NCBI GenBank assembly: GCA_903918755.1
Contig: CAIXFN010000014.1
Span: 124,001 to 188,000 of the forward strand
Reading direction: 5' to 3'
DNA length: 64,000 bases
Source of the DNA: an uncultured Pedosphaera sp.
Lineage (GTDB): Bacteria > Verrucomicrobiota > Verrucomicrobiia > Limisphaerales > Pedosphaeraceae
A program made the translations under genes and the position numbers. This document shows, piece after piece, positions 1 through 64,000 of this stretch (positions are counted from its first letter, which is position 1; every line of letters starts with the position of its first letter). The notes below the pieces were generated by a model, which was not told the DNA's origin, made no database searches, and saw only the letters and a program-made list of their open reading frames with translations.

Positions 1-1760
1 GAAGAAGCCGTTGTTCTGGCTGAGGGCCAGGAGGTTGGGTGACAGCACATTGGTGGGGATGGTGCCGGTGGTGAGGCGGGAGGCGTTGAGGTTGGTCAAA
101 TTAACCGCGTTATTAGTGGTGAGCGGTTGCAGGGCGACCGGAACCTGGCTGATGACATTCGTAAGCAAGCCGCCATCGTTCTGGCTGAGCGCCAGCAAGC
201 TGGCCGGCAGGTTGGCTGCCGGAATGACCCCGGTCAGGAGGGTGGCGTTCAGGTTGGTGAGGTAAGCGCCGTTATTGGTGCTCAGGGCCTGCAGCGCCGT
301 CGGGAGGGCGGCCGCGGGGATGTTCAACAAACCGCTGCCGTCGTTGGAGCCCAGGGCCTGCAAGGTGACGGGGAGCACGGTAGCCGGGAGTTGGCCGGTG
401 AGTTGGGCGGCGTTCAAGTTGCCCAAATTGCTGCCGTCATTGGCGGAAAGGGCGAGGAGGTTCGCGGGCAGGGTGACAGCTGGGATGACGCCGGTCAATT
501 GGGCGGCATTCAGGTTGGTGAGATTGACGGCATCGTTGGTGGCCAGGGTCAGCAAATTTGTGGCCAGGCTGGCGGGGGGAACCAGGCCGGTCAACTGGGC
601 GGCGGGGAGGTTGCTCAAGTTGCCCCCGTTCCCGGCGTTGAGCCCTTGCAAGCCGGGCGGGAGTGCCGCCACCGAGAGGTTGAGCAGTCCGCTGCCATCG
701 TTCACTGCGAGGGCCTGCAGGCTGGTCGGGAGGTTGGCAGCGGGAACCTGACCGTTCAGTTGCCCCGCATTGAGGTTGGTCAGGTTGCCGCCATTATTGG
801 CGTTCAAGGTCTGGAGATTGGCGGGCAGGGCGCCGGGTTGGAGATTAAGCAAGGCGCTCCCGTCGTTGGCTTGGAGGGCGAGCAGGTTGACCGGGAGCGT
901 GGTAGTAGGCAGCACGCCGGTGAGTTGGGCGGCATTCAAGTTGGTGAGATCGAGACCATTGTTGGTGGCCAGGATTTGCAGGGGCAGGGGTAGGGGGACA
1001 GAAACGTTGGTCAAGCCGGCGCCGTTATTCGTGCTGAGGGCCAGGAGGCTGGCCGGGAGGACCTCCGCCGGAATGATGCCGCCGCTCAAGCGGCTGGCAT
1101 TCAAATTCGTTATATTGGCCCCATTGTTGGTAGTGAGCGTGAGGAGGTTGGAATTCAGGCTGGCGGACGGGAGCAGGCCAATCAATTCGGCGGCGTTCAA
1201 ATTGGTGAGATTCACCCCGTTGTTAGTGCTGAGGATCAGGAGGTTGGGGTTGAGGTTGGCGTCCGGAATCAGACCCGTCAATTGGGCCGCGTTGAGATTT
1301 GCCAGATTGCTCCCGTTGCCGATATTGAGGATCTGCAAAGCGGGGGGAAGGGCACCCGGTTGGATATTCACCAGATTGCTGCCGTCATTGACCGCCAAAA
1401 CTTGCAGATTCAGGGGGAGGTTGGCGGGCGGCAGCGGTCCGATCAGTTGGCTGGCGTTGAGGTTGGTCAGGTTGGCACCGTTATTGTCATTCAAAAACTG
1501 GAGCGCGGGCGGGAGGGCGCCGGGTTGGAGGTTCACCAAGCCGCTACCGTCATTGGCGTTCAGGGTCGCCAAATTTGCCGGAAGGGCGGATGCCGGAATC
1601 ACGCCGATCAATTGCGTTGCCGAGAGATTGGTCAAGTAGCCCGCATTATTGGTGCTGAGCGAGAGAAGGCCGGCGGGGAGTGTCGCGGCCGGGACCTGGC
1701 CGGTTAACTGACTGGCGGGAAGGAGGCCCAGCAAGTTGCTCGCGCTCCCCGCCATGATGG
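1..1760 (-). repeat. Coding repeats of roughly 70-100 bp
   Basis: Imperfect repeats encode the LTNLNAAQLTG units of the exported protein. Two unit types alternate, about 90-96 bp for the NNG-type and about 72 bp for the NDG/LQPGALP-type. Copies diverge at synonymous and non-synonymous sites and there are no unique spacers, so this is a protein repeat and not a CRISPR array. Confidence 0.8.
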
Positions 1761-2127
1761 CATAGGGCACCGGCATGAGTTGGCCCCGCGGTGACAAGGT
1801 GGTGAAGCTGCTGTCGCCGTTGGTTTGTACGGCGATTTCCAGCCACAAGTTGCTCCCCGTAAACACGTTGGGACCGAAATCCAAAATAACGGAGCCCGCG
1901 CCGTTGCTGACGACCACGGCGAGATTGGTGAGCGGGCCGGCGACGGGGTTACCGCCGGCGAGAGTGTTGTAGAGCCCAAACTTAAAATCAAAAAAACCGT
2001 TCGCGGGGGAAGTGCCGTTATTCAAGTTTAATTGATAGGTGAAGGCGGTGCCCTGGGCGAAAGCCGGGGCAGTGAATCCCGGGATCAGCAGGCCCAGGAA
2101 AAGCAGGAATTTGACTTGAATGTACAT
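1..2127 (-). CDS. Exported repeat protein, partial (3' end off the left edge)
   Basis: The minus frame is open for 709 codons from an ATG at 2127 to the window edge, so the C-terminus is missing. Residues 1-25 form a signal peptide (MYIQVKFLLFLGLL, ending near AFAQ). Residues 26 to about 125 form a domain (start GTAFTYQLNLNNG, end TTLSPRGQLMPVPYAIMAGSA) that I know from exported verrucomicrobial and planctomycetal proteins, often ahead of tail-fibre-like C-termini. The rest is degenerate leucine/asparagine-rich repeats of about 24 and 30 residues, with cores such as NNGANLTNLNAAQLTG and NDGSGLLNLQPGALP. The repeats look like an extended solenoid or stalk at the cell surface; that role is inference. 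A promoter candidate lies at 2225-2253. The plus-strand frames over this region are antisense shadows. Confidence 0.85.
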   Translation of the reverse strand, partial: MYIQVKFLLFLGLLIPGFTAPAFAQGTAFTYQLNLNNGTSPANGFFDFKFGLYNTLAGGNPVAGPLTNLAVVVSNGAGSVILDFGPNVFTGSNLWLEIAVQTNGDSSFTTLSPRGQLMPVPYAIMAGSASNLLGLLPASQLTGQVPAATLPAGLLSLSTNNAGYLTNLSATQLIGVIPASALPANLATLNANDGSGLVNLQPGALPPALQFLNDNNGANLTNLNASQLIGPLPPANLPLNLQVLAVNDGSNLVNIQPGALPPALQILNIGNGSNLANLNAAQLTGLIPDANLNPNLLILSTNNGVNLTNLNAAELIGLLPSASLNSNLLTLTTNNGANITNLNASRLSGGIIPAEVLPASLLALSTNNGAGLTNVSVPLPLPLQILATNNGLDLTNLNAAQLTGVLPTTTLPVNLLALQANDGSALLNLQPGALPANLQTLNANNGGNLTNLNAGQLNGQVPAANLPTSLQALAVNDGSGLLNLSVAALPPGLQGLNAGNGGNLSNLPAAQLTGLVPPASLATNLLTLATNDAVNLTNLNAAQLTGVIPAVTLPANLLALSANDGSNLGNLNAAQLTGQLPATVLPVTLQALGSNDGSGLLNIPAAALPTALQALSTNNGAYLTNLNATLLTGVIPAANLPASLLALSQNDGGLLTNVISQVPVALQPLTTNNAVNLTNLNASRLTTGTIPTNVLSPNLLALSQNNGFF

Positions 2128-2224
2128 AGTTATTGCGCGGTTTGTTTTAGCGGACAGGGTCTGAACGAGGGACTTCCTAAAAAAGAAAACGTGCAAAGGC
2201 CCGGCACAATCTTCAGAAGCGCAA

Positions 2225-2253
2225 TTGATATGCTAAATGACAAAAAATGGCAA
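2225..2253 (-). promoter_or_regulatory. Sigma70-like promoter for the repeat protein
   Basis: Read on the minus strand, a -35 TTGCCA (2253-2248) is followed by a 17-bp AT-rich spacer and TATCAA (2230-2225), about 100 bp upstream of the ATG at 2127. It is the best match in the gap and is correctly oriented. Confidence 0.4.
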
Positions 2254-2257
2254 GTGT

Positions 2258-2280
2258 AAAAAGGCTGTAAATAATACAGC
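2258..2280 (-). terminator. Possible intrinsic terminator after the CLC gene
   Basis: On the minus strand GCTGTA-TTATT-TACAGC forms a 6-bp stem followed by CTTTTT. It lies about 280 nt past the CLC stop codon. The stem is short and AT-rich, so strength is doubtful. Confidence 0.4.
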
Positions 2281-2558
2281 GTCAGAAGGGCGCATTGCAA
2301 AATAGCGGCCTAACGTTCGGATAGTCCGAAAATTTATTCATTGGTGCGGTGCGGGCGGCAGGGGTGAAAGGGGCAGGTGGAAAAATGGGTGATCGCAAGC
2401 GGCTGCCCTGGGTAACCGCGGCTCGGTTACAACGGATCGGAGCGATTGCCCAGGTTCACCACGGGAGAGCAGAACCTTTTGCTGGCCCGGCGCCGGCTGC
2501 GGTTGGGCGTAAATTTATAATCATCAAAAACGGAGCCATTTAAAATCAATCAGCAAAG

Positions 2559-4376
2559 TCAGTATTCATCCTTCACCACGTCCACCGCGGTGAGTTTATG
2601 GTCTTGAAACGACCATTGTTCGACATGCTGGTAAATCAGCGCCTTGCCTTGCAAAAGGTTGGGGTGCTTGCGGCAGAATTCTTCCAACTTGTCTTTGTGA
2701 TCAACCAGTTCGAGGCACAGGGGCCGACGCGCGTCAGGCATTTCCGGGTTGCGAGTCTGAACCTCGCCTTGGTCGACCAACTCATGATAACCGGAGCAGA
2801 CAATGGCGTTAAACAGGCCATCGTTTTTCGCCGCCTGGATGATTTCTTGATAAGCGGGTTGGGGATTGAGTTTTGACCCGAAGCCGTCGGCTTTGACTTT
2901 TTCGGCGGGGGTCAGGTAAATGCGGAGCTGGCCCATTTCCGTCCCCGCAATTTTGGGTTTGGTGGTCAGGGAGGTTGCGGAGCTTGGATTGGGGGCGGAA
3001 GCTGAGGTCGGAAACGAGCGCGGCCGCCGGGTGAGTTCCGCCTCCGCCAACGGGCCGCTCAATTCGCGGGCTTCGCGCAGAGAAATGTCGGCTGGAACAT
3101 CTTCCGCGTGCCGCTTGGGGACGCCCAGGCGTTGGGAAAGGTAAATGCCCGAATGGCCGCTGAAGTAATAGGCGATGAAACAGGCGGTCGCAAAATAGAC
3201 CGTGTGGGGCGCACCGAACAATTCAATACCCATCACGGTGCAAGCCAGGGGCGTATTGGTCGCGCCGGCGAACACCGCGATGAAACCCAGCCCCGCGAAC
3301 AAATCCACGGGCGCATGAAAAATCCATGCCAGCGTGTTGCCGAGGGTGGCGCCGATGAAGAAGAGGGGCGTGACCTCGCCGCCTTTGAAACCGCTGCCCA
3401 ACGTGACGCACGTAAATAAAAGTTTCCCCAACCAACTCCAAGGGTGCGCGCCATCCGCTTGGAAGGCGGAAAGAATCGTGACCACGCCTGGCTCCGGATG
3501 CGTGACCCCGATACCAAGATAATCCCGGGTGCCGAGTGCATAAACTCCCGCGATCACAATGCTGCCCCCGAGCACAGGACGCAGCGGCGCGTAGGGGATG
3601 AATCTTTTGAACAACCTGGGTAAACGGTGCGCGATTTCCGAGAACAGCAGACTGGCCAGTCCAAAGATTGCGCCCACGACCACCACTTTGCCGAGCAACC
3701 AAAGGTCGAGATGCAGAAGACCCGTGTTCAGGTCCGTGAACTGAATATGGTAGACGGCGTGTTTGATACCCCACGCGGAACAAGTGAGATCGCCGACCAC
3801 ACTGGCGATGAGAACGGGAATTAACGCATCGTATTGGATGCGACCGATGGTGAGAACTTCCATCGCAAAAATCGCCCCGGTGAGGGGCGTGCCAAACACC
3901 GACCCGAAGCCTGCCGCCACGCCCGCGAGGAGCAGCACGCGCATGCTGGCTGACTTAATGTGGAACAGGCGGCCAAACCAGCTCGCCAGGGCACCCCCCA
4001 TTTGCAAGGCCGTTCCCTCCCGTCCAGCCGAACCGCCGAAAAGATGGGTGATGAGAGTGCCGATTAAAACGAGGGGAGCCATGCGCGCGGGCACGCCGCC
4101 GCCCGGTCCGTGAATCGCATCCATAATCAGGTTGGTGCCCCCCTCGGCGGCGCGGCCAAACCAATGATACAACAGGCCGACCAACAAGCCCCCGATCGGC
4201 AGCAGAAACAGCAGCCAGGGATGCTCCCAGCGCAGCCGGGTGACGTGCGCGAGACTCCAGAGAAATAACGCACTGGCGGAACCAGCCAGTATAGCTGGCG
4301 GAATGATCAACACCGACCACCGGAGCAATTGCCGCAAGTTCGCAACCTGCGCCAGGGGATGGAAAAGATGCTTCAT
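2559..4376 (-). CDS. CLC-family (fluoride-type) antiporter with C-terminal DUF190-like domain
   Basis: Predicted inner-membrane CLC transporter of 605 residues. Hydrophobic helices fill roughly residues 20-430. The anion-pathway motif GSGIP of chloride CLCs is replaced by [12 protein letters not shown], and the gating-glutamate motif reads [14 protein letters not shown]; both are features I associate with fluoride/proton CLC antiporters. After a low-complexity Ser/Pro linker, about the last 130 residues ([12 protein letters not shown], then [15 protein letters not shown]) resemble DUF190, a family often linked to fluoride export genes. A fluoride riboswitch precedes the gene. I chose ATG 4376 over the GTG at 4466 because the 30 extra residues are unlike a membrane N-terminus. 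Confidence 0.9.
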
Positions 4377-4557
4377 GTTCCGGGACGATACTCTGCCCTG
4401 GTGCGGGGAATTCGCGGAAGCGGGTGGAACCGACGAATCAACCCGATGGCAGGGTCCCGTTGCCACTCACCATTCCGGCTGATGGTGGCACGGCAAATTG
4501 AATTGTATTTGAGCATAACAAGCCTACTGCAGTCGATGGGCGCAATGGTCCCTCGCT

Positions 4558-4624
4558 GGTAGGCGCCATCAGCTCTGAACCCGATTCAGGCGGTTTTCCT
4601 TAACGGAAGGCAGACACCATTGCC
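4558..4624 (-). promoter_or_regulatory. Fluoride riboswitch (crcB motif)
   Basis: Read on the minus strand. GGCA-AUGGUGUC-UGCC at 4624-4609 forms P1. The conserved AAAACCGCC follows, then a CUGAA/UUCAG hairpin (4589-4575), then GCUGAUGGCGCCUACC (4573-4558). The segments GGUGU and GCGCC can form the long-range pairing of this fold, with G-U wobbles. The invariant blocks AACCGC, GCUGAUG and CCUAC are all present. The next gene on the strand is a fluoride-type CLC, the expected target. I saw no clear expression-platform terminator before the ATG at 4376, so the mode of control is open. Confidence 0.93.
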
Positions 4625-4631
4625 GACTTAA

Positions 4632-4660
4632 AATTTACAATGCGGCCACGTTAGCGTAAA
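4632..4660 (-). promoter_or_regulatory. Promoter candidate for the riboswitch-CLC transcript
   Basis: On the minus strand TTTACG (4660-4655), a 17-bp spacer and TAAATT (4637-4632) match sigma70 elements at four of six positions each. Transcription would begin about 7 nt downstream, right at the first bases of the riboswitch, which supports the assignment. Confidence 0.45.
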
Positions 4661-4912
4661 CCCTTTTCTGCCGCGGGAACCCGAGGGTGCCCCGGCGGCG
4701 TGGCAATGCCCGGGCGCCAGGCATAATCACGTGGGGCGCTCGTTGTCCAATTTGGGTGGGGGGTGTTCTTTCCGCTTGGCCGCAAATTCAACATCGCGGG
4801 GTTCCCAACAGGGATAGCGCGAGGCGTCGATACCGGTTTTCTGGACGACGGATTTTGCAATAATTTAGCGGCCTCAAGGTCCGTTCACGGAGCCCGGGAA
4901 AGGAATTCAAAC

Positions 4913-4940
4913 TTGAGAAAGCGTTGGCATCTGGTATAGG
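4913..4940 (+). promoter_or_regulatory. Promoter candidate for glmS
   Basis: TTGAGA (4913-4918), a 16-bp spacer and TATAGG (4935-4940) lie 57 bp upstream of the glmS ATG at 4998. Confidence 0.4.
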
Positions 4941-4997
4941 TGCTCGCGCGGTTGGGGCCTGTCCGGGGTGGGAGTTTCTTCTTTTTTCTTTATTTAT

Positions 4998-6863
4998 ATG
5001 TGCGGAATCGTTGGATACGTGGGAAAGCAGTCGGCGGCGCCCATCATTTTGGAGGGGTTGCGGCGATTGGAATACCGTGGCTACGACAGCGCCGGGATCT
5101 CCGTGATCAACGCCGACGGCCTGGAACTGCGCAAGCGCAAGGGGAAGATTGACGAAGGGTTGGCGAAATTGCTCAAGGTGCAGCCCTTGCTGGGTGGCTT
5201 GGGCATTGGTCATACGCGCTGGGCCACGCACGGGCCCCCTTCCGATGAGAATTCCCACCCGCATTTGGATTTCACCGGCCGGATTGCCGTGGTGCACAAC
5301 GGGATCATCGAGAATTTTGACCGCCTGAAAGACCGGCAACTCAAAGCGGGGATAAAATTTGCGTCGGCCACGGATACGGAGGTGCTCGCCCACCTGATTG
5401 GGGAGCATTATGAGCGGCAACAGGTCAAAGGGGAGTCCGCGGCGGGGTTGCACCCGCTGACCCACGCGGTGATGGAGGCTTTGCGGGAAGTCATTGGCAC
5501 TTACGGGATTGGGGTGATTTGCGCGGATTTTCCGGGGGTAATCGTGGGGGCGCGACGGGGTTCGCCCTTGATCATTGGGGTGGGGGACGGGGAAAATTTG
5601 CTGGCGAGTGACGCGACGGCGATTGCCCCCCATACCCGGCAAGTGGTCTATTTGAACGACTACGATGTGGCGACGCTGACGGCCGACCGGTTTTCCGTTA
5701 CCAGTCTGGGATCGGACACGGCGCAGGTGCAGATCAGCCAGTTGGAATTCAGCGCCGAGGCGGCGGAGCGGGGAGAATTCGCGCATTTCATGCTCAAGGA
5801 GATTTTTGAGCAACCGCTAACCGTGGCGAACGCACTGCGAGGCCGGGTGGATTTGGAGGACGGGACGGCGAAATTCGGCGGGTTGAACCTGACCACGGCG
5901 GAGTTGCGCGCCATCGACCACATTGTGATCACGGCGTGTGGCACCAGCTGGCATGCCGCGCTGGTCGGGGAGTATTTGATCGAGGAATTCGCGCACATTC
6001 CGGTGGAGGTGGAGTACGCGAGTGAATTCCGGTACCGTAATGCCCCGATTGAGAACAACACCCTGGTGCTGGCCATCACCCAATCCGGGGAGACGGCGGA
6101 TACTTTGGCCAGTTTGCGGGAGACCCGGCGGCGCGGGCATAAGGTGCTGGCGATTTGCAATGTGGTGGGGAGCACCATCGCCCGGGAGGCGGACGGCGGG
6201 ATTTATCTGCATGCCGGTCCCGAAATCGGGGTGGCCTCCACCAAGGCCTTCACGTCGCAGGTGACGGCGTTGACCCTGCTGGCGGTGCTGATGGGGCGCA
6301 TCCGGATGTTGTCCTTGAACCGGGGGCGGCAGGTGCTGCAGGCGTTGGAGGCCATTCCCCGCCAGATTGGACAAATCCTGTCGCAAGATGCCAACATCCA
6401 TCGGATCGCCCTGAAATATGCCGGGGCGCGGAATTTCTTTTTCCTGGGGCGGCAATACAACTTCCCGGTGGCGCTGGAAGGAGCCTTGAAGCTGAAGGAG
6501 ATCTCCTACATCCACGCGGAGGGGTATCCCGCGGCGGAAATGAAACACGGCCCCATCGCGATGATTGATGAGCACACACCCAGCGTGGTGATCATCCCGT
6601 CCGATGCGATGTACGACAAGACGTTGAGCAACCTGGAAGTGGTGAAAGCGCGGCGCGGGCCGATCATCGCCATTGCGACGGAGGCGAACTCCACGCTGGC
6701 CGCCCAGGTGGACGATATCCTGTATCTGCCGGCGACCTTGGAGCCGTTGTTTCCGCTGCTGGCCGTGGTGCCGTTGCAATTGCTGGCGTATCACATTGCG
6801 GTGGCCCGCGGCTGCGATGTGGACAAGCCGCGGAACCTGGCCAAGAGCGTCACCGTGGAGTAG
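4998..6863 (+). CDS. glmS: Glutamine-fructose-6-phosphate aminotransferase (isomerizing)
   Basis: Makes glucosamine-6-phosphate from fructose-6-phosphate and glutamine, the first step toward UDP-GlcNAc for peptidoglycan and LPS; cytosolic. The start at 4998 gives MCGIVGYVG, placing the nucleophilic Cys right after the initiator Met as the N-terminal amidotransferase requires; an upstream GTG would bury it. The glutaminase domain spans about residues 1-230 (HTRWATHG, NGIIEN). Two SIS domains follow (TACGTSWHA, TQSGETADTL, GPEIGVASTKAFTSQ). The C-terminus DKPRNLAKSVTVE is canonical. Length is 621 residues against about 610 in the family. No glmS ribozyme was seen upstream. Confidence 0.97.
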   Translation: MCGIVGYVGKQSAAPIILEGLRRLEYRGYDSAGISVINADGLELRKRKGKIDEGLAKLLKVQPLLGGLGIGHTRWATHGPPSDENSHPHLDFTGRIAVVHNGIIENFDRLKDRQLKAGIKFASATDTEVLAHLIGEHYERQQVKGESAAGLHPLTHAVMEALREVIGTYGIGVICADFPGVIVGARRGSPLIIGVGDGENLLASDATAIAPHTRQVVYLNDYDVATLTADRFSVTSLGSDTAQVQISQLEFSAEAAERGEFAHFMLKEIFEQPLTVANALRGRVDLEDGTAKFGGLNLTTAELRAIDHIVITACGTSWHAALVGEYLIEEFAHIPVEVEYASEFRYRNAPIENNTLVLAITQSGETADTLASLRETRRRGHKVLAICNVVGSTIAREADGGIYLHAGPEIGVASTKAFTSQVTALTLLAVLMGRIRMLSLNRGRQVLQALEAIPRQIGQILSQDANIHRIALKYAGARNFFFLGRQYNFPVALEGALKLKEISYIHAEGYPAAEMKHGPIAMIDEHTPSVVIIPSDAMYDKTLSNLEVVKARRGPIIAIATEANSTLAAQVDDILYLPATLEPLFPLLAVVPLQLLAYHIAVARGCDVDKPRNLAKSVTVE

Positions 6864-6955
6864 GCGGGGAAGGGACGACGGACAACCGGCTGCGGGCGCG
6901 GTGAGCAAATCCCGCTTGGCAGGGGTGCGGGGGTTTGTTTAGATGCCGCAGTTCG

Positions 6956-9196
6956 ATGACCATGGCCCCGCCAACATATTATCGCCGCGCGCTTTGCCGT
7001 TTTCCCGGTGGGAGCACGCGGGGGGGCGGTTTGGCTCGTGGTTTACTGCTGGTCGGGCTGGTGATGGGGGCGATTTTTACCGCCGGGGCCGCCGGGCCGC
7101 CGGAGTTGGTGATCGAGTCGGAGGGCCAGGTTACCTTTGATCAAGCCACGGGTGTGGCGGTGGCCACCAACGGGGTGGTCGTCAAGTATGGCAACATGGT
7201 GATGACGGCGAACCGGGCGCGGTGGGACGAAAAGACCCAGGAGATCGAAGGCGAAGGCGCCGTCCACATCCAGAAAGATAACCAGTCGTTCGTCGGGGAC
7301 CGGCTGAATTACAATTACGGCACGCAAGAAATCACCGGGGGGCATTTTCGCACGGGGCGGGCGCCGTTGTTCGCGGAGGGCGAAGGTCTGGCCGGGGATC
7401 GCACGAATGAAACGTATGCGGTCTATCAAGGCACCATTACGACCGATGACTATGCCGAGCCGCTGGTCAAGATTCGCGCGAAAACGATGACGCTGGTGCC
7501 GGGGGATTACTTTGAGGCGCGAAACGCCACCCTGTATATTCATGATGTGCCGGTTTTTTTCTTCCCGCGCTTCCGGCATTCCTTGAAACGGCACCCCAAC
7601 AACTGGGCGTTTCTGCCGGGGTATCGGACCACTTTCGGCCCGTATTTGCTGAGCACATACAATTGGTATTACAGCGACGAGTTGGACGGGGCCATCCATC
7701 TGGATTGGCGGGAACGGCGCGGGTTCGGGGTGGGGCCGGATGTGGGGCTGCATCTGGGCCAATATGGCGAGGGTCTGGTGAAGTACTATCACACCCATGA
7801 CAACGACACGGCGATCGATTCCAACCTGGCACCCGTGCCGGCCAGCCGGCAGCGCCTCTACCTGTCCTACTCGGGGAGTTTGCGGACCAACCTGACGATC
7901 AAATCCCAATTGGCGTACCAGAGTGATCCCCTCATCACGCATGATTTTTTCGAGAGCGAGTACCGCAAGAACATCCAGCCGAACACATTTTTTGATGTCA
8001 ACCAAGCCTGGTCCAACTGGAGCCTGGATGCCGTTGCGCAACCGCGGGTAAACCCGTTTTTCGAGACCGTGGAGCGGCTGCCAGAGGTGAAATTATCCGG
8101 CTTCCGCCAGCAGATCCTGGGCACGCCGTTTTATTACGAGAGTGAAAGTTCGGTGGGCTGGTATCGCCGGCTGTTTTCCAACACCAATCTTTTCGAGCCG
8201 AACTATTCCGCGTCCCGGGCGGACACCTTTCATCAGATCACCATGCCCGAGACATTTTTCGGCTGGTTGACGGTGACGCCCCGAGTGGGGGGGCGGTTTA
8301 CTTCTTACAGCGACGCCGCGGGTCCCGGGGCAGCCACCGAGGAGCAAAACCGCGGGGTGTTCAACACCGGCGCCGAGATTGCGACCAAAATTTCCCGGGT
8401 GTGGCCGGCGGCGGAGAACAAGTTCCTGGAGGTGGACGGTTTGCGGCACATCATGGAGCCGTCGATCAATTACGCCTATGTGCCGCGGCCGAATGTGCTG
8501 CCCGGACAAATCCCCCAATTTGATTATGAGCTGACCAACAGCTTCACCCTGCTGCCGATCGAGTTTCCGGGTTACAACTCGATCGATTCCATCGACAGTC
8601 AGAACGTCATCCGGTATGGCCTGCACAACCGCTGGCAGACGAAGCGGGATGGCAAGGTGGATGACCTGATCAACTGGCAGCTGTATATGGATTGGCGGTT
8701 GCGTCCCCTGGAGAGTCAGAGCACTTTTTCGGACCTCTTCTCCGATCTCGCCTTCAAGCCGCGGACCTGGCTTACCTTTCATTCCCAGATCCGTTACGAC
8801 ATCAACGACGGTTGGTTCAATCTGGCGCGGCATACCGTCACCTTCCAACCGGACAACACCTGGAGTTGGTCGCTGGGACATTTTTATCTGCGGGAAGGTC
8901 CGCTCTTCGGCGTGGGCAACAACCTGGTCAGCAGTGCGATCTTTTACCGGTTCAGCGACGATTGGGGACTCCGCATGACCCAATTTTTCGATACGCGCAC
9001 CGGGTTAATGCAGGAACAGGCCTACAGTGTTTACCGGGACCTGCGGAGTTGGACCACGGCGCTGACCTTCCGGGTGCGCGAGGATCTGGTGTCCGGGCGG
9101 GACTATACCGTGGCGCTGACGTTCTCGCTCAAAGCCTTCCCGCGCTTCACCGTGGGCCAGGACAGCGTTAATAACTCGACGCTGGTGGGGTACTGA
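6956..9196 (+). CDS. lptD: LPS-assembly protein LptD-like (OstA family)
   Basis: Outer-membrane protein that would insert lipopolysaccharide into the outer leaflet. The start is ATG 6956 (or 6962), giving a basic n-region and a hydrophobic segment (GLLLVGLVMGAIFTAG) as signal peptide. Residues about 50-190 form an OstA/LptA-like jellyroll (VTFDQATGVAVATNGVVVKYG, MTANRARWDEKTQEIEGEG). The rest is a beta-barrel rich in aromatic residues, ending in Tyr as many outer-membrane proteins do. At about 746 residues it is near the usual LptD size. It lies 92 bp after glmS and may be co-transcribed. No partner LptE is visible. Confidence 0.85.
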   Translation: MTMAPPTYYRRALCRFPGGSTRGGGLARGLLLVGLVMGAIFTAGAAGPPELVIESEGQVTFDQATGVAVATNGVVVKYGNMVMTANRARWDEKTQEIEGEGAVHIQKDNQSFVGDRLNYNYGTQEITGGHFRTGRAPLFAEGEGLAGDRTNETYAVYQGTITTDDYAEPLVKIRAKTMTLVPGDYFEARNATLYIHDVPVFFFPRFRHSLKRHPNNWAFLPGYRTTFGPYLLSTYNWYYSDELDGAIHLDWRERRGFGVGPDVGLHLGQYGEGLVKYYHTHDNDTAIDSNLAPVPASRQRLYLSYSGSLRTNLTIKSQLAYQSDPLITHDFFESEYRKNIQPNTFFDVNQAWSNWSLDAVAQPRVNPFFETVERLPEVKLSGFRQQILGTPFYYESESSVGWYRRLFSNTNLFEPNYSASRADTFHQITMPETFFGWLTVTPRVGGRFTSYSDAAGPGAATEEQNRGVFNTGAEIATKISRVWPAAENKFLEVDGLRHIMEPSINYAYVPRPNVLPGQIPQFDYELTNSFTLLPIEFPGYNSIDSIDSQNVIRYGLHNRWQTKRDGKVDDLINWQLYMDWRLRPLESQSTFSDLFSDLAFKPRTWLTFHSQIRYDINDGWFNLARHTVTFQPDNTWSWSLGHFYLREGPLFGVGNNLVSSAIFYRFSDDWGLRMTQFFDTRTGLMQEQAYSVYRDLRSWTTALTFRVREDLVSGRDYTVALTFSLKAFPRFTVGQDSVNNSTLVGY

Positions 9197-9205
9197 GCCG
9201 CCGCT

Positions 9206-9219
9206 GGCCGGGCACCCGG
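9206..9219. terminator. GC hairpin between convergent genes
   Basis: GCCGG-GCAC-CCGGC lies in the 34-bp gap between the convergent lptD-like and phosphoesterase genes. No T-run follows on either strand, so this is at best a weak bidirectional terminator. Confidence 0.25.
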
Positions 9220-9230
9220 CTCCGCCAAAG

Positions 9231-10208
9231 CTACCGGGGAAGGCGGTAAAACGTGAACACCGCGGGGAGTTCCGCCGCCGGATCCAAATCCATGGTGTAA
9301 AAGCCGCCATCCTTGAGCAGTTCCACGCCCGCGATCGCCGGACACAGCCGGGGGCGGAAATGACCCCAACACCGGCCCTTGGATAGGGCGGTGCTCATTT
9401 TTTTGGCCGAGTGTCCGAGAAAAGTGATGGGGGGGATCCCGGAAAGGAGGCGCGCCTTGAAGAACACCAGGTTGGAATGCAGGTGGCCGATGATGGTTTG
9501 CTCCACCTGGGATAATTTGCCGCGAACCACGTCTTCCTGCCACAGGTAAGTCAGGGCCGTGGGATCGTGGCAAAACAAGATGACTTTTTGATCGGGAGCC
9601 AGGGCGGTGAAGGCGGCCCGGACTTCCGTGAGGTGGGCGGCGCGCAAACGTTCCCATTCCGGCATTTCCACAGGGAGCGCATCGTCCGCATAGCTGGGGA
9701 GGGCGAGCAGGGTGGAGGTGACGCCGAGCAGGACATAGTGACCCAGCTCCAGGCGCCAGAATGGTTCCAAGGCCAGGTCCTTCCGCGCACGTTCCCAACT
9801 GGCCAGACGCATCCCGCCCCGGCCGCCGAAGAAACTGAGCTTGCCGATTTCGTGATCGCCGAAAATGGCGCGAAAATTCACCGGAAAACGGGCGCGCAAC
9901 TTGCCCAGGCATTCGCTGGCGCTCTGGCAGGCCGCGTCATCACTCACCCCGATGAAGGCGGAGTCGCAGGAGTAATCGCCATTGGCGATGAGCCAATCGA
10001 CCGGGCCGACGCGGGCGAGAAAGTCGTCCACCAAGTGGCCATGATTCAGCGGGTTCCGGAGCCAGATGAAACGGCGGTAAAAGCGGATGAAAAGGCGGGT
10101 GAGCGGACTGGTCAGATCGCGAAATTCGTAATCATTGCCGCGGGCGCGTTCCGCGGGGCCGGCATAATGGAGATCGCTGACGATGGCAATACGAAGGCGG
10201 CGACTCAT
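9231..10208 (-). CDS. Calcineurin-like metallophosphoesterase
   Basis: 325-residue protein with the five metallophosphoesterase blocks in order: SDLHYAG (Asp12, His14), NGDYSCD, GDHE, CHDP and GHLHS. These bind a binuclear metal centre. No signal peptide is visible, so it is probably cytosolic. Between blocks I and II it has an insert (FIRFYRRFIWLRNPLNHGH) rich in basic and aromatic residues. The substrate is unknown. The ATG at 10208 sits directly before the first strand. It converges with the lptD-like gene; nothing links the two functionally. Confidence 0.85.
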   Translation of the reverse strand: MSRRLRIAIVSDLHYAGPAERARGNDYEFRDLTSPLTRLFIRFYRRFIWLRNPLNHGHLVDDFLARVGPVDWLIANGDYSCDSAFIGVSDDAACQSASECLGKLRARFPVNFRAIFGDHEIGKLSFFGGRGGMRLASWERARKDLALEPFWRLELGHYVLLGVTSTLLALPSYADDALPVEMPEWERLRAAHLTEVRAAFTALAPDQKVILFCHDPTALTYLWQEDVVRGKLSQVEQTIIGHLHSNLVFFKARLLSGIPPITFLGHSAKKMSTALSKGRCWGHFRPRLCPAIAGVELLKDGGFYTMDLDPAAELPAVFTFYRLPR

Positions 10209-10392
10209 GGCGGATTGTTGGGCATTTCCCGGAGCGTCTCAATTAAAAAACGGTCCGGTCCCGGGCCGACAGCGAGCCCTCAACTCGCCGTTGTGTGGGC
10301 AGAAAAACGCCGACCCGGCGGTGCGTAACTGTCGGGGCGGATTTGAGCGAGAGGGAGGCTTGAAGCCGGATGGCGCGGCGCGCAGGCGGAGA

Positions 10393-11487
10393 TCACCGTC
10401 CGACGACGATCAGGTCGAGCAGGGCGGGGCCGTTATTGCCACGGCCACTGCGGCGACCGCCGGGTTGGCCACCGGCGGGGGCGTTGGTTGCGGGGGCGGC
10501 CACGGCGGCATCGCCGGTGGGGGTGGCGGGACGCTCCGTGGCGATCAGGATGATCGTGTTTTTCTTTTCATCCAGAGTGCAGGTTTTGGCACCGGGTTTC
10601 GTTTGGACGGTCTGAGCGACGACAAAGCTCGTGGGGCTTGTTTCCTTGATGATGGTGAGCGTGCCGTCGCGCTGGGAGCTGAAGGCCTCCATCGTATTGG
10701 GATTGAAACCGCCGCCGTCAGTACCACTGCCGATGGGCAGCGTAGTGATAATTTTGCCATCGTCCGCATTCATTATGACGGCGGTGGCGGGATTCCGGCA
10801 GAAAGCGAACAGGATGTGGTTTTTGGCGTCCAGGCCCAGACCGGCGGGGGTGGTGGCTTTGCCACCCAAGTCGTGGTGGGCGGTGACTTTGAGCGTTTTT
10901 ACATCCACCACGGCGACGTTGTTGTTGTCTTCGATGTCCACGAAGAGATGGCCGTGGCCATCGCTGACGGCCTGTTCCGGCGCGCCACCCAAATCAATCG
11001 TGCCGACGATTGCGCCGTCCTTGGCATCAATGACGGTGGCATTGGGGGCGCGATGGCTGAGGACGTAAACGCGTTCGGTTTCGGCCTCAAAATAGATGCC
11101 GTCCGGGTTGCCTTCCACGGGAATCGTCTTGAGGGTCGCCAGGGTCTGAGTGTCCCACATCAGGACGGGGTTGCTGCTGCTGAAGCCGTGATGGGATTTT
11201 GGGTCGATGGCGGCGCCATGGACGCCTTTGGCGTCCGGGATGGTGCCGACGGATTTCAGCGAGTCGAGGTCAAACACCAGCACCTGGCCGCCGCGCGGCA
11301 CATACAGGCGGCGGCCGACGCTGTCCGCGCAGACGTAATCGATGCCGCCGGTGCCCATATGCTGGGCGGAATTCACGATTTTGTAATGGAAGACATCCGG
11401 CGGGGGCACTTGGGCCGGGGCCGGGGTGGCGAGAAAGCCGCTGCCCGCCAAGGCCAGCAGGGAAACGGAAAGTTTGGTGATGCTCAT
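10393..11487 (-). CDS. Exported YncE-like beta-propeller protein
   Basis: 364 residues. A signal peptide (MSITKLSVSLLALAGSGFLA, cleavage near PAPAQ) is followed by recurring WD/NHL-like blade motifs typical of the YncE/surface-layer propeller group: LYVPRGGQVLVFDLDSLKSV, PNATVIDAKDGAIVGTIDLG, VAVVDVKTLKVTAHHDLGG. The tail is rich in Gly, Arg, Ala and Pro. It probably lies in the periplasm or at the cell surface; ligand and role are unknown. The 184 bp downstream show no gene. A long plus-strand frame across this gene is antisense and not real. Confidence 0.8.
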   Translation of the reverse strand: MSITKLSVSLLALAGSGFLATPAPAQVPPPDVFHYKIVNSAQHMGTGGIDYVCADSVGRRLYVPRGGQVLVFDLDSLKSVGTIPDAKGVHGAAIDPKSHHGFSSSNPVLMWDTQTLATLKTIPVEGNPDGIYFEAETERVYVLSHRAPNATVIDAKDGAIVGTIDLGGAPEQAVSDGHGHLFVDIEDNNNVAVVDVKTLKVTAHHDLGGKATTPAGLGLDAKNHILFAFCRNPATAVIMNADDGKIITTLPIGSGTDGGGFNPNTMEAFSSQRDGTLTIIKETSPTSFVVAQTVQTKPGAKTCTLDEKKNTIILIATERPATPTGDAAVAAPATNAPAGGQPGGRRSGRGNNGPALLDLIVVGR

Positions 11488-11627
11488 AATGGGTGGGAGT
11501 AGACAGTCATTGGCGGTCCTGGCGGACGCAGGTCAGTGACGAGAGTGCCGGGGTGTAGCCGTAGGAGCAGACGCGGGTCGGGGGTGGCCGGTTACAGTCG
11601 GGTGGCGGTGGGGCGGGTGGAATTCGC

Positions 11628-11655
11628 TTTGCAAACCCGGGAATGAACCTATTTT
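11628..11655 (+). promoter_or_regulatory. Promoter candidate for prmC
   Basis: TTTGCA (11628-11633), a 16-bp spacer and TATTTT (11650-11655). The -10 element ends only 6 bp before the GTG at 11662, so the mRNA would be leaderless or nearly so. Confidence 0.3.
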
Positions 11656-11661
11656 ACCCGC

Positions 11662-12543
11662 GTGACTGTGCTTGAGGTGATCCAGCGCAGCGCGGAGTTT
11701 TTGACCCGGAAAGAGGTCGAAACGCCGCGGTTGCAGGTCGAACTGCTGCTGGCGCATCTTTTGCGCCTGCCGCGGATGGGGCTTTATTTAAACTTCGAGC
11801 GGCAGTTGACGGCACCGGAACTGGATCAATTGCGGGAATGGGTGCGACGGCGTGGCGAACGGGAACCGCTGCAGCACATCATCGGTTCCACCTCGTTTTG
11901 CGGGTTGGAAATGGCCGTAAGCCGAGAGGTGCTCGTGCCCCGGCCGGAGACGGAATTGCTGGCGGAGTTGGGTTGGAAGTTTTTGCTGCAACAGGCCGGG
12001 GTGACCCCGATGGCGCTGGATTTTGGCACGGGCAGCGGTTGTCTGGCGATTCTGCTGGCGGCCAAGTGTCCGGCCGCCAGCGTCGAAGCGGTGGACATCT
12101 CGCCCGAGGCGTTGGCGATAGCCCAAGGGAATGCGGATCGGCATGGGGTGGCGGGGCGGGTGCGTTTTCGGGAAAGTGATGGCTTTGCGGCGCTGGAGCG
12201 GGAGGCGCGATTTGATCTGATTATCTCCAATCCTCCCTACATCCCGAGTGAGGAGATTGCGACGCTGGACCCGGAGGTGCGGGACCATGATCCCCGGCGG
12301 GCGTTGGATGGGGGCGCAGATGGACTGGAATTTTACCGGCGGCTGGCGGGGGAAGCGGCCGCTTTTCTGCGGCCCGGGGGGCGTTTGATGTGCGAATTCG
12401 GCGATGGGCAGGCGCCGGCGGTGGCGGAATTGCTCCGCACGCAAATGTGGATTGTCGAAACGGTGCTCTCTGATTACAGTGGATGTGAACGAATTTTGGT
12501 GGCGTACCGCGGTCCGGAAAACGGCGCGACGGCCGCCCCGTAA
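11662..12543 (+). CDS. prmC: Peptide chain release factor N5-glutamine methyltransferase
   Basis: Methylates the Gln of the GGQ motif in release factors RF1/RF2, using SAM. Residues 1-80 form the helical N-terminal domain (DELLLAHLL-like: VELLLAHLLRLPRMGLYL). The Rossmann methyltransferase domain has the SAM motif LDFGTGSGCLAI and the substrate-binding NPPY at residues 190-193. Length of 293 residues is normal. The likely start is GTG 11662; no Shine-Dalgarno is evident. No release-factor gene is adjacent; murA follows 18 bp downstream. Confidence 0.93.
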   Translation: MTVLEVIQRSAEFLTRKEVETPRLQVELLLAHLLRLPRMGLYLNFERQLTAPELDQLREWVRRRGEREPLQHIIGSTSFCGLEMAVSREVLVPRPETELLAELGWKFLLQQAGVTPMALDFGTGSGCLAILLAAKCPAASVEAVDISPEALAIAQGNADRHGVAGRVRFRESDGFAALEREARFDLIISNPPYIPSEEIATLDPEVRDHDPRRALDGGADGLEFYRRLAGEAAAFLRPGGRLMCEFGDGQAPAVAELLRTQMWIVETVLSDYSGCERILVAYRGPENGATAAP

Positions 12544-12561
12544 TCTTTAGCCCGACATTCA

Positions 12562-13824
12562 ATGGACAGTTTATCTATCAAAGGCGGGACTCCCCTCCAT
12601 GGCGATGTGACGATCAGCGGCGCCAAAAATGCGGTCCTGCCAATCATGGCCGCCACCCTGCTGACCGCCGAAACGTGTGTGATCCGGCGGGTGCCGAATC
12701 TGAGCGACGTGAAATTCATGGCGCAGATTCTGACTTCGCTGGGCGCGGAGGTGACGTTTGAGGGGGACACGCTGCAGGTGCGCGCGGCGAAACTCAAGCC
12801 GGTGGGGGATTACGATTTGATCCGCAAGATGCGGGGATCGGTGTGCATCATGGGGCCGTTGCTGGGCCGGTTGCACAAGGCAACGGTTTCCCTGCCCGGC
12901 GGCTGCATCATCGGCGCGCGACCGATCGGCCTGCATTTGAAGGGATTTGCCGCGTTGGGTGCGGAAGTGGTGGTGGAGGCGGGTTATGTGCGGGCCACGG
13001 CGAAGCGGTTGGTGGGGACGGAAATGTTCCTAGGTGGCCGGGCTGGTTCGACCGTGCTGGGAACCGCCAATGTCATGATGGCCGCCGTACTGGCGGAAGG
13101 GGTGACCATTATTGAGAGCGCCGCCTGCGAACCCGAAGTGGTGGATGTGGCGAATTTCCTCATTGCGATGGGGGCGAAAATCACCGGGGTCGGAAGCCCG
13201 ACCATCACGATCACCGGGGTGAAGGAATTGCATGGGGCGGAGCACGAGGTGATTCCGGACCGGATTGAGGCCGCGACTTATGCGCTGGCGGCGGCGGCGA
13301 CGGACGGGGAGGTCCGGATTTTGGGCGCGCGGCCGGATCACTTGCATGCGGTGCTGGACAAGATGCGGGACGCGGGGGTGAAGATCGAGCGTAACGGCAC
13401 GACCCTAACGGTCAGTCGGAAGGGGAAACTGAAGCCGGTGGATATCACCACGCTGCCGTATTCGGGTTTTCCGACGGACGCGCAGGCGCAGATGATGGTC
13501 TTGATGGCATTGACGCCAGGCATCAGCATCATCACGGAACGGATTTTTGAGTCGCGCTTCATGCACGTGAGTGAACTGGCGCGGCTGGGGGCGGATATTG
13601 AAATCGAGGGGCCGAGCGCGATCGTCAAGGGGGGCAAGCCGCTGAGCGGGGCGCCGGTCATGGCCAGCGATCTGCGGGCCTCGGCGGCCTTGGTGATCGC
13701 CGGTTTGGCGGCGCAAGGCACCACGCAGGTCAACCGGGTGTATCACCTGGACCGTGGTTACGAAAACATTGATGGCAAGTTGCGCCAATTGGGCGCGCGC
13801 ATCGAACGCGTGGAGGAAACATGA
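12562..13824 (+). CDS. murA: UDP-N-acetylglucosamine 1-carboxyvinyltransferase
   Basis: Transfers enolpyruvate from PEP to UDP-GlcNAc, the first committed step of peptidoglycan synthesis, in the cytosol. 420 residues, full length. The catalytic loop LPGGCIIGARPIGLH places Cys at residue 115, the same number as in E. coli, so fosfomycin sensitivity at this residue is not ruled out. Other family blocks are present: GAKNAVLPIMAA near the N-terminus, GTANVMMAAVLAEG and LRASAALVIAGLAAQG. It overlaps the next gene by 4 nt (ATGA). Confidence 0.97.
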   Translation: MDSLSIKGGTPLHGDVTISGAKNAVLPIMAATLLTAETCVIRRVPNLSDVKFMAQILTSLGAEVTFEGDTLQVRAAKLKPVGDYDLIRKMRGSVCIMGPLLGRLHKATVSLPGGCIIGARPIGLHLKGFAALGAEVVVEAGYVRATAKRLVGTEMFLGGRAGSTVLGTANVMMAAVLAEGVTIIESAACEPEVVDVANFLIAMGAKITGVGSPTITITGVKELHGAEHEVIPDRIEAATYALAAAATDGEVRILGARPDHLHAVLDKMRDAGVKIERNGTTLTVSRKGKLKPVDITTLPYSGFPTDAQAQMMVLMALTPGISIITERIFESRFMHVSELARLGADIEIEGPSAIVKGGKPLSGAPVMASDLRASAALVIAGLAAQGTTQVNRVYHLDRGYENIDGKLRQLGARIERVEET

Positions 13825-14228
13825 TCAAGTTTGTCACGGGAGTCGTAATCGTATTTCTCGTCATCTTCGGCCTCTTCAAGTTGTGGTCCTATTGGGATCA
13901 GATCAACAATGACAAGGTGACGGAGCAACGGCAGTCGGTGGCCAATGCCATTGTGCCGGAGCAATTAGCCGGGTTGCCAAATGAATATGAGCCCGCGCTC
14001 CGGGCGGCGCAAAGTCACGGCATTCCCGGGATGAAGGAATGGCTCCGCACGTACGGCAAAATTTGTGAAGACCCCCGCCGGGGCTGGATTGAGTTGGATT
14101 ACGTGGTGCTGATCTCCCGCGAAGAGCCCGCGGAGGCGCGCCGGATGTTTGCGGCGGTGAAAGCCCGGACGCCGGAGACTTCCCCGATTTACCCTCGGAT
14201 CAAGCAGCTCGAGAAGACTTATCAGTGA
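13821..14228 (+). CDS. Small single-pass membrane protein of unknown function
   Basis: 135 residues. One N-terminal membrane helix (FVTGVVIVFLVIFGLFKLW) is followed by a soluble helical domain with PNEYEPALRAAQSHGIPGMKEWL, which I do not recognise. The ATG overlaps the murA stop, so it is translationally coupled to murA. Its 3' end overlaps the end of the convergent aldolase gene by 7 bp. A link to cell-envelope synthesis is only suggested by position. Confidence 0.7.
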   Translation: MIKFVTGVVIVFLVIFGLFKLWSYWDQINNDKVTEQRQSVANAIVPEQLAGLPNEYEPALRAAQSHGIPGMKEWLRTYGKICEDPRRGWIELDYVVLISREEPAEARRMFAAVKARTPETSPIYPRIKQLEKTYQ

Positions 14229-14881
14229 GGCAGGGCCGCCCGGGCCCGTTGGGCGGCGGCCACAAATTCCCCCGCCAGCCGGGTGAGTTCCGGCCAGTCG
14301 TTGTCCCGCAGGATGCGCGCCGAAAGGAGTGAGGAGCCCACCCCGAGGGCGGCGCAGCCGGCTTTGAGAAAGTCGGCGATGTTCGGCAGGTCCACCCCGC
14401 CGGTGGGCACGATCCGCAAGTGGGGCAGGGGTGCCCGCAAGGCTTTGATATAATTCGGTCCCAAGCCATCCGCGGGAAAAATTTTGATGAAATCGGCTCC
14501 GGCCTCGTAGGCGAGTTGGGCTTCCGTGGGGGTATAAGCGCCAAGCATGACCGGACGATCCAGCGCGCGGGCGGCGGCGGCGATTTCGGGACGGGTGATG
14601 GGACTCACGACGAATTCGGCGCCCGCTTCCACGGCGGCCCGGCAGGTGGCGGCGTCCAAAACGGTGCCCACTCCCAGCAAGGCGCGATTGCCGAATTCCG
14701 CGGTCGCGGCGCGGATCGCCGCCAGCGCGTCCGGTGTGGTCATGGTAATTTCAACCGCGATCACGCCCCCGGCCAGGAGGGCGGCGGTGAGCGGCAAAAC
14801 CTGGTCCGCGGATTTGGCGCGAACGACGGCGATGATCCCGGGGTTCAACAGAGCGGCGATGATTTCAGATTTGGTGCGCAT
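14222..14881 (-). CDS. KDPG/KHG-type aldolase (Eda family)
   Basis: 219-residue class I aldolase that splits 2-keto-3-deoxy sugar acids into pyruvate and an aldehyde. The Schiff-base Lys is Lys133 in FIKIFPAD, and the catalytic Glu is Glu44 in VEITMTTP. It lies 14 bp downstream of the YjhG-type dehydratase and is surely its operon partner. The product of that dehydratase would be 2-dehydro-3-deoxy-D-pentonate, so this aldolase may act on the C5 acid, giving pyruvate and glycolaldehyde, rather than on KDPG itself. Substrate preference cannot be read from the sequence. Confidence 0.88.
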   Translation of the reverse strand: MRTKSEIIAALLNPGIIAVVRAKSADQVLPLTAALLAGGVIAVEITMTTPDALAAIRAATAEFGNRALLGVGTVLDAATCRAAVEAGAEFVVSPITRPEIAAAARALDRPVMLGAYTPTEAQLAYEAGADFIKIFPADGLGPNYIKALRAPLPHLRIVPTGGVDLPNIADFLKAGCAALGVGSSLLSARILRDNDWPELTRLAGEFVAAAQRARAALPH

Positions 14882-14895
14882 GCAGCCAGGTTAAT

Positions 14896-16878
14896 TCAAG
14901 CTGGCGTGGATGATGCCAGCGCGGCCCGGCCGGCGGCAAGCGTTTCAATGATCCGGTCGGTATCGTAAACACAGCCCGCCCAGGCGCCGCCGCCGGTCAA
15001 TTGGAGGGCGGCCCACAAGCGGGTGTCTGCCGGGAGTTCGGGATGGGGGGCCAGGTCCGGGCGGGAGGGGCGGGCGGCCAGGACTCGGGCGCCGATTTCC
15101 GGGGCGAAAGTCCGACCGGGCTCGCCGATCAGATCAATGGTGCCTTCATTGTTCCGCTGGTCGATCACCACGCGGATCAGGTCCCCGTCCACCAGCTTGC
15201 CGAGCGGCCCTCCCGCCAGGCCTTCGGGGCCGATATGTCCGATGCAGGCGCCGGTGGAAACGCCGGAGAACCGGGCGTCCGTGAGCAGGGCGACATGCTT
15301 GCCAAAGGGCAGATGCTTGAGGGCGCTGGTGACCTGGTAGGTCTCCTCCATGCCGGTGCCCAGCGGTCCGATGCCGGTCAGCACCATCACGTCCCCCGCC
15401 TGGATGCGGCCCTGTTTGATGGCAGTGATGGCCGCTTTCTCGCTGACAAAAACGCGAGCGGGACCCTCCTTGCGGTAAACGCCATCCTCCCCCACCACGG
15501 CGGGATCGATCGCGGTGCTCTTCACGACGGCGCCTTCGGGCGCGAGATTGCCGCGGGGAAAGATCATGGTGCGGGCCAACCCCCGGGATTGGGCGCGGGC
15601 GGGGGAGAAAATGACCTCATCCGGATCCACCCCATCCAGTTCCTGCAGCAGGGCGCGGAATCGTTGCCGCCGTTCGGAATGCTCCCAGACGGCCAGATTT
15701 TCGCCGAGGGTTTGGCCGGTGACAGTCAAGGCATCGGTTTGGAGCAGGCCGAGTTCCCGCAGGTGGAGCATGACCTCGGGGACGCCGCCCGCCAGGAAGA
15801 CCCGCACGGTGGGATGATGGACCGGGCCGTTGGGCAGGACGCTGACGAGCCGGGGCGTGCGGCGATTGATGGCGATCCAGTCCGCGACGTCCGGCGGCCG
15901 CAAGCCGGCGGCGTGGGCGATGGCGGGGATGTGGAGGAGCAAATTGGTGGAACCGCCAAAAGCCGCATGAACAGTCATGGCGTTGGCGATGCTCGCCCGG
16001 GTGAGGACGTTGCGGGTGGTGAGCCCGCGGGTGGCCAGATCCGCCAAGGCCCGGGCTGAGCGGCGGGCCAGATCCAACCAGACCGGCTGCCCCGAGGGCG
16101 CCAGCGCGGAATGCGGCATGGAAAGGCCGAGCGCCTCCCCTACTACCTGCGTGGTGGCGGCGGTGCCGAGGAACTGGCACCCGCCGCCCGGGGTCCCGCA
16201 GGCCCGGCACCCCAGATCGGCGGCTTCGTCGAGCGTGATGAGGCCATGGGCGTAGCGCGCCCCCAAGGTTTGCACAGAGCCCGCGTCCTCCCCGACGGTG
16301 GGAGGCAGGGTCACCCCACCGGGAACAATGACGGAAGGCAAATCGGGGAGGCCGGCCAGGGCCATCAGCATGGCCGGGAGACCCTTGTCGCAAGTGGCCA
16401 CGCCGAGCACGCCGGCACGGCGCGGGAGCGAGCGGGCCAGCCGGCGGAAAATCATGGCGGCGTCATTGCGATAGGGCAGGCTGTCAAACATGCCGGTGGT
16501 GCCCTGGGTCCGGCCGTCACAGGGATCCGAACAAAAGGCGGCGAAGGGCAGGGCTTGTAACCGGCGGAATTCCTCCGCGGCTGCCTGGACCTGCAACGCG
16601 ATCTCCCAGTGGCCGGTATGATAACCGAGCGCGATGGGGGCGCCATCCGCCGCGCGTAATCCACCCTGGGTGCTGAGGATGAGGAATTGGGTGCGGCCCA
16701 CTTCCGCCGGGTTCCAACCCATGCCGGCGTTTTGGGTGAGACCGAAGAGGTCGCCGCTGGGATGATTCAGCAGCAGGTCGGCGGTGACCGGCAGGCGGCC
16801 GGCCGGCCCGGGAGCCCGGGTGCGGAGCTCGAAGATCTCCGGCGGATCGGCGGTCAGTTGGTTGGCGGTGGAACTCAT
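14896..16878 (-). CDS. YjhG/YagF-type D-xylonate dehydratase (IlvD/Edd family)
   Basis: 660 residues. It follows the E. coli YjhG/YagF pattern closely along its whole length: [112 protein letters not shown]. The conserved cysteines in SDPCDG, ATCDKG and GGGCQF would hold the Fe-S cluster. The reaction is D-xylonate to 2-dehydro-3-deoxy-D-pentonate. The ATG at 16878 is preferred to a TTG four codons upstream. It forms an operon with the Eda-family aldolase. Confidence 0.92.
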
Positions 16879-17047
16879 GGCACAATTCAAGCAGGGCGCG
16901 GCGCGAGGTCAAAGGCAAAATGGGCGACAATAACCGTTGCGATTATCCCCAGGAAGGGTTAGAAGGAAGGATCGGTTCGCTAAGCGTTGCTAAGCCCCGA
17001 AGCCCGTTCCGAAACCCGTCCTGCAGCCGCCGAATTGGACCCTGAAC

Positions 17048-17893
17048 ATGAAAAAGGCCTTCACGTTGATCGAATTGCTGGTGGTCATCGCCATTATCGC
17101 CATCCTCGCAGGATTGCTGCTGCCGGTGTTGGCGAAAGCGAAGTCCCACGCCAAGCTGGCGCAATGTATGAACAACGAGCGGCAGCTCGCGCTGACGTGG
17201 GTGACTTACGCCGGGGACAACAATGACCGGGTGGCGCAGAACGGAGAACCGCCGCAAGGGGGCAGCCCGGATGTCAAGATGTGGGTGCAGGGGGAATTCT
17301 ATTATGCGCCGGACGCGACCAATCAGGATTTGCTCATCAACCCGAAATATGCGCAGTTCGCGAATTATTTGAAGACCATCGATGTGTATCGCTGTCCGTC
17401 CGATCGTTCCATGGTTCAGGAAGGAGCGGTCCAGGTGCCGCGGTTGCGCAGCTACGGCTTGAACTGTTTCACCGGATGGGATTGGACTTCCAATCCTTGG
17501 GATGGGGACACCCGGCTGAATCCCAATTCCCCCTACCAGGTATTCCTCAAGACCACGCAAATCGCCGGAATTTCCCCGGCCGATCTGCTCACTTTTCTCG
17601 ACATGCATCCTGACAGTATTTGCAAACCGTATTTTGGGATCGTGATGGGGGGAGTGGGGCCGAATGGACTGTCCCTGCAGGGCGGGGAAGGTTTTTTCAA
17701 CTATCCGGCCACTTATCATGACGCCACGGGCGGGGCGATGGCCTATGCCGATGGCCATGTGTCCCGTCATCGGTGGATGGACCAACGGACGATGGCGGCC
17801 AAATCGGTGAATTTTCACGATCACAACGACCCGTCCCCGGGTAATTTGGATATCGACTGGCTGCGGATCCATGCGTCGATCGCGAAGCGTTAG
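17048..17893 (+). CDS. Pseudopilin-like exported protein (prepilin N-terminus, DG motif)
   Basis: 281 residues. [17 protein letters not shown] is a very short prepilin leader plus the hydrophobic helix processed by a prepilin peptidase. The C-terminal globular domain has YRCPSD and a [20 protein letters not shown] motif, close to the H-X9-DG pattern of the large verrucomicrobial/planctomycetal pseudopilin-like family. It is a distant relative of the three copies at 39-47 kb and stands alone here. It is likely anchored in the inner membrane or assembled by a T2SS/T4P-like machine. Exact role unknown. Confidence 0.85.
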
Positions 17894-17952
17894 GCGGGAG
17901 CGGCCGGTCCGGGTGCCGGGGGCGGCAGTTTAAGCAGGTTTTCCGACCACGC

Positions 17953-18564
17953 GTGCACCGCAACTTCTCATTGGGATTCATCATCCTGGCGGCCGGGCAA
18001 TCCCGGCGGATGGGCCGCCCCAAACTTTTGTTGCCCTGGGGGGATGGGACGGTGCTGGGCCACCTGCTGGAGTTGGGTGGACGCCTGCGGGCCGACCAAA
18101 TCGTGGTGGTCCACGCCAGCGGGGCGCGGGAACTCGAAAGCGCATTGGATGGTTTGAATTTCCCGTCGGCGAGTCGCGTGGTGAACCCGGATCCGGATTC
18201 GGACATGCGGCAGTCCATTCGCTGCGCCGCCCAACGGCCGGGTTGGCATTCCGCGTTGACTCATTGGGCCATCGCGCTGGGAGATCAGCCGCATTTGGAG
18301 TGGGCAACCTGGGCGGCGGTACAAAGTCGGGCGGCGGCACAGCCCGAGTTGATCTGCCAGCCGGCTTACCAAGGGAAACCAAAACACCCGGTGTTTTTGC
18401 CGCGGGCGGAGTTCCGGCGCCTGGCGGAAAATACCGGGGGAACGATGAAGGATTTTTTGCGCGAACGCGCGGCCTTGGTGTCTTTGGTGGAACTGGCGGA
18501 TCCCGGGCTGGATCTGGACCTGGACACGCCCGCCGATTACGAACGGGCGTTGAAAATGCGGTGA
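17953..18564 (+). CDS. MocA-like molybdenum cofactor cytidylyltransferase
   Basis: 203 residues with the nucleotidyltransferase signature LAAGQSRRMGRPKLLLPWGDGTVLGHLL at the N-terminus, then GDQPHLE and the acidic tail LDLDTPADYE. This fits the MobA/MocA family, which attaches CMP to molybdopterin for xanthine-dehydrogenase-type enzymes. It ends 40 bp from the end of a convergent molybdenum hydroxylase operon, which supports the MocA assignment over MobA. The start is GTG 17953. I see no other molybdenum cofactor gene in the window. Confidence 0.8.
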   Translation: MHRNFSLGFIILAAGQSRRMGRPKLLLPWGDGTVLGHLLELGGRLRADQIVVVHASGARELESALDGLNFPSASRVVNPDPDSDMRQSIRCAAQRPGWHSALTHWAIALGDQPHLEWATWAAVQSRAAAQPELICQPAYQGKPKHPVFLPRAEFRRLAENTGGTMKDFLRERAALVSLVELADPGLDLDLDTPADYERALKMR

Positions 18565-18604
18565 CGGCAACCAGGCCGCCTTTGACGGGAACAGACGGAC
18601 TGGT

Positions 18605-20806
18605 TTACGCGGGTGCCTTCAGGCCGTCCGGCACCAGGGGGAGGGAACGGAGGCGGATGCCCGTGGCATCGAAAATCGCGTTGGCGAGAGCGGGAGCGAT
18701 GGCGACGATGGGGGTCTCCCCGGCGCCCGCCGAAGGCAGGTCGCGGCGGTCCAGCAGCACGACTTCCTGGGTGGGGATGTCCGCGAAGCGGGGCACCCGG
18801 TATTCGGAGAAGCGCGGATTGGTGATGCGAAGTTTGTCGAATTCCATCGCCTCGAAAAGCGCCCCGCCCAAGCCCATCACAACGGCCCCTTCCACCTGAT
18901 TTTTCAATTGGTCGGGATTCACAATCGCGCCGCATTCGAAGGCGGTGACGGTTCGGAGCACCCGCACCGCTCCGGTCTGGCGGTCGGCGGTGACTTCGGC
19001 GCAGGCGGCCACATAGGAGCCTTTTTCGGTACCCCCGGCCAGGCCAAAACCGTGTCCGGGGCGGGGGACCGAGGCGCCCCAGCCAAAAGTCTTCGCGGCG
19101 GCCTCGAGGACGGCACGCAGCCGGGGATCGGTCAGGTTCAGCAGGCGGAAAGCCAGCGGGTCGATTTTCGCGAGGCGCGCCAGTTCATCCATGTGGCACT
19201 CGCGGGCAAAATGGTTGGCCGTGGCGGCCAGGCCGCGGTAGGAGCCCTGTTTGAGGGGGTAGGCGGTGGCGTGAAATTGCGATTTCACATGCGGCACGTT
19301 ATAGGGCGTGGGCAGGCCGGAACCTCCGGAATTGTAATTGTGGAATTCCCACGCCGTGAGCCGTCCTTCTTTGGTGATGCCGCTGGCGATATCAATCACC
19401 CCGGCGGGACGAAAATAGGACCAAGTAAATTCCTCTTCGCGCGTCCAGACGACCCGGACCGGCCGGCCGGCGGCCCGGGCCAACCGGGCGGCCTCGACCG
19501 CGGGATCGCCGGTGTAATCGCCGGCATATTTCGAGCCGGCATGTTTACCCCCGTAACCGGAGCCGGTATCGGGCACAATGACACGGACCCGTTCCTCGGG
19601 AACGCCCAGCGCTTGGGCGAGATCACCGCGGATGCCAAACGGCCGCTGGGTGCCGGTCCAGACGGTTAATTGGTCGCCGGTCCATTCCGCCACCGCGGCG
19701 CGGGGTTCGAGCGGGGCGTGGGCGATGTAAGCGATATTGTAGGTGGCCACCTGCTTGATCTCCGCCAGGGCGAGACCTTCGGTCACCGAACCGGCGTTCT
19801 GGCCGCCACCGCGACCGCCGCCGCCGTTGGTGACGTGCTCTTTGAGGTAGGCGTAAAGATCCTGGCTGGATGGTTGAGGGGAAGTCTGCCATTCCGCAAC
19901 GAGAGCATCCAGAGCCCGGGCAGCTTGGAGCGAGTCCGGGGCGGCCACCCCGACAAAATCGCCCTCATGAACCACGGTGACCCCTGGTAGCGCCGCCGCC
20001 GCGCGGGTGTCCACCGAGGTGAGGGTGGCATTGTAAGCAACGGGGCGAAGGATTTTGCCGTGCAGCATGCCCGGCCGTTTGATGTCGGAGGCGTATTGAT
20101 GGCGCCCGGTGACGTAATCGGGTCCGCCGATCTTGGCCCGGGAGGTGCCGGCGATTTTCCAGTCCGTGGCCGGGTGTAACGGGGCGGCATCGGTGACCGA
20201 TTTGACGAGGTTTTGGCCCTTGGTCAATTCGGCAAAGGTGATTTTGGCACCGGTATCCGGGCGGATAATCGCCCCTTCGGCCAGCTTGAGCGAAGCGCGT
20301 TCCACCTGGAAATGTGCGGCGGCGAGGTCCAGCAAGGCCTCCCGGGCGGCGGCGCCAACCCGGCGCAGCTGCGGAAACATATTGGGGGTGGTCTGACTGC
20401 CGAAGGTGCCCATGTCAAACGGCACCAATTTGGTATCGGCCATGATCAGCTTGATCTGGTCGGGGGGCACCGGCAGTTCCTCGGCCACCGCCTGGGTAAG
20501 GGAAGTGCGCGCGTTCTGCCCCACCTCGGCCTTGCCAGTAAAAACCGAGACGGTGCCGTCCGCGCCAATATGGATCCAGGCGCTGATCTCGGTGGGACGG
20601 GCGCCTCCGCCGCGACCGCCCCGCCGGCCACCTCCCCCCGTTTCCTGTTGCGCGGTTGCGGAGTCCAGCAGAAACAGGACGACCAGGCCGCACCCCAGGG
20701 TTTTGAAAAATTCCCGGCGATCCACCCCGGTGGAAAACATGGGGTCGTCCGCCAATTCGTAGCGCTCCGGCTCCAAGGCGAAGGGGAGCGGGTCAAAATG
20801 GTTCAT
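18605..20806 (-). CDS. Molybdopterin-binding subunit of a xanthine dehydrogenase-type oxidoreductase
   Basis: 733 residues. A Tat signal (GVDRREFFKTLGCGLVVLFLL, twin Arg near residue 30) marks it for folded export. The rest follows the IorB-like (isoquinoline 1-oxidoreductase beta) branch: IHIGADGTVSVFTGKAEVGQNARTSL-like start, YVTGRHQYASDIKRPGMLHG, PDTGSGYGGKHAGSKY, YNVPHVKS and YRGLAATANHFARECHMDEL. It probably works in the periplasm with the 2Fe-2S subunit. The ATG at 20806 overlaps the stop of the upstream gene by 4 nt; a 23-residue upstream extension is rejected on that ground. Substrate unknown. Confidence 0.88.
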   Translation of the reverse strand: MNHFDPLPFALEPERYELADDPMFSTGVDRREFFKTLGCGLVVLFLLDSATAQQETGGGGRRGGRGGGARPTEISAWIHIGADGTVSVFTGKAEVGQNARTSLTQAVAEELPVPPDQIKLIMADTKLVPFDMGTFGSQTTPNMFPQLRRVGAAAREALLDLAAAHFQVERASLKLAEGAIIRPDTGAKITFAELTKGQNLVKSVTDAAPLHPATDWKIAGTSRAKIGGPDYVTGRHQYASDIKRPGMLHGKILRPVAYNATLTSVDTRAAAALPGVTVVHEGDFVGVAAPDSLQAARALDALVAEWQTSPQPSSQDLYAYLKEHVTNGGGGRGGGQNAGSVTEGLALAEIKQVATYNIAYIAHAPLEPRAAVAEWTGDQLTVWTGTQRPFGIRGDLAQALGVPEERVRVIVPDTGSGYGGKHAGSKYAGDYTGDPAVEAARLARAAGRPVRVVWTREEEFTWSYFRPAGVIDIASGITKEGRLTAWEFHNYNSGGSGLPTPYNVPHVKSQFHATAYPLKQGSYRGLAATANHFARECHMDELARLAKIDPLAFRLLNLTDPRLRAVLEAAAKTFGWGASVPRPGHGFGLAGGTEKGSYVAACAEVTADRQTGAVRVLRTVTAFECGAIVNPDQLKNQVEGAVVMGLGGALFEAMEFDKLRITNPRFSEYRVPRFADIPTQEVVLLDRRDLPSAGAGETPIVAIAPALANAIFDATGIRLRSLPLVPDGLKAPA

Positions 20807-21282
20807 CGGCCGGCCTCCCGGAGGGCTTGGGCCCCCAGTTTGATGGCGGCGATGATGCGCTGATAAGTGCCACAACGACAGATGTTGCCATTCATGGAGC
20901 GGACAATCTCATCCTCCGCCGGTTGAGGTTTCTTTTGCAGCAAAGCAAAAGCGCTCATGAGCATCCCGGAGGTGCAGTAGGAACATTGCATCGCTCCCAC
21001 TTTCAGGAATGCCTCCTGGAGGGGGTGCAAACGACCATTTTGCGCCAAACCTTCGACGGTCGCGACCTTCCGGCGGCCGACGCCGCCGATGGGAGTGAGG
21101 CAGGAACGGGTGGGAACGCCGTCCAGAAGAACCGTGCAGGCGCCGCATTGGCCTTCGCCGCAGCCATACTTGGTACCGGTCAAGTCGAGGTTGTCGCGTA
21201 ACACGCTGAGCAAACTGCGTTCGCCCTCCGCCTCCACCCGGTGGGACTGACCATTGACCTGGAGCTCAAAAATCTGGGGCAT
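20803..21282 (-). CDS. 2Fe-2S subunit of a xanthine dehydrogenase-type oxidoreductase
   Basis: 159 residues. The plant-type ferredoxin motif GCGEGQCGACTVLLDG and its fourth Cys (PTRSCLTP) bind the distal cluster; CSYCTSGMLM and GNICRCGTY bind the proximal cluster. This is the IorA/CoxS-type small subunit that passes electrons from the molybdenum site. It has no signal peptide, so export would ride on the Tat signal of its partner, whose start codon overlaps this stop (ATGA). No FAD subunit is nearby, which fits the Ior-type two-subunit form. Confidence 0.93.
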   Translation of the reverse strand: MPQIFELQVNGQSHRVEAEGERSLLSVLRDNLDLTGTKYGCGEGQCGACTVLLDGVPTRSCLTPIGGVGRRKVATVEGLAQNGRLHPLQEAFLKVGAMQCSYCTSGMLMSAFALLQKKPQPAEDEIVRSMNGNICRCGTYQRIIAAIKLGAQALREAGR

Positions 21283-21312
21283 ATTGATGGTAAGAAAACT
21301 GTGCTGGCTTGG

Positions 21313-21576
21313 CTAATCGCCAGAATTTGCAACCGCAAGGGCCGGGTTGGTGGCCAGGGCGACCGGCAACCCGGGTAAAACCCCTTCCAGGACCATTTCA
21401 CCCAAGGGAAAAGGCCCGCCGAAATATTTTTGGGCACCCTCGATTTCCAAAACTATGAGCCGTCCGGCGCCGTCGAATTCGGCGGAAATTCCCTCCGCGC
21501 GGTGCCGCTGGGTAACCGGGGCATCCAGAAAAATTATGCGCAGGGAATCAGCCGCCGCATTGTAGCTGATTTTCAT
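21313..21576 (-). CDS. DUF2283 family small protein
   Basis: 87 residues with the DUF2283 pattern MKISYNAAADSLRIIFLD followed by SAEFDGAGRLIVLEIEGAQKY. The family has no firmly known function. It has the same orientation as the molybdenum hydroxylase genes and lies 30 bp upstream, so it may share their transcript. The tail of about 30 residues is Pro/Ala-rich. Confidence 0.75.
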   Translation of the reverse strand: MKISYNAAADSLRIIFLDAPVTQRHRAEGISAEFDGAGRLIVLEIEGAQKYFGGPFPLGEMVLEGVLPGLPVALATNPALAVANSGD

Positions 21577-21941
21577 GAGTCAACAAGACCGGTTCTCCAG
21601 ACGCGTCGGAGGGGGAATGGTTACAGCAATCGGGGTCACGGCAGGGAATCCGGACGGGGAAAGATTCGCCCACGGCGACGAACGAGGAAGCAGGTGGGGA
21701 TGGCCGTTTCGCAACGCCCCGGGTGCGCAATTATTGCGCAGGTCCGGGGCCGGGTGAGCAAATCCTGCGCGGTGGGGGAACGCCCGGCCGGGGGATTGGG
21801 TGGTATTTTATGGGAATTGTGCGGCAAGAAAGATGGCGCACAAGTTGCTTGCAGGGCTGTTACAGCAAACAGCCGAGGGATGCGGAAACGCGTTCCAAAA
21901 AGCGAAAAAGCAAGCAATCAACTCTTAGCGTTAAGAAAATT
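21577..21941. other. Divergent intergenic region
   Basis: Separates the DUF2283 gene (minus) from the exported protein at 21942 (plus). A perfect 7-bp stem GGCTGTT/AACAGCC lies at 21855-21874 within the probable 5' leader of the plus-strand genes. No convincing promoter or gene was found; the open frame upstream of 21942 has no signal-peptide logic. Confidence 0.5.
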
Positions 21942-22499
21942 ATGAATAAGCTCAAAACTCTGCTGGCGATGGCTGGCTGTCTGACGGTGCTCGCGCTGAG
22001 CACGGCGACGGTTTCCGCCCAACGTAATGGTGGCGGTCGGGGGAATTTCGATCCGGCCGCGATGCGGCAGCAACAACTGGATCGCATCAAGACGGCGATG
22101 GACGTGACCGATGACGCGGAATGGAAGGTTTTGGAAGGCGCGATTGGCAAGGTGCTGGACGCGCAGCAGGAAGCGCGCGCGGGTCGCGGCGGTCCTGGCG
22201 GTCCTGGTGGCGGACGGCGTAACCGGGGTGGCGCGCAGGCGGCCGATGCGGCTGGCGGTACGAACACCCCGCCCGCGGGTGGCAATCGGCGTGGCGGTAC
22301 GCCCGATCCGGATGTGGAAGCCCTGCAGGCGGCCATCGATGCCAAGGCGCCAACTGATGAAATCAAGGCGAAGCTCGGCAAAGTGCGCGAATCCGCGAAG
22401 GCCAAGGAAGCCAAAGTCGTGACGGCCCAGGGCGATTTGCAAAAGTTGCTTTCCGCCCGGCAGGAAGCGGTGGCGGTAATTTTCGGGTTGTTGAAATAA
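21942..22499 (+). CDS. Small exported helical protein, tandem copy 1
   Basis: 185 residues. Signal peptide MNKLKTLLAMAGCLTVLALS with cleavage after VSAQ. The mature part has FDPAAMRQQQLDRIKTAMDVTDDAEWKVLEGAIGKVLDAQ, a Gly/Arg/Asn-rich linker, then helical GTPDPDVEALQAAIDAKAP and QGDLQKLLSARQEAVAV. No family is recognised. The architecture (exported, helical, Met/Gln-rich) recalls periplasmic chaperone-like proteins such as Spy, but no signature supports that. ATG 21942 is chosen because only it exposes the signal peptide. A paralogue follows at 22652, ahead of gspE. Confidence 0.75.
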   Translation: MNKLKTLLAMAGCLTVLALSTATVSAQRNGGGRGNFDPAAMRQQQLDRIKTAMDVTDDAEWKVLEGAIGKVLDAQQEARAGRGGPGGPGGGRRNRGGAQAADAAGGTNTPPAGGNRRGGTPDPDVEALQAAIDAKAPTDEIKAKLGKVRESAKAKEAKVVTAQGDLQKLLSARQEAVAVIFGLLK

Positions 22500-22651
22500 G
22501 CACCCGCCGAGGAAAAGGCTCATGAATCCGACCCAATCCCACCAGCGCGCGACGGTGATTCGTCCGGCCACGGGCGTGGGGTTGGGCGGTTCCGGCAGCG
22601 GCAGCTTTCGTAGCGCAGTCAAACTCTAAACATCAAACAAACAGCAAACTT

Positions 22652-23188
22652 ATGAAAAAATTGAAATCCCTGGTGGCGATCGTCGGTTGCATCGCCCTTT
22701 TTGGTCTGAGCGCGGGCACGGCGTCCGCCCAACGTGGTGGTGGTAATTTTGATCCGGCACAATTCCGGCAAATGCGGATGGATGCCTACAAGGAACAGTT
22801 GGAAGTGACCGACGACGGCGAGTGGAAGGTGCTGGAAGCCGCGATCGGCAAGGTGATGGATTCGCAACAGGACGTCTTCACCGGCATGGCCCGGGGCATG
22901 ATGGGCGGCCGGCGCCGCGGTGGCAACAATGGCGACCAGGGCGGCAATGCCGGCGGTAACCGGCCCCCGCGCAATCCCTTTGGCGGCACGCCCGATCCGG
23001 ATTCGGAAGCGTTGCAGGCCGCGATTGAAGCCAAGGCTCCGGCCGCGGAATTGAAGACAAAGATGGAAAAGGTGCGCTCCGCGGCGAAGGCCAAGGAAGC
23101 CAAACTGGCGGCGGCCCAGGAAGACTTGAAGAAGTTGCTTTCGGCCCGGCAAGAGGCGATTGCGATCACCATCGGATTGGTCAAGTAA
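22652..23188 (+). CDS. Small exported helical protein, tandem copy 2
   Basis: 178 residues, clear paralogue of the preceding gene with the same plan: signal peptide MKKLKSLVAIVGCIALFGLS/TASAQ, TDDGEWKVLEAAIGKVMDSQQ, a Gly/Arg/Asn-rich linker, GTPDPDSEALQAAIEAKAP and LKKLLSARQEAIAITIGLVK. The linker differs most and the two helical blocks least. It lies 48 bp upstream of gspE and may be transcribed with the secretion operon. Function unknown. Confidence 0.75.
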   Translation: MKKLKSLVAIVGCIALFGLSAGTASAQRGGGNFDPAQFRQMRMDAYKEQLEVTDDGEWKVLEAAIGKVMDSQQDVFTGMARGMMGGRRRGGNNGDQGGNAGGNRPPRNPFGGTPDPDSEALQAAIEAKAPAAELKTKMEKVRSAAKAKEAKLAAAQEDLKKLLSARQEAIAITIGLVK

Positions 23189-23236
23189 GTTAGCACCGGG
23201 ACGGGCGGGAAAACAGCGGCAAGCAGGCGTGATATT

Positions 23237-24997
23237 ATGGCGAACGAGATTGACACCGCGGAGGCCGGGTTCAAGCAGTTGCTCGACAAAATGGTGGCCG
23301 GCCGACAATTGTGCGCGGCCGACGCCGTCGCGCTGACCCGGTTGGCCGCCCGTCCCGGCGCCAAGCCGCCGCTCGCGACCCAGGACGATATCCTGCGGTG
23401 GTTGGGGAACGAGTACGGGGTCACGTTCACGACGCTCGACAACATCGAGCCGGATCGCGAACTGCTTTCGTTGTTTCCCGCCCGGGTGCTGCTGAAGGAA
23501 GAAATCCTGCCCTTGCAGCGGGTGAATGGCACGGCGGAGGTGGCCACCAGCCGCCTCTTCGCCACGCAGGGGCTGGACACCTTGAAGACCTTGACCGGCT
23601 TGAAAATCAAGCCGGTCCTCGCTCCGGCCGAGGCCATCCTGCGGGAGATGAAGAAGCATCTCGGGGTAGGAGCGGACACCATCGACACCCTCGATGAGGA
23701 TGCGCCGCTGCAGGTGGTGGATGAGAATGCGGATGAAAGCGGCAACCTGGAGGATGCGGCGGAAGATGCCTCGATCATCCGGTTCGTGAACCAGGTGCTT
23801 TCGGACGCGATTGAGTTGCGGGCGTCAGATATTCACCTGGAACCGTTCGAAGACGAATTTCGCATCCGTTATCGTATTGACGGCGTGCTGCAGGAAGTGC
23901 CGGTGCCGGCGCAATTGAAGCGTTTCCAGCCGGCGATTGTTTCGCGCGTCAAGATTTTGAGTCATCTTAACATCGCGGAAAAACGCCTGCCGCAGGACGG
24001 GCGCATTAAAATCCGGCTGGCGAGCAATGAAGTCGACATCCGCGTGTCCGTGATTCCGATGCTCCACGGCGAAGCGGTGGTGCTGCGTTTGCTGCGGCAG
24101 AATTCCAAGAGTGCCAACCTGGGCATGAGCCAGTTGGGCATGGATGACCGGGAACTCAAGAGTTTCAAACGGGTCATCCAATTGCCGCACGGGATCATCC
24201 TGGTGACCGGGCCGACGGGCAGCGGCAAGACGACCACGCTTTATATTGCCCTGTCCTCGATCAACGACAGTGAGACCAAGATCATCACGATTGAGGACCC
24301 GATTGAGTATCAGCTCAAGGGGGTCAACCAGATCCAGGTGAATGAGAAGTCCGGGCTGACGTTTGCGCGCGGTTTGCGTTCGATTTTGCGGCATGATCCG
24401 GATGTGGTGCTGATCGGGGAAATCCGCGACGCGGAAACGGCGCAGATTGCAGTGCAAGCCTCGCTGACCGGGCATTTGGTGTTTTCCACGCTGCATACCA
24501 ATGACGCGCCCGGGGCGGTGACGCGGTTGGTGGACATGAAAGTGGAACCTTACCTGGTGGCGTCCTCCCTGGAAGCGGTGCTGGCGCAACGGTTGGTGCG
24601 CGTGCTGTGCCCGATTTGCAAGGCGCCGGACGATACGGACACGACGGCGGCCTTGAAACGCCACTTGGGATTTGCGCGGGATCTGCAGATTTACCGTCCC
24701 GTGGGTTGCCGGGAGTGCCGAAACACCGGCTATCACGGCCGGCATGGAATTTTTGAGTGGATGGATATGAACGCGGAAATCCAGGAACGGATTTTGCGGA
24801 ATTGCTCCAGCGGCGAGATCCGGGAGGCGGCCTTGCGGAACGGCTTGCGGTCCCTGAGTGATGACGGCTGGCGCCTGGTGCGTCGGGGCATCACCACGCC
24901 GGAGGAAGTGATGCGCGCCACCAAGGATCAGTCGCTGGCCGGCGGGATGAAGGAAGAGGCGAAACCGGAAGGCGCGGAAAAAGAAAGTGCCCAATAG
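23237..24997 (+). CDS. gspE: Type II secretion ATPase GspE
   Basis: 586-residue cytoplasmic ATPase that powers pseudopilus assembly. The N-terminal T2SSE domain (about 1-150) is followed by the catalytic core: Walker A GPTGSGKTTT at 325-334, Asp box, Walker B VVLIGEIRDAE at 390-400, and His box TGHLVFSTLHTNDA. A zinc tetracysteine motif CPIC (458-461) and CREC (491-494) is typical of GspE/PilB. Length is normal. It heads the secretion operon; gspF starts 1 bp after its stop. Confidence 0.95.
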   Translation: MANEIDTAEAGFKQLLDKMVAGRQLCAADAVALTRLAARPGAKPPLATQDDILRWLGNEYGVTFTTLDNIEPDRELLSLFPARVLLKEEILPLQRVNGTAEVATSRLFATQGLDTLKTLTGLKIKPVLAPAEAILREMKKHLGVGADTIDTLDEDAPLQVVDENADESGNLEDAAEDASIIRFVNQVLSDAIELRASDIHLEPFEDEFRIRYRIDGVLQEVPVPAQLKRFQPAIVSRVKILSHLNIAEKRLPQDGRIKIRLASNEVDIRVSVIPMLHGEAVVLRLLRQNSKSANLGMSQLGMDDRELKSFKRVIQLPHGIILVTGPTGSGKTTTLYIALSSINDSETKIITIEDPIEYQLKGVNQIQVNEKSGLTFARGLRSILRHDPDVVLIGEIRDAETAQIAVQASLTGHLVFSTLHTNDAPGAVTRLVDMKVEPYLVASSLEAVLAQRLVRVLCPICKAPDDTDTTAALKRHLGFARDLQIYRPVGCRECRNTGYHGRHGIFEWMDMNAEIQERILRNCSSGEIREAALRNGLRSLSDDGWRLVRRGITTPEEVMRATKDQSLAGGMKEEAKPEGAEKESAQ

Positions 24998-24998
24998 C

Positions 24999-26282
24999 AT
25001 GGCCGTATTCCATTACAAAGCGTTACAGGCGGATGGCAAGCTGACCGAAGGCCAGTTGGAAGCCGGTGGCCGGCAGGATGCCTTGCGCCAGATGGATGAA
25101 TTGCGGCTCAAGCCCATCAGCCTGAACGAAAAGGGTGGTGGGAAGGCGGCGAAGCCGACCCGGCCCGCGAAGGTGGAAAAGGCCGCGACGCCCGCTCCGC
25201 CAGCCGGCGGGACCATGGTGGCCAAACCGCTGTTTCAGGCCACGAAGGTGACGCCGAAAATGCTGGAGAATTTCACCCGCTTGCTGTCCAGCCTGCTGGC
25301 GGCGGGGGTGCCGCTGAGCCGGGCCCTGGTGATTTTGATGAAGGAGGCGGCGGCGCCGGTGGCGGCGGCGAAATGGAAAGCAGTGCATGACTCGGTGATT
25401 GACGGCATCTCGCTGGCGGAAGCCATGGGGCGGGATCCGGTCACCTTTCCCCGGGTGTATGTGGCCATGGTGGAGGCGGGCGAAACGGGCGGTTTCCTGG
25501 ACGTGGTGCTGGCCCAGATCGCGGATTTTCAAGCGCGGGAGAAGGAGATGAAGTCGAAGGTGATGGCGGCGATGCTGTATCCCCTCATCCTGTTGTGCCT
25601 CGCGCTGTCGGTGCTCGTGTTCCTGATGGTGTTTTTCATTCCGCGGTTTCAAACGATTTTCGCGGGTATGGGCGCCACCTTGCCCCTGATTACGCGGATC
25701 ATCATCGCGATCAGCGATGCCATCCGAACTTATGGACTCTGGGCGGCCGTGATTTTGGGGGTGGGCGGTTATCTCCTGCGCTCCTGGTTCTCCTCGGAGA
25801 AAGGCCGGCGGGTTTGGGAAGGGCTGATTTTGCGATCCCCGATCGTCGGGCCCCTGGCGGCGCAATTCGCCATGGCCCGGTTTTGCCGCATGCTGGGCAC
25901 CCTGCTGGGTGCCGGCGTGCCACTGGTGCAGGGCCTGAATGTGGCGCGCAAATCCATCGGCAACCAGATTCTCGTGGACGCGGTCTCGAACTCAATTGAA
26001 CGCGTGAAAGAGGGCGGACAATTGGGGAAAAGCTTGGGCGAGTGCCGGGACCTGTTTGCCGGCTCCATTCTGGAAATGATTGCCATCGCCGAGGAGAGCG
26101 GCCGCCTGGATCAGGAATTAGTCCGAATCGCCAATGTCACGGAAAGCGACCTGGATCGCGAACTCAAGACGGCGGTGTCCTTTGCCGAACCCATGATGCT
26201 CTTTTTTATCGCCGCGTTCATCGGCACCATTTTCATCGGCATGGTGCTGCCAATTTTCTCCATGCAAGATCATATTAAATAG
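24999..26282 (+). CDS. gspF: Type II secretion inner-membrane platform protein GspF
   Basis: 427 residues. Starts with the diagnostic MAVFHYKALQADGK, then a Lys/Ala/Pro-rich linker, then two GspF repeats (FTRLLSSLLAAGVPLSRAL and FCRMLGTLLGAGVPLVQGL) with three membrane helices near VMAAMLYPLILLCLALSVLV, YGLWAAVILGVGGYLL and MMLFFIAAFIGTIFIG. It forms the membrane platform under the pseudopilus. ATG 24999 is chosen because the upstream GTG overlaps gspE and adds nothing conserved. Confidence 0.94.
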   Translation: MAVFHYKALQADGKLTEGQLEAGGRQDALRQMDELRLKPISLNEKGGGKAAKPTRPAKVEKAATPAPPAGGTMVAKPLFQATKVTPKMLENFTRLLSSLLAAGVPLSRALVILMKEAAAPVAAAKWKAVHDSVIDGISLAEAMGRDPVTFPRVYVAMVEAGETGGFLDVVLAQIADFQAREKEMKSKVMAAMLYPLILLCLALSVLVFLMVFFIPRFQTIFAGMGATLPLITRIIIAISDAIRTYGLWAAVILGVGGYLLRSWFSSEKGRRVWEGLILRSPIVGPLAAQFAMARFCRMLGTLLGAGVPLVQGLNVARKSIGNQILVDAVSNSIERVKEGGQLGKSLGECRDLFAGSILEMIAIAEESGRLDQELVRIANVTESDLDRELKTAVSFAEPMMLFFIAAFIGTIFIGMVLPIFSMQDHIK

Positions 26283-26302
26283 AAACCTCACTGAATTAGA
26301 TT

Positions 26303-26752
26303 ATGAGAATCAAACAACTAACTAACCGGCCCGATCGCGCGCGCGCCACCTCGGGCTTCACGCTGGTCGAATTGCTGCTGGTCCTGGTCATTTTGGGCAT
26401 TCTGGCTGGCATCGTCGTGCCGAAATTCGGAGGCACCACCGAAAGGGCTAGAATTTCCGCCGCCACTGCCCAATTGAGTACTTTTGCCACCGCGCTCGAC
26501 CTTTTTGAAGTGGACAACGGCTATTACCCCAAAGGCAAGAACGGGTTGAATGACCTGATCGTGAAACCCCGCGATGCCTCCGCCGCCTGGCACCCGTACT
26601 TGGAATCCGTTCCGCTGGATCCCTGGAAGAACCCTTACGTGTATGAATGCCCCGGCAAACATCGTCCCGGCTCCTATGATCTGATGTCCATGGGCGTTGA
26701 TGGCCGCGTTGGGGGTGATGACGACATCACGAATTGGGAGCAGAAGAAGTAA
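26303..26752 (+). CDS. gspG: Major pseudopilin GspG
   Basis: 149 residues. Cleavage site SG-FTLVELLLVLVILGILAG, with a 17-residue basic leader. The body carries the family marks YYPKGKNGLNDL, VPLDPWKNPYVYE and the C-terminal calcium-binding loop (SMGVDGRVGGDDDITNW). It is the main subunit of the T2SS pseudopilus and needs a prepilin peptidase, which is not in this window. Confidence 0.94.
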   Translation: MRIKQLTNRPDRARATSGFTLVELLLVLVILGILAGIVVPKFGGTTERARISAATAQLSTFATALDLFEVDNGYYPKGKNGLNDLIVKPRDASAAWHPYLESVPLDPWKNPYVYECPGKHRPGSYDLMSMGVDGRVGGDDDITNWEQKK

Positions 26753-26758
26753 CGTTTC

Positions 26759-27334
26759 ATGCTCGTCGCCCGCTCCATCCGGCAGCGTCAAGGTGCGGCC
26801 CCCACGGGGGCTTTCACCCTGATCGAGCTCATCCTGGTCATGGCCATCCTGGTGATCGTGATCGGGTTGGTCACGCCCAAGCTCAAGGATTTTTTTGCCG
26901 GGCGGTCGCTGGATTCCGAGGTGCGGCAGTTTCTTTCGCTGACACACTACGCCCGGGAACGCGCCGTATCCGAAGGGGTGCCGATGCTCCTGTGGGTCAA
27001 TACCAAGCTGGGTACCTATGGGCTGCGCCAGGAAACGGGATATACCGACGGCGACCGCAAGCAGGAAGAGTTCAAGATCGACAAGTCGCTGAGCCTGAAC
27101 ATCGCCAAAGGGACGATTGGATCGGTAGCCGGGAACGCCAGCCTGGCTGGCCGCAAGGGGGCCATGCCGGGAATTCATTTCTCGCCGGACGGCCTGGTGC
27201 TGAAGGCCACGAGCGTGCCGGCGATTCAGATCCTGCAAAACGCGAAACAGTTTGTCTGGCTGGTGCCCACAGCGGACCTGCTGGGGTATGAAGTGGAAAG
27301 TCAAAATGCAAATAACGCCAACCTCCGCCGTTAA
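26759..27334 (+). CDS. gspH: Minor pseudopilin GspH
   Basis: 191 residues. Prepilin site TGA-FTLIELILVMAILVIVIGL, then SLDSEVRQFLSLTHYARERAVSEGV, which matches the GspH helix. It lies 6 bp after gspG and overlaps gspI by 29 bp. The remainder is beta-rich and poorly conserved, as usual for GspH. Assignment relies on operon order (G-H-I-J-K) and the ARERAV region. Confidence 0.85.
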   Translation: MLVARSIRQRQGAAPTGAFTLIELILVMAILVIVIGLVTPKLKDFFAGRSLDSEVRQFLSLTHYARERAVSEGVPMLLWVNTKLGTYGLRQETGYTDGDRKQEEFKIDKSLSLNIAKGTIGSVAGNASLAGRKGAMPGIHFSPDGLVLKATSVPAIQILQNAKQFVWLVPTADLLGYEVESQNANNANLRR

Positions 27335-27731
27335 GAACCGGCGCGGCGGCTTTACGCTGATCGAAGTGCTGGCGGCGCTATTGCTGATGGCAATCGTGGT
27401 GCCGGTGGTGGCGCGCGGCTTGAGCATCGCCAGCATGGCAGGCGAGGTTTCGCAGCGCAAATCGCTGGCGGCGCGGGTGGCGGAAAAAGTTTTGAACCAG
27501 GCGATCATCAGTGGCCAGTGGAACCAGTCCGGGCAGACCGGGGTGGAAATGCAAGGCCCGTATAAGTTCCAATGGACCATCAAGAATGAGAGTTGGAAGC
27601 CGCTGGCGATCGTGAATGATGCCCTGACGGAAAATGCGATGCGGGAGGTATCGGTGGAGGTGACCTTCACCGCGCAGGGAAAAAAATGTCTGGTGCACCT
27701 GGCCACCCTGATCAATTCGCAGGCACAATGA
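27306..27731 (+). CDS. gspI: Minor pseudopilin GspI
   Basis: 141 residues. Prepilin site RGG-FTLIEVLAALLLMAIVVPVVARGL, then LAARVAEKVLNQAI, which resembles the GspI segment that joins the pseudopilus tip. ATG 27306 gives a normal 14-residue leader; ATG 27288 in the same frame is possible. It overlaps gspH by 29 bp and gspJ by 4 bp, implying coupled translation. Confidence 0.85.
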   Translation: MQITPTSAVKNRRGGFTLIEVLAALLLMAIVVPVVARGLSIASMAGEVSQRKSLAARVAEKVLNQAIISGQWNQSGQTGVEMQGPYKFQWTIKNESWKPLAIVNDALTENAMREVSVEVTFTAQGKKCLVHLATLINSQAQ

Positions 27732-28423
27732 GGCTCACCCACCATTCCGCCACGGACGCGGCCAGCACCGCGACAGCGTTCACGCTGATCGAGGTACTGC
27801 TGGCCGTGACGATCTCCGCAATCGTGCTGGCGGCGATCAATGTGGTTTTCTTTGGCGCGATCCGCCTACGGGAGGGGTCGGCGGCCGTCACCGAAAAGAC
27901 CTTGCCGATGGATCAATTGGTGAGTGTCATGAAGCGCGATTTGCGCGGGATCGTGCCACCGGACGGGGTGCTTGCTGGCATCATGGCCAGCGATACAACG
28001 GCGGTGGGAATGAACCAACCCGTGCTGTTGGAGATCTACACCGCCACCGGGCAACTGGTGGAGGAAACCCCGTTTGGCGACATCCAGCGGATTGACTACG
28101 CTTTGCAGGATCCCACGAACCGCATGGCGGGGCCCGGGCGGGACCTGGTGCGGAATGTGTCGCGCAACCTGCTGGCGGTGACGCCGGAGACGCCGGTGCC
28201 GCAGCGGTTGATCAGCGGGGTGCAGCAGTTGCAGTTTGCCTATTATGACGGGACGAATTGGGCGAACGTTTGGAGTTCAACCCTCTCGAACATTCCGGTG
28301 GCTATGCGGGTGACCATCACCTTTGCCATCCCGAAGGCGGGCGGGGTGCAGAATCCGCCCATCGAATTTTTAGTGCCGGTGGTCATGGTGTCCCGAACCA
28401 ACACAGTCGAAGCCAGCAACTGA
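27728..28423 (+). CDS. gspJ: Minor pseudopilin GspJ
   Basis: 231 residues. Prepilin site TA-FTLIEVLLAVTISAIVLAAINVV, then TLPMDQLVSVMKRDLRGIVPPDG and the typical ISGVQQLQFAYYDGTNW late region. The start codon overlaps the gspI stop (ATGA). Part of the tip complex with GspI and GspK. Confidence 0.88.
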   Translation: MRLTHHSATDAASTATAFTLIEVLLAVTISAIVLAAINVVFFGAIRLREGSAAVTEKTLPMDQLVSVMKRDLRGIVPPDGVLAGIMASDTTAVGMNQPVLLEIYTATGQLVEETPFGDIQRIDYALQDPTNRMAGPGRDLVRNVSRNLLAVTPETPVPQRLISGVQQLQFAYYDGTNWANVWSSTLSNIPVAMRVTITFAIPKAGGVQNPPIEFLVPVVMVSRTNTVEASN

Positions 28424-28426
28424 CCA

Positions 28427-29824
28427 ATGAAAACCAACCCTCCATCCCGGTTCCATCCGACCGCCGCCCGCGGGCAGCGGGGCTCCGTGCTGGTGTTGGT
28501 GATGTGGATCCTGTTCGGCCTGATCAGCATCACGATTTATTTCGCCCATTCGATGATTTATGAGTTGCGGGCCTCAGACAACCGGGTGGCCGGGATCGAA
28601 GCCGAGCATGCGATTGAGGGTGGCCGGCGGTATGTCAGCCTGATGATTTCCAATATCACCGACCGTGGCTCCATTCCTAGCCCGGCGAACTACCAATGCC
28701 AGGCGGTGCCGGTGGGCAATGGCCGATTCTGGCTCCTGGGCCGGACGAATGTGGATAACGCGCCTCCCGCGGAGCCCACCTGGGGCTTGATGGACGAGGG
28801 GGCGAAGATCAACCTGAACACTGCGAACAGCAACATGCTTTACATGCTGCCGCGGATGACGCCGGAGCTGGTGAATTCAATCCTGGCCTGGCGCAGCACC
28901 AATACGAGCTCCACGACCGGCGGGGCGGAGACCGACACGTATATGCGGTTGAATCCACCCTACACCTGCAAAAACGCCCCCTTCGAAACCATTGGGGAAT
29001 TGCGGCTGATTTACAACATGGACCTGCTGGTCTTGTTCGGGGAAGACCCAAATATGAACGGTATTCTGGACCCCAACGAGAACGATGGGGAAATTCTGCC
29101 GCCTTCGGACAATCAAAATGGGAAGCTGGAACCCGGCATTCTCGAATACGTGACGGTTTATTCCCGCGAGCCGAGCACCACCACCAACGGGACGGCGCGC
29201 ATCCAACTGGGCCCGACCACGGACGTGGAGTCGCTGCGGACGAACATGGAGAGCCTATACGGGGTGACCCAAGCCACCACTTTTCTCGATAAGATTGCAC
29301 CGATCAACCGCAGGCAGGGCAACCGGGTCTATAATCAGCAAATCAACAATCCCTTGCTGTTTTTCCGTGCGACCGGAATGAACGAGGATCAATTCGCGCA
29401 AATTGAGCCCTTGCTTCGCGGTGCTTCCCTCAATGGCTTGGTGAATATCAACACGGCCAGCAGCACGGTGCTGGCCTGCCTGCCCGGAATGGACGCCAAC
29501 ACCGCGGCGCAGGTGGTGGCCTACCGGACCAGCAACCAGGGCACGATTGCGGCGCGCAATTCCATCGGCTGGATCGTCAATGCGATCACCGACAAAACAA
29601 TTTTGCCGCAAATCGCCCCGCGGATCACCGGACGGAGCTACCAGTACACCGCCGACATCGCGGCGGTGGGGCATGACGGCCGGGGATTCCGGCGCACGAG
29701 ATTCATCTTTGACGTCACGCAGGGGGCACCTAACATCATTTACCGCCAGGATCTCACCCATCTCGGATGGGCGCTCGGAAAACAAGTCCGGGACCGCTGG
29801 CAGCTCGGAAAGAAAACATCATGA
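28427..29824 (+). CDS. gspK: Minor pseudopilin GspK
   Basis: 465 residues, the large tip pseudopilin. The N-terminus RGSVLVLVMWILFGLISITIYFAH lacks the FTLIE start, and Glu5 of the mature protein is missing, as in known GspK. ELRASDNRVAGIEAEHAIEGGRRY follows. It carries two helix-hairpin-helix-like stretches, INLNTANSNMLYMLPRMTPE and GLVNINTASSTVLACLPGMD. An acidic DPNMNGILDPNENDGE loop could bind calcium. The stop overlaps the next start (ATGA). Confidence 0.9.
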   Translation: MKTNPPSRFHPTAARGQRGSVLVLVMWILFGLISITIYFAHSMIYELRASDNRVAGIEAEHAIEGGRRYVSLMISNITDRGSIPSPANYQCQAVPVGNGRFWLLGRTNVDNAPPAEPTWGLMDEGAKINLNTANSNMLYMLPRMTPELVNSILAWRSTNTSSTTGGAETDTYMRLNPPYTCKNAPFETIGELRLIYNMDLLVLFGEDPNMNGILDPNENDGEILPPSDNQNGKLEPGILEYVTVYSREPSTTTNGTARIQLGPTTDVESLRTNMESLYGVTQATTFLDKIAPINRRQGNRVYNQQINNPLLFFRATGMNEDQFAQIEPLLRGASLNGLVNINTASSTVLACLPGMDANTAAQVVAYRTSNQGTIAARNSIGWIVNAITDKTILPQIAPRITGRSYQYTADIAAVGHDGRGFRRTRFIFDVTQGAPNIIYRQDLTHLGWALGKQVRDRWQLGKKTS

Positions 29825-31263
29825 TTGATTTCTTCACCAAACGACGGCTCACCTCCGTGCTCGGTTTGGCCATTGACGGCAACCGGCTCGAGGCGGTGGT
29901 ATTGCGCCGCGGCAACAACTCCCTCCAATCCTCCAAGGCGGTCTCCGTGCCGCTCACGCTCTCGCCCCTGACCGGCGATCCGGAGTTGGTGGGCCGGGAA
30001 ATCCGGAACCACCTGGACCAGGCGGGCATCCGGGAGCGGCGGTGCGCCGTCTGCCTGCCGCTGAGCTGGGTGCTTACCCTGCAGACCCAATTGCCGGAAT
30101 TGCCGGAGGCGGATGTGGCCAGCTTCCTCGAGATCGAGGCGGAGCGGGGTTTTCCCTCGGGAGCAGATAGCTTGTTCATCGTCAATTCCCGGGCGCGGAC
30201 GCCGGCGGGAGAACAATATGCGCTCCAAATGGGGGTGCCGCGGAACCATCTGGCACGACTGGAAACGGTGCTCAAAGCGGCGCAACTGAAGCCGGTGCAT
30301 TTCTCGCTGGGCATCGCTGCGTTGCAACCGCCGGGCGCGGCCAACGCCCCCGGAATTCTGACCCTGGCCCTCGCTCTGCACGGCATTGATCTGCAAGTCA
30401 CCGGCGGGGGTGGCATCTTTGCGCTGCGGTCGCTGGATGGCGGCGGGGAAGCGGAAGGGGTGCACCGGGGAGCGGATGCCGATCTGGTGGCCCGAGAGTT
30501 GCGCATTACCCTGGGACAACTCCCCGGCAACGCGGGCGAGGGGCTGCGTAAACTGAAGATTTTCGGCCGGGGCGAACCAGCCCGCAAGTTTGTGGACGAA
30601 ATTTCGCCGCGGGCCCAGGCCATGGGCTTGAAGGTGGAATTGGTGGAGCGCGCGTCGGCGCTGGAGTTTAGTCCGGCGCTACCCGCGGAACTGGTGCTGT
30701 CCACGGCGGTGGTGGTGGCGGTGAACTTGTTGAACGAGGCGCCCGGACCGGAATTCCTGCCGCCGAAGATTCAGCCGTGGAAGCAGATGCTGAACAGCAA
30801 CAAGCTGACTTCGGGCAAGCTCGCCTGGGCTGGCGGGGCGGTCGGGGTGCTCGCGCTGCTCGTGGCGGGGGCGTTTGGCTTCCAACAATGGCAGATCAGC
30901 AGTTACCAAGGCCAGATGGCCGCCATCCAGGCGCAGGTGACCGAACTGAAGACCGATCAGGACCAGATCCGGAAGTTCCGGCCCTGGTTCGACGAAACCT
31001 ACCGGAGCCTGCGCATATTGAAGAAAATCACCGAGGCGTTTCCTGCGACGGGCACCGTGACGGCCAAGACGCTGGAAATCAAAGACCTCTCGAGCATCAC
31101 CTGCACCGGTGTGGCGGTGAATAACCAGGCCTATTTCCGGGTGAGTGACGAGTTGGAAAAAATCCCGGAGGTCAGCGGCGTGATGAGTGATTTTCACGGC
31201 CAGAATCCGTTACAATTTACCTTGAACTTTCAGTGGGAAGGAGCCAAAGCCAGTGGAAATTAA
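29821..31263 (+). CDS. gspL: GspL-like assembly protein (PilM-PilN type fusion)
   Basis: 480 residues. The N-terminal two thirds look like the actin-fold PilM/GspL cytoplasmic domain (SVLGLAIDGNRLEAVVLRRG, CLPLSWVLTLQTQLPELPEADV). A single membrane helix at about 333-353 (LAWAGGAVGVLALLVAGAFGF) and a PilN-like periplasmic part with a coiled coil follow (YQGQMAAIQAQVTELKTDQD). It links GspE to the inner-membrane platform. Its start overlaps gspK by 4 bp. GspL is the better name by gene order; by content it resembles fused PilM and PilN. Confidence 0.82.
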   Translation: MIDFFTKRRLTSVLGLAIDGNRLEAVVLRRGNNSLQSSKAVSVPLTLSPLTGDPELVGREIRNHLDQAGIRERRCAVCLPLSWVLTLQTQLPELPEADVASFLEIEAERGFPSGADSLFIVNSRARTPAGEQYALQMGVPRNHLARLETVLKAAQLKPVHFSLGIAALQPPGAANAPGILTLALALHGIDLQVTGGGGIFALRSLDGGGEAEGVHRGADADLVARELRITLGQLPGNAGEGLRKLKIFGRGEPARKFVDEISPRAQAMGLKVELVERASALEFSPALPAELVLSTAVVVAVNLLNEAPGPEFLPPKIQPWKQMLNSNKLTSGKLAWAGGAVGVLALLVAGAFGFQQWQISSYQGQMAAIQAQVTELKTDQDQIRKFRPWFDETYRSLRILKKITEAFPATGTVTAKTLEIKDLSSITCTGVAVNNQAYFRVSDELEKIPEVSGVMSDFHGQNPLQFTLNFQWEGAKASGN

Positions 31264-31816
31264 AGATCGCCAGAAATTCCTGTTGGTCCTCGCCGCGATT
31301 GGCGTGGGATTGTTTGTGCTGGACAGCGTGGTGATTGAACCCCTGTGGCACAGTTGGACGGAGCGGTCCGCCCGGATCAAGTCCTTGAAGGACTCGCTTA
31401 AGTCGGGCCAGGACCTGATCAAGATCGGTGCGGGCATCCGGGATACGTGGGCGCGCATGTCTACCAACACCCTCAAATCCGACCCCTCGCTGGCCCAGAG
31501 CGACATGTTGAAGGCATTTGACCGCTGGGCCAAGGACAGCGGAATCACCGTGGCGAGCATACATCCGCAGTGGAAATCCACGGGTGAAGATTACGCCCAA
31601 CTGGAAGTGCGGGCGGATGCGAGCGGGAACATCAGTAGTTTGTCAAAGTTTTTGTTTAACGTGGAAAAGGCCCACGCCGTGCACGGGAGCGAAAGCGAAC
31701 ACATCGGCGTGCGCATCGAATCCGTGGAAGTTTCGGCGCGCGACAATGATGGACGGCAACTTTCGCTTGTGCTGCAAATCAGCGGACTGCAACTTGGGGT
31801 TACTCCGGACCAATGA
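31253..31816 (+). CDS. GspM/PilO-like inner-membrane protein
   Basis: 187 residues. A short cytoplasmic start, one membrane helix (FLLVLAAIGVGLFVLDSVVI) and a periplasmic domain that starts as a coiled coil (WTERSARIKSLKDSLKSGQ) and ends in a ferredoxin-like fold (YAQLEVRADASGNISSLSKFL). This is the plan of GspM and PilO. The start is GTG 31253, overlapping gspL by 11 bp; the stop overlaps the next ATG. Confidence 0.8.
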   Translation: MEIKDRQKFLLVLAAIGVGLFVLDSVVIEPLWHSWTERSARIKSLKDSLKSGQDLIKIGAGIRDTWARMSTNTLKSDPSLAQSDMLKAFDRWAKDSGITVASIHPQWKSTGEDYAQLEVRADASGNISSLSKFLFNVEKAHAVHGSESEHIGVRIESVEVSARDNDGRQLSLVLQISGLQLGVTPDQ

Positions 31817-32529
31817 AAAAACATACTACCATCCTCGCCACCTTGCTTTTGGCGACTGCCACCGGCCGTCCTGTCCGCGCGGCGGAAACCGTTGCGGCGG
31901 AAGCCGTGGTGGCGGTCGAAGCCGCACCGGCGGAAACGACCCCCGCCACGACGAATGCCCCACCCGCACGCGGCACGAATACCCCGACGCCTGCCGTCAA
32001 GGAACCGCCCCGGGTTTCCCCCAGCGAGTGGGCGTTTTACAAGATCATCACCGACCGGAACATTTTCAATCCCAACCGGAGTCCCACCAATATCGAAGTG
32101 CCGCCAACCGATAGGCCTCCCACCGTCAGGACGGATTGGTTCACGCTGAAGGGGACGATGAGCTACGAGGAGAAAGCCTACGCCTTTTTCGAGGGAACCG
32201 GCAGCCAGTATAACGGCGGGTTCAAGGCCAATGACGCCATCGGCGGGTACAAGATTGCGGAAATTGCGGGGGACCATATCAACCTGGCGGCTTCGGCGGA
32301 GAAGACCATCGAACTGCGGGTGGGGATGCAAATGCGGCGGGTTGGGACCGGACCTTGGACGCTGGTGGCCAGCCCGGATTTGAGCGCGGCGGCGGAGACG
32401 GGCGACAGCGGTTCCAGTGCCGGTTCCAGCAGCGGCAGCAGTAGCAGCGGCGGCGGCGGGAGCAGCGCGAATGTGGATGAAGTGATGAAGCGAATGATGG
32501 AACGACGGGCCAAAGAAGGCGGGCAGTAA
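31813..32529 (+). CDS. GspC/PilP-like periplasmic connector
   Basis: 238 residues. Signal peptide MKKHTTILATLLLATATG, a Thr/Pro/Ala-rich linker, then an HR-type domain (FYKIITDRNIFNPNR, FTLKGTMSYEEKAYAFFEG, GGYKIAEIAGDHINLAASAEKTIELRVG). Such domains in GspC and PilP contact the secretin N0 domain. Unlike classic GspC there is no retained membrane anchor beyond the signal peptide. A Ser/Gly-rich stretch precedes a basic helical tail, VDEVMKRMMERRAKEGG. It lies directly before the secretin genes. Confidence 0.75.
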   Translation: MKKHTTILATLLLATATGRPVRAAETVAAEAVVAVEAAPAETTPATTNAPPARGTNTPTPAVKEPPRVSPSEWAFYKIITDRNIFNPNRSPTNIEVPPTDRPPTVRTDWFTLKGTMSYEEKAYAFFEGTGSQYNGGFKANDAIGGYKIAEIAGDHINLAASAEKTIELRVGMQMRRVGTGPWTLVASPDLSAAAETGDSGSSAGSSSGSSSSGGGGSSANVDEVMKRMMERRAKEGGQ

Positions 32530-32548
32530 ACAATCAGCTTTAATAAAT

Positions 32549-34273
32549 ATGAAATCGATCAACCGAATACTCTTGATGGCCGGCCTGGCCGGCGGCGTTT
32601 GCGCCGTTGCATCCGCCCGGGCCGCGCAGGATGCCACCACGAACCCACCGGCGACGGTTCCTGCGAATGCGGGGGCGGCGGCACCGCAACCAACCACCGC
32701 GGCGGTGCCGGAACCCGGCACACCGACAGTCCTCGTGACCAACCAACCGCCGGTCATCAGTGACCTGGCCGCCATTCGCGCGATGGGAACCAATGCCGCC
32801 GCGGATTTTGCGGCTGGCAAGGGGCTGCGACTCAACTTCCGGCAGATGCCGCTGCAACTGGTGCTGACCTACATGAGCACCGCGGCGGGGTTCATCATCC
32901 ACACCGATCGCAATGTCAACATTGACGGCAAGGTGGATGTGTGGAGCGATCAACCGATGAGCAAGGCGGAGGCGGTGGCCTTGCTGAAGCAGATGTTGAG
33001 TGAGAACGGGTACGGCGTCCTGGAGAATGGGCGGATGCTGACGATTTTCCCGGCTCTCGATGCCAAAAAGCGGGATGTCAAAGTGCAGGTGGCCAAGGAG
33101 CCGGCGGATATCATCAAGAACTCCGAGATCGTGACCGAGATCATTCCGGTGCGGTCGCTGAACGTGGTGCAACTGGCCAAGGATCTTTCGCCCATGTTGG
33201 ATAATCCGTTGACGGCGCAGGAGTCCGGAAACTCGCTGATCATGACCGACACCCAGATCAATGTGCGCCGGATTGTGGAAATTGTGAAGGCGCTGGATGC
33301 GGTGAGTTCCAGCGTGAATCAGATTCGCGTGTTTCCGCTGGTGTATGCGGACGCCAAGACTTTGGCGACGTTGATCAAGGATTTATTTCCCTCCTCCGAT
33401 GGTGGACGTAGCGGCGGGACCAGTGGCGGCGGCAATACCCGGTTTGGCCGGGGCGGTGGTGGTGGCGGCGGCCGGGGCGGCGGCGGCGGTGGATTCCCGG
33501 GCGCGCCGGGCGGCTTCGGGGGCATGGCGGCACTCTTTGGCGGCGGTGGCGGCGACAGCAATGGGTCGACTCCCACGACGCGCGTGTCGGCGGTGGCGGA
33601 TGACCACAGTAATTCGCTGATCGTCAGCGCGCCGGATGATCTGATGGCGCTGGTGGAAGACGTGGTGAAACAAGTGGATGTGGCCGTTCAGGACGTGACC
33701 CAGGTGAAAGTGTTCAAATTGAAGAACGCGGATGCGGTCGAAATGGCCGATTTGCTCACCAATTTGTTCCCGGATGACACCAATCCCAATGGCGCCAGCA
33801 GCCAGCAGTTTACCTTTGGCGGTTTCGGTGGCGGACGCGGCGGTTTCGGCGGTGGCCGCGGGGCCACGGGCGGACGCGGTGCCACCGGTGCGACCGGCAG
33901 CACTGACCGGATGTCCAAGCTCGGCAAGGTGGTGGCGGTGCCCGACCGGCGCACAGCCTCGGTGGTGGTGAGCGCCTCTAAGATCCTGATGCCGGAAATC
34001 GAAAATATGGTGCAAAACCTGGATGAAAATCCGGCGAAGAAAATGAAGGTATTCGCGTTCAACCTGGAGAACGCGGATCCGCAGGATATCCTGCAGAACC
34101 TGCAGGAAATGTACCCGGCCAGTACGACCGCCGGGGGCCGGAACACGAGCACGACGCAAAGCAATCCGCTGCAAAACCGGGCTAATACCATGCTGCAGCA
34201 GCAGAATTCCACCACCACCACCGGGTTTGGGACCAGTGGCAGCGGCGGGGGCGGCAGCGGCCGGGCGTTTTGA
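32549..34273 (+). CDS. Secretin N-domain protein (GspD, N-terminal half of a split secretin)
   Basis: 574 residues. Signal peptide MKSINRILLMAGLAGGVCAVASA, then an N0-like domain (LRLNFRQMPLQLVLTYMS, about 90-190), then N1 (IIPVRSLNVVQLAKDLSPML), N2 (FPLVYADAKTLATLIKDLFP) and N3 (FKLKNADAVEMADLLTNLFP). N2 and N3 each hold a glycine-rich loop in mid-domain. A further N-domain begins (FAFNLENADPQDILQNLQEMYP) but stops after its first half in a Ser/Gly/Thr-rich tail. No secretin barrel is present. The missing half-domain and the barrel are in the next gene, 48 bp downstream. Confidence 0.9.
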   Translation: MKSINRILLMAGLAGGVCAVASARAAQDATTNPPATVPANAGAAAPQPTTAAVPEPGTPTVLVTNQPPVISDLAAIRAMGTNAAADFAAGKGLRLNFRQMPLQLVLTYMSTAAGFIIHTDRNVNIDGKVDVWSDQPMSKAEAVALLKQMLSENGYGVLENGRMLTIFPALDAKKRDVKVQVAKEPADIIKNSEIVTEIIPVRSLNVVQLAKDLSPMLDNPLTAQESGNSLIMTDTQINVRRIVEIVKALDAVSSSVNQIRVFPLVYADAKTLATLIKDLFPSSDGGRSGGTSGGGNTRFGRGGGGGGGRGGGGGGFPGAPGGFGGMAALFGGGGGDSNGSTPTTRVSAVADDHSNSLIVSAPDDLMALVEDVVKQVDVAVQDVTQVKVFKLKNADAVEMADLLTNLFPDDTNPNGASSQQFTFGGFGGGRGGFGGGRGATGGRGATGATGSTDRMSKLGKVVAVPDRRTASVVVSASKILMPEIENMVQNLDENPAKKMKVFAFNLENADPQDILQNLQEMYPASTTAGGRNTSTTQSNPLQNRANTMLQQQNSTTTTGFGTSGSGGGGSGRAF

Positions 34274-34321
34274 TTGATCCCCGGCGCACGAACAGAATTC
34301 TCATAGAAAGCGATAATCATC

Positions 34322-35569
34322 ATGACTAAGCATTTTGGCAAAAAGATCGGTCTCGGTCTCCTCGTGGGCGCCTGCCTGGCGGCCGTTCCCGCAGTGTTCG
34401 CGCAGCAAGGGCGTGGCGGTGGCGGTGGCGGCGGCGGCGGTGGATTCGGCGGCGGTGGGGGCGGATTTGGCGGCGGCGGCGGAGCCTCGCGGGGTGGTTC
34501 GTCCAGTTCGACCGGTTCCACGCGCGATTACGGGAACAGCACCCAGCTGGGGGATGCCACGTTCTCGATCGACCCGGAAACCCACCAGGTCCTGGTGGCC
34601 ACGGATGAGAGTACGTACCTGAGTATCAGCAATCTGATCTCGCGCCTCGATAAGCCGAAGCCGCAGGTGCTGATCAACGCGGTATTTCTGGAAGTCACCC
34701 ATGATGATGCCCTGGATTTGGGGGTGGATGGGAGTTTTTGGAAATCCATCGGCAACGGCATGAATGTGGGAGCCACCAACCTTTTTAATCTGAGCAGCCT
34801 GGGGTCTCAGGGACAGACAATTGGCTCCAGCACGATGCCGGCGGGCGCCGGGTTGTATGCGATTGCGGGCAAGGATTTTGCCGCGTCTATTCGGGCGATT
34901 TCCTCGGCCGGCAAGACCGAGGTGCTCTCCCGTCCGTCGGTGCTGGTGCGGAACAATCAGCCGGCGACGATCACGGTGGGCCAATCGGTGCCGTTGATCA
35001 CCGGGGTGACATACAGCGGTTTGAACAACACACCGATCAATACCATCAGCTACCAGAGTGTGGGGATCATCCTCCAGGTGACGCCCTTTATTTCGCCCAA
35101 GGGATTGGTCGAAATGATTGTAGCGCCGCAGATCTCCAGTCTGTCGGATAAGAATGTGGGGATCACCGCCGGCATCACCGCCCCGGTGATTGATGTCCGG
35201 TCGGCGAGCACCGTGGTCGTGACCCGGGACGGAGAGACCATCGTGATTGGTGGTTTGATGGAAAACTCCAAAACGACGATCAACAGCAAGATTCCTTTCT
35301 TTGGGGATATTCCCTGGATTGGGGGATTGTTCAGTCACCGGCAGAAAGCCAACACAAAGACCGAGTTGATCATCTTCCTGACGCCGCATGTGGTTAATCA
35401 ACCGGGGGAGATGGCCAAGTATACGGAGATTGAAACCCGCAAGGCGGAGAACGCGCCGAAGGCGTTCACCGAACATGAATTGAACATTTACCTGCCGCCG
35501 AACACGCTGAGCAAGCCGAATACGACCGGCCGAGTCCCGGCGGCGACCACCGTGCCGGACGGGAAATAA
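34322..35569 (+). CDS. Secretin barrel protein (GspD, C-terminal half of a split secretin)
   Basis: 415 residues. It has its own signal peptide (MTKHFGKKIGLGLLVGACLAAVPAVFAQ), a glycine-rich loop (about residues 30-60), then the second half of an N-domain (FSIDPETHQVLVATDESTYL, SISNLISRLDKPKPQVLINA). The secretin domain follows: VFLEVTHDDALDLGVDG, KTEVLSRPSVLVRNNQPATI, TVGQSVPLITGVTYSG, GIILQVTPFISPKGLVEM, then TVVVTRDGETIVIGGLMENS, KIPFFGDIPWIGGLFSHRQ and TELIIFLTPHVV. This is the outer-membrane pore of the T2SS. It must work with the preceding gene product to provide the periplasmic N-domains. Confidence 0.92.
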   Translation: MTKHFGKKIGLGLLVGACLAAVPAVFAQQGRGGGGGGGGGGFGGGGGGFGGGGGASRGGSSSSTGSTRDYGNSTQLGDATFSIDPETHQVLVATDESTYLSISNLISRLDKPKPQVLINAVFLEVTHDDALDLGVDGSFWKSIGNGMNVGATNLFNLSSLGSQGQTIGSSTMPAGAGLYAIAGKDFAASIRAISSAGKTEVLSRPSVLVRNNQPATITVGQSVPLITGVTYSGLNNTPINTISYQSVGIILQVTPFISPKGLVEMIVAPQISSLSDKNVGITAGITAPVIDVRSASTVVVTRDGETIVIGGLMENSKTTINSKIPFFGDIPWIGGLFSHRQKANTKTELIIFLTPHVVNQPGEMAKYTEIETRKAENAPKAFTEHELNIYLPPNTLSKPNTTGRVPAATTVPDGK

Positions 35570-35584
35570 TCCAGGGGTAGTCCT

Positions 35585-35609
35585 CCCGTCGGCGGACTCC
35601 GCCGGCGGG
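35585..35609 (+). terminator. Strong GC hairpin between secretin and kinase genes
   Basis: CCCGTCGGCGG-ACT-CCGCCGGCGGG is an 11-bp stem with one G-T wobble and a 3-nt loop, 16 bp past the secretin stop. No T-run follows, so it may act as an RNA-stabilising 3' end or an attenuator rather than a classic terminator. Confidence 0.4.
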
Positions 35610-35654
35610 GATGGCTGGGGGTTGCGGAGCAGCCGCGTCAAACTGACAAAAATA

Positions 35655-37160
35655 ATGATTACCCGCAGCAGTTCCCTGGTTTATGGCACCTTGGCCGCGA
35701 TCTGGGTGCTGTTGGTTGCCTGGCAGACGGCGGAGCACGCGCGGGTCAAGGAATCCGCGCGCGACGGCTTGCGGCACCGGGCGAAGGATCTGTCCAACGC
35801 CATGGGCGTGGTGATGAAGTCAGTGCGGTTTCGGGGGGGGGAGTTCATTTTACGGGAGCGGTTGCAACCGGCATTGAGTGATTTGATCGGGCAGGGAGAC
35901 ATGCAATCCGAGTTGCAGTCGGTTGCCTTGCTGAACGCTGCCGGGGAAGTGAAAGCTTCGGCCGGGTTACCCATCGAACCGCCACTGGAGGGGTATCTGA
36001 AAAACGGGGAGAAGTGGGGGCCCACCTCGGTTATTTTTGAAAATCTGGTGGACATGGGCACCAACAACATTGTGGTGTCGCGCAATGATTTTCCCCCGGG
36101 GCGACCCGGGACCAACGCGCCCCCCTTGGTGGAACCAAGCCCGGCGACCCCGCCGTTGGATTCCGCCATTGCCGCGACCAATGCTGGCCCATTGACGAAC
36201 CTTCCCGGGAGCACCGGCGCCGGGTCCAACAGCGGGCGGGGATCGGGACCGCGGCGGCGGGGTGGTCCGTCCGAAATGGAACTACGGGAAATGCGGGAGC
36301 GGAATCGCCTGCATGATTTTGTCATCGTCATGTCCACGCAGGAAGTGCGGGAGATTTCCAACCGGGATCTGTGGCTGCGATTTGTGATCGGGCTGCTTGG
36401 TACCGTTTCGGTGGCCGGTTATGGACTGGCCTGGCGGAGCTTCGGAAACACCTCGGAACTGCAGATCCGGCTGGCGCGGGCCAGCGAGTTGAATTCCCAC
36501 CTGAAAGAACTGAATCTGGCGGCGGCGGGGCTGGCGCATGAGACCCGCAATCCTTTGAACATCATTCGCGGCCTGGCGCAAATGATTTCCAAGCAGCAGG
36601 ATGCCTCGCCGGAAATCCGGGGCAAATCCCGCGATATCATTGATGAAGCCGATCGGGTGGCCGCCCAACTCAATGAGTTCATCAACTATTCGCGTCCCCG
36701 GGAATTGCGACGGGTGCCGACGAATCTGGCGTCAGTGATTGGCGAGGTCGTGCGGGCTCTGAATTACGACGTGGAAGAGAAGCAAGTCCGACTGGAAATC
36801 CAGACCGAGCGCCTGGTGATCGAGGCCGACGAGCAGTTACTGCGACAGGCGCTGTTTAATCTGGTGCTTAATTCCATTCAGGCAGTGCCGGCCGGCGGGG
36901 CGATCCAAATCCGCACCGGGAAACGCAACGGCAGCGGGGCCTTCATCGAGATTGCCGATAATGGACCGGGCGTGCCGCCCGAAAACCGGACGGAAATCTT
37001 CAAGCCCTATTTTACCACCAACCAGACAGGTACTGGATTAGGACTGGCCGTGGTCCAGCAGATCGTGTCGGCGCATGGTTGGGAGATCCAGTGCCTGGCC
37101 AACGAGCCCGCGGGTGCGCGCTTCCTTCTCAGCGGGCTTAAGCTTATGCTGAAAGGGTGA
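35655..37160 (+). CDS. Membrane sensor histidine kinase (NtrB-like output)
   Basis: 501 residues. Two membrane helices (about 5-24 and 238-260) bracket a periplasmic sensor region that ends in a Pro/Thr/Gly-rich stretch. The HisKA block LAAAGLAHETRNPLNIIRGL holds the phospho-acceptor His295. ATPase boxes: NLVLNSIQAVP (N), DNGPGVP (G1) and GTGLGLAVVQQI (G2). The last codon overlaps the start of the NtrC-type regulator (TGATG), so the two form a cognate pair. ATG 35655 is chosen; an upstream alternative adds 11 unlike residues. Confidence 0.92.
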   Translation: MITRSSSLVYGTLAAIWVLLVAWQTAEHARVKESARDGLRHRAKDLSNAMGVVMKSVRFRGGEFILRERLQPALSDLIGQGDMQSELQSVALLNAAGEVKASAGLPIEPPLEGYLKNGEKWGPTSVIFENLVDMGTNNIVVSRNDFPPGRPGTNAPPLVEPSPATPPLDSAIAATNAGPLTNLPGSTGAGSNSGRGSGPRRRGGPSEMELREMRERNRLHDFVIVMSTQEVREISNRDLWLRFVIGLLGTVSVAGYGLAWRSFGNTSELQIRLARASELNSHLKELNLAAAGLAHETRNPLNIIRGLAQMISKQQDASPEIRGKSRDIIDEADRVAAQLNEFINYSRPRELRRVPTNLASVIGEVVRALNYDVEEKQVRLEIQTERLVIEADEQLLRQALFNLVLNSIQAVPAGGAIQIRTGKRNGSGAFIEIADNGPGVPPENRTEIFKPYFTTNQTGTGLGLAVVQQIVSAHGWEIQCLANEPAGARFLLSGLKLMLKG

Positions 37161-38551
37161 TGACGTTATCGCCTGAAGTTCCCGCGCCCGGGGTGTCGCC
37201 CCGGATTCTCATAGTCGATGATGACGCCTCCCAGCGGAGCCTGCTGGTTTCCTTTCTGGCGGGGCAGGGATTTGAAACGGTGCCGGTGGAGTCGGGCGAG
37301 CGGGCGCTGGCGGTATTGGCGGGGGGCGGCGTGGCGATGATGATTTCCGATGTGCGGATGGCGGGTCTCACGGGTCTGGAACTGCTGCGGTTGGCGCGCA
37401 AGGAGCACGCTCATTTGCCCATTTTGATGGTGACCGCTTACACGGACATCCGGGACGCCGTGGAGGCCATCCGGGACGGGGCGGTGGACTATCTGGCCAA
37501 GCCGATTGATCTGGATGAGTTGTTGGATGCCGTGCGCCAGGCCACCGGGTTAACCCGGGACGTGCCGCTCCGGTTCGATGACAACCGGCAATTACCGGCC
37601 GGGGTGGTGGCGGAAAGTCCGCTGATGCGGGCGGTGTTTCGCGAAGCCTCCCTGTTCGCTCCCTCCGAGAGTCGGGCGCTGATCACGGGGGAGAGCGGCG
37701 TGGGCAAGGAGGTGCTGGCTGAGGTCATCCATTCCTGGAGTGCCCGGGCGGACGGACCGCTGGTGAAGTTCAACTGCGCCGCCATTCCCGAAACCCTGTT
37801 GGAGAGTGAATTATTCGGGCATGAGAAAGGCGCTTTCACGGGGGCGGTGGCCCAGCGCATCGGCCGGTTCGAGGCCGCCAACGGGGGGACGATTTTTTTG
37901 GATGAAATTGGCGAACTGACCCCCCAGCTCCAAGCCAAGCTGCTGCGGGTGACCCAGGACGGCCGCTTTCAGCGGATCGGTTCCAACACCGAGATCCGGG
38001 TGAATGCCCGATTGTTGGCGGCCACCAACCGTAATCTGGAAGAGGAAGTCAGGAACGGGCGGTTCCGGGAGGATCTGTTTTACCGGCTGAATGTCTTCGA
38101 GGTTCATGTTCCGCCGTTGCGCGAGCGGCGCGAGGACATTTTGCCGTTGGCCGAGAAGTTCATTGAGGAATTCAGCCGGGGGGCAGCACGGCTTTCCGCC
38201 TCGGTGGCGGATTGCCTGGAGCATTACGCGTGGCCGGGGAATGTGCGGGAGTTGCGGAATGCCATGGAACGCGCCGCCTTGCTTTCCCGCGGGGAACTGA
38301 TCCTGTTGGAGCATCTGCCGACGCGCTTGCGCCCTCCGCCGCGCACTACCCTGTCCCGGGAGTCGCCGGAGGAAAAACCGTTGGGGGAGATTGAAAATAC
38401 CGCGATCATGGAGGCGTTGCGCAAACACCATTTCAACCGCACCGAAACCGCCAAAGCTCTGGGAATCAGCCGCCGGACCCTGATTTACAAGCTGCAACGG
38501 CTGCGCGAAGCAGGTTTTGCGATCGGGCCGCTTGATTCGACCGGGGGCTGA
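37160..38551 (+). CDS. Sigma54-dependent response regulator (NtrC family)
   Basis: 463 residues. Receiver domain 1-140 with ILIVDDDASQ, phospho-acceptor Asp64 in MISDVRMAG, and the conserved Lys in AKPIDLDEL. AAA+ domain: Walker A GESGVGKE (177-184), GAFTGA loop (224-229), which contacts sigma54, Walker B GTIFLDEIGEL, and the arginine-finger region FREDLFYRLNVFEV. The Fis-type HTH is NRTETAKALGISRRTLIYKL. It would switch on sigma54 promoters when phosphorylated by the coupled kinase. Targets are not defined; the secretion operon and the pseudopilin locus are neighbours. Confidence 0.95.
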   Translation: MTLSPEVPAPGVSPRILIVDDDASQRSLLVSFLAGQGFETVPVESGERALAVLAGGGVAMMISDVRMAGLTGLELLRLARKEHAHLPILMVTAYTDIRDAVEAIRDGAVDYLAKPIDLDELLDAVRQATGLTRDVPLRFDDNRQLPAGVVAESPLMRAVFREASLFAPSESRALITGESGVGKEVLAEVIHSWSARADGPLVKFNCAAIPETLLESELFGHEKGAFTGAVAQRIGRFEAANGGTIFLDEIGELTPQLQAKLLRVTQDGRFQRIGSNTEIRVNARLLAATNRNLEEEVRNGRFREDLFYRLNVFEVHVPPLRERREDILPLAEKFIEEFSRGAARLSASVADCLEHYAWPGNVRELRNAMERAALLSRGELILLEHLPTRLRPPPRTTLSRESPEEKPLGEIENTAIMEALRKHHFNRTETAKALGISRRTLIYKLQRLREAGFAIGPLDSTGG

Positions 38552-38633
38552 ATTGGAATTTCCGGGGCTGGTAATGAAGTGGCGGAATTTTGCCGGATTG
38601 GATACTTCGGGACAAGGGCGAGCGCAGCAGCCA

Positions 38634-38670
38634 GGCGCGAAAACTTGGGCCAAGCCAGTTTTTTCGCGCC
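38634..38670 (+). terminator. Long inverted repeat after the regulator gene
   Basis: GGCGCGAAAA on the left pairs with TTTTTTCGCGCC on the right, and an inner TTGG/CCA pairing extends the stem. It lies 83 bp past the NtrC-type regulator stop. The T-run is inside the descending arm, so the structure can end transcripts from both directions. Confidence 0.5.
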
Positions 38671-38923
38671 GCATCGCGGGTGATTGCGGCGGATCAGAAT
38701 TGGCATCCGCGCGCAGGAACCATGCAAGCCGGTGATCAGTCGGCTGTGTTTATTGAAAATACAACGACTGGAAGAGTCGTGTATGGTTCAAAATCATGAT
38801 TAAACCGATGTAAAAAGCAATGTATCGGCAGCATAAATCCTCTGTAAATTGTATCGCAAAGTCCTCAAGATAAGTAATTTGCGACCGTTTTGGTTAGCTC
38901 CTCAGTATCCAGCAATAATCCAT

Positions 38924-38951
38924 TTGACAGGAGCTTCATTTGGTGTAATAT
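38924..38951 (+). promoter_or_regulatory. Sigma70 promoter without an assigned gene
   Basis: TTGACA (38924-38929), 16-bp spacer and TAATAT (38946-38951) are near consensus. The next coding start is almost 490 bp away at 39439 and has its own promoter, so this one may drive a non-coding transcript or a long leader. Confidence 0.5.
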
Positions 38952-39241
38952 ACTACCATCTTGATCGTTATTTGGTTCATTGATTGGCAGTGGTAAAGCA
39001 GGGCGCTGGGTGGCGAACGGCCTGAACTGGAAAAGGGCAGGCTCGCCGAGGGGTTGGATGGCCAAAACCAGGTGGTCGCGTGGCCCCGTCGCAATTTGAT
39101 TGCAAAGGGCAATTGGCAGGCATTGTGCTCTGAAGCAGAAGGAATAGATTTGGACAGTATGGTATCAGCAGGGTGAGCTTGCTGATCTGCCCAAAAGTGT
39201 CCACCGGTGGCGGATTGAAAAGCCCACGGTGGGAAAATTTA

Positions 39242-39270
39242 TTGACAATTGTGTTACGGATTCGTAATAT
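39242..39270 (+). promoter_or_regulatory. Promoter with embedded inverted-repeat operator, pseudopilin gene A
   Basis: TTGACA (39242-39247), 17-bp spacer and TAATAT (39265-39270). The inverted repeat GTTACG-GATT-CGTAAT at 39253-39268 fills the spacer and runs into the -10 element. The same repeat recurs at 44783-44798 and 46116-46131 upstream of the two paralogous genes. A protein bound here would block or remodel RNA polymerase. Confidence 0.65.
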
Positions 39271-39438
39271 CCAACTCAGATATCAGAGAAAGAATTTGGA
39301 TTTCCGGCGCAATCTCCGTGGCGCCCGGCATGTGCTGCGCGACGGGCAGGTGTCCGCAATTTAAGCAGCAGATGCCTTCGGTATGCATGAGTCTAGGCAA
39401 CAAAACAAATCTTGACCTCAAGTAATCAAAGCAAGGCT

Positions 39439-40338
39439 ATGAAGTACACCCTCCCGTCAGAACGTTCCTCCCGCACCGTCGCGGTGCACGGCTTTACCCT
39501 CGTTGAACTCCTCGTCGTGATCGCCATCATCGCGATTCTGGCGGGCATGCTGCTGCCGGCGCTGGCGCACGCCAAAATGAAGGCCCAAGGCATGCAGTGC
39601 CTGAGCAATCACCGGCAACTGGCTTTCGCGTGGCGCATGTACAACGATGACAACAACGGGAACTTCGTGGTGGCCAGCGACGACGGGCGGAGCATCGCGG
39701 CTAATGCCACCAACGGTTGGTCTTGGTCGCTGACCCACCTGGATTTCACCGGGGCCAGTTACAATTACGATTATACCGTCGATATTGCGCAACGCCCTCT
39801 CTGGCCGTACGGCAAAAGTGCGGGAATCTACAAGTGCCCTTCGGATCGTTCGACCGTGAAGGATGACACCGGGCTGATTCACCCCCGTGTCAGAACCATC
39901 TCCATGAATTTCTTTTTGGGTGGTTTTGCGGGTTCGGACGGGGGGATCGGCGGTGGTTTTCAACTTTACACGAAGCAGTCGCAAGTTGATGACAGCAAAG
40001 CAGGGACCTTTGGACCGAGCAAACTCTGGCTCTTCCTTGACGAGCGGGAAGACCGGATCAATTGGGGCAATTACTTTGTGGACATGACGGGATTTAACAA
40101 TCCGCCCAACACCCCGAGTAATCCGGCCGTTTTTCAGTTCAATGAGGATGTGCCCGGTTTCTACCATAACCGGGCGGCGGGTTTCTCCTTTGCGGACGGC
40201 CATTCCGAAACCCACAAATGGCAGGATGGCCGCACGACGCCGATCATCAATTATCAAAGCGAGAATTTGACCGTGATCGCATCGCCCCGCAACGTGGACA
40301 TTGCCTGGTTGCAGGACCACACGACACGGCCGAAATAA
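39439..40338 (+). CDS. Pseudopilin-like exported protein A (H-X9-DG)
   Basis: 299 residues. Prepilin-type site [20 protein letters not shown] after a 17-residue leader. The body has [64 protein letters not shown] and the H-X9-DG motif [19 protein letters not shown]. It belongs to the large prepilin-like family of Verrucomicrobiota and Planctomycetota. It is nearly identical in plan to gene B at 45045 and closely related to gene C at 46376. ATG 39439 is preceded by GCAAGG. It is followed by the LamG protein gene, 171 bp downstream. Confidence 0.9.
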   Translation: MKYTLPSERSSRTVAVHGFTLVELLVVIAIIAILAGMLLPALAHAKMKAQGMQCLSNHRQLAFAWRMYNDDNNGNFVVASDDGRSIAANATNGWSWSLTHLDFTGASYNYDYTVDIAQRPLWPYGKSAGIYKCPSDRSTVKDDTGLIHPRVRTISMNFFLGGFAGSDGGIGGGFQLYTKQSQVDDSKAGTFGPSKLWLFLDEREDRINWGNYFVDMTGFNNPPNTPSNPAVFQFNEDVPGFYHNRAAGFSFADGHSETHKWQDGRTTPIINYQSENLTVIASPRNVDIAWLQDHTTRPK

Positions 40339-40509
40339 GCCAGGGTGAGAGTCAATCGGAGTTTGTCCGATCGAACCACCCCGGCGGCGAGAGTCACGCC
40401 AACGGTCCAGGGACGATAAACGAAGAGGGAGGGATAAACTGTTAATGACCCCAGCAACCAACCAAACCCAAACAGCACGTAACAAATCAGAGAAGCAGCT
40501 AATCAAACT

Positions 40510-43500
40510 ATGAAACCATCCTTAAGAATGGCCCTTGCACAAACCGCATTTTGCGGTCTGCTGCTGACGGCCGGGTCCGCGCGGGCGGATTATTCCAATG
40601 TGGTCGCCTCGTACAATCCCCTCGCCTATTGGCGACTGAATGAGACCGTGGCGGCTCCCGCGCCAGCGATTGCGGCCAACTCCTCTACTCTGGGTGCGGC
40701 AGGTACTGGCTACGTGGTGGGTAACTTGGGCCAAGGAATTCCCGGCGTGGTGGGAAACGCCGCTGGCTTCACCAACAAAGTGGGAACCGGGCATTGCGAA
40801 ACAAAGATTGATGTTCCTTTTACCACCACTCTGAATCCCAGCGCGCCGTTCAGCGTGGAGTTCTGGGCTAATCCCGCGACCTTGGTGGATTCCACCGGTT
40901 TGTGCCCCATTTCCTCCTTCAATCCGAATTCGTTCAGTCCCACCTCCACGGGCGGCGGTGATCGGGCTGGATTTCTCTTTTATTTGCCTTCTTCCGGTAC
41001 CTGGCAGTTTCGGCTGGGGCGCCGCAGTGGTTATGTCATCACCTTGACGGCCGCCGCGGGTCATGCAGCCGTGCCGGGAGTCTGGCAGCACATTGTCGCG
41101 GCCTGGGACGGAGCGACGGCTAAGCTGTATGTGAATGGGGCTTTGGCGGGTTCCGGGACTGCTCTGGCCGCCAACTGGGATAAAAACACGCAAATGGCTT
41201 TGCGCCTGGGCGGAACTCCGCTGACGGGCGACGCCGTGGACCCCGCCGGCCAATTGCCCAATGTTCCTTGGGATGTGACGGCTGCAGGCATTTCCGGCAA
41301 TCGTGGTTTTGACGGGTTGTTGGACGAAGTTGCAATTTATGGCACGGCGCTTTCCGCCGACACCGTGGCGGCGCATTATTCCGCGGCGACGACCAACAAC
41401 GCGGGTTATCATTCCCAGATTCTCGCGGACAATCCCCTTGGCTACTGGGGATTGGATGAACCGGCGACCGTGAAGCCGGATCCGAGCACCTATCCGACGA
41501 TCGCCAACAGCGGCACCTTGGGCAGCGCGGCCAATGGGACCGTGAATTGGGGCGCGGTCACCGCGCAAAGCGGCTCGGGTTACGGCGGCTTCGGCGTCGG
41601 CGACAAGTCGATCTTCCTCAACGGTGAGACCGGTGACATTGCGATCAGCGACGCTCCCGGCCTCCACTTCAGCGGTCAAGTAACGCTGATGGCCTGGGTG
41701 AAGCCGGCCGTTAAGGATTTCGTCCGCGACATTATCGCGCACGGCATGGACATCCATGGGGCGGAAACTTTCTTGCGCATCAACCGGGATGCCGACCAGG
41801 ACACCACCGGGTATGGCGACAATGGCAATTTTTATGAAATCGGCGCCTCGGATGGCGGCGGCGGCGGCTACTATGACAGTGCCTATTACCCGATTCCGTC
41901 CAGCGACATCGGCAACTGGGTCTTTTTGGCGGGAACTTACGACGGGACGAGCTGGAACCTTTACCGCAACGGCTCTCTCGTATCGAGTGTGGTAGCCACG
42001 GGGCCGGGGGCAATTGACGTCACCAATGCCTGGTCTTTGGGCTCTGCCAGCAATCCGCATCCTCAGGAAGGGCTCCGTTTTGGTGGTAACATCGACGAGC
42101 CGGCGATCTTTAACACGGCGCTCCAAGCTTCGGACATTCTGGCCATTTACAATGCGGCGCTGGTGCCGCCCGTTTTGACCGCGACGCCCAAAGTGACGGG
42201 GACGATCTATTCGGGCAATTCGGTGACGATTTCGGTGACGGCCGTGGGCAGCCCACCGTTGTCCTATCTGTGGTATAGCAACGGCATCCCCACCGGGGTG
42301 ACCGATTCAACGATTACGCTGACCGGTCTCACGGCGGGCACGGACACGATCGGGGTTGTGGTGAGCAATCCCTACGGCACCATCAGTAATTCGGTGGTAT
42401 TCCCCGTGGTGGTCTCCAAGCCCCTGATTACCCAGGCCCCGCAGGCAGCCACCCGTTACACCGGTTTTCCGTTCAGCTTCAGCGTCACGGCGGTGGGTAG
42501 CACGCCAATTTCTTATCAATGGCTGACCAACGGGGTCCCGATTCCCGGGGCTACGGCGCCGACTTACAGTGGCATTGCCACTTCCAGTGTGGCTTTCAAT
42601 TACAGCGTGGCCTTGAACAATGTCGCTGGCAGCAGCAACAGCACGCCGGTGGCTTTGAATGTCCTCCCCATCCCACCGAATTATCCGGCCACGATTCTGA
42701 GCAGCGGCCCGGTGGCGTATTATCGGCTGGATGAACTGACCGGAACGAATGCGCACGACTATGTAGGCGGCAATGATGGGGTGTACTACAGCGCGACCCT
42801 GGGCGTCCCGGGCTACGCCGCAACGGATTCGGACACTGCGGCCAGTTTCACCGGCGTGAACAGCTATGTGGGTAACATCAGCGGGACGGCGATCAACTTC
42901 CAGGGACACACCAGCTTCACGTTGGAAGCCTGGGTGAAGGGGGCGGCCGGTCAGGCGGATGAATCCACGATCCTCTCCAAGGGCACCGGGGCCTCCGGGA
43001 CGGTGGCCAGTGAGCAGTTCTCCCTGGACATCTCCGGTGGCAAATTCCGCTTCTACACCCGGGGCAAAGGCGCCAACATCTTTGGGGCCACCGCCACGGA
43101 AGGACCGAATGGCACCTGGCAGCATGTGGTGGGGGTTTATAATGACACCGAGAACTCAATCTCCATTTACGTCAACGGCGTGCTGGAAGGTAGCGGCGCG
43201 CCCCCGAGCTATGGTTTGCGCGCCTCCTCAGACCAGGTGACGATCGGAGCGAAACACTTGGGTAATGCGCCGGCATTCGATGGCCCGTTTGTGGGCTCCA
43301 TCGATGAAGTCGCCATCTATCCCATTGCCTTGGATGCGAATACCATCAACTTGCATTTCGCCTCGATCTACGGCTCCAACACGAAGCCTTTCTTCGTGGT
43401 CCTGCCACAACCGGTGACCAATTACGCTGGTTTGCCGGCCTCCGTCTCGGCTCTCGCGGCTGGCTCCATCCCGATTACCTATCAATGGAAACACAATGGC

Positions 43501-44589
43501 AGCCCCATTCCGAATGCGACTGACAGCACTTACATCATTCCCGCGCTGGCGCTCTCGGATGCGGGGAGTTACAATGTGGTGGCCAGCAATGGCGCCGGTT
43601 CCTCGAACAGCGCCTCCGCGGCGATCACGGTCCTCACCGCGCCGACTAACGCGGTGGCGATTCCCGACCTGGTGTTGCATCTCACGTTCGATAACAATCT
43701 CACCGACGTGACCGGACGGGGCAACAACGCCACCAATCGCGGGGCGACTTCCTTCGTGCCCGGCCAGTTGGGTAACGCGTTGGCCTACAACACGGACATC
43801 AACGACACCAACAACCTGATCTACAACTACGCCACCCTCGGCGTGCGGCCGGACTTGCAGTTCAGTTCGAACGTAAACTTCACGATCTCGTTCTGGGTGC
43901 AATTGCCGGCGAATTACACGCTGGGTGATCTGCCCTTCCTCTGCACGGCCAACACCTCCACGTTCGGCACCGGGATTGTGCTGGCGACGTCTTATGGTGC
44001 GGATGCCGTGCCGGCCCCGGCCGCGGGGACTGCCGTGAATGGCAGCTGGGCGATGTCCTTGTTTGATGCCGGCAACAACGGTGTGGGTGGGCATGGGTCG
44101 GATGGCGATATCAGCGACGGCGGTTGGCACCATTTGGTTTTCGTGTTCGACCGGACCCTTGGTGCGTCGACCTACCTCGATGGCGTTCTGGCCAGCTTTG
44201 TCCGCCAGCAGGGGACAGCGGCATCCGATGCCGGAAACATTGACACGGGCCTGCCGATGAACATCGGTCAGGACCCGACCGGTACCTACCAGCAAACTGG
44301 GTCCGGCAACATCGACGACCTGGCCATCTGGCGCCGTTCTTTGACGGCCTTGGAAGCGGCCTCCGTTTTCGTGGCGGGTGCCAGCAACCAGGTCAGCGTG
44401 GCCAACACCTATGTCGGGCCGCTGAGCTTCACGCAGTTGCCCGGTGGGCAGTTGAAACTGACCTGGGCGGCGGGGACCTTGCAGAGCGCCGACACAGTGA
44501 GCGGACCTTATACCAATATTCCGACCGCCACCTCTCCGTACATCGTGCCGCTGACGGCGGCCAAGAAGTTCTACCGGGTGAAATTGTAA
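40510..44589 (+). CDS. Large exported LamG / Ig-like repeat protein
   Basis: 1359 residues. Signal peptide MKPSLRMALAQTAFCGLLLTAGSARA. It holds four LamG/concanavalin-A-like modules, three of them opening with Y-LAYWRLNE, LGYWGLDEP or VAYYRLDEL and each with a strand such as TWQHVVGVYNDTENSISIYVNG and GSIDEVAIY. Ig-like modules lie between modules 2, 3 and 4 (PLSYLWYSNGIPTG, PISYQWLTNGVPIPGA, PITYQWKHNGSPIPNA). The C-terminus (LSFTQLPGGQLKLTWAAGTLQSA, ending KKFYRVKL) is a common end of verrucomicrobial surface proteins. Probably a secreted or surface carbohydrate-binding protein; no catalytic residues are recognised. A strong terminator follows at 44641. Confidence 0.9.
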   Translation: MKPSLRMALAQTAFCGLLLTAGSARADYSNVVASYNPLAYWRLNETVAAPAPAIAANSSTLGAAGTGYVVGNLGQGIPGVVGNAAGFTNKVGTGHCETKIDVPFTTTLNPSAPFSVEFWANPATLVDSTGLCPISSFNPNSFSPTSTGGGDRAGFLFYLPSSGTWQFRLGRRSGYVITLTAAAGHAAVPGVWQHIVAAWDGATAKLYVNGALAGSGTALAANWDKNTQMALRLGGTPLTGDAVDPAGQLPNVPWDVTAAGISGNRGFDGLLDEVAIYGTALSADTVAAHYSAATTNNAGYHSQILADNPLGYWGLDEPATVKPDPSTYPTIANSGTLGSAANGTVNWGAVTAQSGSGYGGFGVGDKSIFLNGETGDIAISDAPGLHFSGQVTLMAWVKPAVKDFVRDIIAHGMDIHGAETFLRINRDADQDTTGYGDNGNFYEIGASDGGGGGYYDSAYYPIPSSDIGNWVFLAGTYDGTSWNLYRNGSLVSSVVATGPGAIDVTNAWSLGSASNPHPQEGLRFGGNIDEPAIFNTALQASDILAIYNAALVPPVLTATPKVTGTIYSGNSVTISVTAVGSPPLSYLWYSNGIPTGVTDSTITLTGLTAGTDTIGVVVSNPYGTISNSVVFPVVVSKPLITQAPQAATRYTGFPFSFSVTAVGSTPISYQWLTNGVPIPGATAPTYSGIATSSVAFNYSVALNNVAGSSNSTPVALNVLPIPPNYPATILSSGPVAYYRLDELTGTNAHDYVGGNDGVYYSATLGVPGYAATDSDTAASFTGVNSYVGNISGTAINFQGHTSFTLEAWVKGAAGQADESTILSKGTGASGTVASEQFSLDISGGKFRFYTRGKGANIFGATATEGPNGTWQHVVGVYNDTENSISIYVNGVLEGSGAPPSYGLRASSDQVTIGAKHLGNAPAFDGPFVGSIDEVAIYPIALDANTINLHFASIYGSNTKPFFVVLPQPVTNYAGLPASVSALAAGSIPITYQWKHNGSPIPNATDSTYIIPALALSDAGSYNVVASNGAGSSNSASAAITVLTAPTNAVAIPDLVLHLTFDNNLTDVTGRGNNATNRGATSFVPGQLGNALAYNTDINDTNNLIYNYATLGVRPDLQFSSNVNFTISFWVQLPANYTLGDLPFLCTANTSTFGTGIVLATSYGADAVPAPAAGTAVNGSWAMSLFDAGNNGVGGHGSDGDISDGGWHHLVFVFDRTLGASTYLDGVLASFVRQQGTAASDAGNIDTGLPMNIGQDPTGTYQQTGSGNIDDLAIWRRSLTALEAASVFVAGASNQVSVANTYVGPLSFTQLPGGQLKLTWAAGTLQSADTVSGPYTNIPTATSPYIVPLTAAKKFYRVKL

Positions 44590-44640
44590 CCCGCAGATGC
44601 AACCGCGCGGCAAGCGTAGTTGACTCTGGCTGAAATCGCA

Positions 44641-44677
44641 CGGCTCTCCGGTGAAAACCGGGGAGCCGTTTTGTTTT
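44641..44677 (+). terminator. Intrinsic terminator after the LamG protein gene
   Basis: CGGCTC-T-CCGGT pairs with ACCGG-G-GAGCCG around a GAAA loop and is followed directly by TTTTGTTTT. It lies 51 bp past the stop codon. This is the clearest intrinsic terminator in the window. Confidence 0.92.
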
Positions 44678-44771
44678 CCGCCCAGGGCACTGCCAGTGAT
44701 GGCGTTAACCGGAATCCGCCGGCAACGGGGCGCAAAATTCCGGAAAGGAGACGGAGTGGTTGTCTATGAAT

Positions 44772-44800
44772 TTGCCAAAACTGTTACGATGTCGTAACGT
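44772..44800 (+). promoter_or_regulatory. Promoter with embedded inverted-repeat operator, pseudopilin gene B
   Basis: TTGCCA (44772-44777), 17-bp spacer and TAACGT (44795-44800). GTTACG-ATGT-CGTAAC at 44783-44798 holds the same position relative to -35 and -10 as in gene A; here the arms extend to 7 bp (GTTACGA/TCGTAAC). Confidence 0.6.
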
Positions 44801-45044
44801 GTTGGCGGTACGAAAATGGAATTGAAGGGCGACCCGGTAGCCGATGTTTTGGGCAGCAGTCGCAAGGGCCGTGGCAGGTGGTTTGGCAACTGGCCCCGCT
44901 CAATACCTTTGAAATAACTCCGGTGGGTGTCGCAAAACGCCGCGAAATGCTCAAGAAAACACCGCATTCCAGCGATCTGGCGGTTGAGCATCACCACAAT
45001 CCGGTAGGAAAGCCTCATAAATCCCTGAAGTGAATTCTGCTGAA

Positions 45045-45941
45045 ATGAAAAAAATATTGGAAAATCATCATAGTTCGGAACATTCTGAGCGCAAAGGATT
45101 CACCCTCATCGAGCTCTTGGTGGTTATCGCCATCATTGCGATCCTGGCCAGCATGTTGCTGCCCGTGTTGGCGCACGCCAAGATGAAAGCCCAGGGCATG
45201 CAGTGCCTGAACAATCACCGCCAACTGGCTTTCGCCTGGCGGATGTATAACGATGATAACAATGGGAACTTGGTGGTGGCCAGCGACGACGGATTGAGCA
45301 TCGCCGCCAACCGCACCAACGGCTGGTCTTGGTCGCTCACCCACCTGGATTTTACCAGTGCCAGCTACAATTGGGACTTTACGGTCGACATTGCGCAACG
45401 CCCACTCTGGCCCTACGCCAAGAGCGCCGGGATCTACAAGTGCCCTTCGGACCGCTCGACGGTGAAGGATGATGCGGGGATCATTCACCCACGGGTCCGG
45501 ACGATTTCCATGAATTTCTTTCTTGGCGGCTTCGCCGGATCCGATGGCGGCAACGCGGCCTTTCAACTTTACACCCGGATGGCGCAGGTCGAGGACAGCA
45601 AGGGTGGCACTTTCGGACCGAGCAAGCTCTGGCTGTTTTTGGATGAACGCGAAGATCGCATCAACTGGGGCAATTATTTCGTGGATATGACGGGATTTAA
45701 CAACCCCCCCACGGTGGCGAGCAATCCGGCCGTTTTTCAATTCAATGAAGATGTGCCCGGGTTTTACCATAATCGGGCGGCGGGTTTCTCGTTTGCGGAC
45801 GGCCATTCCGAAACCCACAAGTGGCAGGACGGGCGTACGACCCCGATCATCAATTTCCAGAGCGAAAATTTGACAGTGATCGCGTCGCCCCGCAATGTGG
45901 ATATTGCCTGGATGCAGGACCACACCACCCGGCCAAAATGA
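45045..45941 (+). CDS. Pseudopilin-like exported protein B (H-X9-DG)
   Basis: 298 residues. Leader [18 protein letters not shown], then [18 protein letters not shown]. The body matches protein A at the great majority of positions ([84 protein letters not shown]). This points to a fairly recent duplication. The start is ATG 45045 in CTGCTGAAATGAAAAAA, a context shared with gene C; a GTG at 45030 in frame is less likely. Confidence 0.9.
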
Positions 45942-46375
45942 ATCAGGTTGGCGGGTAATCCTAATTTATCCAAACAGATGGTGGCGGTCGTCAAGGTCGC
46001 TTGCTTTCGCCGGAAGTCCCAAACAGTGGGCGGAGGCGAACCGGATAATCCACCCGTATTGGCCACTCGCGATTTGGCGGGAAGCGAGATGGGAAAACTG
46101 CGGATGGCGGAGATGGTTACGTTGTCGTAACATCGTGCCAGTACGTCAAAAACGTGGAACGTCGACCTGGTGGACGGTGTTGGGAAAGCAGTCGCATGGG
46201 CTGCAGCAGGCGCAGTCGGAAAGCGGCCACGTTCAATTCGCTGAAATGAACCCGGGTGGGAATCGCGAAATCCACCGAAATGCCTGGCAAAACGCACCAT
46301 TTCAGGGCGCTCGCTCGTGACCGCAGCCATCCCACCGGGATAGCAACCTGATAAACCGCTGGAAACTCTGCTGAA
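45942..46375. other. Intergenic region before pseudopilin gene C
   Basis: Contains the third copy of the inverted repeat (46116-46131) and a leader of about 240 nt resembling that of gene B. No terminator for gene B and no coding sequence are evident. Confidence 0.55.
46116..46133 (+). promoter_or_regulatory. Inverted-repeat operator and -10 element, pseudopilin gene C
   Basis: GTTACG-TTGT-CGTAAC at 46116-46131 overlaps a -10-like TAACAT (46128-46133). The -35 position (46105-46110, TGGCGG) is a poor match, so this promoter may be weaker or need an activator. Confidence 0.5.
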
Positions 46376-47263
46376 ATGAAAAAAACGTTGGCAAATCAAA
46401 ACATTACGCGTCGTTCCAACCGGGGGGCGTTTACCCTGATTGAGCTATTGGTGGTAATCGCCATCATCGCCATTCTGGCGAGCCTTTTGTTGCCGGTGCT
46501 CGCGCATGCCAAAATGAAAGCCCAAGGGGTGCAGTGCATGAACAACCACCGGCAGTTGGCGTATGGCTGGCGGATGTATGCGGACGATAGCCGGAATTAT
46601 ATCGTGCTGGCCAGCGACGATGGCACGGGTGCGGCCAACAAACTGAACCAGTATGCCTGGACCCTGGCGCATATGGATTTTGACCCGAACAACACCGCCA
46701 ACTACGACCTCACGGTGGATTTGTCGCAGCGGCCCCTGTGGCCGTACACTTCGGGCACGCCGGGGATTTACAAGTGCCCATCGGATCACTCGTTTGTGAC
46801 GGTTAACGGCGTCCAGAAGGCGCGGGTGCGGACCATTTCTATGAATCTTTATCTTGGCGGATTTGCCGGCCGGCCGGATGCGACTTCGACCATCTACATG
46901 AAACTCACCGATTTGGATGATAATCGGGCGGGTTCCTGGGGTCCGAGCAAGTGCTGGGTCTTCCTGGATGAACGAGAAGATCGCATCAATTGGGGGAATT
47001 TCATGACCGACATGACGGGTTACAGCCCGAACAATCCGGCTGTTTATGCTTTCAACTCTGATTTGCCCGCGTTTTACCACAACCGGGGGAGCGGGTTTTC
47101 CTTCGCGGACGGCCATTCGGAATTGCATAAATGGCAGGATCCGCGGACCACTCCGCCACTCACGCTGCAGAATTCCTCGCTTGCGGAAATCATTTATTCG
47201 CAGGCTTCACCGCGGAATCCGGACATCGCCTGGTTGCAGGATCACAGCACCCGGCCTAAGTAG
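46376..47263 (+). CDS. Pseudopilin-like exported protein C (H-X9-DG)
   Basis: 295 residues. MKKTLANQNITRRSNRGA then [18 protein letters not shown]. Same plan as A and B but more diverged: [74 protein letters not shown]. The C-terminus SPRNPDIAWLQDHSTRPK is shared by all three. A terminator follows at 47291. Confidence 0.9.
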   Translation: MKKTLANQNITRRSNRGAFTLIELLVVIAIIAILASLLLPVLAHAKMKAQGVQCMNNHRQLAYGWRMYADDSRNYIVLASDDGTGAANKLNQYAWTLAHMDFDPNNTANYDLTVDLSQRPLWPYTSGTPGIYKCPSDHSFVTVNGVQKARVRTISMNLYLGGFAGRPDATSTIYMKLTDLDDNRAGSWGPSKCWVFLDEREDRINWGNFMTDMTGYSPNNPAVYAFNSDLPAFYHNRGSGFSFADGHSELHKWQDPRTTPPLTLQNSSLAEIIYSQASPRNPDIAWLQDHSTRPK

Positions 47264-47290
47264 GCCTGCCGGCTCACGCTGACAAGGTGC

Positions 47291-47334
47291 CCGCTCTGTC
47301 CCGGCGAAAGCCGGCGGCAGGGCGGTTTTGTTTT
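47291..47334 (+). terminator. Intrinsic terminator after pseudopilin gene C
   Basis: A stem built on CCGGC-GAAA-GCCGG with an outer arm CCGCTCTG pairing to CAGGGCGG (G-T wobble allowed) is followed by TTTTGTTTT. It lies 28 bp past the stop and ends the pseudopilin locus. Confidence 0.85.
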
Positions 47335-47460
47335 GGGGGGCTACCGTTGGTCACGGAGCCAGGGAGCGCGGCCAGACTAGCGACGGGATGCCGCGGAACC
47401 GGACCCAAAAACCCGCACTGGCCAGACCGGGGGAAATGGCGTAAAGGTAGGGGCAAGGAA

Positions 47461-49500
47461 ATGAGCGTCGCCTTCCTCAATCCATGGTTATGGCTGGGAA
47501 TCGGGGCGTTGGCCGCGCCGATCTGGCTGCATTTGCGGCGCCGTCCGGAGTCGAATATACGTCGGTTTTCCGCCCTCCAATTTCTCACGGACCAGCCGGA
47601 ACCGCGTCGTCGGCCCTTGCGCCTGCGTGATGGGTTGCTGTTGGCTCTCCGGTTGCTGGCACTGCTGGCTTTGGTGGCTGCATTTGCCTGGCCTTATCGA
47701 CCCACCGCGGACGCGCGGGTGATCAAAGAAAGCCGCGTCTACGTCCTGGACAATACCCTCAGTCATCAGGCCATGGGGGGATTTGCGCGTGATCGTGAGA
47801 AAGTAGCCGCCGAAATTGCGGCGGCGGAGCACGGGTTGCAGATCGGGGTCATCGAACTCACGGCGCAGCCGCGAGTGGTGGTGGCGTTCGGGGACGACCC
47901 GGCGGCGGCGGCCCAAAAAGTCCGGGCTTTAGTCCCCTCCGCGCAACGGGGTTCTTATCTGGCGGCTTTCCACCAGGCCGACACCTTGCTGGCGAATTCG
48001 TTTGGTGGCCGGAAGCGGATCGTGCTATGCGGGGATAACCAGGAGAATCAATGGACGGAAAACCAGAGCGCGCCGCCGTTCTTGCATGGGGTGGAGATTG
48101 AACTACCGAAAATTGGGGCCACCCAAACGCCCAATCTCTCGCTCGCCGAGGCCCGGGTGCAAAGGGTCTTTCTGGGCGACAAGTCCCTGGTCAGTTTCAG
48201 CGTCCAGTTGACGCACACCGGCCCGGCCCGAACCGCCACTGTGACGCTGCGCGCCCAGGGCCAGACCATCTTTAACCGGCCGGTGGAATTGGCCAATCAA
48301 CCCGAGACCATCCAATTGCAGGCCCAGTGGGAAGCCGACCCCAAGACGTGGCTGCGGGGGGATGTCACGGTGGTGGGGGAACCGGATGGATTGCCCGCGG
48401 ACAATCAGCACTTCTTTTGTCTGCCGCCCTTGCTCGAAGGCAAAGTCGCCCTGCTGGCCCATTCGCCGTATCTTCGGTTGGCGTTGTCGCCAGAGATTAT
48501 GCGCGGGCAATGGGCAACGCGGGTGCTGGAGCCGGCGGCTCTGGGGGCGGAGTTGACTGGAACCATCGACGCCGATGTTTTGTGCCTCGAAAGCAATTAT
48601 CTGCAATCAGCGGACGCGCGGAAATTATTGGCGCGCTACCTGGGTAACGGCCGGGGGGTGCTGCTGCTGATCAACCGGGTGACCCCGGCCATCAACGGCT
48701 ATTTGCGCGAACTGGGTTTCGAGGTGGAATCCGGTGGGGCCGGAGCGGGGGCAGCGCCGGGGCATATCGAGTACGTGGCGGCCAATCATCCGATTTTCCA
48801 TCCCTTCCTGGCGGCGGATTTTGGCAATTTGACGGAAGTGAAAGTGCTGGAACACGCCCAGGTGCGGGCACCGGCAGCCCAGCCCCTCATTATTTCGGAT
48901 AAGGGGCAGGTCCTGTTTTTCCAGGGCGGGAAGGAGCGTCGCCATCTCTTTGTTGCCACATTTGGTTTTGACCGCGACCAAACCACCTGGCCGGTGCATC
49001 AAACGTTCATTCCGTTTTTGGATCTGGCGTTGCAAACGGCCCGCGCCGAGGATCCCACCCCGACGAACTTTGAGCCGGGAGAGGTGGGTTTGGTGGAATT
49101 TCCGGTGGATACGAAAGTCAAGCTGGCCATCTTGCATGACGACCAGCGGGAATTGGGGCGGGCCGAAGTAATGCAGGGCAAAGCCCGCGTGCTGATGCCG
49201 GCACAGCCCGGGGTCTATTCGTTGACCTATGATTCGGGCACCCAGGTGGAAAAGGTTTTTAGCGTCAATCCCTCCCCCAAGGAATCTCATTTGAACTTTG
49301 TGGCGACGCCCGGGGTGTTGGGATCCTGGCAATTGCCGATAGCCCCGACGGCCCCGGCGGCGGTCCCGGCGTCCGGCCGGATGAATGTCCCGCTGGCGGG
49401 GATTTGGCGGCAACGATTTTGGTGGTGGTTCGTGGTGGCCGGATTGGCTGCCTTGCTGCTGGAAACCGGGATGGCGGAATTGCGCAAGGAGCGGGTATGA
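47461..49500 (+). CDS. BatA-like membrane protein
   Basis: 679 residues. The N-terminus MSVAFLNPWLWLGIGALAAPIWLHLRRR, then IRRFSALQFL, is the BatA (aerotolerance regulator N-terminal) domain, with a second membrane helix (LLLALRLLALLALVAAFAWPY). A VWA-like region follows (SRVYVLDNTLSHQAMGG), but the MIDAS motif is degenerate (DNTLS instead of DxSxS). A C-terminal helix (FWWWFVVAGLAALLLETGM) anchors the end. ATG 47461 has AAGGAA just before it; an upstream frame extension covers the terminator and is rejected. First of four coupled genes; the unit lacks an adjacent MoxR ATPase. Function in envelope stress is only inferred. Confidence 0.82.
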   Translation: MSVAFLNPWLWLGIGALAAPIWLHLRRRPESNIRRFSALQFLTDQPEPRRRPLRLRDGLLLALRLLALLALVAAFAWPYRPTADARVIKESRVYVLDNTLSHQAMGGFARDREKVAAEIAAAEHGLQIGVIELTAQPRVVVAFGDDPAAAAQKVRALVPSAQRGSYLAAFHQADTLLANSFGGRKRIVLCGDNQENQWTENQSAPPFLHGVEIELPKIGATQTPNLSLAEARVQRVFLGDKSLVSFSVQLTHTGPARTATVTLRAQGQTIFNRPVELANQPETIQLQAQWEADPKTWLRGDVTVVGEPDGLPADNQHFFCLPPLLEGKVALLAHSPYLRLALSPEIMRGQWATRVLEPAALGAELTGTIDADVLCLESNYLQSADARKLLARYLGNGRGVLLLINRVTPAINGYLRELGFEVESGGAGAGAAPGHIEYVAANHPIFHPFLAADFGNLTEVKVLEHAQVRAPAAQPLIISDKGQVLFFQGGKERRHLFVATFGFDRDQTTWPVHQTFIPFLDLALQTARAEDPTPTNFEPGEVGLVEFPVDTKVKLAILHDDQRELGRAEVMQGKARVLMPAQPGVYSLTYDSGTQVEKVFSVNPSPKESHLNFVATPGVLGSWQLPIAPTAPAAVPASGRMNVPLAGIWRQRFWWWFVVAGLAALLLETGMAELRKERV

Positions 49501-52070
49501 GTCTGGCAGAACCGACGATTGAAGCCAATTTGCGCCGGGCGGCCCGCCGCTGGCGGGCGATTCAATTCCTGTCCCTCAGCGCGCGGGTGGGATTGGCGGG
49601 TGGCGTGATTTGTCTGTTGCTGGGTGTGGCCATGGTGCGTGGCTGGATCACCAGCCCGGGTTGGGCCGGCGGACTGGCGGCGATCGCGGTGCTTTTTCTA
49701 CTGCTCGACGGGGTATGGCGCGGCTACCAGGTGCTGAAAAAAACGCCGGATCGCGCGGCCCTCGCCGGGGCGGTGGAAGACGCGAATGAAGGATTGTTGG
49801 ACCGGCTGAACACCCTAGTTTATCTGGAGCGGGAAAGGCGCAGTGACCGGGCCCGGTGGTTTTTCCCCCGCCTTGCCCGTCAGGCAGGCGGGGTTCTGGG
49901 CCGGCAGGCGCAGGTGCCGTTCGGGGCATCGCGCGCGTGGTGGCAGGCCGGGGGACTCGTAATCCTGCTCGCGGGGACCGGGCTTTTTTACGCCCATTAC
50001 CGGCCCTGGGAGCATTTGGCGGCGGCGCAGACGGCGCGTACGGTCCCGTCCTCGACCACCGAGAAGGCGGTCGAGCTGGCCTTGCCCACGAACAATGTGG
50101 CGGAGGAAAAAAAGGTCTGGGGGGAAGTGCGGATCACCGATCCCGCGCGGGATCTGAAGGTGACCAAAGTGGACGTGGTGCCGCTGCAAATCGAGGCGGC
50201 GGCCAATCAGGGGCTGAAGCACGCGGCCTGGTTCTCGACCATCAATGGCAGCGCGGAAAAGGCGCATGAATTGCCGGCCCCCCCGGAGCCGCGCTACGCC
50301 GTGTATCAACCGGTCCTTTATCTGGATGAATTCCGCCTGGCGGATTGGGATGTGATGACCTATTACGCGAACGCCCAGACCGGGCATGGCGAGACTTATG
50401 CCTCGGAAGTTTTTTTTATCGAGGTGCGCCCCTTTCGCGAAGACATTCTGAAAATGCCGGGTGGGGAAGGGGGCAAGGCGTACGCGGCATTGAGCGAGAT
50501 GACGGGGTTGATCGAGCGGCAGCAACATGTCATCCGGGAAACGCACCGTTACCAGCAAGCGCCGGTGGACCGCGCGAAATTGCGGGAGCAGGACCGGCGC
50601 AAACTGGCCGAGGCAGAGGAGGATTTGAGTGTGGCCGCGCGGCATCTATATGCCCGCATGGCTTCGGAAATGGAAAACCAGCCCATCGGGGAAGCCCTGG
50701 ATCATCTGGCCAAGGCCGCCCACACCCTCACCGATGCCGGGGAGTCGCTCCAAAAAGACGCCGTGCCGGAAGCCCAGAATCTGGAGCGGTCCGCGCTGCT
50801 GGATTTGGTGGCCATGCGAAAAATGTTTCAAAAGGCGGTGAGTGATCACCCCGGGGGTTTCAAGGACCGCGGGGATGAGTCGCCCGGAGAGGAGACTCCG
50901 CCGATTGCCGAGACCAGCAAGAAATTGAATGAAATCGCCGAGTTTCGCAATGAAGCCAAGGCGGCGCAGGATTTTGTGAATGAAGCCGTGGCCAAGCAGA
51001 AGCGGATTGCGACCCAGGCCGCTTCCGCACTGCCGGCGCCGAAAAGCCCGTTGGCGGCAGAGGAGAAGGACATGCAGACTTCCCTGGAGGATTTCCAGGC
51101 CCAACATCCAGCGACCTTTCAGGCGGTTTCGAATGAGTTCAAAGCCACCGAAGAAGCGCTCAAGAGTGCGGCCGGGGCTTTGGAACGAAAGGCCGCCAAT
51201 GCGCGATCCCGCGCCGAAGCGGCAAGCGGGGAACTGGAGAAACTCGCCACGGCCATGGCGAACAAAAATGCCGGTCGGGAATTGGCGGATGCCTACCGGT
51301 TGAAACAACTGCTGGACCAGCAAGTCCAACGCCTGGAGCAAATGCAGCAGGTGACGAACGATATCCCGTCCCCCCAATTGGGCCAGGCGGCGGAAGAGTC
51401 CCGGCAGACCCTGGAGCAACTCCGGGAGGTGGCGCAGACGGAGCCGACGAGCGGCGCCTTTGGTCCGCAATTAAAGCAGTCGCTGACCGGGACCAACCAG
51501 GCAGCGTTGGACGGGGCGTTGGATCAGTTGGCCAAGTCCCGCGGTATGCCCGCGCAAAAGGCGGCCGCGGCGGGTGCCCGGGAGGGCTTGGCGCGGGTCA
51601 GCCAGGCGTTCGGCGATAGTCAGCCCTCCGCCACGCAGGCGGCGCGGAAGAGCGATCCCTTGAAGCCGGGAGACCAGGAATCGTTCGAACGAGGCATGAA
51701 TCAACTCGAAAGCTTGCAGCAACAAATGGAAAACGGGCACGCCTTGACCGGCGACCAGCAGGCGCAGCTCCGGGGTGAAGCGCTGCGGAATCTGTCGGAA
51801 GGGGTCTCCAAGTTGTTTGGCAATAACGCCCATTCGCAGGACGTTCACCTCCTATTGGAGCAGGAATTAAAGGATCCCAGCCGCCCGCTCGATCTCGCCC
51901 GGTTGAAGAAACTGATGGACCAATTGCGCGCCTTTTCGATCGAAGTGGCGGATCAGCGGAATCCGGAGCAGAAACCGGACCTGACCGGCATTGATCCCTC
52001 CCGCTTGCCGCCGGCCTATCGCGGTCGGATCGAGAAGTATTACCAGAAGCTCTCGGAGCAGAAGCCATGA
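49497..52070 (+). CDS. DUF4175-like membrane protein with long coiled coil
   Basis: 857 residues. The start overlaps the stop of the BatA-like gene (ATGA). Membrane helices near residues 30-75 (VGLAGGVICLLLGVAMVRGW, LAAIAVLFLLLDGVW) and near 145-165 (AGGLVILLAGTGLFYAHY). A beta-rich domain with YQPVLYLDEFRLADWDVMTYYANAQ is followed by a long charged helical region (about 350-800) rich in Ala, Glu and Gln. This layout fits DUF4175-type proteins of VWA-containing gene sets. No catalytic motif is seen; it may be a scaffold in the envelope. Confidence 0.72.
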   Translation: MSLAEPTIEANLRRAARRWRAIQFLSLSARVGLAGGVICLLLGVAMVRGWITSPGWAGGLAAIAVLFLLLDGVWRGYQVLKKTPDRAALAGAVEDANEGLLDRLNTLVYLERERRSDRARWFFPRLARQAGGVLGRQAQVPFGASRAWWQAGGLVILLAGTGLFYAHYRPWEHLAAAQTARTVPSSTTEKAVELALPTNNVAEEKKVWGEVRITDPARDLKVTKVDVVPLQIEAAANQGLKHAAWFSTINGSAEKAHELPAPPEPRYAVYQPVLYLDEFRLADWDVMTYYANAQTGHGETYASEVFFIEVRPFREDILKMPGGEGGKAYAALSEMTGLIERQQHVIRETHRYQQAPVDRAKLREQDRRKLAEAEEDLSVAARHLYARMASEMENQPIGEALDHLAKAAHTLTDAGESLQKDAVPEAQNLERSALLDLVAMRKMFQKAVSDHPGGFKDRGDESPGEETPPIAETSKKLNEIAEFRNEAKAAQDFVNEAVAKQKRIATQAASALPAPKSPLAAEEKDMQTSLEDFQAQHPATFQAVSNEFKATEEALKSAAGALERKAANARSRAEAASGELEKLATAMANKNAGRELADAYRLKQLLDQQVQRLEQMQQVTNDIPSPQLGQAAEESRQTLEQLREVAQTEPTSGAFGPQLKQSLTGTNQAALDGALDQLAKSRGMPAQKAAAAGAREGLARVSQAFGDSQPSATQAARKSDPLKPGDQESFERGMNQLESLQQQMENGHALTGDQQAQLRGEALRNLSEGVSKLFGNNAHSQDVHLLLEQELKDPSRPLDLARLKKLMDQLRAFSIEVADQRNPEQKPDLTGIDPSRLPPAYRGRIEKYYQKLSEQKP

Positions 52071-54292
52071 GGCTGGTGTTTGATTTGCCGCTCGCCGGGT
52101 GGGTGGGTCTGCCGCTGGTCCTGCTGGTGGCGGGGCTATTGCTCTGGTCCCGGAAGCGGGGCGGCCAGAGCTGGCCGCGAATTGCGGCCACCGTGGGATT
52201 GCGAACCGCAGCGTTGCTACTGCTGGTGGGCCTGGCCGCCCGGCCCGTCTGGGTAGCCCGGGAAACCGCCTCCGCCGGACATCGTCCCGTGGCCATTTTG
52301 GTGGATCGCAGCGAAAGCATGTCGCTCGAGGAGGGTGGCAAAACCCGGTACGAGCGGGCGCTGGGATTTGCCCGCGAACAACTTTTGCCAGCGCTCAAGG
52401 CGGCGGGATTGCCCGCCCAGGCCCTGCTCTTTGCCCAGGATGCGGTCGCTGAATCCGGCGAGAAAATTGTGACCGCCATTCCGGATGGCAAACGCACAAA
52501 TCTGGGGGGGGCGATTGCGCAAGCTCTGGCCAATGCCACGGAGCCCCCGCTCGCGGTGATTGCGTTGACCGACGGCATGGCCAACGAAAGCGCGGACAAT
52601 AATCGGGCGCTGACCGGCCTGGTGGATGGTGGGGTGCCGTTCATCGGGGTGGGCTTTGGCAGTGACGAGGGCGTGCCGACCCTGACACTGCGGAATGTGG
52701 ATGCGCCACCGGTGGTTTCGCCCAAAACCACGTTCAACTTCGCCGCGCAGTTGGAGGCGGTGAACGGCGGCAGCCTGCCGGAGTTCGACCTGCTGTTATT
52801 CCGGGATGACCTCCTGCTCCGCAAAAAAACCGTGCCCGCCGGCAAGGGGTCGCGGATGTGGCAGGAGAGTTTTTCACTGAGCGAAGAGCAAGAGGGCGCG
52901 CATCGTTATGAAGTGCGGCTCATGCCGCCGGACGTGCGGGGGCTGAAGTGCGTGAATCAAACGGCGGGCGCGGCGGTGCGGATTTCCCAGGACCGGGAAT
53001 TGCGGGTTTTGTACATTCAGGGGGCGCTGACCTGGGATTATAAATTTGTGGGCATGGCGCTTCGCGACGACCCCGCGATGAAACTCACCGGCCTCACCCG
53101 CACGTCCAAGCAATCGATCTTTCGCCAAAATGTCGAAAGTTCGGGGGAATTGGTGAACGGGTTTCCGGCGAGTCTGACCGAAATCGCGCCGTTCCGGGTG
53201 ATTGTGCTTTCGAATCTGAAACCGGCGGATTTAACCACCGAACAACAGGAAATGCTGGCGCGCTTTGTCGGCGAATTGGGCGGGGGTTTGTTGATGATCG
53301 GCGGGGCGGCGACTTTTGACTCCTCCTGGCAGGGCAGTCGTTTGGAACAATTGCTGCCGGTGGTTTTCGCCAGCGGTGGTGGGGTGCAGGGGTTGGATCG
53401 ACCGTTCCGTCTGCAACTATCCGACGAAGCCTTGCAGCATCCCGTCTTTCAAATCACCGAGCACAGTCCGACGCGGGAAGCCTGGGGCCGGCTGCCGACC
53501 TTCACGCAGTACGGGGTCGTGGACGCGGTGAAGCCCGGCGCCCAGGTGTGGGCCCGGCATCAGCAGGACGAAGGCCCGAACGGGCGGCGGATTTTGATGG
53601 CTTCGCAACGCTTCGGCGCGGGCCTTTCAGCCGTGATTTCCATCCAGAATTTCTGGCGCTGGCGGCTGGCCAAGGACGCGGAACCCCGCGAATTCGACCG
53701 TTTTTGGCGGCAGTTGTTCCGTTACCTCAGCGAAATCGGCCGGCAGGACGTGAGCATTCATCTGGCCGACCAGGAATTGCGCCCGGGGATCGATGTCCGG
53801 CTGCTCCTGGAACGCCAGCCGAATCCGAGCAAACTCAATGAACCCGCCCAAACCTTCACCGTCCGGGTGTCCGACCCGAACCAGAAGAAGCTGGCGGAAC
53901 AGGCCATGGAACTGGAAACCGGGCGGTCGAAGGAGTTCACTTTTCGCGCGGAGCAGGCGGGTGTTTACAATATTACGGTGGTGGATGCGCACCAGGCGCC
54001 GGTGGCCAGCCGGGCGCTGGAGTTGCGGGATTTCAACGTGGAATTTGAGAATACCGGCCGGAGCATGGAAACACTGTCCCAATGGGCCTCGGTCAGCGGC
54101 GGCCTGGCCGTGAAACAGGAAGACTGCCGGGGCGGGTCCGAACTGGTCCGCGAATTGCGCGCCAAGGTGGAGCAGGCGCAGCGCGGGCGGGCGGTGCGGC
54201 AGCCCGCCGGCCTGAACGGGTGGACGCTGGCGGCGTTGCTGGGTTGTCTCGGGGGCGAGTGGCTGTTGCGGAAGAAATGGGGGTGGGTATGA
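52067..54292 (+). CDS. VWA-domain membrane protein with glutamine-amidotransferase-like region
   Basis: 741 residues. Two N-terminal membrane helices (WVGLPLVLLVAGLLLWS, GLRTAALLLLVGLAARPVWV), then a VWA domain whose MIDAS is intact: AILVDRSESMS (Asp80, Ser82, Ser84), TNLGGAI and ALTDGMAN. From about residue 320 an amidotransferase-like fold follows (RVLYIQGALTWDYKFVGMAL, GELGGGLLMIGGAATFD), without a visible catalytic triad. The C-terminus has a last helix (GWTLAALLGCLGGEWLL). It overlaps both neighbours by 4 nt. The partial gene at the right edge is a paralogue. Confidence 0.85.
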   Translation: MRLVFDLPLAGWVGLPLVLLVAGLLLWSRKRGGQSWPRIAATVGLRTAALLLLVGLAARPVWVARETASAGHRPVAILVDRSESMSLEEGGKTRYERALGFAREQLLPALKAAGLPAQALLFAQDAVAESGEKIVTAIPDGKRTNLGGAIAQALANATEPPLAVIALTDGMANESADNNRALTGLVDGGVPFIGVGFGSDEGVPTLTLRNVDAPPVVSPKTTFNFAAQLEAVNGGSLPEFDLLLFRDDLLLRKKTVPAGKGSRMWQESFSLSEEQEGAHRYEVRLMPPDVRGLKCVNQTAGAAVRISQDRELRVLYIQGALTWDYKFVGMALRDDPAMKLTGLTRTSKQSIFRQNVESSGELVNGFPASLTEIAPFRVIVLSNLKPADLTTEQQEMLARFVGELGGGLLMIGGAATFDSSWQGSRLEQLLPVVFASGGGVQGLDRPFRLQLSDEALQHPVFQITEHSPTREAWGRLPTFTQYGVVDAVKPGAQVWARHQQDEGPNGRRILMASQRFGAGLSAVISIQNFWRWRLAKDAEPREFDRFWRQLFRYLSEIGRQDVSIHLADQELRPGIDVRLLLERQPNPSKLNEPAQTFTVRVSDPNQKKLAEQAMELETGRSKEFTFRAEQAGVYNITVVDAHQAPVASRALELRDFNVEFENTGRSMETLSQWASVSGGLAVKQEDCRGGSELVRELRAKVEQAQRGRAVRQPAGLNGWTLAALLGCLGGEWLLRKKWGWV

Positions 54293-54984
54293 AATATTCA
54301 TTACTGGTTATCCTTCGGTCCGCACTGCGGGGGCTCCTCGTGGTGTTCGTATTTTCGGCGACAGCGGCGCTCGCCCAGGGTCGGGACGAGAAGCAGGCGA
54401 CGTTTTTCATGGGGCGTTTGAAGTACAGCGCCAATGACGGCAACGATTGCACCGGAGTGGGTAACGACTTGATGAAGCTGGTGTCCCGCGCCTCCACCCT
54501 GAAGGTGCAGGATGAGAAAATCGTCACCCTCAATTCGCCCGAGTTGTTCGAGACGCCGTTTGTCTTCATGAACGGCCACAACAATTTTACCCTGACCGAA
54601 ACGGAGGTGGAAAATGTGCGGAAATATCTGGGGCACGGCGGTTTCATATTTGCGTCCGGCTGCTGCACCAACCCGGATTTCCCGAAGGCCTGGCGACGCG
54701 AGTTTGCGCGGATTTTTCCGGGGGAAAAGGTGAAGGCGATTCCCTATGATCACCTGATCTACCGCTCTTTCCACAAGCTGGAGCGGGTGCCGTGCCTGCA
54801 TGAAAAACGCGACATCAAGCTGGAGGGGGTGTTTTACCAGGGAAATCTCGTGGCGGTGATGTGCGAGGATGGCTTGTGCTGCGCCTTCAGCGCCGATAAT
54901 AGCTGCAACAAGGGCAAGGGGATCAGTCCGGAGGATGGTCAGAAACTGGCGCTGAATATCGCGATTTACGCGCTGACGCACTGA
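54289..54984 (+). CDS. DUF4159 exported protein
   Basis: 231 residues. Signal peptide MKYSLLVILRSALRGLLVVFVFSATAALA. The DUF4159 core follows: ELFETPFVFMNGHNNFTLTETEVENVRKYLGHGGFIFAS, with GCCTNPDFPKAWRREFARIFPG and ending with the two Cys motifs CEDGLCCAF and CNKGKG. The fold is related to amidotransferases, but catalytic residues are not evident. It ends the four-gene set; the start overlaps the VWA gene stop. Confidence 0.85.
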   Translation: MKYSLLVILRSALRGLLVVFVFSATAALAQGRDEKQATFFMGRLKYSANDGNDCTGVGNDLMKLVSRASTLKVQDEKIVTLNSPELFETPFVFMNGHNNFTLTETEVENVRKYLGHGGFIFASGCCTNPDFPKAWRREFARIFPGEKVKAIPYDHLIYRSFHKLERVPCLHEKRDIKLEGVFYQGNLVAVMCEDGLCCAFSADNSCNKGKGISPEDGQKLALNIAIYALTH

Positions 54985-55049
54985 GCGGCGCGCCGCGCGC
55001 GCGGAGTTTTCCCTTTTGCCCCCGCGAGTTTTCCCCTTAAATCGACTGC

Positions 55050-56363
55050 ATGATTCAACGTTATTCGCGGGCGGAAATGCGGGACATCTGGACCGAGCAG
55101 CGTAAATTGGAAATCTGGTTGCAAATCGAATTGCTGGCCAGCGAGGCCCTGTGCGCGCAGGGGTTGGTGCCGCGGCCGGACTTCGAGCAGATGAAGTCCC
55201 GGGCTGCGTTTACCGTGGAGCGCTGCAAGGAACTGGAGCGCACCTTGAATCACGATGTCATCGCGTTCACCACGAACGTGGCGGAAAACATTGGCGCCCC
55301 GGCCAGCCGCTGGTTGCATTTCGGGTTGACCAGCAGCGACATCGGCGACACCGCCTTCGCCGTCCAGATGGTGCAGTCGGCGGATATCCTGATCGCGGAC
55401 GTCAAGGAATTGCGCAAGGTCATCGCCGCGAAGGCGCGGAAGTACCAGTTTACACCGATGATCGGCCGGAGCCACGGCATCCACGCCGAACCCACCACGT
55501 TCGGCTTGAAAATGGCCCTGATGTATGACGAGTTCGGCCGGGCGGTGGACCGTTTGACTGCCGTCCGGAAAGCAGTCGGGGTCGGGAAGCTGTCCGGAGC
55601 GGTTGGGACCAGTGCCCACCTTTCGCCCAAGGTGGAAGCGTTTGTGTGCCGGAAGCTCGGACTCCGCCCCGCGCCCATTGCCACGCAAGTGGTCCAGCGC
55701 GACCTGCATGCCGAGTTCATCGGCGCCCTGGCGCTGGTAGGCGCCAGCATTGAACGGTGGGCCACGGAATTCCGGCATTTGCAGCGCACCGAGGTGCTGG
55801 AGGCGGAAGAGTATTTTGCGGCGGGGCAAAAGGGTTCCAGCGCCATGCCCCACAAGCGCAATCCCATCACCGGCGAGCGCCTGACCGGGTTGGCGCGGGT
55901 CCTCCGCGGCAATGCGGTGGCCGCGCTGGAAAACGTCGCCCTCTGGCACGAGCGCGACATCAGTCACAGTTCGGTCGAGCGCATTATTTTTCCGGATTCC
56001 TGCACCTTGCTGGATTACATGCTGGCCACCCTGACGAAGTTGACGACGGGGTTGATCGTGTATCCGGAGAACATGGAGCGCAATCTGGCCCTGACCATGG
56101 GGATGTGGAATTCGCAGACCATCCTGCTGGCGCTGATCCGCAAGGGGTTGACCCGGGAAGAGGCGTACGATCTGGTGCAACGGAATGCAATGAAGACCTG
56201 GCAGGCGAAGCACGCGGGCGACGCGGCGGCGGATTTCAAAACCCAATTGCTCGCCGATCCCGATGTGGCCCGGCATCTCTCGCGGCCGGAACTGGAAAAA
56301 CTTTGCAATTTGGAATTCCACTTCAAGCACGTGAAAGCCCGGTTCAAAAAACTGGGGATCTGA
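55050..56363 (+). CDS. purB: Adenylosuccinate lyase
   Basis: 437 residues. Splits fumarate from SAICAR and from adenylosuccinate in purine synthesis; cytosolic tetramer of the fumarase/aspartase superfamily. Signature GSSAMPHKRNP at 262-272 contains the catalytic Ser loop; GRSHGIHAEPTTFG holds the catalytic His region; HFGLTSSDIGDTA is the first conserved block. Length and start (MIQRYSRAEMRDIW) are normal for the family. Confidence 0.96.
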   Translation: MIQRYSRAEMRDIWTEQRKLEIWLQIELLASEALCAQGLVPRPDFEQMKSRAAFTVERCKELERTLNHDVIAFTTNVAENIGAPASRWLHFGLTSSDIGDTAFAVQMVQSADILIADVKELRKVIAAKARKYQFTPMIGRSHGIHAEPTTFGLKMALMYDEFGRAVDRLTAVRKAVGVGKLSGAVGTSAHLSPKVEAFVCRKLGLRPAPIATQVVQRDLHAEFIGALALVGASIERWATEFRHLQRTEVLEAEEYFAAGQKGSSAMPHKRNPITGERLTGLARVLRGNAVAALENVALWHERDISHSSVERIIFPDSCTLLDYMLATLTKLTTGLIVYPENMERNLALTMGMWNSQTILLALIRKGLTREEAYDLVQRNAMKTWQAKHAGDAAADFKTQLLADPDVARHLSRPELEKLCNLEFHFKHVKARFKKLGI

Positions 56364-56478
56364 GAGAGACCCCTCCCGCGTCCGCCGAAAAACGCCTTGT
56401 GCGGGCCGGGAAGGGCAATTATGTTGACCATCAGCCAGGAGCGCGGAACCGAGACCGGGATGCGCGAGCGGCCAAACT

Positions 56479-56865
56479 ATGCTGGCACCCAAATCCAATA
56501 CCTTGCCGGGCGCGCCCAACTTTCGCGTCGGCGATGAGCGGCTGATCAAAGTGACCGCCAGTGCGGCCCAAAAGGTGGGTTCCCTGCTGACCCGCCAGGG
56601 TCGGGCGGGCGGCGTGTTGCGGGTGGCGGTGGTGGGTGGCGGTTGTTCCGGCCTCCAATACAAGATGGATTTGCAGGATGGACCCGCCAATCGCGACATC
56701 CTGGTGGAATCCGGCGGCATCCGCGTGGTGGTGGACCCCAAGAGCGCGCTTTACGTCACCGGCAGTGAGTTGGATTACGTGGACGCCTTGCAGGAGGGCG
56801 GCTTCAAGGTCAAGAATCCCAATGCCGCCACCAGTTGTTCCTGTGGTGAGAGTTTCAGCGCGTGA
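56479..56865 (+). CDS. A-type iron-sulfur carrier (IscA/ErpA/HesB family)
   Basis: 128 residues. The three conserved cysteines are Cys56 in GGGCSGLQYKM and Cys120/Cys122 in SCSCGESFS. The core KVTASAAQKVGSLL and VVVDPKSALYVTGSELDYVD are standard. It delivers Fe-S clusters to target enzymes. A leader of about 20 residues (MLAPKSNTLPGAPNFRVGDE) precedes the usual start. The stop overlaps hscB (GTGA), so it belongs to an Fe-S assembly operon. Confidence 0.92.
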   Translation: MLAPKSNTLPGAPNFRVGDERLIKVTASAAQKVGSLLTRQGRAGGVLRVAVVGGGCSGLQYKMDLQDGPANRDILVESGGIRVVVDPKSALYVTGSELDYVDALQEGGFKVKNPNAATSCSCGESFSA

Positions 56866-57476
56866 GGCCGGGGATGACCGACCATTTCGCCTTGCTCCAG
56901 GAGGCGCGCCGTCCCTGGGTGGATCCGGACGAGTTGAAGCAAAAATTTCTGGCGCTTTCCAGCGTAGTCCATCCGGATCGCGTTCACCAGGCTCCCACCG
57001 CTGACCGGCAAGCCGCCGACCGGCGTTATGCCGAACTGAATGCCGCCTACAATTTTCTCCGCGAACCCAAGGATTGCCTCCGCCATTTGCTGGAGTTGGA
57101 GATCGGCGCCCGGGCGGCCGAGGTGCAAAGCGTTCCCGCCGGACTGACGGAAACCGCCTTCGCCATCGGGCAACTTTGCCGCACCGCCGATGCGTTGGTG
57201 CGCGATCATCAGCGGGCGACCTCGCCGCTGTTGCAGGTGAGCCTGTTTGAGCGGGCCCAGGCGGAAATCGAGCGGTTGACCGCGGCGCGGGACGGCATCC
57301 GGGAACGGCGCCGCGGGCTGCTGGCGGAACTGCAAGCCCTGACTCCCGGATGGGATGCGCCTGCTGCTGCGGCCGACCGGCCGTGGGGACGCTTGGAGGA
57401 AATCCAGCGCCTGCTCGGCTACTTTGACCGGTGGTTGCAGCAATTAGACGAAAGAATCTTCCGCCTCTCCTTCTGA
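56862..57476 (+). CDS. hscB: HscB-like J-domain co-chaperone
   Basis: 204 residues. J-domain with His37-Pro38-Asp39 (VVHPDRVH), the helix AELNAAYNFLREPKDCLRHLLEL typical of HscB, and a C-terminal helical bundle that would bind the scaffold IscU. Its partner HscA and IscU/IscS are not in the window. The start is GTG 56862 overlapping iscA-like; ATG 56874 in the same frame is an alternative. Confidence 0.85.
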   Translation: MRPGMTDHFALLQEARRPWVDPDELKQKFLALSSVVHPDRVHQAPTADRQAADRRYAELNAAYNFLREPKDCLRHLLELEIGARAAEVQSVPAGLTETAFAIGQLCRTADALVRDHQRATSPLLQVSLFERAQAEIERLTAARDGIRERRRGLLAELQALTPGWDAPAAAADRPWGRLEEIQRLLGYFDRWLQQLDERIFRLSF

Positions 57477-57485
57477 TTTAAAGCC

Positions 57486-58181
57486 ATGCACCGAATTCTC
57501 CTGGGCCTGATTTTATCCTTTCTGTCGCTGGCCTTGCGGGCCGCCGAGCCGTGGGAGGCGCCCTTGGGCGCCATGTCGCTCGGAGTCACCAGCGCGATTG
57601 TCCTGGACCAGAAAAACTGCGTGGATGTGATGTTACGGGCCTTGCAGCCGAACGATGTGGTCAAGGCGCTCGTTTTCATGCCGGGGGCGACGGACGAGTT
57701 CTACATGTTCCACCGCGCCCGCGCGACCGTCACCAATCTCATGCCCTCGCTGCTGGATGCGGTTGTGGCGCTCACCAACCAAACCCACATCCGGGTCACT
57801 TTTCGACCGCCGCTGCTCATCCTCCATACCGATGAGGATCCCCTGGAACCGTTGATCGAGATCAAAGATGCCGCCACGGCGGAAAAGGTGCGCTTGACCG
57901 TGCTCTCCCGAAATGGGGTGTATAACGACATGGATTGGGACCATTTGCTACCGGTGATCAAGAAAACCTACCGGGTGACCATCCGGCCCAGCTACCACTC
58001 GCTCGATAGCTGGCACTTCTTTCGTCACAGCTTTGCCGCCTGGAACCTGGGCGGATGGGAGGCCTTGGAAGCGATCTCGATGGCTGGGAAAGAACGCATC
58101 CGGATCGAGAAGAAGCGGCTGATATTCGAGGGTGATACCCGGGTCCGCAACCGGCCGAAATTTGATCCCCCGGCGAGATAA
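57486..58181 (+). CDS. Exported protein of unknown function
   Basis: 231 residues. Signal peptide MHRILLGLILSFLSLALRAAE. The mature part has no recognised domain; visible blocks are VLDQKNCVDVMLRALQPNDV, HRARATVTNLMPSLLDAVVAL and WHFFRHSFAAWNLGGWEALE. It lies 9 bp after hscB, so it may be on the same transcript, though an exported product fits poorly with Fe-S assembly. Confidence 0.65.
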   Translation: MHRILLGLILSFLSLALRAAEPWEAPLGAMSLGVTSAIVLDQKNCVDVMLRALQPNDVVKALVFMPGATDEFYMFHRARATVTNLMPSLLDAVVALTNQTHIRVTFRPPLLILHTDEDPLEPLIEIKDAATAEKVRLTVLSRNGVYNDMDWDHLLPVIKKTYRVTIRPSYHSLDSWHFFRHSFAAWNLGGWEALEAISMAGKERIRIEKKRLIFEGDTRVRNRPKFDPPAR

Positions 58182-58290
58182 GCCGGTTGGAATCCTGGCG
58201 ACTGTTTCCCGGCGGTGGTTCTGGCGTTGCCAAGCACAATTTTCGGCCCTAACATCCCGCTCCCCGTCGTAAAACGATGGGAACGCCGTA

Positions 58291-59094
58291 ATGTCCGAAT
58301 ACAAAGTCAAATTTGAGGTCTTTGAAGGCCCGTTGGACTTGCTCCTTTATCTCATTCGAAAGGAGGAGGTGGACATTTACCAGGTCAACCTGACGCAATT
58401 GGCGACCGAGTTCATCTCCTACATCGAAGTGATGCGGGCCTTGGACCTTGAGGTGGCCGGCGAATTTGTGGTCATGGCCTCGACCCTGATGTACATCAAA
58501 AGCCGGGAACTGCTGCCCCTGGACAAGCAAGTCACCGCCGAGGCGGAGGAGGACGGCGAGGATCCTCGCTGGGAATTGATCCGGCAGTTGGTCGAGTACA
58601 AGAAATTCAAGGATGCAGCCGCCCAGTTGCAATCCCTCGAGATCCGGCAGGAGAGCGTGTATGTCCGCCAGGCTCCGAAACCGGAATTTGAATCCGAGGC
58701 GCCCCTGAAAAAGGAAGCCACGCTGTTCGATTTGCTGAACGCCGTCAGCTCCATCCTCAAACGCATCACGCAGCGTGATGACATGCGGGATGTTTTCGAA
58801 GACAAATGGAGTGTCAGCGAAAAAATCGAGCACGTGATGCGTTCCATCACGGATCGCGGAAGCCTGAAATTTTCGGAACTGTTCGCCGGGGCGATCAGCC
58901 GCACCGAGGTGGTCGTCACCTTCCTGGCGTTGCTGGAATTGATCCGCATGAAGCAGATCGCCGCGTCGCAGAACGAAGCCTTTGGGGAAATTGAGATTCG
59001 CAAGGCGGATCCGCAGGCGATTCCCCCGGCCGAGCCCCCGCCGCCCCCCGAACCGGCGGAGGCGGACGCCACCCCCTCTTTACCATGGAACTGA
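58291..59094 (+). CDS. scpA: Segregation and condensation protein A
   Basis: 267 residues. The kleisin of the SMC-ScpAB condensin. The N-terminal YKVKFEVFEGPLDLLLYLIRKEEVDIYQV is diagnostic, and the C-terminal winged helix (KFSELFAGAISRTEVVVTFLALLELIRM) binds the SMC head. A Pro/Glu-rich tail follows. It overlaps scpB by 10 bp, the usual arrangement. Confidence 0.95.
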   Translation: MSEYKVKFEVFEGPLDLLLYLIRKEEVDIYQVNLTQLATEFISYIEVMRALDLEVAGEFVVMASTLMYIKSRELLPLDKQVTAEAEEDGEDPRWELIRQLVEYKKFKDAAAQLQSLEIRQESVYVRQAPKPEFESEAPLKKEATLFDLLNAVSSILKRITQRDDMRDVFEDKWSVSEKIEHVMRSITDRGSLKFSELFAGAISRTEVVVTFLALLELIRMKQIAASQNEAFGEIEIRKADPQAIPPAEPPPPPEPAEADATPSLPWN

Positions 59095-59882
59095 AGCTTG
59101 TCCTGGAGTCCCTCCTGTTCTCCGCCCAAAAGCCGCTCACCCCGAAAGAGTTGCGCGATGTGCTGGTCAATGCCGCGACGCAACCCGACGCCGAGGAACC
59201 CGCGAAGGGATTTAAGAAAATCAAGGAAGAGGAGATCCTGGCGGCGCTGGAAGTTTTGCTGGCGGAACATGAGGCGGCAGCCCGGACTTACCGGCTGGCG
59301 TGTGTGGCGGGTTCCTGGCAGTTCGTCAGCCAGCCCGAATTTGCCCCCTGGCTCAAGGCGCTGGTCGGGCATAAATCCCGGCCGCCACGGCTCTCCGCGC
59401 CGGGCTTGGAAACGCTGGCCATCATCGCCTACCGTCAACCCATCACCCGCGCCGAAGTGGAACAGGTGCGCGGCGTGGCGGTGGATGGGGTGATGCAGAC
59501 CTTGTTGGAACGCGGACTGGTGATTCAAGTGGGCCGGGCCGAGGTGGTCGGCCGACCAATGACGTACGGCACCACGCCGGCCTTTTTGGAGTATTTCGGT
59601 TTGCGTTCGCTGGAAGATTTGCCGGCCGCGGATGAACTGCGTCGGATACCCGTCGTCAAGCCCGAAGCGCTCGTGACGACCGAACCCGGCCTGGCCACCC
59701 CGCCCCCCGGACAGTTGCAGTTGGCGTCCGCCGAATCAGGCGAAGTGGTTGCCGCCGTGACTCCGGTTGCCGCCGAGGCACCGGCGGTCGAAACTCCCGC
59801 CGCGGACACCCCGCCAGCGGAGCCGGCCGCGTCACCGGAAGCAGTGGTCGAACCAGCCCCGCCCGTGGAACCCGCCATTTAA
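59085..59882 (+). CDS. scpB: Segregation and condensation protein B
   Basis: 265 residues. Two winged-helix domains (VLESLLFSAQKPLTPKEL; ETLAIIAYRQPITRAEVEQV, then RGVAVDGVMQTLLERGLV and TTPAFLEYFGLRSLEDLP) form about residues 1-190. The last 75 residues are a low-complexity Pro/Ala/Glu tail, longer than in most ScpB proteins. It partners ScpA in chromosome condensation. Confidence 0.95.
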   Translation: MELKLVLESLLFSAQKPLTPKELRDVLVNAATQPDAEEPAKGFKKIKEEEILAALEVLLAEHEAAARTYRLACVAGSWQFVSQPEFAPWLKALVGHKSRPPRLSAPGLETLAIIAYRQPITRAEVEQVRGVAVDGVMQTLLERGLVIQVGRAEVVGRPMTYGTTPAFLEYFGLRSLEDLPAADELRRIPVVKPEALVTTEPGLATPPPGQLQLASAESGEVVAAVTPVAAEAPAVETPAADTPPAEPAASPEAVVEPAPPVEPAI

Positions 59883-59911
59883 GGCAGGGGCCGATACTGG
59901 GCGGTGGGTGG

Positions 59912-61510
59912 CTACCGTTCCCGGTCCTTTTTTGGCGTGAACAAGAGGTCACTGTGGGCGGCTCCGTCGAAATCATACCAGGTGCATTCGATGCCGTTGG
60001 TCATCTGACGTAGAGTGTAGTTACCGGGGGAATCTTCTTCGCGCCAGGGCTGGCCGGTGAAGTTGTTGGTCTGGTCCCGGGCAAAGGCATCGGTTCGGAA
60101 GGGGGAATTCTGAGCCAAACATTGACGCACCCATTCCAGACTGGGCGGGAAGGGAGGCCCAACGCGTGGATTGAGCGCGGTTAACTCAGACTGCAGTGAC
60201 GTGGGAATGTCGGTTTCATGCAGTTGCCGATTTCGGACTGTGGGAAGATGGGTAACGAAAGCCGCCGTCCGGGAAAAAGAAAAGTAGCAGAGGGTTCCGA
60301 CAAGAGTGGAAACAAGCGCCGCAAGGAGAAACATTCGGCCAATTGCCCGGGCACCGGCTGTTCGGCGAGCCACTGCGAGCGACGATACAAGGAGAAACAA
60401 TATGAAAATGGGGGCGCTGATATTGGCGGCGGTCTGGGCGGCTCCTTGCTTGGTGTACAACGTAAGTTGGCGCTCGGTCAACGGCTGCCAGGTGATGTAG
60501 CCATCCTGCTCCATCTGGCGGCTGCTTAAAACGCCCGTCAGTTTTGTGGCCGCGGGCGCGCCGGCCACCAGGCTGCGCAGCAGGGGATGTAAAATCCGCA
60601 CTCCCATCTCGCTCATCCAAAGGTTGCCTTCGGGGGCTTCCGGGTAATCCGGCGCGGTGGCCCGCTCAACTGTGAAGTGGGGAATCCCGGCCATGGCGGG
60701 CCCGAATACAAAGAGCTCGATCCGGCATGGATCATTTTCAATACCCGTCAGGCGCAGCGGATAAACCGGGCGGTCCGTTTTGAAACGAAGTGTCAAAGGA
60801 TGCGGTTTGGCCGCCTGGGTCATCGACGTGTCCAGTCGGATCCTGCTGGCGACGAAGAACCAGCCTTCCTGGGCATAGGCCCGGATGGCGGGCAGATGAT
60901 TCGTGGGGGTGGGGAAGCCATTTTGCGTGAGCCATTGGACCAGTGCGCTGCCATCGCGGGATGAAACGGTCGCGGTTTCGTAAACGTCAACGGTTTGGCG
61001 GCCCAAAACCTGCACGGAGCTCGCGTTGGCACCGTCCGAGCGGCTTAGGGCTGGCGACATAAGGCCGACCATAATCACCAGGAAGAAACCTGCCAACAAA
61101 AGGTCATAAAGGCGCAGACCCAAGCGGCGGTGCCAGATCAAAAGCAAGACATAGCCGCCCATGATCAAAACCGCCCAATTATTAGATTGCACCCCATGTA
61201 TGACCCGCGGATGGAAGATGCCCTCAAGCGTGGGGAAGAGTCCGGGACTGGCGGCTTCCACGGTGGGAAGGGAAGGCACGGGAATGATCCAGGCGAAGTT
61301 GGTACCAGCGCCTTGAAAGGCAGTGTCGATGACCAGGGTTTCCGTGCCGTTGGCGTAATGGATCAACGCCCGCTGGTCGGGGATGCGCACCTGGGCGAAG
61401 GCAGTGGCGGGAATGAAGCAGCCATCGGCCACAGTCCGGGTGGGAAGCAAACAAAACCAAAGGAGCCAGAGGAGAACCGAGAAAAGTCGCCTTGTCGCTG
61501 GTTGAGTCAC
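59912..61510 (-). CDS. DUF2330 membrane protein
   Basis: 532 residues. Signal peptide (LFSVLLWLLWFCLLPTRTVA), then the DUF2330-type start CFIPATAFAQVRIPDQRALIHYANG and FAWIIPVPSLPTVEAA. Membrane helices lie near residues 110-125 (WAVLIMGGYVLLLIWH), 135-150 (LLLAGFFLVIMVGLM), 365-380 (PIFILFLLVSSLAVA) and 390-410. The start is GTG 61510. It follows the caspase-like gene by 23 bp, so it probably shares its transcript. Function unknown. Confidence 0.75.
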   Translation of the reverse strand: MTQPATRRLFSVLLWLLWFCLLPTRTVADGCFIPATAFAQVRIPDQRALIHYANGTETLVIDTAFQGAGTNFAWIIPVPSLPTVEAASPGLFPTLEGIFHPRVIHGVQSNNWAVLIMGGYVLLLIWHRRLGLRLYDLLLAGFFLVIMVGLMSPALSRSDGANASSVQVLGRQTVDVYETATVSSRDGSALVQWLTQNGFPTPTNHLPAIRAYAQEGWFFVASRIRLDTSMTQAAKPHPLTLRFKTDRPVYPLRLTGIENDPCRIELFVFGPAMAGIPHFTVERATAPDYPEAPEGNLWMSEMGVRILHPLLRSLVAGAPAATKLTGVLSSRQMEQDGYITWQPLTERQLTLYTKQGAAQTAANISAPIFILFLLVSSLAVARRTAGARAIGRMFLLAALVSTLVGTLCYFSFSRTAAFVTHLPTVRNRQLHETDIPTSLQSELTALNPRVGPPFPPSLEWVRQCLAQNSPFRTDAFARDQTNNFTGQPWREEDSPGNYTLRQMTNGIECTWYDFDGAAHSDLLFTPKKDRER

Positions 61511-61533
61511 CTCATCCCTTTTCCGTCGTGGAT

Positions 61534-62505
61534 TTATTCCTTGGGCGGTGCGTTGAGGTGGGCAATCTCCACCATCAATTTCTCCAACCGCTGATAATAT
61601 TCATCTTCGGGAAGTTTGGCTTTCGTTTCACGCAGGTGGTTGATGGCGATTTCGAGTTCGTCCCGGCGCTGGCGTTGCGCGGGGGGGAGTTGTTGTTCCT
61701 GCGCGCTGCGGACGAGGTGGAATTGATGAGCGCGAAAGCCGTCGAGGGAGGCGCCGTCGCGGGCCTTTTTGATGGCCCGGACGCCGCGAAACCAATCCGC
61801 CGGCGTGCCGAGACCGTCGCCATTGTCGTCGAGCAGCGGATGTTCCGTGGCGAGGCGGTTGGCGGTTTCGTAGAATTCGGTGGTGCGGCGGGACGCCATC
61901 AGGAAGGCTTCCAGCAGGGACGTCTGGCCATCCTTGTCGAGGTCGGCTGCGGGGTCCGCAACGGCTTCGGCGAGGAAATTGCCAAAGCGCGCATAATTCT
62001 CTTCCGACCCGCTCCGGGTGGCGGTGATGACCACGCGGTTGGTGCCCTTGAGGTGGGCCATGAAGGGGGCGCTGGAGGCGGAGCAATCCAGTACGGCCAG
62101 CGGACGCTTAAAGGGTTGCAACCAGCCGGCCAGTTCCGTGGCAGAGAAATCCGGTCCGCGCAGGTTGAACTTGGCTTCCTTGCCGTCATACGTGCCGTGG
62201 CCGATCAACACGAGCCACAATTCGGCGGCGGATTCCCGGGCCTCGCTGCCGAGCGTCTGGGTGAGTTGCTGCAAATCCGTGGTGGCATTGGTGGGAGCGA
62301 GACCGATGGTGACACATTTGACGCCGCCCTGCTTGCAGGCCGCCTGCCACAATTCAGCGGAGTGGGCAAACGCCTTGCCAAACTCCTCTTCGCCGGGGGC
62401 ACCGACGACGAGAATGACCGTCGGTTGTTCCGGGGCGGGCGGCAGGTCAGCCCGGCTGGTGCCAATCAAACCGATAATGAGAGACAAACCAAAAATCCAA
62501 CGCAT
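61534..62505 (-). CDS. Exported caspase/legumain-like (clan CD) protein
   Basis: 323 residues. Signal peptide MRWIFGLSLIIGLIGTSRA. A clan CD cysteine-peptidase pattern follows: a hydrophobic strand ending in His103 (ELWLVLIGHGTYDG) and a second strand ending in Cys141 (RPLAVLDCSASSAPF), about 38 residues apart, as in caspases and legumains. Two EF-hand-like acidic loops (DLDKDGQTSLLEAF and LLDDNGDGLG) may bind calcium. A helical C-terminus (QLPPAQRQRRDELEIAINHL) follows. ATG 62505 overlaps the stop of the upstream VWA-family gene (TGATG), so the two are coupled. Peptidase activity is inferred, not shown. Confidence 0.75.
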   Translation of the reverse strand: MRWIFGLSLIIGLIGTSRADLPPAPEQPTVILVVGAPGEEEFGKAFAHSAELWQAACKQGGVKCVTIGLAPTNATTDLQQLTQTLGSEARESAAELWLVLIGHGTYDGKEAKFNLRGPDFSATELAGWLQPFKRPLAVLDCSASSAPFMAHLKGTNRVVITATRSGSEENYARFGNFLAEAVADPAADLDKDGQTSLLEAFLMASRRTTEFYETANRLATEHPLLDDNGDGLGTPADWFRGVRAIKKARDGASLDGFRAHQFHLVRSAQEQQLPPAQRQRRDELEIAINHLRETKAKLPEDEYYQRLEKLMVEIAHLNAPPKE

Positions 62506-64000
62506 CACGCGAGTCCTTTCCAACGGCGCAGTCCCCACTCCCCGATAAAGCACGCGAGCGCGAATAGGAAAACCGCAGAGCGGTTCCACAACGGCGCGCT
62601 GACCTCCTCCATGATGGGAGCCTGCCGGTTCGGGAGGGCAGTGGCAAAATCATCCAGCTTCTCCGCGGCGATCACCTTGCCACCGGTTTGTTGCGCGATT
62701 CTTTCCAGCAACGCGCGGTTCGGCCGGAGGGAGCTGAATTCATCCGCGGCCGGATCGGAAGTCCAGCCGGATTCAGCGCGGCCCAATTCGGCGCCGGTGG
62801 CATCCGTCACCACCGCTTCCACCAGGTAACCACCGGTTTCGCGGGGAATGTACGTGGCTTCGTAGAGGCCGGGTTCGCGCGGCGAGGCCTCGGCGGGGAG
62901 GCGGATCGAGTTGGTGGCAAAGCGCAGGGCGGGCGACGCCACGCCGTTGGTGCCGGGCGGGGCGCTGGTTACCGTGCGGATGGTCAGCACGGCGGAGACA
63001 TTATCCATGGGCTTGAAAGCTTTGTCGCGGACGCGCACTTGGAGGCGCATGGCCTGGTTGGGATCGTTCTTGGCCAATTCGACCTGGAGATCGATGCGGT
63101 TCGGCACATCCGAAACGAGCCAGCGAAACATTTGGCGCCAGGCTTTGTCCATATCCTTATGGCTTGCTTCGTCCCGCATGCCCCAACGCCAGAGGTCGGT
63201 GAGCATGAGGGCGCCGACCCGGCCATTGCCGAAGCGCTGGACGACCAGGGCGGGATGGGTGACGCCGTGCTCGTCCTTGACGGAGGCGATGGTGCTGGCA
63301 CCGGGTTTCATATCCCGCACGCGGTTCAGGGTCATGAACGGAGGCATGCCCTGGATGCGCTTCTGCTCATCCGCCTCGTTGTTGCGGACGCGCGCCCAGG
63401 GCTGCAGCCAGCCTTCATGGGTCAGGCTCAAATGGAATTCCTTGGCGTCACCCGCCGCGGTTACGTGATCCAGATACACGGGGAGCATGTCGCCCACGGG
63501 CGTGCGCTCATACTTGCCTTCGCGGAAGGCATCCGCCCCGCCCATCATCAGGAAGCCGCCGCCGCGTTCGGAAACGAACTTTTGCAGCAAAGTCATTTGA
63601 TCGCGGGTGAAATACTCCGCTTCGAGATCGTTAATCACCACGGCGTCGTATTTGGAATAAAGCTCCTCGGCCGTCTTGGGAAACCCGCCGACCAATTCAG
63701 CCGAGTCCGCTCCGTCCGGCAACAGCCGGATGAACACGGGCTGATCGTATTTTTCCACTTCCTCCTGGTTGTCAAAGCCGCGGAACAACGGATTGCTGGA
63801 TTCTCCCGGCCGACCGCGAAAGGCAAACTTTGGTTCCCGGCGGGCGATGCGGATCATGGAAACCAGTTTGAGCTGCTCGTCTTCATCGAGCGCGCGGTGC
63901 ATGAAGCGATATTCCCATTTGGGTTGCCCGGCGATGTACAGGATGCGGTGCGGACCCTTGCCGCGATTCACCAGCACGAGGCGGCGGTTGTTCGCGAGGG
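62505..64000 (-). CDS. VWA/amidotransferase-like membrane protein, partial (5' end off the right edge)
   Basis: The frame is open from the right edge to the stop at 62505-62507; the N-terminus is outside the window. The visible part matches the second half of the VWA protein at 52067: RILYIAGQPKWEYRFMHRAL, RGGGFLMMGGADAF, VVQRFGNGRVGALMLTDLWRWGM and a C-terminal helix (AVFLFALACFIGEWGL). The MIDAS-bearing VWA domain, if present, lies upstream and is not visible. It is translationally coupled to the caspase-like gene. Confidence 0.85.
   Translation of the reverse strand, partial: LANNRRLVLVNRGKGPHRILYIAGQPKWEYRFMHRALDEDEQLKLVSMIRIARREPKFAFRGRPGESSNPLFRGFDNQEEVEKYDQPVFIRLLPDGADSAELVGGFPKTAEELYSKYDAVVINDLEAEYFTRDQMTLLQKFVSERGGGFLMMGGADAFREGKYERTPVGDMLPVYLDHVTAAGDAKEFHLSLTHEGWLQPWARVRNNEADEQKRIQGMPPFMTLNRVRDMKPGASTIASVKDEHGVTHPALVVQRFGNGRVGALMLTDLWRWGMRDEASHKDMDKAWRQMFRWLVSDVPNRIDLQVELAKNDPNQAMRLQVRVRDKAFKPMDNVSAVLTIRTVTSAPPGTNGVASPALRFATNSIRLPAEASPREPGLYEATYIPRETGGYLVEAVVTDATGAELGRAESGWTSDPAADEFSSLRPNRALLERIAQQTGGKVIAAEKLDDFATALPNRQAPIMEEVSAPLWNRSAVFLFALACFIGEWGLRRWKGLA

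What the first reader, a model, noticed from the sequence alone, without database searches (positions are those of the whole stretch)
32549..35569. T2SS secretin split into two exported proteins inside an N-domain
Seen: the first protein ends with the first half of an N-domain (FAFNLENADPQDILQNLQEMYP) and a Ser/Gly-rich tail. The second starts with a signal peptide, a glycine-rich loop, then the second half of an N-domain (FSIDPETHQVLVATDESTYL) and the complete secretin domain. In the same protein, N2 and N3 have exactly this half/Gly-loop/half layout, so the gene break falls in the loop of one domain. Known secretins carry N-domains and barrel on one chain. Inference: the two chains meet in the periplasm and complete one fold. 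This could allow separate control of pore and periplasmic vestibule.
Basis: partly seen in the sequence, partly recalled or inferred. Interest (0 to 1): 0.75.

Follow-up and report, generated by a model that had tools for sequence, protein, structure and literature searches.

The report
Two-chain secretin of type II secretion
In a large group of Verrucomicrobia-related bacteria, the outer-membrane pore of the type II protein-export machine is encoded as two separately exported proteins that each carry half of one small domain and appear to join there, whereas in textbook type II systems a single protein does it all.

Summary
Inside a complete T2SS operon (gspE to gspM, gspC), gspD is replaced by two genes, each with its own predicted signal peptide. 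D1 (32549-34273) carries N0, N1, N2, an extra N-domain and the first half of the last N-domain. D2 (34322-35569) carries the second half and the whole secretin barrel.

It is not a sequencing or assembly error. The split occurs in all 156 genomes checked, including two single-contig genomes. The reading phase between the genes is random, and no fused member of the clade was found. The split D2s form one clade (SH-aLRT 98).

The halves match adjacent parts of Pfam Secretin_N (2-25 and 26-69) and pass its cut-off only when joined. Across 150 pairs, D1's half covaries with D2's half about as strongly as the halves of an intact domain; shuffled pairings do not. In a predicted model of the linked chains the halves align onto the N3 domain of GspD, PilQ and phage pIV.

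Best explanation: a heteromeric secretin whose N3 ring is built from two chains. Rhizobial T3SS secretins (rhcC1/rhcC2) are a precedent, so "all known secretins are one chain" is wrong, but no T2SS case was found. Separate control of pore and vestibule is untested.

The parts
23237..32529 (+). T2SS operon upstream of the split secretin: gspE, F, G, H, I, J, K, L, M, C
   Evidence: gene order kept in relatives, gspC before D1 in 59 of 59 loci
32549..34273 (+). D1 gene: signal peptide, N0, N1, N2, one extra N-domain, first half of N3, low-complexity tail (574 aa)
   Evidence: PF21305 and PF03958; GspD model positions 1-283
32831..33031 (+). N0 domain (D1 residues 95-161)
   Evidence: PF21305, E 7.7e-08; aligned to the solved GspD N0 domain 4jtm, Z 12.2, rmsd 2.3
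33125..33298 (+). N1 domain (D1 residues about 193-250), without a Gly-rich loop
33317..33685 (+). N2 domain with Gly-rich loop (D1 residues about 257-379)
   Evidence: PF03958 260-380; model strands and helices on both sides of a low-confidence loop 285-340
33698..34024 (+). extra N-domain with Gly-rich loop (D1 residues about 384-492)
   Evidence: present in 40 of 58 D1s checked
34043..34117 (+). first half of N3: strand and helix (D1 residues 499-523)
   Evidence: PF03958 positions 2-25; conserved in relatives; model pLDDT 87-91
34118..34270 (+). Ser/Asn/Gly-rich D1 tail with an L-x-x-R motif (34169-34180)
   Evidence: R in all 60 tails, L in 93%; role unknown
34274..34321 (+). gap between D1 and D2, with one further in-frame stop (TAG)
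   Evidence: no promoter or terminator pattern on this strand
34322..35569 (+). D2 gene: signal peptide, Gly-rich leader, second half of N3, secretin barrel (415 aa)
   Evidence: GspD model positions 274-598
34322..34402 (+). predicted Sec signal peptide of D2 (about 27 residues, A-x-A then Q)
   Evidence: by eye from the sequence; A27 92% and Q28 98% conserved; no signal-peptide predictor was available
34403..34528 (+). Gly-rich leader of D2 (residues 28-69)
   Evidence: sequence; low-confidence stretch in the model
34553..34657 (+). second half of N3: two strands and a helix (D2 residues 78-112)
   Evidence: PF03958 positions 26-69; covaries with D1 499-523
34895..35395 (+). secretin domain (D2 residues 192-358)
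   Evidence: PF00263, E 1.1e-47

Best explanation
gspD underwent one ancient fission within the disordered loop of its last N-domain (N3), and the downstream part acquired its own signal peptide. Today D1 (vestibule: N0 to the first half of N3) and D2 (second half of N3 plus barrel) are exported separately and fold together in the periplasm. Strand 1 and helix 1 of N3 come from D1; strands 2-3 and helix 2 come from D2. One D1/D2 pair thus replaces each GspD subunit of the ring, and the N3 ring, which in other secretins passes movements of the vestibule to the gate, becomes a two-chain interface. The D1 tail and the D2 leader are the two ends of the former loop and are expected to hang in the channel lumen. 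Shown here: the split, its conservation, a single clade, complementary halves, inter-chain covariation and a consistent model. Inferred: export by Sec, 1:1 assembly, position of the tails, any function of the tails.
For: All 156 genomes checked are split and none fused. Halves cover PF03958 2-25 and 26-69 and pass the cut-off only when joined (31.6, 37.8, 30.5 bits against 28.2). D1-half to D2-half is the most enriched block pair in mean-field DCA on 150 pairs, above every other block paired with the D2 half in 89 of 89 subsamples and lost on shuffling the pairing. AF2 of the linked chain folds both halves at pLDDT 87-91 and the region aligns to N3 plus barrel of pIV, GspD and PilQ. One clade, SH-aLRT 98. 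Unsplit GspDs have a loop at the same site.
Against: No experiment. The structure was predicted as one artificially linked chain, so it cannot itself show contact between molecules. The AF2 comparison of D2 alone (pLDDT 81-83) used a smaller alignment. Covariation rests on about 100 effective sequences. Signal peptides were judged by eye. Stoichiometry is unknown.
Confidence: 0.85

Rival explanations
1. Frameshift, nonsense mutation, assembly error or a decaying gspD pseudogene.
For: D1 and D2 are in the same frame in this window, separated by only two stops.
Against: The same split is in all 156 genomes checked, including single-contig genomes L097 and L136; gap phase elsewhere is random, 17/18/24; both halves and the second signal peptide are conserved.
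Confidence: 0.01
2. One protein is made after all, by stop-codon read-through or frameshifting, and the two-gene look is only apparent.
For: The two genes share a frame in 17 of 59 loci.
Against: That is about one third, as expected by chance (17/18/24). A through-read would bury the conserved D2 signal peptide in the middle of the chain.
Confidence: 0.02
3. D2 forms the pore alone, with a rudimentary half-domain, and D1 is an independent periplasmic ring or adaptor that does not share a domain with it.
For: D2 has a complete secretin domain and its half-domain is predicted fairly well alone (pLDDT 81-83). In rhizobial T3SS the two parts have distinct origins (PMC3459982).
Against: Both half-domains are conserved up to the complementary boundary and covary with each other rather than with other N-domain halves. 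D1 always ends in the half-domain plus tail.
Confidence: 0.09
4. The operon uses a complete secretin encoded elsewhere in the genome, and D1/D2 are accessory.
For: Seven other secretin-domain matches lie in this genome, including a giant single-chain one.
Against: The giant one follows its own gspK/L/M-like genes; L174, L175 and L176 have other pilus or secretion genes beside them; D1/D2 keep their place after gspC in 59 of 59 loci.
Confidence: 0.03

Closest known systems
T2SS secretin GspD (PulD, ExeD, EpsD, XcpQ; NCBIfam TIGR02517)
   Same: Place in a T2SS operon, N0 plus Secretin_N domains plus barrel in the same order; together D1 and D2 cover the whole GspD model; best solved-structure matches are T2SS secretins
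   Different: Two chains instead of one, broken inside N3; each half falls below the curated GspD cut-off (174.3 and 250.6 against 351.35 bits); often an extra N-domain
Split secretin of rhizobial-type T3SS, RhcC1 (NolW) and RhcC2
   Same: A secretin encoded by an N-terminal and a barrel gene (PMC3459982, PMC3574062, PMC3973906)
   Different: T3SS, genes at separate places; the barrel part was acquired from a Tad locus by partial gene replacement and carries a BON domain (PMC3459982), so the parts are not described as halves of one domain; here the genes are adjacent and the break is inside N3
Filamentous phage secretin pIV
   Same: N3 fold (three-stranded sheet, two helices) with a disordered loop pointing into the pore; N3 mutations cause partial gate opening (PMC8563730); aligns to the linked model over N3 plus barrel
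   Different: One chain, no N1 or N2, not part of a T2SS

Membership tests
T2SS secretin GspD | Secretin (PF00263) barrel domain | tested here: met
   D2 192-358, E 1.1e-47
T2SS secretin GspD | N0 followed by Secretin_N domains | tested here: met
   In D1, last domain completed by D2
T2SS secretin GspD | Encoded within a T2SS operon | tested here: met
   gspE to gspM and gspC upstream; order kept in 59 loci
T2SS secretin GspD | Single polypeptide passing the curated TIGR02517 cut-off (351.35 bits) | tested here: not met
   D1 174.3 bits (positions 1-283), D2 250.6 bits (274-598). So it is a two-chain equivalent of GspD, not a GspD by that model's cut-off
T2SS secretin GspD | Forms an outer-membrane multimer that lets folded exoproteins pass | not testable with these tools
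   Needs experiment
Rhizobial split secretin RhcC1/RhcC2 | N-terminal part and barrel part on two genes | tested here: met
Rhizobial split secretin RhcC1/RhcC2 | Located in a T3SS cluster | tested here: not met
   T2SS operon
Rhizobial split secretin RhcC1/RhcC2 | Barrel part of Tad origin | tested here: inconclusive
   D2 scores best with the GspD model (250.6 bits), above other secretin models; no Tad secretins were placed in the tree

The most novel reading that the evidence does not exclude
The two-chain design is functional rather than a frozen accident: pore and vestibule assemble or come apart separately, the two-chain N3 ring is a regulated gate, and the low-complexity tails (with the L/F-x-x-R motif) fill the lumen as a docking or barrier element.
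Probability: 0.2. Interest if true: 0.85.

Novelty: new variant of a known kind. Interest (0 to 1): 0.64.

Why it matters
T2SS secretins are treated as single-chain rings. A clade-wide two-chain form, cut inside the domain thought to pass movements from the vestibule to the gate, is a natural experiment on N3 function and on secretin assembly. It also affects annotation: each half falls below the GspD model cut-off, so T2SS searches that require one GspD may miss or misname these systems.

Tried and rejected
Long open frames suggested fused members; every one fetched was split. G609 (frame 949) also proved split; G607 is a normal fused GspD outside the clade. A profile built from N1 alone was too narrow to count the other N-domains. 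A sister relation of split and giant secretins was strong in FastTree but not recovered by IQ-TREE, so it is not claimed. Read-through was rejected from the gap phase. Covariation of the D1 tail with D2 was weaker than half to half and is not claimed. The single scan of named genomes used one sequence and found only 4 loci. No paper describing a split T2SS secretin was found, but most subscription papers are not in the library.

Full report
What is there. The window lies in a 7.19 Mb, 118-contig genome. A hit titled uncultured Pedosphaera sp. MAG lies on a contig of the same length (21003) as the same-genus hit G001:C121. Positions 23237-35569 hold a T2SS operon: gspE, F, G, H, I, J, K, L, M, C, then D1 and D2, followed by a histidine kinase and a response regulator. 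D1 (574 aa) has a predicted signal peptide, the GspD N0 domain and PF03958 domains. D2 (415 aa) has a predicted signal peptide, a Gly-rich leader, a partial PF03958 and a complete secretin domain. Against the GspD model, D1 covers positions 1-283 and D2 274-598. D1's tail matches PF03958 positions 2-25 and D2 matches 26-69. The window D1 has one N-domain more than canonical GspD; of 58 D1s, 18 have the canonical number, 37 one extra and 3 two extra.

Not an artefact. D2 relatives with open frames mostly of 370-500 codons occur across the order, in other orders of the class and in a few genomes outside the class. I fetched 59 loci: all have D1 directly before D2, usually less than 60 nt apart, with one gap of 805 nt. 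A further 94 loci were all split, as were two more; with the window this makes 156 genomes and no fused case. Two of these genomes are single contigs (L097, L136). The gap phase is 17/18/24, so no read-through is conserved. Canonical single-chain GspDs are common elsewhere in the phylum, and two genomes (G461, G500) carry both kinds. A 113-row tree puts all 62 split D2s in one clade (SH-aLRT 98; FastTree agrees), consistent with one fission. Unsplit GspDs have a long loop at the equivalent site in N3.

Do the halves make one domain? Four lines of evidence. First, profile: the joined halves of three species score 31.6, 37.8 and 30.5 bits, above the PF03958 cut-off of 28.2, while the window halves alone score 12.9 and 19.0. 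Second, conservation: key positions of both half-domains are strongly conserved over 60 pairs, which a decaying remnant would not be. Third, covariation: mean-field DCA on 150 pairs (effective number about 100) put more of the strongest couplings between D1's half and D2's half than between any other pair of blocks, with enrichment like that inside the intact N1 domain. In a second run with fewer blocks, this exceeded every other block paired with D2's half in 89 of 89 subsamples, and shuffling the pairing removed it. Because all these sequences postdate the split, I read the signal as constraint between separate chains. Fourth, structure: AF2 of the read-through chain (D1 and D2 happen to share a frame here) folds strand 500-505 and helix 511-521 of D1 and the D2 half at pLDDT 87-91; D2 alone, with a smaller alignment, gives 81-83 there. 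The best solved-structure matches are T2SS secretins; model residues 499-950 align to 230 of 231 residues of phage pIV (rmsd 4.6, Z 13.3) and 500-970 to GspD 5w68 (rmsd 6.3, Z 14.7). The linked chain cannot by itself show contact between molecules; covariation is the independent test.

How it probably works. In pIV, N3 is a three-stranded sheet with two helices and a disordered loop pointing into the pore, and N3 mutations cause partial gate opening (PMC8563730). I infer that the break here falls in the corresponding loop, that each GspD subunit is replaced by a D1/D2 pair, that the N3 ring holds vestibule and pore together, and that the D1 tail (about 50 residues) and the D2 leader hang in the lumen. 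The D1 tail carries an L/F-x-x-R motif: R is present in all 60 tails of the first set, but the motif is missing in some of the larger set. Its role is unknown.

What is known. Split secretin genes are described for rhizobial-type T3SS (PMC3459982, PMC3574062, PMC3973906); there the barrel part was acquired from a Tad system. No T2SS or Verrucomicrobiota case was found in the open-access library. I therefore rate this a new variant of a known kind. Separate regulation is not supported: the genes are adjacent and no promoter or terminator pattern lies between them on their strand.

Noticed in passing
L193:2798-14671 (-) (own genome, contig C49); also L194, L195, L196, L197: A giant single-chain secretin of 3089-4274 aa with a long tandem array of N-domains: 42 PF03958 stretches in this genome at a loose cut-off, 30 and 31 at a strict one in two relatives, and one secretin domain. 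In 5 of 5 genomes it follows gspK-, gspL- and gspM-like genes, so it looks like the secretin of a second T2SS-like operon. An array this long would not be expected to fit a normal periplasm as a simple stack (own knowledge).
   Followed up: partly
L094 and L095 against L179-L182 (genomes G500 and G461): Two genomes outside the class carry both a split gspD and fused GspDs, each with other secretion genes nearby; transfer or old paralogy was not resolved.
   Followed up: partly
window 34169-34180 and relatives: A short L/F-x-x-R motif in the otherwise low-complexity D1 tail, with R in all 60 tails of the first set but the motif missing in some of the larger set.
   Followed up: partly
window 35622-38551: A sensor kinase and a sigma-54-type response regulator follow D2; similar genes follow it in many relatives (kinase in 44, regulator in 30 of 59 loci, some cut by the fetched stretch). 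Possible regulators of this T2SS.
   Followed up: no
L176:6935-10216 (+) (own genome, contig C78): A further single-chain secretin of 1093 aa with GspG- and GspK-like neighbours: a third T2SS-like cluster in the same genome.
   Followed up: no
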